From positions 1 through 22,713 of IMG/VR virus record IMGVR_UViG_3300027749_000499: a stretch of 22,713 nt of DNA; one strand, given 5' to 3'. The position numbers and the translations under genes were made by a program. Shown here piece by piece: positions 1 through 22,713 of this stretch; within the stretch, counting starts at the first letter, position 1, and each line of letters begins with the position of its first letter. This DNA comes from a virus. Under the pieces are notes generated by a model. The model saw nothing but the letters and a program-made list of their open reading frames with translations. It was not told where the DNA came from and did not search any database.

Positions 1-2
1 CA

Positions 3-1304
3 TCAAATCGGTTGTATTACAACTACGGAGCAATTACCAATTGTGTAAATTCTTTCGCGCAATATGTTGTTGGTTCTTCTTTTACCCCGGTCTTTCAAGG
101 CGAAGACAAGGAATGGGGCGCAAAGGCAGAAGCATGGTTGCATGACTGGGTAAATGTCGCCTATACGGATGGCTCAACGTGGGCTCAAGGTTTGATACGT
201 GAAGTCATCATGTTGACTCGTGACGGAGACTGCGGAACTATATTTACAGAGTCCAAGAATGGATTTCCAATGTTCCAGCAAGTTGCTTGGCATCAAATTA
301 CTTCACGCGATGGTTCACAAGAAGTTTTGACTGGAAAATATCGTGGATTGCACCAGTGGAATGGCGTTATTAAGAACGCAGAAGGACGCCCAGTAGCCTA
401 CCGTTTGATTGGCCCCACTAAGGAGCAAGACCGCGATATTTCGGCCCAGAATATGCAATTGACTATGGAGTCGGTTGCACCAGATCAAAGCCGTGGCTTT
501 CCGGCTTTTACCGCTGCTATTCGCGATCTTCGCACCACACTAAACATTGGTAACAATATCCGGCAAGCTGCCGAGTTAGCTTCCACGCTGGGGTTGATTG
601 TGCACAACGAGATGGGTGTGGCAGATCCTATTGATCCAGCCTACGCATTGAACGATATGCCAGCGGTTGGGCAATCTGGGCTTTTGGTTGAAGAAAGAAT
701 GGGCGGTTCCATTCAATACTTTAGGGCCGGAGCCGGAGAGAAGTTGGAACAACTTGAAAACAAGATTCCAACTGAAGCTACAGATCGTTTGGTAGAAAGG
801 CTTTTGCGCAATGCCATGCTTGCTGGAGGGTTCCCCCCAGAGTTCTTCTGGAAGCCCGGTCTTGGAGGTGCAGACACCCGCATGGTTATCGAGCAAGTAA
901 ACCGCAAGATTCAAAGAACACAGCATTTGCTTCGTGTCTCTTCTCGTCGCCGCATTGGATACGTTGTGAGTAAAGCCATTAAGCTCGGTATTCTGCCTCC
1001 TTACAAGGGCAAGGACGAGGGTGGATTCTTAAAATGGACGTTTACTCGGCCTGCAATTTTAACTGCCGATCAAGGCTACGCTAACGCTTCTGCTCTGGAT
1101 GCTTATCGCGCAGGATTACGCACCATGACCGATATTGTGGGAGAAGGCGGTTCCACGTTGGAACAACATTTGGATTTGCGCGAGAAAGAAGCATTGGCAA
1201 TTCGCGAACGCATGGAACGCAGTGGGCTTCCGCTGGATTCCTTTATAACTTTAACTCCTAACGGAAACCCACAGGAAAAGACCTCTAAACCTTCCATCGA
1301 CTAA
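3..1304 (+). CDS. Phage portal protein, lambda-type (5' end cut off by window edge)
   Basis: Likely portal: the dodecameric ring at one capsid vertex through which DNA is packaged and ejected. The frame is open to the left edge (first full codon at base 3, reading S-N-R-L-YYNYGAIT), so the N-terminus is missing and the TTG at 12 is not a convincing start. The opening 'YNYGAIxxxVNSFAxYVVG' resembles the early helix of lambda B-family portals. Around residues 265-310 a stretch with LLRNAMLAGGFPPEFF and IEQVNRKIQRTQ matches the region where these portals carry a conserved 'GIPYEL'-like segment and a long stem helix. The next genes are protease, scaffold candidate and capsid, the standard head order. 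The stop overlaps the next start as TAATG, so translation is coupled. The identification is from family pattern and synteny. Confidence 0.88.
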   Translation, partial: SNRLYYNYGAITNCVNSFAQYVVGSSFTPVFQGEDKEWGAKAEAWLHDWVNVAYTDGSTWAQGLIREVIMLTRDGDCGTIFTESKNGFPMFQQVAWHQITSRDGSQEVLTGKYRGLHQWNGVIKNAEGRPVAYRLIGPTKEQDRDISAQNMQLTMESVAPDQSRGFPAFTAAIRDLRTTLNIGNNIRQAAELASTLGLIVHNEMGVADPIDPAYALNDMPAVGQSGLLVEERMGGSIQYFRAGAGEKLEQLENKIPTEATDRLVERLLRNAMLAGGFPPEFFWKPGLGGADTRMVIEQVNRKIQRTQHLLRVSSRRRIGYVVSKAIKLGILPPYKGKDEGGFLKWTFTRPAILTADQGYANASALDAYRAGLRTMTDIVGEGGSTLEQHLDLREKEALAIRERMERSGLPLDSFITLTPNGNPQEKTSKPSID

Positions 1305-2134
1305 TGAAACTGGCTCGCATTCTTTCAAAGATTAATCTTCGTCCTTGGGCACTGGAAGAAGGGGGACAAATTGCAGTTGCTCAATTGCTTCGCAATAAGC
1401 TAGCACGAGCAGAATACGACCAGATGCCGGACAACCCGGAAGTTGCTCCTTTTGTTAATGTCAGAAAACCAATGGAAATGTCGGTCAACGGCATTGCGCA
1501 CATTAGCATTTGCGGAGTCATGGCAAAAGGCATCAGTAAGCTGGAGGCTATTTGCGGAGGGTACGATTACGAATGGCTTGAAGAAGACCTTGAAATGGCA
1601 GATGCCGCTGGATGCAAGGGAGTTTGGATTGAGTTCGATACACCGGGCGGTGCGTGCGAGGGATTGGCAGAATGTGCTGACAAGATTGCTGCAATGGCCC
1701 GCAGAATGCCAGTAGTTGCTTGGACTGATCAAACAATTGCCAGTGCCGGTTATTTCCTAGCTTCTTCTTGTTCAAAAATATATGCGTCGCAATCTGCAAT
1801 GGTTGGTAGTATTGGCGTTATCATTGGCTGGATTGATTGCTCTGCGGAGTGGACGGCTAGAGGACTAAAATGGGATCCCATTGTTTCTGGATCATTAAAG
1901 GGCGCAGGTTCCGGCCCATCATTAACTTCAGAACAACGGGCTAGTCTTCAAAGGCTTGTGGATGATTCCTACGCTATGTTTAAGGGCAACATTCTTAAAT
2001 ATCGCAAAGTCGGCGACGAAGCCATGCAAGGTGAACTTTATTTAGCATCACGCGCAAAAGCATATAATCTCATTGATGATTGCACATTGACAGAAAATGA
2101 AGCGTATGCGAAATTGCTTGCATTAGTTGATTAA
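1304..2134 (+). CDS. S49/SppA-family head maturation protease (lambda gpC-like)
   Basis: Serine peptidase of the S49 (SppA/ClpP fold) family, which in lambda-like phages cleaves scaffold and portal during prohead maturation. The 276-residue protein has a ClpP-like core: FDTPGG at 111-116 (oxyanion region), TIASAGYFLAS at 144-154 with the likely nucleophile Ser147, a VGSIGV turn near 167-172, and SGSLKGAG with Lys199 as the likely general base of the Ser/Lys dyad. All key residues are present, so the enzyme looks active. Unlike lambda C/Nu3, no long C-terminal scaffold is fused; a separate coiled-coil gene follows 18 bases later. The start ATG shares its A with the TAA of the portal. Confidence 0.9.
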   Translation: MKLARILSKINLRPWALEEGGQIAVAQLLRNKLARAEYDQMPDNPEVAPFVNVRKPMEMSVNGIAHISICGVMAKGISKLEAICGGYDYEWLEEDLEMADAAGCKGVWIEFDTPGGACEGLAECADKIAAMARRMPVVAWTDQTIASAGYFLASSCSKIYASQSAMVGSIGVIIGWIDCSAEWTARGLKWDPIVSGSLKGAGSGPSLTSEQRASLQRLVDDSYAMFKGNILKYRKVGDEAMQGELYLASRAKAYNLIDDCTLTENEAYAKLLALVD

Positions 2135-2152
2135 ATAGATTAAACAGTTTTT

Positions 2153-2554
2153 ATGGATTCTCCGCAAACCTTAGCTGACGCTTTGTCCGCTTTAAATGCA
2201 GCAAAATCAGATGTTGTTGCTTTTAACCAGTTAACAGCCGAACACAACGCAATTCTTGAAGCGTTCACAAAGCTAAAACAAGACAATGCTGCACTTCAGT
2301 TGGCGTATGAAACCTTATCCGCAGAGAAAGCTATTTTGAGCGTAGAAATGGAAGCCGCAAAAACGGCAGAAGTTAATGCTAATGCAAAAGCCGTAGAAAT
2401 TGTCGCAAGTATTGGAGTTGAACCCGTTGCACTTGTGCCGGAAGAAGCTTCTGTGACACGCAAATCCCTAGCAGAACGCCTAGAGGGAATAACCGACAGT
2501 CGCGAACGTGGGCGTATTCGCACCGAGTTTCTTAATCAGATCAACAACCTTTAA
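2153..2554 (+). CDS. Putative scaffolding protein (coiled coil)
   Basis: A 133-residue protein, rich in Ala, Glu and Lys. Residues about 20-90 have the heptad-like spacing of hydrophobics expected for a long coiled coil (LTAEHNAILEAFTKLKQDNAAL and following). The tail is a short basic segment (SRERGRIRTEF near 115-125), as in scaffolds that dock onto coat protein through a charged C-terminal helix. The position between the maturation protease and the major capsid protein is the usual scaffold position. No sequence motif proves the role, so this is inference from shape and synteny. The start follows an A/T-rich stretch with no Shine-Dalgarno site. An alternative is a minor head protein. Confidence 0.6.
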   Translation: MDSPQTLADALSALNAAKSDVVAFNQLTAEHNAILEAFTKLKQDNAALQLAYETLSAEKAILSVEMEAAKTAEVNANAKAVEIVASIGVEPVALVPEEASVTRKSLAERLEGITDSRERGRIRTEFLNQINNL

Positions 2555-2568
2555 TTTTTAGATAATAT

Positions 2569-3474
2569 ATGTCCAACCAGTTAGGAACATTAAATAGTGC
2601 GCTTATCCTTCAGGAAGCGTTGTCACTCGTGTACACCATTCGTCCAGAATTGCGTAGCATTACGCTGGACTTGGATCCAATGGGAGCGTTGCAGAATCAA
2701 ACGGTTATTACTCGTTTGAAAAGCATTCCTACCGTTGTTAACGCTACGGATTCTATCCCTGACGTTACAACCACGGACGTTCCTGTGACGCTTTCTTACG
2801 ACAAGAAAGTTGGAGCTACGTTTACCGCTGCGCAACTTAATTCCACGAATCGTAATTTGATTCGTGAACAGGCTGAACCTATTGCTCGTGCAATGGCAAA
2901 CTACATGGTGGACGCAGTTGCTGCTTTGTGGACAACCGCAAACTTCACAAACGAAACTGTACAGGCAACGCCTGACTACACCACGATGGTTGACCTTCGC
3001 AAAGCGTTGGTTTCTCGCGGTATCCACGGCGAGCGTTATGCCGCAGTTTCCTCGGATGTGTATGCGCTCTTGTTGGAAGATCCCCGCATGAACCGCTTCT
3101 ACAAGTCGTTCTTGGCTCCAGGCACCGACCCAATTGAACAAGGCGAGTTGATTCAGACGGCTGGATTTGCACGTATCTTTGAATACCCTGCAATTCCTAC
3201 GGCAAACAACATGATCGGCTTTGCCGGAACAAAGGAATCCGTCATTCTTGCTTCCCGCCCTCCGCTCGATCCTCGTGAAGCATTTGGCGCAGGTGGCGTA
3301 CCTTTCCCCGGTAACTTTGAGATCATTACCGACGAAGTGACTGGAATGTCTGCCGCTGCCGTTGAGTACATTGATCCTTCTACACTGGCTTGCACGGTGT
3401 ACCTCAAGTGGATCTTTGGTGTTGCCAAGGGTAACACTGCTGCTGGTCAGCGTTTGGTTTCCTCCGCTAACTAA
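2569..3474 (+). CDS. Major capsid protein
   Basis: Main shell subunit, very probably HK97-fold. The 301-residue protein begins with a 'LxTLNSALILQEALSLV' segment and continues with repeated 'VxVTLSYDKKVGATFTAAQL' and 'NLIREQAEPIARAMANYMVD' motifs. These recall coat proteins of P22-like and related phages, where a similar 'REQAEPMA' helix occurs. Length is on the short side for the family but within range. Codon use is regular and the gene sits directly after the scaffold candidate. The start at 2569 follows 'AGATAATAT' with no Shine-Dalgarno site. It lacks an obvious N-terminal delta domain that the protease would remove, which fits a separate scaffold. I am confident it is the capsid protein, less so of the exact subfamily. 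Confidence 0.85.
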   Translation: MSNQLGTLNSALILQEALSLVYTIRPELRSITLDLDPMGALQNQTVITRLKSIPTVVNATDSIPDVTTTDVPVTLSYDKKVGATFTAAQLNSTNRNLIREQAEPIARAMANYMVDAVAALWTTANFTNETVQATPDYTTMVDLRKALVSRGIHGERYAAVSSDVYALLLEDPRMNRFYKSFLAPGTDPIEQGELIQTAGFARIFEYPAIPTANNMIGFAGTKESVILASRPPLDPREAFGAGGVPFPGNFEIITDEVTGMSAAAVEYIDPSTLACTVYLKWIFGVAKGNTAAGQRLVSSAN

Positions 3475-3480
3475 GCAAAG

Positions 3481-3687
3481 ATGCAAAGCTTGCACCTAAT
3501 ATTAAGTCATACCGTTTCTGGAGAGGTCAGGGTTGAGTATATCGGCCCTGACCGCTCCGCAGCGGCACAAGTTTACAGTTCAAATATTGAAGGAGCAGTG
3601 CTAGTGGAATACTTTCCGTTTTTGCAAGTTAGCCAAAGACGCAAAATAGCTGTTCCTTTTGTTGCCAAGAAATCCAAAGACAAATGA
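3481..3687 (+). CDS. Small unknown protein between capsid and connector genes
   Basis: A 68-residue protein that I do not recognise. It alternates hydrophobic and polar residues (LHLILSHTVSGEVRVEYIG, then GAVLVEYFPFLQV), suggesting a small beta-rich fold, and ends in a Lys-rich tail (AKKSKDK). It begins 6 bases after the capsid stop and its own TGA overlaps the next ATG (ATGA), so it is embedded in the head operon and likely translated with it. Position would suit a small head or head-tail joining protein, but nothing in the sequence shows this directly. Confidence 0.55.
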   Translation: MQSLHLILSHTVSGEVRVEYIGPDRSAAAQVYSSNIEGAVLVEYFPFLQVSQRRKIAVPFVAKKSKDK

Positions 3688-3992
3688 GTCCATTTTTCTT
3701 ACAAAATTTAGCCGCTTTTAATCAAACGGTAGATTTTGTAGGTACGCCATTTCAATACAATGGAATGACATATGGTGGAGTTGTTAACTTTTTGAATACC
3801 TCTGAGGTCATTGATTTTGGTGGCTTTCAAAGTCATCTGGCAGCTACTATAGCGATTGCTTGCGATGCGATGCCTGTTCCTCCAAATAAGGGAGAAAAGA
3901 TCACAATCAATGGCATAGAACGCCGGGTTATTAACGTCACAAATAACAATCAAATCTCGTGGCACATTGGCCTTGAGGATGTAAGCAGATGA
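3684..3992 (+). CDS. Putative head-tail connector / head-completion protein (gpFII-like)
   Basis: A 102-residue protein. The second half reads as a small beta barrel: 'PPNKGEKITINGIERRV' followed by 'INVTNNNQISWHIGLEDVS'. This 'high-pH-style' pattern of NG-turn, then I/V-rich strand, then a final strand is typical of small gpFII-like head-tail joining proteins, where a short barrel bridges portal and tail. The context supports it: it lies between capsid and a tail-terminator-like gene and overlaps both neighbours by ATGA. The assignment rests on shape, size and position, not on a conserved catalytic motif. Confidence 0.5.
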   Translation: MSPFFLQNLAAFNQTVDFVGTPFQYNGMTYGGVVNFLNTSEVIDFGGFQSHLAATIAIACDAMPVPPNKGEKITINGIERRVINVTNNNQISWHIGLEDVSR

Positions 3993-4366
3993 TTGACGGC
4001 ATTTTTACAGAAGCAGTTGCTGCGCAGCTTAGAACACGGTTTCCTGACGTTTACGTTGGATTACCGCAGGATGATGGTCGGATTACAATGCCCGCCATTG
4101 TTTTGGAGCTTCGTTCTGACACGGTTATTTCATCTCCACTGCAACGAGGACATTTGACCACATTGGTTTGTTCTCAAGCAGACGACACAACGCCGGATCA
4201 ACATTATCAACTTTGCTACGATGTCTCTACCTTTATGAAGACATTGACTATCTCCAGCCAAGTGGTACAGTTGCATGGAATCAAGCCATTCAATAGTGAC
4301 CAAGCTCACGCAGAAAGGCATTGGCAAACACCAATGCAATACATTGTAGGATTTTCACCCATTTAA
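3989..4366 (+). CDS. Putative tail terminator / tail completion protein
   Basis: A 125-residue protein starting with an amphipathic helix (MIDGIFTEAVAAQLRTRFPDVYVG) and continuing with beta strands (MPAIVLELRSD, then a long stretch ending HAERHWQTPMQYIVGFSP). This helix-then-sheet arrangement, plus a position just before the tail tube candidates, matches gpU/gpZ-like proteins that cap the tail and join it to the head. The start overlaps the previous stop (ATGA). Known families in this slot are very divergent, so this is a synteny-based call. Confidence 0.5.
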   Translation: MIDGIFTEAVAAQLRTRFPDVYVGLPQDDGRITMPAIVLELRSDTVISSPLQRGHLTTLVCSQADDTTPDQHYQLCYDVSTFMKTLTISSQVVQLHGIKPFNSDQAHAERHWQTPMQYIVGFSPI

Positions 4367-4370
4367 TCAT

Positions 4371-4676
4371 ATGCCAGTTACATTTGGAGCTATAACTTAC
4401 GGACGCACTTCCCCGGCTGGATACTTGCAAGAATCGTCAGAAGAAACAACGATTGAAACCGCAAACATTCGCGACGAAGATGGCAAAACGGTTGTGTACC
4501 ATCAAAAGCCAAGGTCTTATACAACCACAACTTTAAAAACAAAAGGCGAACTTGGTTATATGACTGTTGCAACTGCTGGTAGCGATTTTGTTGGAGCAAC
4601 CATTACGTCATCCAAAGTTTCAGAAACTAACGATGATTTTGCAACTTCAGAAGTTACTTACACTTTACACGAATAA
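4371..4676 (+). CDS. Small tail-tube-like protein, first of a related pair
   Basis: A 101-residue, Thr- and Ser-rich protein predicted to be mostly beta. It lies where the major tail (tube) protein is expected, after the terminator candidate and before the tail chaperone. It shares a layout with the next gene: an 'FG' near the start, a Glu/Thr-rich 'EETTIETANI' stretch, an 'xKGELGY' motif near the middle, an 'ND-DF' motif (NDDFATSE) and a terminal aromatic strand. The neighbour shows 'SGKGENPY' and 'KNDDFIGW' at matching places. I infer that the two are paralogues that build the tail shaft, but which of them forms the tube is unclear. The start lies 4 bases after the preceding stop. Confidence 0.5.
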   Translation: MPVTFGAITYGRTSPAGYLQESSEETTIETANIRDEDGKTVVYHQKPRSYTTTTLKTKGELGYMTVATAGSDFVGATITSSKVSETNDDFATSEVTYTLHE

Positions 4677-4679
4677 TTT

Positions 4680-4994
4680 ATGGCAACATTTGGCGTAAGC
4701 TTAATTTCCAATGGTGGTGGAACCGTTGAATCTGTTTCAATTGAAGAAAAAAGCACTTTTAAGCAATTGATTACAAGCGAAGGCTACGCAGGTGGCACGC
4801 ATATTTATGACATTCAATATGATATTTCGGCTTCTGGAAAAGGAGAAAATCCTTATGAAGTTGGGACAACTGCCAACCCACCGGGAGTTGCTGGAATATT
4901 CCTTGTAACATCGTCTACTAACAATAGTAAAAACGATGATTTCATTGGATGGTCAATGTCAGGAACTGCATTCCGATACGCAATAGAAGATTAA
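4680..4994 (+). CDS. Small tail-tube-like protein, second of a related pair
   Basis: A 104-residue beta-rich protein, Gly-, Ser- and Thr-rich, starting 'MATFGVSLISNGGGTVES'. Motifs 'SGKGENPYEVGTTA' and 'NDDFIGWSMSG' line up with those of the gene just upstream, supporting an old tandem duplication. Such paired small shaft proteins before the chaperone gene fit either a tube protein plus a specialised ring or two tube subunits. The start follows the upstream stop by 3 bases ('TAATTTATG') and lacks a Shine-Dalgarno site. The function is inferred from position. Confidence 0.5.
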   Translation: MATFGVSLISNGGGTVESVSIEEKSTFKQLITSEGYAGGTHIYDIQYDISASGKGENPYEVGTTANPPGVAGIFLVTSSTNNSKNDDFIGWSMSGTAFRYAIED

Positions 4995-5003
4995 GTAAAA
5001 AAT

Positions 5004-5435
5004 ATGAAAGTAGGAACAATTATTAGGTTTGTTAAAGACAACGAAGATCCAGTTAAATCGCCAAATACCGACATGGTAATGGCGTGGCGCACAATTGGTG
5101 GCAAGTTTCACGAACCTTGCAACATTGAGCGGGTAGAAGAAAACGGAAAGCAATATTGCACTTGGTTCATTGACGACACTGAACCCGTGGATGTTGCCGG
5201 AGAAAAGATGCACTGGAAAGACTTTGAGAAAAAGTGGAAATCAGTCGAATGGTGCACTGAAGCCGGATTCCATCCCATTGCAGTAATGAGGGCATTTAGG
5301 GATAATGCTCGTGATGGCAAGCGGCAAGCCAAAGACATTGCAGTTGGGTTGCGCGTCAGAAAGGGTAATCAGCAAATTGTAGTGTATGCCGATTCTCCAG
5401 AATGGCTGAAAAAAGAGTTAGCAAGATTTGTCTAA
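5004..5435 (+). CDS. Unknown protein in the tail-shaft operon
   Basis: A 143-residue soluble protein that I do not recognise. It is rich in Trp (MAWRTIGG, CTWFIDD, MHWKDFEKKWKSVEWC) and charged residues, with no membrane segment. A helix around 90-110 (AVMRAFRDNARDGKRQAKDIA) separates an N-terminal part from a short C-terminal strand-helix unit. It starts 9 bases after the upstream stop in an A-rich context (AAGTAAAAAATATG), and its stop lies only 1 base before the ATG of the tail chaperone, so the two are likely coupled. Position argues for a tail role, but an unrelated passenger gene is possible. Confidence 0.55.
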   Translation: MKVGTIIRFVKDNEDPVKSPNTDMVMAWRTIGGKFHEPCNIERVEENGKQYCTWFIDDTEPVDVAGEKMHWKDFEKKWKSVEWCTEAGFHPIAVMRAFRDNARDGKRQAKDIAVGLRVRKGNQQIVVYADSPEWLKKELARFV

Positions 5436-5436
5436 T

Positions 5437-5784
5437 ATGAGTGCATTTCAATTATCTAACGAAACGGTGGCAGGTTTTGAACTAAGACCGTGGACATTAA
5501 CTACTCAAACAGCAATTGAATTTCTTTCTGACAAACAATTGACGGATGTAGAACAAGCAATTGCAATGGTGTATATTCAAGGCGAAACACCCAAAAGCAT
5601 TCGACAGTCTATTCAAGACGAAACGCTTTTAGATAAAATTAAAGATTTTATTGACCATTTTCCGCTATATAATGTTTTGGCCATTTCGGGGTGGTGTAAA
5701 CGGCAGATGGATTTGATTAACGTCAATCGAGTTGAAGTTTTGCCAAGAAGTGAACCAGATCCAAAAACACCCCCAAACTTGTAG
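5437..5784 (+). CDS. Tail assembly chaperone, short form (gpG-like)
   Basis: A 115-residue helical protein located just before the tape-measure region, where siphophages encode the tail assembly chaperone that coats the tape measure during tail building. I place the start at ATG 5437, 1 base after the upstream TAA, rather than at TTG 5428 which would overlap that gene. The last codons read ...CCC-CCA-AAC-TTG-TAG: the CCCAAAC run at 5772-5778 is a canonical -1 slippery heptamer in the correct phase, followed by a stem-loop. Ribosomes that do not slip make this G form; a fraction continues into the GT form. Helices (TDVEQAIAMVYIQG, ETLLDKIKDFIDHFPLYNVLAISGWCKRQMD) fit the family. Confidence 0.85.
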   Translation: MSAFQLSNETVAGFELRPWTLTTQTAIEFLSDKQLTDVEQAIAMVYIQGETPKSIRQSIQDETLLDKIKDFIDHFPLYNVLAISGWCKRQMDLINVNRVEVLPRSEPDPKTPPNL

Positions 5785-6026
5785 GGCCAGGATGGGAAGA
5801 AAGTTTAGTTTTCATTCTGGCCAAAAATTACCATTTTTCAGAACAATTTATATTTGATGAACTCCCTTTTGCTCGGGCATTAAAATATTATCACGCCGCA
5901 ATCTGGGCAGAAGGCGCGTGGACAATTAAACCTGCTCCCAAAGAAAAGATTGCTGAAGTTGAAAGCTTGCTTCAAAATCTAACTCAAAAATATCATGCCG
6001 AAAGTTCTGACGACATTGAGTTTTGA
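5437..6026 (+). CDS. Tail assembly chaperone, -1 frameshift fusion (gpGT-like)
   Basis: Predicted 196-residue product: codons 5437-5778, slip back one base on C-CCA-AAC, then codons 5778-6023 and TGA at 6024-6026. The -1 frame has no start of its own near the junction, yet it encodes a sensible T domain: after the junction it reads L-V-G-P-G-W-E-E-S-L-V-F-I-L-A-K-N-Y-H and then an 'FSEQFIFDELPFARALKYYHA' stretch, the 'W..l..Y..s...i..LPl' pattern of T extensions. It explains the otherwise empty 5785-5994. In lambda, GT recruits the tube protein to the tape measure; the same is inferred here. The last 32 bases overlap the next gene. Confidence 0.85.
5772..5822 (+). other. Programmed -1 ribosomal frameshift signal
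   Basis: Slippery heptamer CCCAAAC at 5772-5778, phased C CCA AAC in the zero frame. A 6-base spacer (5779-5784) contains the zero-frame TAG. A hairpin follows: 5785-5798 pairs with 5809-5822 over 14 consecutive positions (11 Watson-Crick, 3 G-U at 5791/5816, 5795/5812 and 5796/5811), leaving a 10-base loop at 5799-5808. The lower six pairs, GGCCAG with CTGGCC, are perfect. Heptamer, spacer and stem together are the standard arrangement for -1 frameshifting. Confidence 0.88.
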
Positions 6027-6726
6027 TGAAGCATTAAAGCAATTTGATGCGGCTTTAAAAAAACAATTGGCAACCACAAAGAAAATGCCCATAGAAGTGG
6101 TTCGCACGGCATTTAGAGGGGTTATGCGTCGAGTCTTTACGTTTACACCGCCCATGTCTAATAAGGCACCTAGCTTTATGCAGGGACGCAAAGCCGGACA
6201 GATTCAGATTCAGAAAGACATGAGAAAGATGTTCCGTCCAATTCCCAAAAAGTATCGGGATTGGACAAGCACAAAAAAAGGACGGCAGGGATTGATTAAC
6301 TTTTTTGGCCCAGACGCAACTCCCGGAAAGCTCAATGCTGGGATTGATTATTTTGTTAAGCTGCACAAAACCAATAGAGGGCTCAATAAGCGCATTGTTG
6401 GAAAGCCTCGTGTGCCTATTTGGGAATCAACGTACAAGAATGTATTCACCGAGCTTGTAAAATGGCAAGGATGGGTTCCTAGTGGCTGGATAAAGGGAGC
6501 ACAAGAGGCAGGCGTAAATCCTCCGGCATGGGTTAGTGGCAAAGCTGGCCCCGGTTCGATGGTTAAGACGTTGACTGATGCCAAAGCAATTTTTAAGGTG
6601 ATAAACGACACCAAGCACGAAGATTACAATCGAATTCAATTCAATATAAACTATGCTATTATTCAACAAGCAAATGCCATGAATCGAGCATTTGCCGATT
6701 ATCTAAAGAAGATGAAACTAGGGTAG
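5995..6726 (+). CDS. Unknown basic protein between tail chaperone and tape measure
   Basis: A 243-residue, Lys/Arg-rich soluble protein that I do not recognise as a named family. The N-terminus is helical (SFDEALKQFDAALKKQLA). A region at about 40-110 is rich in basic and aromatic residues (VMRRVFTFTPPMS, MRKMFRPIPKKYRDW). The C-terminus holds a helix (QFNINYAIIQQANAMNRAFADYLKKMK). The segment 'VFTFTPPMS..AP' and a terminal 'AMNRAFADY' helix recall minor tail proteins of HK97-gp10 style, in which a tail-completion subunit has such features, but placement after the chaperone is unusual for that. It starts inside the GT reading frame (32-base overlap), so it is co-translated with the chaperone. 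Confidence 0.6.
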   Translation: MPKVLTTLSFDEALKQFDAALKKQLATTKKMPIEVVRTAFRGVMRRVFTFTPPMSNKAPSFMQGRKAGQIQIQKDMRKMFRPIPKKYRDWTSTKKGRQGLINFFGPDATPGKLNAGIDYFVKLHKTNRGLNKRIVGKPRVPIWESTYKNVFTELVKWQGWVPSGWIKGAQEAGVNPPAWVSGKAGPGSMVKTLTDAKAIFKVINDTKHEDYNRIQFNINYAIIQQANAMNRAFADYLKKMKLG

Positions 6727-6730
6727 CATT

Positions 6731-8176
6731 ATGGCACTTTTTGTAGAAATCGGCGCAAAGATTGACGGATTGTTGACTGGCTTAAATCAAGCCAGAAACG
6801 CAATGGGTGGCTTTGCAAAAGCAACAAGCGACATTTCCAAGGGGTTAATGACTGGAAATTTAGGCGCGGCATTTGACACGCTTGCTGCTGCGGCAGCGTC
6901 TGGCACAATACCAGTGCTAGGACTGGCAGCAGCAGTTAGTACTGTAGTTGGTGCCTTTTCGGGGTTTAAAGTAATGCAGTACGCCAAGGAAATGGAAGCC
7001 ATTGCAGAGGCTAGTGGCTTTACCATGACACAAGTACTAGGACTGCAACGTGCATTTGAAAAGCAAGGGCTCGAAATGACGCACCTTGCGCCCATGATGG
7101 CAAAAGCTCGCATGGAGATTGAAAACTTAAAAGATCCATCATCTCGGGCTAGCAATGCATTAAGGGCACTAGGACTTGGATCTAAAGACTTTGTTGGTAA
7201 AACCAATGCAGAGATGCTGCAAACATTGGCATCCGCAGGAGATCGAGCGAAAGACGCAGGAAAATATCTTGCTGCCATGACTCAATTGTTTGGTCTTGAA
7301 AAGGGCGGCAAAATGTCAGCAGTAGTTACCACTCAAAACCTTGAATTGTCTAAACAACAAGCAAATCCCGCTGCCGCAGATTTAGAAAAAGCCGGGGGAA
7401 CATTTAAAGAAATATCAGCTACATTATCTTTAATAAAAGATTCATTTTTAGCAATTGGACAGGAATTTTTTGCACAAACTGCGCCTTTGTGGCTTGGGTT
7501 AGCTAAATTAATAGCTTATGCCGTACAAGATTTATATTTAGCTGGAAAAGCTGTAGGAGAATTTATTTTAAATTTAGAAGTAATTTTAGACATTGTATTT
7601 AACACAATTTTTAATTTGTTTGTTGCAGGATCAAATTTATTAGCAAAATCGGTTGGCAATACATTTTTAGATTTTGTAACAGCAATTACTTTTGGGTTAG
7701 TTAGGTTTCAAACTGAAGCGCAAAAAAAAGAAAGAGGAGATAAAGATAAAGGAAAACCCGACATATCGTTGCCAGCTTTTGAAACAGGTTGGGAAAAAGA
7801 TGTGCTTGAAAAAACTATTGGTGCTTTTAAACCTAAAGATCAAAACGATCAAGGCATGATAGGCGGTGTGCTTCCTATTCCCAGATCCTTATTTGAAGAA
7901 ACTAAAGCAGCATTATTTGGCCCCAAACAAGACGAAAATCTTCCTAAAATCCCACCGATGGCGGCAATAAAGCCTCTTTCTTCAATTGTAAGCGATTTAA
8001 CCAAGTCCGGCGGCGGGGGCTTATCTTTTGGTGCTGATGTCACGCTGGATGTGCAACGTCAACAGTTGGTGCAACAAACACGTACATCTTCGTTGTTGGA
8101 GCAATTAGTGGCACAAGGCAGAACTAGAACTGTGCCCACTATACCGGGACTTGTTCCAGATTTAATGTCTCAATAA
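6731..8176 (+). CDS. Tape measure protein (short)
   Basis: A 481-residue protein that sets tail length and is ejected ahead of DNA. The N-terminal region has the usual opening (IGAKIDGLLTGLNQARNAMGGFAKATSDISKG) followed by an Ala/Gly-rich hydrophobic stretch at about 50-78. A second long hydrophobic block spans about 232-312 (IKDSFLAIGQ, APLWLGLAKLIAYAV, LEVILDIVFNTIFNLFVAG), which could insert into the host membrane. The C-terminus is more polar with 'QQLVQQTRTSSLLEQLV'. It directly follows the chaperone block, as expected. At the usual rough 0.15 nm per residue the tail would be about 70 nm. Bases about 7380-7960 are visibly more AT-rich than the flanks. Confidence 0.85.
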   Translation: MALFVEIGAKIDGLLTGLNQARNAMGGFAKATSDISKGLMTGNLGAAFDTLAAAAASGTIPVLGLAAAVSTVVGAFSGFKVMQYAKEMEAIAEASGFTMTQVLGLQRAFEKQGLEMTHLAPMMAKARMEIENLKDPSSRASNALRALGLGSKDFVGKTNAEMLQTLASAGDRAKDAGKYLAAMTQLFGLEKGGKMSAVVTTQNLELSKQQANPAAADLEKAGGTFKEISATLSLIKDSFLAIGQEFFAQTAPLWLGLAKLIAYAVQDLYLAGKAVGEFILNLEVILDIVFNTIFNLFVAGSNLLAKSVGNTFLDFVTAITFGLVRFQTEAQKKERGDKDKGKPDISLPAFETGWEKDVLEKTIGAFKPKDQNDQGMIGGVLPIPRSLFEETKAALFGPKQDENLPKIPPMAAIKPLSSIVSDLTKSGGGGLSFGADVTLDVQRQQLVQQTRTSSLLEQLVAQGRTRTVPTIPGLVPDLMSQ

Positions 8177-8177
8177 T

Positions 8178-8825
8178 ATGCCAGAAGTCATCAGCAAAAT
8201 CGAACGGATACAAGATCCGCAAAAGATCATCACGCACGTTGTTACTCGACAAAGCACCGAGCGGATGGAACCTGCGGCTCCAGATAATCCCAGATCTTAC
8301 CGGCAAGAACACTTTCAAGGCATCTTTACACTTACAGAAGAATACCTCGACGCATCGCAGCAAGCTTGGCAAGCACAGGTTGATGGCACAGTAAACAGTG
8401 AGCCTTTGGAAACTCATATCATGTTCAAAAACGTGCCGGCAGACATAAAAACAAATTGGCTTAAATGGAAAACAGGTCAAGGCACAACTCCAGTAAACTG
8501 GGATCCCAACAAAACTGGAAATGAAATCTTTAGCGTGTTTTACGAGATGTATAGCTCTGGATTTGTAGTATACAATGCACCAAGAATTGTGCTTAGAGCA
8601 ACTGGCGTTGAAAATGGGCCACCAGATCAATATGGCATGGGATTGATAAATGAAGATTACAATAATAAAATCCCAGATATTGGAGGAAGGGTGCCTGACA
8701 ATGTTTCGTTTTTGCTTACAGCAGCACGGGGGAGTCAAGAAGGAGAACTCTGGAGAAACACTTATGAATGGCTAGCCAGTGCAATAAACGGGCAAGGATG
8801 GGATACTGACATTTACCAACAATAA
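8178..8825 (+). CDS. Distal-tail candidate, first of a tandem paralogous pair
   Basis: A 215-residue soluble protein immediately after the tape measure, the slot for distal tail or baseplate proteins. It is clearly related to the next gene: shared motifs in the same order are EPLETH (residues 74-79), NWLKWKTGQ, PVNWDP, RIVLRATGVE with PP following, and near the C-terminus ARGSQEG, LWRNTYEWL and NGQGW. The many Trp, Gly and Asn residues suggest a beta-rich structural protein. I cannot name the family. The start is 1 base after the tape-measure stop, in 'CAATAATATG', without a Shine-Dalgarno site. Confidence 0.65.
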   Translation: MPEVISKIERIQDPQKIITHVVTRQSTERMEPAAPDNPRSYRQEHFQGIFTLTEEYLDASQQAWQAQVDGTVNSEPLETHIMFKNVPADIKTNWLKWKTGQGTTPVNWDPNKTGNEIFSVFYEMYSSGFVVYNAPRIVLRATGVENGPPDQYGMGLINEDYNNKIPDIGGRVPDNVSFLLTAARGSQEGELWRNTYEWLASAINGQGWDTDIYQQ

Positions 8826-8826
8826 T

Positions 8827-9465
8827 ATGCCACCTATTATTACTAGAGTTGAAGAAGCTGTAGATGTACAAAAGGTTCTTACTACTACTACCACATATCA
8901 GGCTGTAACTGAAATTACACCTAACACTAATGTAAAATCATATCGTCTTGAACAAAACGATACTGTTTGGACTTATGTCGAAGAAGAAGTAAGCAAAGAT
9001 CAACAAGTTTATCAAGGCGGCGTAGATGGTTCGGTTTCAAATGATCCTCTTGAAACGCATAATCTTTTTAAAGACGTTGCTCAAAAAGTAAAATCAAATT
9101 GGCTTAAATGGAAAGCTGGACAAGCTACTGATCCTGTAAATTGGAATCCTTCAACTGAAACTGATGCACAATTTGTTCTTTTTTACGCTAAATACATTAA
9201 AGGATTTGAAACATTTTATTCTTCAAGAATTGTCCTTAGAACTACAGCATTAGAAGATAAACCACCAAGCCAAGCTAATCTGGGTAAAATAGAAAATAGA
9301 GGAGTAGAAGCATTGGGCATTACGCCTCCAGCCGGAGTTAATTTTATATTATCAGCAGCTCGTGGAAACCAAGAAGGTGCACTTTGGCGCAATAGTTACG
9401 AATGGCTAGGTAGTGCAGCAAATGGCCAAGGCTGGAACCCATTGGTTTATAATCCTGAAGCCTAA
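8827..9465 (+). CDS. Distal-tail candidate, second of a tandem paralogous pair
   Basis: A 212-residue paralogue of the gene before it. It keeps DPLETH, NWLKWKAGQ, PVNWNP, RIVLRTTALE, ARGNQEG, LWRNSYEWL and NGQGW at matching positions, while the first 60 residues and the segment before ARGNQEG differ more. Codon use is more AT-rich than in the first copy, so the pair is not a fresh duplication. Two related subunits in tandem could make a hetero-ring in the baseplate or two stacked rings; this is inference. The start is 1 base after the preceding TAA. Confidence 0.65.
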   Translation: MPPIITRVEEAVDVQKVLTTTTTYQAVTEITPNTNVKSYRLEQNDTVWTYVEEEVSKDQQVYQGGVDGSVSNDPLETHNLFKDVAQKVKSNWLKWKAGQATDPVNWNPSTETDAQFVLFYAKYIKGFETFYSSRIVLRTTALEDKPPSQANLGKIENRGVEALGITPPAGVNFILSAARGNQEGALWRNSYEWLGSAANGQGWNPLVYNPEA

Positions 9466-9467
9466 TT

Positions 9468-10019
9468 ATGATTCCTCAAGAAATACAAAACGGGCGAGGA
9501 TTAACGCCTGACAATTATAATTCTTTGGTCAGAACAGTAATGGCTAACCGCATTGCTCCCGGCAATGGATACACGGTATTACAATCACCCAGAGGTGTGT
9601 CTTTGGCCATAGCACAACAACGAGGAGGAAGTGGGACTGGCGGTTCAACAACGGTCTGCCCATTTCAGGTCACAATTGCTAACGAGGGGGATACCTGGAA
9701 GTTCAGCGTCGCCTGGGGCATGGTTGGCGTCCCTCCGGTATTACCGATTGGGATGCTACCAAATAATGACCCGCCGTTAACCATGACATGGAACGACGGC
9801 TGGGTTTACATGCAGGTCGAATTTGTGGCCGACGACACTGCGGCACAAGAAGTTCAGTTCAAAAATGAAACGGAAATACCTCCGGCTGATGAGACTTATG
9901 CTTACTACCCAATAGCTTACATAGATACCGATAACAGCGGAGAGACGCCTGTGCAACGCATTCAAAATCTGTGCAGTGCGCCTATTCCGAGCGTATGTGA
10001 TCTTGCTCTCCCCACTTAA
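9468..10019 (+). CDS. Unknown tail-region protein
   Basis: A 183-residue protein. The N-terminus (GRGLTPDNYNSLVRTVMANRIAPGNGYTVLQS, then RGVSLAI) resembles a short adaptor helix plus beta turn seen at the start of various phage tail and neck proteins. A Gly/Ser linker at about 52-61 (QRGGSGTGGSTT) leads to a beta-rich C-terminal part with many acidic residues and four Cys in total (CPF, LCSAP, VCDL among them). I infer an attachment domain plus a separate exposed domain. The start follows the upstream stop by 2 bases ('TAATTATG'). Confidence 0.55.
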   Translation: MIPQEIQNGRGLTPDNYNSLVRTVMANRIAPGNGYTVLQSPRGVSLAIAQQRGGSGTGGSTTVCPFQVTIANEGDTWKFSVAWGMVGVPPVLPIGMLPNNDPPLTMTWNDGWVYMQVEFVADDTAAQEVQFKNETEIPPADETYAYYPIAYIDTDNSGETPVQRIQNLCSAPIPSVCDLALPT

Positions 10020-10021
10020 TT

Positions 10022-11404
10022 ATGAGTGCGCAAAACTGTCAGGCGCGGTTGTTGTTTTCCAACTTTAGTGTAAAAATTGATTACGGGTTTAGTTGTGAAT
10101 ATAATGCTTCACCTTATGTATTAAAAGAATCATTAACCGGAATATGGCAACAAGATTTGTTTGTCAATTTTACTAAACGAGAGTTAAGTTGTCCTAGTTT
10201 ATTGTTATATAAAAAAGGAAAATTATATCAACAAAAAAAAGGATGGGCGCATAAAAAAATAGACAGCCCAATTGTAAGAAACATGAATGCTGGCTATCCA
10301 TTTCCAGCATTTAATTCTGGTATTGGATATAATTATCCAGCAAGTTATTTTGCAGATCAAAAATATCCAAATCAAGAAGGATACACTCAAGAATCCGTTC
10401 CATTATTTGAAAATTTTAGGACTCGGCAAGAATTTATTCCATTATTTAATAATCAAGATTCAAGTGTTGGGCGAAATGGACCATTTTATTATAAAATCAC
10501 TGATCCGGCGGATCCATTAAATGGACATCCACCAAATTGGCTTAAAAATTTAGATGATCCAGAAAAAAAATATATTTTTGCGCTTACTCCAAATAACACT
10601 GTTTTTGATACAAAAGAAGATTACACAAATTGGCTAGCAACATTTTTAGAAAATTTAAATTCGCCAGTTTATTATCCGGGCGCACCAAACGATCCCAAGC
10701 CTGATGTAACTCCAAGAAAAATTCCAACATTGTTTAAAAACAAATCAGATTGGATGAATTTTTTAAACAATGCTGGAGGAAAAGGGGTAGCTTGTGGCGG
10801 TGTAGCACAATGCGGAGTTGATTATAGATTATATAATACACAAGAGCAAGGGACTTTAGGATATTCGGGATCAATTGCTGAAACAGAAGGCGACGCTATA
10901 GAAGGCACTGCAATTTATAAAGACATACCAACTATTTTATCATTTGTTTCAGGACTTGGAAGAATTGGAAAAACAAATGATGATTTATTAACTGAAATTG
11001 ACAAAAACGGAAACATTACATTTCAAACAACTGCATCTGACAGCGATGTTTATCAAAATATTTCAATTGGATTTGCAAAATTTTTTAATAAAAAACAAAA
11101 AGGATGTATTCAATTTAAAAACGCACTTAAAAAAAATTCTGATTTTATTAATTCCTATTACAATTTAACTGATATACAGTTAACTGATAGTAGAAATTTT
11201 TATGACAAATCTGAAAATTTTGAAGATGTTTTTGGGTTTGCTTACCAGTTTTGCGGAGCAGCAGGAGTTGTGCAAGAATTTAAAACGACGCTTTCTAGTG
11301 AAACTGATAACATGTTAAGATTTGAACGCAGTGGAAATTTTCAACAAGATGAAATTAAAGTAAATTTACTTATTCGTTACACACTTGAATGGACCGACCT
11401 ATGA
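10022..11404 (+). CDS. Large AT-rich unknown tail-region protein
   Basis: A 460-residue protein that I do not recognise. It is Asn-, Phe-, Tyr- and Lys-rich and markedly AT-rich compared with the genes around it. The first 100 residues are a probable beta unit (LLFSNFSVKIDYGFSC), the middle has many Asn-Pro and Asp-Pro turns (DPADPLNGHPPNW, YYPGAPNDPKPD), and the end is beta-rich (QDEIKVNLLIRYTLEWTDL). There is no signal peptide or membrane segment. In order and size it takes the place of a tail-tip or central-fibre protein. Its TGA overlaps the next ATG. The unusual composition suggests a different origin from its neighbours. Confidence 0.6.
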   Translation: MSAQNCQARLLFSNFSVKIDYGFSCEYNASPYVLKESLTGIWQQDLFVNFTKRELSCPSLLLYKKGKLYQQKKGWAHKKIDSPIVRNMNAGYPFPAFNSGIGYNYPASYFADQKYPNQEGYTQESVPLFENFRTRQEFIPLFNNQDSSVGRNGPFYYKITDPADPLNGHPPNWLKNLDDPEKKYIFALTPNNTVFDTKEDYTNWLATFLENLNSPVYYPGAPNDPKPDVTPRKIPTLFKNKSDWMNFLNNAGGKGVACGGVAQCGVDYRLYNTQEQGTLGYSGSIAETEGDAIEGTAIYKDIPTILSFVSGLGRIGKTNDDLLTEIDKNGNITFQTTASDSDVYQNISIGFAKFFNKKQKGCIQFKNALKKNSDFINSYYNLTDIQLTDSRNFYDKSENFEDVFGFAYQFCGAAGVVQEFKTTLSSETDNMLRFERSGNFQQDEIKVNLLIRYTLEWTDL

Positions 11405-11625
11405 GCCTCCCACGCTGGCTTATTGACAAGCGTTTTCGTACTTGCCAAATTTGCTCTGCTAGAATAGGGTGCAAAGCTAGCAATACTTTATTTGAAGAAC
11501 TGCCTTCATGCCCATTAAATGCACATCATTCGGCGACAGACGAATTACGTTGGGAAAAGGCATGGCCGCAACACGTTAACCCCGTAAGTGGTTGTTGCGA
11601 TTCGACATTAAATCCTGCGCTTTAA
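11401..11625 (+). CDS. Small four-cysteine protein
   Basis: A 74-residue protein if started at ATG 11401, whose ATGA overlaps the upstream stop. An in-frame ATG at 11389 would add four residues. Cys15, Cys18, Cys24 and Cys37 form a C-x2-C-x5-C-x12-C array, followed by CP and His-His at 42-43; a second CC lies near the C-terminus. This can bind zinc or an iron-sulfur cluster. Lambda encodes an Fe-S tail-tip protein (gpL), so a metal-binding tail component is possible, but similarity to gpL is not visible. It has two aromatic-rich helices around the array. Confidence 0.6.
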   Translation: MSLPRWLIDKRFRTCQICSARIGCKASNTLFEELPSCPLNAHHSATDELRWEKAWPQHVNPVSGCCDSTLNPAL

Positions 11626-11626
11626 A

Positions 11627-11944
11627 ATGACACCCGCTCGCACAGCACAAAGTTTAACAGTTGGCGCAGACTGGTTTATTGGATTCCGCTTATTGGATGA
11701 TGGTGGTGGGCCTACTCCGCTTGCTGCTTACACATTTGACGCTACATTAACTGCGGCTAATAACACTGTTTTAGCGGTTCCTGAAGTGCAGATTTGTGAC
11801 CCAGAAACTGCTAGAATATTTATAAGCCACACTATTACTGGCACTTTAACCGCGCAAACTGCAACGCTTAGATTGTGGGCGACAAGAGTGGTTGACGGTT
11901 TAAGGTTGGCATTATTAGTGGGGCGTATTACTATTGCAAAATGA
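11627..11944 (+). CDS. Small beta-rich unknown protein upstream of the fibres
   Basis: A 105-residue protein, rich in Thr, Ala, Leu and Val, with alternating strands (LTVGADWFIGFRLLDDGGG, YTFDATLTAANN, ATLRLWATRVVDGLRLALLVG). This looks like a single beta-sandwich domain, similar in shape to the N-terminal domains that anchor side fibres or receptor-binding proteins, but I do not identify a family. It starts 1 base after the preceding stop, and its TGA overlaps the next ATG. Confidence 0.5.
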   Translation: MTPARTAQSLTVGADWFIGFRLLDDGGGPTPLAAYTFDATLTAANNTVLAVPEVQICDPETARIFISHTITGTLTAQTATLRLWATRVVDGLRLALLVGRITIAK

Positions 11945-12138
11945 GTTGCTCAACTGAATGTGGCATTGTTGCCATTGAAATCCTGACTGGCATACCGGGG
12001 CTTCCCGGCGGCACGGGTACTGACGCAACCTCATTGCAGGGCGTTCCAATCGCCGACGCTGCGCCGACCAATCATCAAACTCTCACTTACAACGGCACTC
12101 AATGGGTGCCTATGACTACCACCGCAGGCACTTACTAA
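11941..12138 (+). CDS. Small Gly-rich fibre-associated protein
   Basis: A 65-residue protein. Residues 16-26 (TGIPGLPGGTGT) form a short collagen-like G-x-y run, followed by a 'GVPxADAAPTNHQTLTYNGTQWVPM' module of the type that recurs in phage tail fibres ('APxxGQxLxxNGTQWxP'). The same tail-fibre module appears in the 14139 gene ([15 protein letters not shown]). It ends in 'AGTY', like the next fibre which ends 'GGTY'. It could be a detached N-terminal fibre domain or a trimeric connector. The overlap with the previous gene is ATGA. Confidence 0.6.
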   Translation: MSCSTECGIVAIEILTGIPGLPGGTGTDATSLQGVPIADAAPTNHQTLTYNGTQWVPMTTTAGTY

Positions 12139-12175
12139 TTACTCATGAGCAATCAAATCGTTCCAATCGTCCCGC
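12127..12175 (+). repeat. Duplicated gene boundary, copy 1
   Basis: GGCACTTACTAA at 12127-12138 (end of the small Gly-rich gene) is followed by the start of the first fibre gene. The same 12 bases and a closely similar next-gene start (M-S-N-x-I-V-P-x-V-P, sharing ATCGTTCCA) recur at the second boundary. It suggests that the fibre gene was duplicated as a unit. Confidence 0.55.
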
Positions 12176-13101
12176 GTATTAACGCGGCTCCCCTTTCCAC
12201 CGCAGCACCAACGGCCTTGACGGGCATGACGTTGGGCGAAATTGCCATCAACACCGCTACGGGGCGGTTATTTGTTCAAGGCAACGGTGCGACTCCCGTA
12301 GACGTAACCGCTGGCAGCGTGCAGGCGTCGCAGCTAACGACAATTGCGACCGCTAACGGCGTGCCGCAGCTTACTGGCGCGGGGCTGATTAGCTCTGCGC
12401 AGATTGGAACGTTGGCCACGTCGCAGATCCCCGGGCTAACGCAGTCCGCTGTTGCCGGCGGAATCCCGCAGCTTGACGGCTCGGGCTACATCGCTCTTGC
12501 GCAGTTGCCTCCAAGCGTAATTGGCCAACTGCACTACAAGGGCGCATGGACGGTTAACAGTTCGCCTGTGATCGCGTCTGGCGGCGTCGTAGGCGCTGGC
12601 ACGGCTAATACTGGCGATTACTACGTTGCAGCCAACACAGCGACTGTCGGCACTGCCATCGACGGCAAGACCTCGTTTATTGCTGGGGACGTATTGGCTT
12701 TTAACGGTAGCACTTGGGACAAGATCAATGGTGCGACAGCAGAGGTAATTTCCGTAAATTCCATTGGCCCTGTAAATGGTAATATTAGTTTAACGGCTGC
12801 AAATGTGGGAGCGATTGCTACCAGCCAGCTAGGCGCACTCAATGGCGTTGCAACGCTCAATGGTGCAGGCGCGTTGACCAGCTCGCAGTTGCCAGTGGCA
12901 ACCACCGCGCAGTTGGGCGCAATTAGCGTTGGGGCTAACCTCGCGATTGACGGCGCAGGCGTGCTGTCAGCTATCCAGGGCACGTACACGCTGCCAGCGG
13001 CAACGACCTCGCAACTTGGCGGCATCAAGGTTGGCGCTGGCTTGGCAATCGACGGTTCTGGCATTCTCGCAATCGATACGATCACAGGCGGCACTTACTA
13101 A
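12145..13101 (+). CDS. Tail fibre protein, first of two with a shared N-terminus
   Basis: A 318-residue fibre. The N-terminal module (MSNQIVPIVPRINA, then LGEIAINTATGRLFVQG) is shared with the next gene. The body is built of low-complexity beta repeats: QLTGAGLISSAQIG, QLDGSGYIALAQLP and then two near-copies, 'ATTAQLGAISVGANLAIDG' and 'ATTSQLGGIKVGAGLAIDG', near the C-terminus. Such repeats form trimeric fibre shafts. It has no visible intramolecular chaperone. The gene is GC-rich, unlike the AT-rich 10022 gene. It is probably a side fibre; the binding target cannot be read from sequence. Confidence 0.75.
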   Translation: MSNQIVPIVPRINAAPLSTAAPTALTGMTLGEIAINTATGRLFVQGNGATPVDVTAGSVQASQLTTIATANGVPQLTGAGLISSAQIGTLATSQIPGLTQSAVAGGIPQLDGSGYIALAQLPPSVIGQLHYKGAWTVNSSPVIASGGVVGAGTANTGDYYVAANTATVGTAIDGKTSFIAGDVLAFNGSTWDKINGATAEVISVNSIGPVNGNISLTAANVGAIATSQLGALNGVATLNGAGALTSSQLPVATTAQLGAISVGANLAIDGAGVLSAIQGTYTLPAATTSQLGGIKVGAGLAIDGSGILAIDTITGGTY

Positions 13102-13137
13102 ACCATGTCCAACGCAATCGTTCCAGTCGTTCCCAAG
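13090..13137 (+). repeat. Duplicated gene boundary, copy 2
   Basis: GGCACTTACTAA at 13090-13101 closes the first fibre gene, and the following start repeats the M-S-N-x-I-V-P-V-V-P leader of the preceding fibre. It matches copy 1 in stop region and in gene start, with the gene bodies having diverged. Confidence 0.55.
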
Positions 13138-14136
13138 CGCAACGCCGTAACGGGCGCGGGTTATCCTACCTCGCTCACATTGGGCGAGTTAGCAGTTAAC
13201 ACCACTACGGGCAACGTCTATCTAGGCGCAGACCCCGGCGTGGTGCGCATCGGCATCCCTGTTGCGGCGGGGACGACACTCAACCTTGGCACGGGCGACG
13301 GCTCGACTGTTGCGTTTGCGATCACGGGCGGCACAGGCACGGACGCAGGCGGGTATCTCGTGAGCGTTGGCGGCATTGATCAGCCAAGCGGGTGGACGGT
13401 TGCAGGCACGACGTTGACGTTTAGCGAGGCACCGCCAGCGGGCGCGTCTGTCAGCGTTCGGGCGATACTCAAGGGCGAGGGCGGCGGCGGTGGCGGCACT
13501 GACATCGGCGGGCGTGCGTGGTCGGCTGGCGCGACATACACCGAGGGCGATCTCGTAGCAACTAGCCAGCGCGAGACTTGGATTTGCATCCAAAACGCAA
13601 ACACGGGCAACGATCCGGCAACATCGCCGACGTGGTGGGCGCCTCAGCCAGCGGACGCGGTATCTTTGCAGTTGCGGGCGGTGACATCAGATCCTCCAAG
13701 TGACAGACAAGCAATAGCTTGGGATGCAACCAATAATGTGTGGAAGCCTACAACATTATTGCAAATTGGAACTGAAGGCCTTGGCGGTTATCCTGTTTCA
13801 AGTGGTATAAAAATTGGAAACAATACAGTTTCACACGCTTTGGCTATTGGAGAAGCGGCATACGCAAATCCTTATCAAAGTAATAATGGTTCAGGAGATA
13901 TTGCTATAGGTCAAAATGCTATAGCGTCTTACAATTCTTCAATCGCTATTGGAGCTTCTGCTCAAGCTTTGCAAGGCGGGATTGCCATTGGGGCAGGAGC
14001 CTCTAGTGATAATGGAATGTTAGCATTAAGTGCAACGCTTCTTCAAAGTGGAGTTCCAAATGATCCATTAACGCCATCTAGTTGGCTGTTAATAAAAATC
14101 AATGGAAGTACCTATAGAATTCCTCTTTACGTTTAA
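13105..14136 (+). CDS. Tail fibre protein with YadA-head-like repeats; composition break inside
   Basis: A 343-residue fibre. Its start ([32 protein letters not shown]) parallels the preceding gene. A Gly-rich stretch near 127-135 ([13 protein letters not shown]) is followed by '[25 protein letters not shown]', a short carbohydrate-module-like motif. From about residue 193 the DNA turns suddenly AT-rich, and the C-terminal part holds repeats [20 protein letters not shown] and [10 protein letters not shown], which match the left-handed roll repeats of YadA-type trimeric adhesin heads. This suggests a receptor-contacting tip, and that the tip was exchanged by recombination. Confidence 0.75.
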
Positions 14137-14138
14137 TT

Positions 14139-16427
14139 ATGTCCCTCACAAAACCAACAGGAGCAATGCTCAACGCTGGCAGTACGTCAGCACCGCAGGC
14201 ACTTGGCGCCGCAGCGGCTGGTACGTCGCAGAGCTACTCCCGCGCTGACCACGTTCACGCCATGCCATCGGCGGGCGACGTTGGCGCGATCCCAACGAGT
14301 CAGCTTTCGTCATTGGCATCACTAACAGGCGGGCACTTGACGACCTCGCAGACGCCTGCACTCGGCGGCGACATAACGCTTGCGGCTGGCGCAGTATCAG
14401 CGCAAGTCGTGGCACTCCAAGGCTCGGCTATCGCAGCGACAACGCCAGCAAGTGGGCAGGTACTCGCATGGAACGGTACGCAATGGGCACCAGCAACGGC
14501 GTCCACGGGCGGCGGCGGTGGGGCAAATGGGCTAACGTATTATTTGAGGCAGGACATAGCCGCAGATGCACCAACGACTAATTTGCCCGGGACGCCCAAG
14601 CAACTGGGGCGCACTGGCTCGGCGTCGGCTACCAGCCTCACAAGTGGCACTCTCACAAGCGGAACATGGACGCTTCTGGGCGGGTACGTCAGCGAGTCAA
14701 CTCCCATTGATCCAGACGTGACGCAGATTCCGGCCGGCCTGTGGGATTTTAACCTGTGGGCTTTAGGCACGGCTAACACGAACTCGCCAACAGTAATCCG
14801 CGCTAAGGTTTACGTGTACAATGGCGCAGATGCTCCGACGTTGATCGGCACCTCTGGCGAGCAGATTATTAACAACGTCTCGGCGCAATTTTCGCTTTCG
14901 GTTTTGATCTCGCAAACGACGATTGCGCTAACGGATCGGATCTACATTGCAATCGAGGTGAAAGCCTCCGCAAACAATCACACAGCGACGCTACAATTTG
15001 GCGATGGTCAGCCCAGTCACGTCCACACTTCACTGCCGCTTGTTGGCGGCACCGGGCTTTGGAAAAACTCCAGCGGGGTTTTGCAGTCGCCTGCAAGCCT
15101 GTTAGTTGACGCTGACGTTGACGCAGCGGCTGGTATTGCGTTGAGCAAAATTGCAGGGGCGGCAAGCACCGCACAGGTTGAGGCAATCACGCCCGCAAGC
15201 ATTGGCGCATTGTCTACCGCTCAAGCTGTAACAATAGCGCAAGGCGGCACTGGCGCGATTGACGCAGGCACTGCGTTGTTAAATCTTGGAGTGCAGCTGC
15301 ATGCTGTTACTGTCCGCGCCTCGAGCAATCAGTCGCCGAGTACGCTTACAGGCCCATACGCAGGCACTTGGACAGGTAATACGCTTACGCTCACAACAGG
15401 CACGACCAGCCTATTAGCATCGGGTATGTGTTTCGGCACCACTGGCTTAACTGGGGTTGCAATTGTTAGCGTACTAAACAGCACGCAGGTAAGTTTATCA
15501 AACTCAACAACGACTCAGGCAACGCCTACAGCTTTAACGGTTTATAACAACACGGCAACGCAGTTTACGCTGGGCGTGACAGGAGTTTACGTCCTTGAAA
15601 ATTACACCGTAAATGCAGGGGACAGTGTGGTTTTTTCCAACCAAACCAGCACACTTATGACTGGGCCATGGGTTTGCACGGTTGCGGGGGCAGTAGGAGT
15701 TGCCCCTGTATTTCAGCGCCCATCTTGGTTTACAGGAACAGCATCCGCAGTTTACCTCAACGTGCTTCGTGGAAGTTCTTCGCAGGGATCTATTTTTGCA
15801 ATTTATCCGCTGACTGCATCAGCGGTTACAGACATCGTTGTTGGGCAGACTCCGTTAAGCTCCTCCTTAATTTTTGGTCGAGGAAATAACGCGGTGTTAG
15901 GTGGCAATACTTTTACGGGAAAAAACACATTTCAAGCAGGATCTACAGGATCAGGCGCAGTGCCTTTTGCTTTTCAAGCCGGTGTTTTAATGACCATACC
16001 GCAGGCACATAGCGTGGAGTGGGATGGGACCAACGAGTACGTTACAACGGGCGCAACATTTGCCGGATCAATTGCCACAACGGTTTTAACCGTAACGGGC
16101 ACGCCAACGGGCGTCATCCAAGTTGGCATGCTTATCAGCGGCACTGGCGTTACCGCAGGCACGACTATCACCGCGCTAGGCACAGGCACGGGCGGCACAG
16201 GAACCTACACAGTTTCAGTGTCGCAAACCGTTACGGCGACAACCATTACCGCTGCAATGCGCTGCATCAAAGCCACATTTATCAACGGCGCGGCTGGCGG
16301 CACAGGCGCAGTGCCCGCAACGGCAACGGCTGTAGGACGCCCAGGGCAAATGGCGTTTGATGCGAGCTTTATGTACATCTGCACGGCCAACAACACTTGG
16401 AAAAAAACGGCACTGATTGCGGTTTAA
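14139..16427 (+). CDS. Large tail fibre / receptor-binding protein
   Basis: A 762-residue multi-domain fibre. From the N-terminus: an '[21 protein letters not shown]' anchor module; an NGTQWAPA module near 108-115; a jelly-roll-like domain at about 130-310 ending '[14 protein letters not shown]'; a fibre repeat '[19 protein letters not shown]' near 370-390; a beta-rich central region; '[14 protein letters not shown]' and '[14 protein letters not shown]' near 590-640; and a final '[28 protein letters not shown]' domain. These modules are widespread in phage fibres. A Gly/Thr-rich cassette interrupts the C-terminal domain. It starts 2 bases after the previous stop and is the largest gene in the window. 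Confidence 0.8.
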
Positions 16428-16431
16428 TTTT

Positions 16432-16626
16432 ATGAAAACACTACTCGCACGCTTACAAGAACCATCGACTTACGCCGGACTAGCTGCACTGCTCGGACTC
16501 GTTGGCGTTAACATGCCAGACGCCAAGTTTCAGGCGATAACGCACGCGGTGGCGGCTATTGCAGGCGCGTTAGCAATCTTCCTTGGCGAGAACAATGTTC
16601 CTCCTGCTCCTCCAGTCGCTCAGTAG
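16432..16626 (+). CDS. Holin-like small membrane protein
   Basis: A 64-residue protein. I start it at ATG 16432, 4 bases after the fibre stop; an upstream in-frame codon at 16417 would overlap the fibre gene. It has two hydrophobic segments (about 14-27, YAGLAALLGLVGVN, and about 36-51, ITHAVAAIAGALAIFL), a short basic N-terminus and a Pro-rich tail. This is the size and topology of small class II-type holins that trigger lysis by opening the inner membrane. It heads the cassette with the spanins and endolysin. Holins are too variable for a sequence-only proof. Confidence 0.6.
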   Translation: MKTLLARLQEPSTYAGLAALLGLVGVNMPDAKFQAITHAVAAIAGALAIFLGENNVPPAPPVAQ

Positions 16627-16852
16627 TTGGTTGCAGTTGCGCGTAATCTCAGCGCACTGGGAACTTACGCGACGGATTGAAACGTACTGCGATGAAACCG
16701 AAAACGCTATTCTTACCGCTCGGGCTGCTGGCAACGACGCTCTTGCTGATCGGCTGCGCGACCGTTTCACGCGCGCCGCAGGGATCGCTTTACCCGCCCT
16801 CGGGGGTTCTGCATCTGCAACAGGGGCAGACATACCAAGCGGCGGGCGTTGA
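16595..16852 (+). CDS. Putative inner-membrane spanin (Rz-like), overlapping the o-spanin
   Basis: An 85-residue protein starting inside the holin-like gene (ATG 16595). Residues 1-20 (MFLLLLQSLSSWLQLRVISA) can act as a signal anchor. The following segment is a charged helix (ELTRRIETYCDETENAILTARAAG, ADRLRDRFTRAAG), fitting the periplasmic coiled coil of an i-spanin. A lipoprotein gene lies nested in the +1 frame, the classic Rz/Rz1 arrangement. The overlap geometry is the main evidence. It is shorter than lambda Rz (153 residues), so the reach across the periplasm may differ. An alternative is a shadow frame of the lipoprotein gene. Confidence 0.55.
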   Translation: MFLLLLQSLSSWLQLRVISAHWELTRRIETYCDETENAILTARAAGNDALADRLRDRFTRAAGIALPALGGSASATGADIPSGGR

Positions 16853-16940
16853 GACGTGGCATTCGGGGGCTCGTTATCAGGCGCTTGAGTTGCAGCTACT
16901 CGACGCAGTTTCTGCCATGAAACATTTACAAAACCAATGA
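16692..16940 (+). CDS. Putative outer-membrane spanin lipoprotein (Rz1-like)
   Basis: An 82-residue protein with a clear lipoprotein signal: basic start (MKPK), hydrophobic core (LFLPLGLLATTLLLI) and lipobox L-I-G-C with Cys22 as the lipidation site. The mature part starts ATVSRAPQGSLYPPSG and is Pro/Gln-rich at first, like Rz1 proteins, then helical. I choose ATG 16692 over the TTG at 16677. It would sit in the outer membrane and pair with the i-spanin encoded in the overlapping frame to fuse the membranes in the last lysis step. It is the best evidence in this window for a Gram-negative host. Its TGA overlaps the next ATG. Confidence 0.7.
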   Translation: MKPKTLFLPLGLLATTLLLIGCATVSRAPQGSLYPPSGVLHLQQGQTYQAAGVETWHSGARYQALELQLLDAVSAMKHLQNQ

Positions 16941-17098
16941 GTAGGCACATTGACGACATCTTGTCGGTTGGCTATGTAAATAGCGTAGCAGTCGCAATTT
17001 CCGTGAGCGAGTTTGAAACAGGATTGCGCATTTGCTCGCTGGCATTGGCCATAAGCTACACGGCTTACAAGTTTTATAAAGCATTACAGGCAAAATGA
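16937..17098 (+). CDS. Small single-span membrane protein in the lysis cassette
   Basis: A 53-residue protein with ATGA overlap at both ends (16937-16940 and 17095-17098). It begins with a short polar helix (MSRHIDDILSVGYVNSVAVAIS), has a Glu-containing turn, then one hydrophobic segment at about 30-48 (LRICSLALAISYTAYKFY) and a basic end. It may be a holin partner, an antiholin or a small structural protein. The tight coupling on both sides and the membrane segment support a real gene. Confidence 0.6.
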   Translation: MSRHIDDILSVGYVNSVAVAISVSEFETGLRICSLALAISYTAYKFYKALQAK

Positions 17099-17319
17099 TT
17101 GCACCACTTCCTAGCGAGTCTGAAGAAGATTTCCTTGGCCGAGTTGCGCAGGCTCTTAGCGAGCATTTTGAGGTTGTGCAAATTTTTGCGCAAACAACAA
17201 CATCAGATCACACGGACGTTTTCAACGTAGGCTATGGCAACGTTTTAGCTCGGCAGAAACAGTTGGAAAACTGGCTGGAGATGATGGCCGGTAGCGATGA
17301 GGAGGACGATGATGAATAG
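17095..17319 (+). CDS. Small acidic unknown protein before endolysin
   Basis: A 74-residue soluble protein with an acidic end (GSDEEDDDE). It has an amphipathic helix (SEEDFLGRVAQALSEHFEVVQIFAQ) followed by a shorter helix (QKQLENWLEMM). It is not a recognised family; neighbours suggest a lysis-module accessory protein. The codons for its acidic tail also create an AGGAGG site that would serve the next gene. The overlap with the endolysin is 8 bases. Confidence 0.55.
   Translation: MIAPLPSESEEDFLGRVAQALSEHFEVVQIFAQTTTSDHTDVFNVGYGNVLARQKQLENWLEMMAGSDEEDDDE
17300..17305 (+). promoter_or_regulatory. Strong Shine-Dalgarno site for the endolysin
   Basis: AGGAGG lies 6 bases before ATG 17312 (and 3 before ATG 17309), inside the acidic tail of the previous gene. 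It supports a start at 17312. It is one of few strong sites in the window, so its presence here may be meaningful; it could also be a by-product of Glu/Asp codons. Confidence 0.5.
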
Positions 17320-17836
17320 CCTTGCACTCAAATTTGTTTTATCGCAAGAGGGCGGCTATTCCAACGACCCCGCAGACAGCGGTGGCGCAACTAATTTTGG
17401 GATTACTCACGCCGAGTACGATGCCGACCGCATAGAGCGTGGGTTGCCAACTCAGTCCGTAAAACTCATTACCGCCGAGGAAGTGCGCTCAATTTACGAA
17501 CGCAAATATTGGCAGGCCGGAAAATGTGGGCAACTGCCTGCACCGATAGACTTAGTCCATTTTGATGGCTGCGTAAACATTGGCGTGGGAGGGGCAACCA
17601 GGCTGCTGCAAAAAGCGGTGGGCTCGAAAGTCGACGGGGGCTTTGGGCCGCAGACATTGAAGGACGTTGAGCACGCACTTAATGACAACGACTCGCTTGC
17701 CATTGCGCTAAATATCATTGATTTGCGCCGTGAATACTACCGCCGGATTGTTGACCGTAACGCAACTCAGGGCGTGTTTCTTAAAGGTTGGCTAAACCGC
17801 TGCAACGCTCTTCAGCTAGCCGTCACGCATGGCTAA
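17312..17836 (+). CDS. Endolysin, GH108 N-acetylmuramidase
   Basis: A 174-residue peptidoglycan hydrolase. The diagnostic GH108 signature 'QEGGYSNDPADSGGATNFGIT' lies near the N-terminus, with the likely catalytic Glu13 in E-G-G-Y. The middle helices (VRSIYERKYWQAGKCGQL, then LVHFDGCVNIG) and the C-terminal 'VDGGFGPQTL' peptidoglycan-binding-like motif complete the family pattern. The usual length is about 170-180, so this is full length. I chose ATG 17312 because it follows a strong Shine-Dalgarno site at 6 bases. It cleaves the glycan strand at the end of infection, with the holin and spanins upstream. There is no signal peptide, so export relies on the holin. Confidence 0.9.
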   Translation: MNSLALKFVLSQEGGYSNDPADSGGATNFGITHAEYDADRIERGLPTQSVKLITAEEVRSIYERKYWQAGKCGQLPAPIDLVHFDGCVNIGVGGATRLLQKAVGSKVDGGFGPQTLKDVEHALNDNDSLAIALNIIDLRREYYRRIVDRNATQGVFLKGWLNRCNALQLAVTHG

Positions 17837-18575
17837 CGTCGTTCGCAAATGGAAACGCTGGATGGCTGTTGGATGCTCGCACGGGCACCTGGCAGATCAG
17901 GCGTTATTGAGGCAGGTGCTGGCGTTTAAGGAGCGGTTTCAACCGTCGCTCACAATCCACCTGGGCGACGCTATAGACCTCGCATGTCTGCGCGGAGGCT
18001 CGGCCGGCACTGCTGATGAGGCTTGCAACCCCGAGGGCGACCTAAACGATGGACTAGCATTCCTCTCGCAGCTCCAGCCGCATGTGTATTTGCTCGGAAA
18101 CCACGAGGCTCGACTCCGCCATCTCATGGAGTCGCCTAAGGCTATCGTTTCGGCGCTTGCGTGCAGGGTTTACCAACAGATTCAAGACCGCGCTAAAGAG
18201 CTCAAGTGCAAGGTGATAGATTACGACTTTCAGCACGGATGGTATCCATTTGGCGACGCATTGGCCGGACATGGCTACATGATCAACGAGGCCGCCGTGC
18301 GCGACCACGCAGAAGCCATTTGCACGGGTAGTCACAATAAAGTGATTCTGGCTCACCTGCATCGAGTTACGCAGGCTGAGGGGCGCAATCGAGCGCATCC
18401 AACGGGCTACTGCGTGGGGTGGCTGGGTGACAAGGCACTAGCCACATACAGTGCTCAGAGACGCGCAACTACCTCATGGTCAAGGGGGTTTGCTTGGGGA
18501 GAATTTACCGATAACGAAACACAAGTATGGCTGGCAAAAGAGACAAAATCACAGACGTTCCGACTCCCTCTGTAA
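17829..18575 (+). CDS. Calcineurin-like metallophosphoesterase-family protein, first motif altered
   Basis: A 248-residue protein with the motif order of metallophosphoesterases: C16-S17-H18 at the position of the usual D-x-H, GDAID (46-50), GNHE (90-93), GHG (147-149) and AHLH (175-178; usually GHxH). The metal-binding Asp of the first motif is replaced by Cys, a departure from the standard two-metal site; the other motifs are kept. Such proteins occur in phages and are proposed to act on nucleic acid or nucleotide phosphates; the substrate here is unknown. It overlaps the endolysin by 8 bases and is downstream of the lysis genes. Confidence 0.75.
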   Translation: MANVVRKWKRWMAVGCSHGHLADQALLRQVLAFKERFQPSLTIHLGDAIDLACLRGGSAGTADEACNPEGDLNDGLAFLSQLQPHVYLLGNHEARLRHLMESPKAIVSALACRVYQQIQDRAKELKCKVIDYDFQHGWYPFGDALAGHGYMINEAAVRDHAEAICTGSHNKVILAHLHRVTQAEGRNRAHPTGYCVGWLGDKALATYSAQRRATTSWSRGFAWGEFTDNETQVWLAKETKSQTFRLPL

Positions 18576-18793
18576 ACTGGCTTGCCGCTCTCGCCGAGGA
18601 ACTTAACGCAAGCTTTCCTCCTGAGGGCGAAGGCTGGGCTACTATGTCCCAAATCGCTGAGGCTACAGGGCGCGATCACCAATGCATTCGGGTTTTGTTA
18701 AAGCGCAAAAACGCGGAAGTGCGTAAATTTAAGACACTAAAGTCTGATGGGAAAGTAATCATTACGCCTCACTATCGGCTTCCATCCGAGTAA
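18527..18793 (+). CDS. Small HTH-like protein
   Basis: An 88-residue protein, starting at ATG 18527, which overlaps the metallophosphoesterase by 49 bases in another frame. The central part, MSQIAEATGRDHQCIRVLLKRKN (about 40-62), reads as a helix-turn-helix, with 'AEATGRD' as the first helix and turn and 'IRVLLKR' as recognition helix. It is followed by a basic segment and a beta-like end (KVIITPHYRL), as in small winged-helix proteins. It may bind DNA, but the target is unknown. The long overlap makes the exact start less certain. Confidence 0.55.
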   Translation: MAGKRDKITDVPTPSVNWLAALAEELNASFPPEGEGWATMSQIAEATGRDHQCIRVLLKRKNAEVRKFKTLKSDGKVIITPHYRLPSE

Positions 18794-18794
18794 A

Positions 18795-18841
18795 ATAAGG
18801 CTTTTCAGTGCCTGTGGTCTGGGGTTTAGTTGCCGCCTTAT
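18795..18841 (+). promoter_or_regulatory. Inverted repeat around the start of the zinc-ribbon gene
   Basis: ATAAGGC at 18795-18801 is the exact reverse complement of GCCTTAT at 18835-18841. The second arm overlaps the start codon (ATG at 18840-18842). In RNA a 7-bp stem with a 33-base loop could hide the start. No further pairing extends the arms. It may be chance in a 46-base intergenic stretch. Confidence 0.3.
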
Positions 18842-19292
18842 GCTCAAAATGAACGGCACCGAACTGCACTGGACCCCGCGCAACTACAACAACGGGCCGA
18901 CCTGTCAAACGCTTAATTACAAGGCACTTGGGGACATAGTGCTGCGGGCAATTGCTGACGGCAGAATTACAAGGCCGACGGGCACGTCGCAGTTGAGCGT
19001 TGTAAAACCGCTAAAAAGCTCAACGTGCGCAGTTTGCGGGCTGGAATTTGAACAGGAATCAACGGCTAAACGCATCACCTGCGGGGTGGAGTGTCACGGG
19101 GTGATGATTCAACGTAACTTCCTAACCCGCAAAAAACTAGCGTTCGCCTGCGAGGAATGTGCAACTCCATTTGAGTCCGTCAAAAAAGACGCACGGTTTT
19201 GTTCGACTCCGTGCAACAATAAGGCCGCAAAACGTAAACAGAACGCGCGTAAATGCGCGGAACGCAGTGACTTAGCAGGGGTGCAAAAATAA
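18840..19292 (+). CDS. Protein with two tandem zinc ribbons
   Basis: A 150-residue protein. The second half carries two complete Cys4 sites: C63, C66, C81, C85 (C-x2-C-x14-C-x3-C) and C104, C107, C121, C125 (C-x2-C-x13-C-x3-C). A basic tail follows (AAKRKQNARKCAERS). The first half holds a short domain with 'LGDIVLRAIADGRI', which may be helical. Tandem treble-clef-like ribbons of this kind are common in phage DNA-binding or HNH-related proteins, but no HNH catalytic His-Asn-His is present. A role in DNA or RNA binding is likely; nothing more can be said. It starts 46 bases after the preceding stop. Confidence 0.65.
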   Translation: MLKMNGTELHWTPRNYNNGPTCQTLNYKALGDIVLRAIADGRITRPTGTSQLSVVKPLKSSTCAVCGLEFEQESTAKRITCGVECHGVMIQRNFLTRKKLAFACEECATPFESVKKDARFCSTPCNNKAAKRKQNARKCAERSDLAGVQK

Positions 19293-19305
19293 TTGAAAAA
19301 AAGTG

Positions 19306-19320
19306 TTTACGCCGCGTAAA
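19306..19320 (+). promoter_or_regulatory. 15-base palindrome, candidate operator
   Basis: TTTACGCCGCGTAAA: 7-base arms TTTACGC and GCGTAAA around one central C. It lies in the 85-base intergenic stretch before the 19378 gene. Similar GCGTAAA and ACGTAAA elements occur just upstream (near 19233 and 19246). No convincing -35/-10 pair or U-rich tail is seen, so operator is preferred over terminator, with low confidence. Confidence 0.3.
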
Positions 19321-19377
19321 ACGTCGGCTAGGTTAAAAAGCGTCAGACGAAACCTAAAACAACCAAACAAAAAAACA

Positions 19378-20352
19378 ATGACAACCCCAACAAAATTTTG
19401 TGAAATCATCGCAGCCTCCAAACTGGAGGCTCACGCCTCCAAAAACTCACCCACCAGCGAGTTTGCCCGCCTCCTCATCAAAGAGGCGGCGATGAGGGCC
19501 AGAAATGGCCAAGAAGCCAGCGCATTTGAGTGCGCAGTGTCTGACGGTATTGACGGCGAAATTTACGCCGGACAAGGAAAAACGGAAAAAATGCGAGAGT
19601 TTTCCCGCCAGTGTCAGCTTGGGTTTCAACGTCCGCTGACTGCGGAAGAAATTGGTTCTGAGAAAAAGGCTGACGCAGATCGGCTCGCGTGGTTTGCGGA
19701 GATGGCCGCGCAGGCGGCTGCTTACGATAAGGCGGTTGCGTCAACGCAACTGGCCGTCGGGCTGTCATATGACGCTCAGAAGGCGTTGGTTGACATCGTC
19801 GGCTCCGCGCATTTTCAGCGCAACAACTCGGTGGACAGCCGAGAAATCAAACTTGGCAGCGTCAAAATCCTGCGAGAAGAATCCGCAGGCTACGACGCTC
19901 TGATGGACAATGGGCGCGGCAATAGCGGGAGTTTCACAGTCTACCGCTGGGTGGACTGGGCGCCCGCTCGGGAAATTACGTTTGATGACATCGAGCAGGC
20001 CGAACGGCAGGTCGCTGGCGTTGAGGTTATCAACCTGACGCCTCACCCGCTCACCATTGAGCGGGTTGACGGCACGGTTGCGACAATTCCCGCAACGGGC
20101 GTCGTTGCTCGGCTGGCAGTGACTCGGGAGGCGCGGCCCGCTGTGAAAACGACGGTGGGCGAGTTTGCCGTAACGACTCCTAAATTGGGCGCAATTGAGG
20201 GTCTGCCAGATCCGCAGGTGGGCAAAATCTACGTTGTGTCGGCGTTGGTGGCCGATGCGGCAAAACGCCCTGACGTATTCAGTCCCGGCGAGCTTCTCCG
20301 CGATGCGGAGGGAAAAATTATTGGGGCTCGTGGATTGGGTGCTTACGTCTAG
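19378..20352 (+). CDS. Two-part unknown protein with a conserved 'LTPH...GLP' C-terminal domain
   Basis: A 324-residue protein from ATG 19378; an upstream GTG at 19303 is in frame but would run through the palindrome. The N-terminal part (1-210) is helical and Ala/Glu-rich with no recognised motif. The C-terminal part (about 215-324) shows VINLTPHPLTI, IPATGVVARL, EGLPDPQVGKIYVVSALVADAAKRPDVFSPGELLRD and GKIIGARGLGAYV split over several strands. This 'NLTPH...GLP...P...RD..G.I.G.RG' pattern occurs in many small phage and plasmid proteins, usually as a stand-alone protein of about 100 residues; its function is unknown. The fusion to an N-terminal partner is the notable point. Confidence 0.65.
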   Translation: MTTPTKFCEIIAASKLEAHASKNSPTSEFARLLIKEAAMRARNGQEASAFECAVSDGIDGEIYAGQGKTEKMREFSRQCQLGFQRPLTAEEIGSEKKADADRLAWFAEMAAQAAAYDKAVASTQLAVGLSYDAQKALVDIVGSAHFQRNNSVDSREIKLGSVKILREESAGYDALMDNGRGNSGSFTVYRWVDWAPAREITFDDIEQAERQVAGVEVINLTPHPLTIERVDGTVATIPATGVVARLAVTREARPAVKTTVGEFAVTTPKLGAIEGLPDPQVGKIYVVSALVADAAKRPDVFSPGELLRDAEGKIIGARGLGAYV

Positions 20353-20387
20353 CCTTTAGGCCGAAACGCCCACAGGAACGTCTATCT

Positions 20388-20642
20388 ATGAAAATCCAAA
20401 CTCTCCTCCCCTACGTTCGGGACACCCGCAACTACGGGCATACCTACGTCCACGCAGCAGTCCGCAAAGCCATATTCGGCTGGCAAGGCGTTGAAGGCAC
20501 GCTCAACGGCGAGCGTGTTGTTGCCGCATTTGGCGGCTATGGCAGGTCACTCCAATTTGGCGGGCACAAATACAAAGCATCGCTTCGCTACGTTGCCAGC
20601 GGCAAGCCTGTCCCTTCCAAGTTTATCAGTTCCATCCTCTAG
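20388..20642 (+). CDS. Small unknown protein
   Basis: An 84-residue basic protein that I do not recognise. It has an N-terminal stretch of charged residues and Tyr (YVRDTRNYGHTYVHAAVRKAIFGW), a Gly/Phe/Tyr segment (AAFGGYGRSLQFGGHKYKASLRYV) and a short end. It could be a small nucleic-acid-binding protein, but no motif supports that. It is preceded by a 35-base gap without a clear Shine-Dalgarno site, and followed 5 bases later by the next start. Confidence 0.5.
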   Translation: MKIQTLLPYVRDTRNYGHTYVHAAVRKAIFGWQGVEGTLNGERVVAAFGGYGRSLQFGGHKYKASLRYVASGKPVPSKFISSIL

Positions 20643-20647
20643 TTTTA

Positions 20648-20794
20648 ATGAAAACTTACAAAGTATTCTACAACGACAAGCTGGTGGCGGTGATTACCGC
20701 GCTTTGCTCGGATTTTGCCCGCCTTTCATTCGTGGAAAGCAACCCGAGCAAAATTCAGTTGGCAAACGTAAAAGCAGTGGAGGTGGCCGAATGA
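20648..20794 (+). CDS. Very small unknown protein
   Basis: A 48-residue protein starting at ATG 20648: MKTYKVFYNDKLVAVITALC and so on, ending KAVEVAE. It has a beta-beta-alpha-beta-like pattern, similar to tiny phage accessory proteins. It begins 5 bases after the preceding stop and overlaps the next ATG by ATGA, which is the main support for it being real. No function can be given. Confidence 0.5.
   Translation: MKTYKVFYNDKLVAVITALCSDFARLSFVESNPSKIQLANVKAVEVAE
20779..20783 (+). promoter_or_regulatory. Shine-Dalgarno site for the 20791 gene
   Basis: GGAGG, 7 bases before ATG 20791. It decides the start of that gene against the longer upstream reading. With the site before the endolysin it shows that the right part of the window does use Shine-Dalgarno sites, unlike the structural genes. 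Confidence 0.5.
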
Positions 20795-20970
20795 ACACCC
20801 GACGCCACACACTCCCAATCGGCTGGGCCTGCATGGGCCTAGCATTTGCCGACCTGCTTGGCATCCACGCTCACCAAGGGCAGCCAGAGGCGGCTATACT
20901 TCTCTGCCCGCTCATTGGCGCGGTCCTTGTCGCCATCGCTGCCGCTAAACGAGCGAGGTACCTAGCATGA
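20791..20970 (+). CDS. Small two-span membrane protein
   Basis: A 59-residue protein from ATG 20791. It has two hydrophobic segments, about 11-26 (GWACMGLAFADLLGIH) and 33-51 (EAAILLCPLIGAVLVAIAA), with a basic end (KRARYLA), so both termini are probably cytoplasmic. It has no lysis motif. It may be a small inner-membrane accessory protein. The start is supported by GGAGG 7 bases upstream and ATGA overlaps with both neighbours. Confidence 0.55.
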   Translation: MNTRRHTLPIGWACMGLAFADLLGIHAHQGQPEAAILLCPLIGAVLVAIAAAKRARYLA

Positions 20971-21182
20971 CACACCAACAGATCGACCGAATGCACGAGC
21001 AGGTGCGGACACTAAAAATTGAGCGAGATACTGCCAGAGGGCACGCTGTCAACCTCCAAGACCAACTCGAAACACTCAAGGCTCGGCTATCAAGCCAAGC
21101 ACGCAAAAACGCCAGTAAACGCAATGGCCTCAAAGGAGGCCGACCTAAGAAAAAAACCAATGACAACACCAAGACACTCTAG
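20967..21182 (+). CDS. Small coiled-coil protein with basic AT-hook-like tail
   Basis: A 71-residue protein. Residues 5-45 form a probable coiled coil (DRMHEQVRTLKIERDTARGH, LQDQLETLKARLSSQ). The tail is Lys/Arg-rich with GGRPKKKT at about 57-64, resembling the G-R-P core of an AT-hook. It could dimerise and bind DNA. A GAGG lies 8 bases before the start. Its end overlaps the next gene by 23 bases. No family is recognised. Confidence 0.55.
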   Translation: MTHQQIDRMHEQVRTLKIERDTARGHAVNLQDQLETLKARLSSQARKNASKRNGLKGGRPKKKTNDNTKTL

Positions 21183-22110
21183 CCTTCCTAAGCTCGCGCT
21201 CTGCGGGCAATATGAAGGCGCACCCGGCGAGGCCGGACCAGCGGCACAACGCGGAACTAAGCTCGACGGCGTATTTCGACAGGCGTGGCAGACGGGTGAC
21301 ATGGGCGACCATAACGCAATCAGCGATGAGGATGCGGCGGTCGTCCGCTGGGCGATCAACGCCATGATGCGGCTACGCACGACGCACCTAGACGTTGTTG
21401 AAACGGACGAAGAACGCTGCAAGGTCCGCACTCCCGGCATGGAGCACGTAGGAACCGCAGATGCTATTTGCGTAAATGGAAACTGGCACGCAGACCTAAA
21501 AACAGGTCAGTTTTACAACTATCGTGAACAGATGGCAGCATACGCTTTGGGGCTTATGCACCAATATAAAAGGCAAACTTGGACTGCACATCTAATCTTT
21601 GCGGATCAAAAGAAAGTAGTCAGTCATACATTTACTTACGAACAAGCGAGTCAAATTGTGCAATCTGTATTAGCAAACATTGGCACAACACCAGTACTAA
21701 ACGACTATTGCAATTGGTGCGCTAAGTCCTTGACTTGCTCGGCAAGAGTGCAAGCAAGTAAATCGGTCTTATCAACCACGCCACAGACTTTTGCGGCATT
21801 ACTGGCAGATCCTAGCAAATTAGGAGAGTTCCTTCTAAAATGCAAGACGTTTGACGACTTTCGCGAGGCAGCAGAGACAGAAGCTCGAAGATTGCTTGGC
21901 GAGGGAAAGGATGTTCCGGGGTGGAGACTTCAGAAACCTCGCGTAACAGAGTTTGTTGAGCCAGAAGTTTTGATTGGCAATTTGCCTAACCTTGATGTTG
22001 CTGAACTATTACGGGCACATGGCAGCTTGTCTGCAAAAAAGGCTCGCGAGATTTGGCCTGACGTTCCAGTGTGTCGTAAGGAAAGCAAGCCAGCTTTAGT
22101 GGCATCTTAA
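21160..22110 (+). CDS. Cas4/AddB-like Fe-S PD-(D/E)XK nuclease
   Basis: A 316-residue nuclease of the PD-(D/E)XK superfamily, RecB/Cas4 branch. Motifs: GTAD at 98-101 (Asp101), HADLKTG at 110-116 (Asp112 and Lys114 as the D-x-K core), and QMAAYALGLM at 124-133, matching the QxxxY motif with Gln124 and Tyr128. Four cysteines, Cys15 and the C-terminal C184-x2-C187-x5-C193, have the layout of the Fe-S cluster in AddB and Cas4 enzymes. In this position it likely acts as a phage DNA exonuclease in recombination or replication. No CRISPR array or cas genes are near, so it is not part of a CRISPR system here. I chose ATG 21160; a longer frame exists upstream but overlaps the small gene. Confidence 0.82.
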   Translation: MTTPRHSSLPKLALCGQYEGAPGEAGPAAQRGTKLDGVFRQAWQTGDMGDHNAISDEDAAVVRWAINAMMRLRTTHLDVVETDEERCKVRTPGMEHVGTADAICVNGNWHADLKTGQFYNYREQMAAYALGLMHQYKRQTWTAHLIFADQKKVVSHTFTYEQASQIVQSVLANIGTTPVLNDYCNWCAKSLTCSARVQASKSVLSTTPQTFAALLADPSKLGEFLLKCKTFDDFREAAETEARRLLGEGKDVPGWRLQKPRVTEFVEPEVLIGNLPNLDVAELLRAHGSLSAKKAREIWPDVPVCRKESKPALVAS

Positions 22111-22112
22111 AA

Positions 22113-22571
22113 ATGAATTATAACATTGTGAATTATGTAGCAATTGATCCCGGCGCGTCTGGTGGTATTGCTTGGACTGAGCCAGATCGAGGTGTCCAAG
22201 CCATAGCGATGCCTGAAACGGTAGTTGATATAGCGGATCACCTTCGTTATTTGTTTGTTCAAGCGGGGTGCCGTACCGCCTTTCTTGAAGAGATTCCCAA
22301 GTTTGCTGGCCCTAATGCCAGTGCGATGATTAAACTCGGCATTCGTTATGGCGAGATCCGAGGTATACTTGCCACATTGGGACTTAGGGTGGTGGAGTTG
22401 CCGCCGAAAAGCTGGCAGAAAACATTGGGACTTGGGTGTAAGAACACTTATGGCGCAAGGTGGAAAAATCATTTAAAGGAGAAAGCTCAAGCATACCACC
22501 CGCATTTGGCAGTAACACTTAAGACTGCTGACGCATTACTAATCCTTGAAGCTGGCAGAAAACTGTTATGA
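22113..22571 (+). CDS. RuvC-like Holliday junction resolvase
   Basis: A 152-residue protein with the RuvC/RNase H fold signature: AIDPGASGG at 10-18 (Asp12), FLEEIP at 58-62 with Glu59/Glu60, and TADALLI at 138-144 with Asp140 near the C-terminus. These acidic residues are the metal ligands of the family. RuvC is about 170 residues, so this is full length for phage versions. It should cut four-way junctions or branched DNA before packaging. It follows the nuclease by 2 bases and overlaps the next ATG by ATGA, pointing to a shared DNA-processing operon. Confidence 0.82.
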   Translation: MNYNIVNYVAIDPGASGGIAWTEPDRGVQAIAMPETVVDIADHLRYLFVQAGCRTAFLEEIPKFAGPNASAMIKLGIRYGEIRGILATLGLRVVELPPKSWQKTLGLGCKNTYGARWKNHLKEKAQAYHPHLAVTLKTADALLILEAGRKLL

Positions 22572-22713
22572 CTTTGTATCACCAAATGTGGATTACGGAG
22601 GTGTGGGACATTCTGCGCCCCAAAGCAATTGCTCAGTTTAAACGCGAATTGGGCGCAATAGGATGTGAACCAGAAGATGTGCACACACTAACGCCGTTTG
22701 AATTAGAAAGAGT
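22568..22713 (+). CDS. Start of an unknown gene, cut by the window edge
   Basis: ATG 22568 overlaps the resolvase stop (ATGA). The frame stays open for the remaining 48 codons: MTLYHQMWITEVWDILRPKA, then a helical stretch (IAQFKRELGAIG) and an acidic end. It runs off the right edge, so length and function are unknown. Confidence 0.5.
   Translation, partial: MTLYHQMWITEVWDILRPKAIAQFKRELGAIGCEPEDVHTLTPFELER

Follow-up and report, generated by a model that had tools for sequence, protein, structure and literature searches.

The window analysed here, a stretch of 22,713 nucleotides from an uncultured tailed phage (IMG/VR virus record IMGVR_UViG_3300027749_000499, positions 1 to 22,713), carries genes in the order portal (Pfam Phage_portal_2), S49 protease, major head protein, small tail genes, G, G-T, an ORF of 243 amino acids and tape measure (Table 1). 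The G and G-T pair lies between the tail-tube and tape measure genes, the tail-tube gene being assigned by position only. An in-frame TTG at 5428 precedes the start of G, and the zero-frame codons at its end are CCC CCA AAC TTG TAG. The -1 frame is open from 5754 up to its TGA, and reading the ORFs bears out the proposal, made from the sequence in the original prediction, of a frame open to 6026 and a G-T fusion of 196 residues. The predicted peptide across the fusion junction is TPPKLVGPGWEESLVF, or PPN-LVGPGW by the slip intermediate. No tRNA genes were detected.

Table 1. Features at the G/T locus (positions in the window)
Feature	Position	Strand	Details
G-like ORF, 115 aa, zero-frame product	5437..5784	+	ATG 5437; stop TAG 5782-5784; homologues in ~65 contigs
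T-like extension, -1 frame (P K L V G P G W ...)	5772..6026	+	stop TGA 6024-6026; T homologues; codon-position bias
Slippery heptamer CCCAAAC	5772..5778	+	phased C CCA AAC; P-site Pro CCA, A-site Asn AAC
Spacer TTGTAG, 6 nt, with zero-frame stop	5779..5784	+	read from sequence
Stimulatory hairpin, 5' arm	5785..5798	+	fold and covariation
Hairpin loop, 10 nt	5799..5808	+	fold
Stimulatory hairpin, 3' arm	5809..5822	+	fold and covariation
243-aa ORF between T and tape measure gene	5995..6726	+	overlaps T end by 32 nt; conserved in relatives, ~25% identity
Tape measure protein, 481 aa	6731..8176	+	phrog_13674, E 0.0023 (weak)

The heptamer, its phase, the 6-base spacer and the coordinates of stem and loop had been predicted exactly to the base, as judged from the sequence and the fold. 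Folding recovers the local hairpin (5785-5798 with 5809-5822) at -20.4 kcal/mol (z -4.75), a stability that none of 200 dinucleotide shuffles reached, and it agrees with the claim of a 14-bp stem paired throughout under a loop of 10 bases; read from the window sequence, 11 of the pairs are Watson-Crick and 3 are G-U. Shuffles that keep the T-frame codons synonymous match this stability in 6 of 400 cases (z -2.5). When a 141-nt stretch around the element is folded whole, the z-score is -0.57, because the flanks dilute the local hairpin, and the local fold is the relevant one. No pseudoknot is evident, complementarity between the loop and downstream sequence reaching at most 4 bp in the window and at most 5 bp in the relative L049, and a search of Rfam gave no match. 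CCCAAAC is found twice in the whole window, against 3.8 expected, and in-phase XXXYYYZ heptamers (Y being A or T) occur at 0.5% of codons, which corresponds to a P of ~0.045 for the nine-codon overlap. Taken alone, the heptamer is thus weak evidence, and the hairpin is stronger evidence than the heptamer; it is conservation among relatives that settles the case.

A capsid search of IMG/VR led to five contigs with homologues of both G and T at about 40-50% identity, and profiles made from those five recovered about 65 contigs including the window (subfamily 1). One outlier, L039, led to a second subfamily of 26 contigs, giving in total ~90 IMG/VR contigs with homologues of both halves and 71 distinct elements. 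Since the G-based search used peptide patterns remote from the heptamer, the set that it produced was not selected for the heptamer. In every contig where both halves are readable, the reading frame of T is -1 to that of G, open, conserved and continuing the first ORF. At the junction, near the end of the first ORF and in the zero-frame phase of a canonical X_XXY_YYZ heptamer, all 71 distinct elements carry XXXAAAC: AAAAAAC in 45, GGGAAAC in 20 and CCCAAAC in 6, the last being shared by the clade to which the window belongs and, in four elements, by the second subfamily. The slippery form is therefore kept although its letters change, and the X residues of the T frame, which vary between Lys, Gly and Pro, are still encoded by homotriplets. 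Turning A AAA AAC into G GGA AAC or C CCA AAC takes coordinated changes, and none of the 71 elements was a broken intermediate. A homologue with a broken heptamer and both frames intact, which would speak against the prediction, was looked for in the ~90 contigs and none was found. Five contigs related by distant capsid similarity only (L015-L019, 40-49%) lack a G/T homologue, and a loose scan of the four that are long enough revealed no equivalent signal.

Within the second subfamily (L039 and L092-L117) the G half is unrecognised by the profile of the first, the hairpin sequence differs, and the tape measure protein of L039 has 847 amino acids.

In both G and T, the third codon positions of the gene's own frame hold ~48% of the nucleotide differences, which indicates that selection acts on T as a protein in the -1 frame. 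The original prediction had included the TAG of the spacer in the element. This stop is indeed present in the window spacer, but it is dispensable: it is absent from that place in seven relatives (L028, L031, L053, L055, L066, L085 and L087), and in several relatives the zero frame extends 10-11 codons past the usual stop. The zero-frame stop is therefore not part of the signal, and we reject it as an essential feature.

Downstream RNA structure is common in -1 frameshift signals but not universal in phage tail genes. Here it is found in the window and its relatives alike, and the alignment of homologues that was proposed as a check shows a conserved and covarying hairpin next to the invariant heptamer. 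A long hairpin occupies the same place in all 52 distinct elements of subfamily 1, and a strong hairpin of different sequence stands there in the second subfamily. In 70 of the 71 elements, 4-7 nt separate the heptamer from the first helix of 4 bp or more. Over the 52 sequences the outer helix is paired at 98.9%, against 16-45% with the partners slid. Pair 14-51 is C-G in 35 sequences and G-C in 17; the 3' change (GCC to GCG) is a silent Ala change in the T frame, which makes it likely that this pair is constrained by RNA pairing and not by the protein, and as one clade-level exchange the swap counts as few events. Further exchanges are seen at pair 25-40 in the window's clade (U-A, G-C, A-U, G-U) and at pair 27-37 in the other clade (G-C, U-A, C-G), and in the close relative L040 two stem substitutions keep the pairing (A-U to G-U and G-U to A-U). 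All 52 members are more stable than their synonymous shuffles (z -2.1 to -5.1, median -2.8), in a test that is conservative because codon usage was pooled from the same region. One earlier statement did not hold, namely that the stem is unusually long. With stems of up to 16-18 bp and -25 to -40 kcal/mol, most relatives are longer or more stable, and the window is average or short within its family.

The names G, T and chaperone, which we use by analogy, rest on position, gene order, architecture and the tape-measure matches of relatives, not on a sequence family. The identification as a tail chaperone G/GT pair is plausible from gene order and architecture, whereas by sequence no chaperone family is matched. 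Neither G nor T has an accepted family match in Pfam, PHROG or NCBIfam; a single T homologue weakly matches phrog_978 (tail assembly chaperone, E 0.04). For G, a confident model (pLDDT 84.6) that consists mostly of helices has no match in the PDB and resembles the GT protein of N15 weakly (E 0.31, probability 0.38), while the T model is of low confidence and gave no useful structural match. Tape measure homologues in relatives give stronger PHROG tape-measure matches than the window's own protein, the best being that of L049 to phrog_8462 at E 3.8e-14. No relative was found in INPHARED by tblastn, with the G proteins of two members and the capsid and 243-aa proteins as queries, nor when the profiles of G and T were run against GTDB genome contigs.

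Taken together, the sequence data make programmed -1 ribosomal frameshifting in a pre-tape-measure tail gene the best explanation, with a probability of about 90%. What we observed directly is the sequence, its frames, the fold, conservation, covariation and coding in both frames, and from these we infer frameshifting in cells, its rate and the chaperone role. The claim of a -1 frameshift that adds a T-type extension to the protein is supported by the heptamer, the hairpin and the -1 position of T in ~90 contigs; the observation is correct and well supported, and very likely represents a real signal, but one of a known kind. In the proposed mechanism, ribosomes would translate G from 5437 and, with Pro-tRNA on CCA and Asn-tRNA on AAC, would be stalled by the hairpin that starts 6 nt downstream. 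A minority would slip back one base onto CCC and AAA and read the T frame to 6026, yielding the 196-aa fusion in addition to the 115-aa G. If the proteins act like gpG and gpGT of lambda, the tape measure protein would be coated by G and the tail-tube protein brought in by the T part, and both would leave before tail completion, following a lambda-like division of labour (PMC5009743).

The codon in the A site deserves attention, as it is AAC in all 71 elements. Heptamers that end in AAC are inefficient in E. coli, where the efficient bacterial ones end in AAA or AAG and where the heptamer is the primary determinant of frameshifting, modulated by the stimulator (PMC4066793). Against this background, control of the G:GT ratio by the stem, as put forward in the original prediction, is conjectural. 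The poor slippage of AAC in E. coli counts against the frameshift reading. AAAAAAC and GGGAAAC are nonetheless probably used by IS elements (PMC4066793). Given this probable use, and the same heptamers predicted in phiCbK, Colossus, KL1 and haloarchaeal viruses, the usage is not new in kind, although its exclusiveness here is mildly notable. The invariant C may be due in part to a Leu (CTN) that is conserved in T, although 29% of the Leu codons in these genes are TTR. For a large uncultured lineage that combines an AAC-only A site with a strong hairpin, we could speculate that the Asn-tRNA or ribosomes of the hosts tolerate the AAC-to-AAA slip better, or that a weak heptamer and a strong hairpin are tuned for a low, precise G:GT ratio, an idea that we hold only tentatively.

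The same products could in principle arise in other ways. RNA polymerase could drop a base in a homopolymeric run, after which ordinary translation would give the fusion; such runs exist, as an A6 run in 45 of the 71 elements and as a C5 run at 5770-5774 in the window. This transcriptional slippage is possible for the A6 members, but the other 26 elements, with GGGAAAC or CCCAAAC, have no long run of A or T, and slippage on a run would work without the X_XXY_YYZ phase and without a covarying hairpin at a set distance. As it leaves the GGG and CCC members and the hairpin unexplained, we consider it improbable as a general account. Even less probable is that T is made separately, with no fusion, by internal initiation or coupled reinitiation near the TAG. 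The overlap geometry does resemble that of coupled genes, and some start codon occurs in the opening stretch of the T frame in 41 of 52 relatives, many of which have GTG or TTG inside T. In the window and in L040, however, the T frame has no ATG, GTG or TTG between the point where it opens and the end of codon 30, which speaks against separate initiation; moreover, the heptamer is where the conserved T motif KL.GPGW starts, ahead of the relatives' start codons, and heptamer and covarying hairpin would be left without explanation.

It is equally hard to sustain that heptamer and hairpin are by-products of a conserved protein whose gene was split by a sequencing error or by decay. The protein does contribute, since the stem falls within the conserved T motif GPxWxES...LAR and synonymous shuffles, which average -12 kcal/mol, retain part of the hairpin stability. 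Yet every member's fold exceeds its synonymous shuffles, the paired exchange is silent on one side, and homotriplets are retained while the residues that they encode differ. The sequencing error or decayed gene is already refuted for the family, as the frame break and the heptamer recur across ~90 contigs. We regard this explanation as very improbable, and programmed ribosomal frameshifting accounts best for the locus.

Conserved frameshifts in tail assembly genes of dsDNA phages were described by Xu, Hendrix and Duda in 2004, as cited in PMC5009743. Like lambda G/GT (G_GGA_AAG) and other such tail frameshifts, the window has an overlapping ORF pair before the tape measure gene, T in the -1 frame and an X_XXY_YYZ heptamer near the end of G, and the fusion, which makes up a few per cent in this class, is proposed to be a minor product here too. 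In contrast to lambda, the window has AAC rather than AAG in the A site and a strong conserved hairpin, and a single gene separates T from its tape measure gene, an arrangement also described for KL1, HK97 and SPP1 (PMC3483164). Comparison with the lambda G and T proteins detected no sequence similarity. Also close are the Caulobacter phages of the phiCbK group (AAAAAAC, with GGGAAAC in Colossus) and the Burkholderia phage KL1 (GGGAAAC), for which XXXAAAC heptamers were predicted in pre-tape-measure genes (PMC3556154, PMC3483164), while the window has CCCAAAC; no protein similarity to these phages was found in the phage collection. Haloarchaeal viruses have a tail frameshift with AAC-type heptamers in two of three cases, in archaeal hosts (PMC5009743), and IS elements with A_AAA_AAC or G_GGA_AAC share the heptamers that are weak in E. 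coli, in transposase rather than tail genes (PMC4066793).

The locus represents an additional putative tail-chaperone family, one that goes unrecognised by standard profile libraries. Its frameshift signal is clear in ~90 contigs, and its T half would escape annotation pipelines. The 71 natural variants, with three heptamers, two hairpin families and the rule XXXAAAC, form a comparative set on the retention of AAC.

Elsewhere in the window, the strongest local RNA hairpin lies at 3511-3565 (-36.5 kcal/mol for 56 nt), just past the capsid gene (stop 3474) and within an ORF at 3481-3687. In L008-L012 a similar hairpin (-25 to -40) follows the capsid stop by 32-36 nt, and the codons EVRVxYxGPDR are conserved too; it is possible that this is an RNA processing, attenuation or stability element. 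After the tape measure gene, the ORFs 8178-8825 and 8827-9465 are tandem paralogues, 45% identical over 213 aa. An inverted repeat at 10723-10777, with 18-nt arms that are 94% complementary and 19 nt apart, lies inside ORF 10022-11404. Finally, three consecutive ORFs at 12145-16427 (318, 343 and 762 aa) have similar Ala/Gly/Thr-rich starts and repeats such as GAIATSQL, and probably encode tail-fibre-like proteins.
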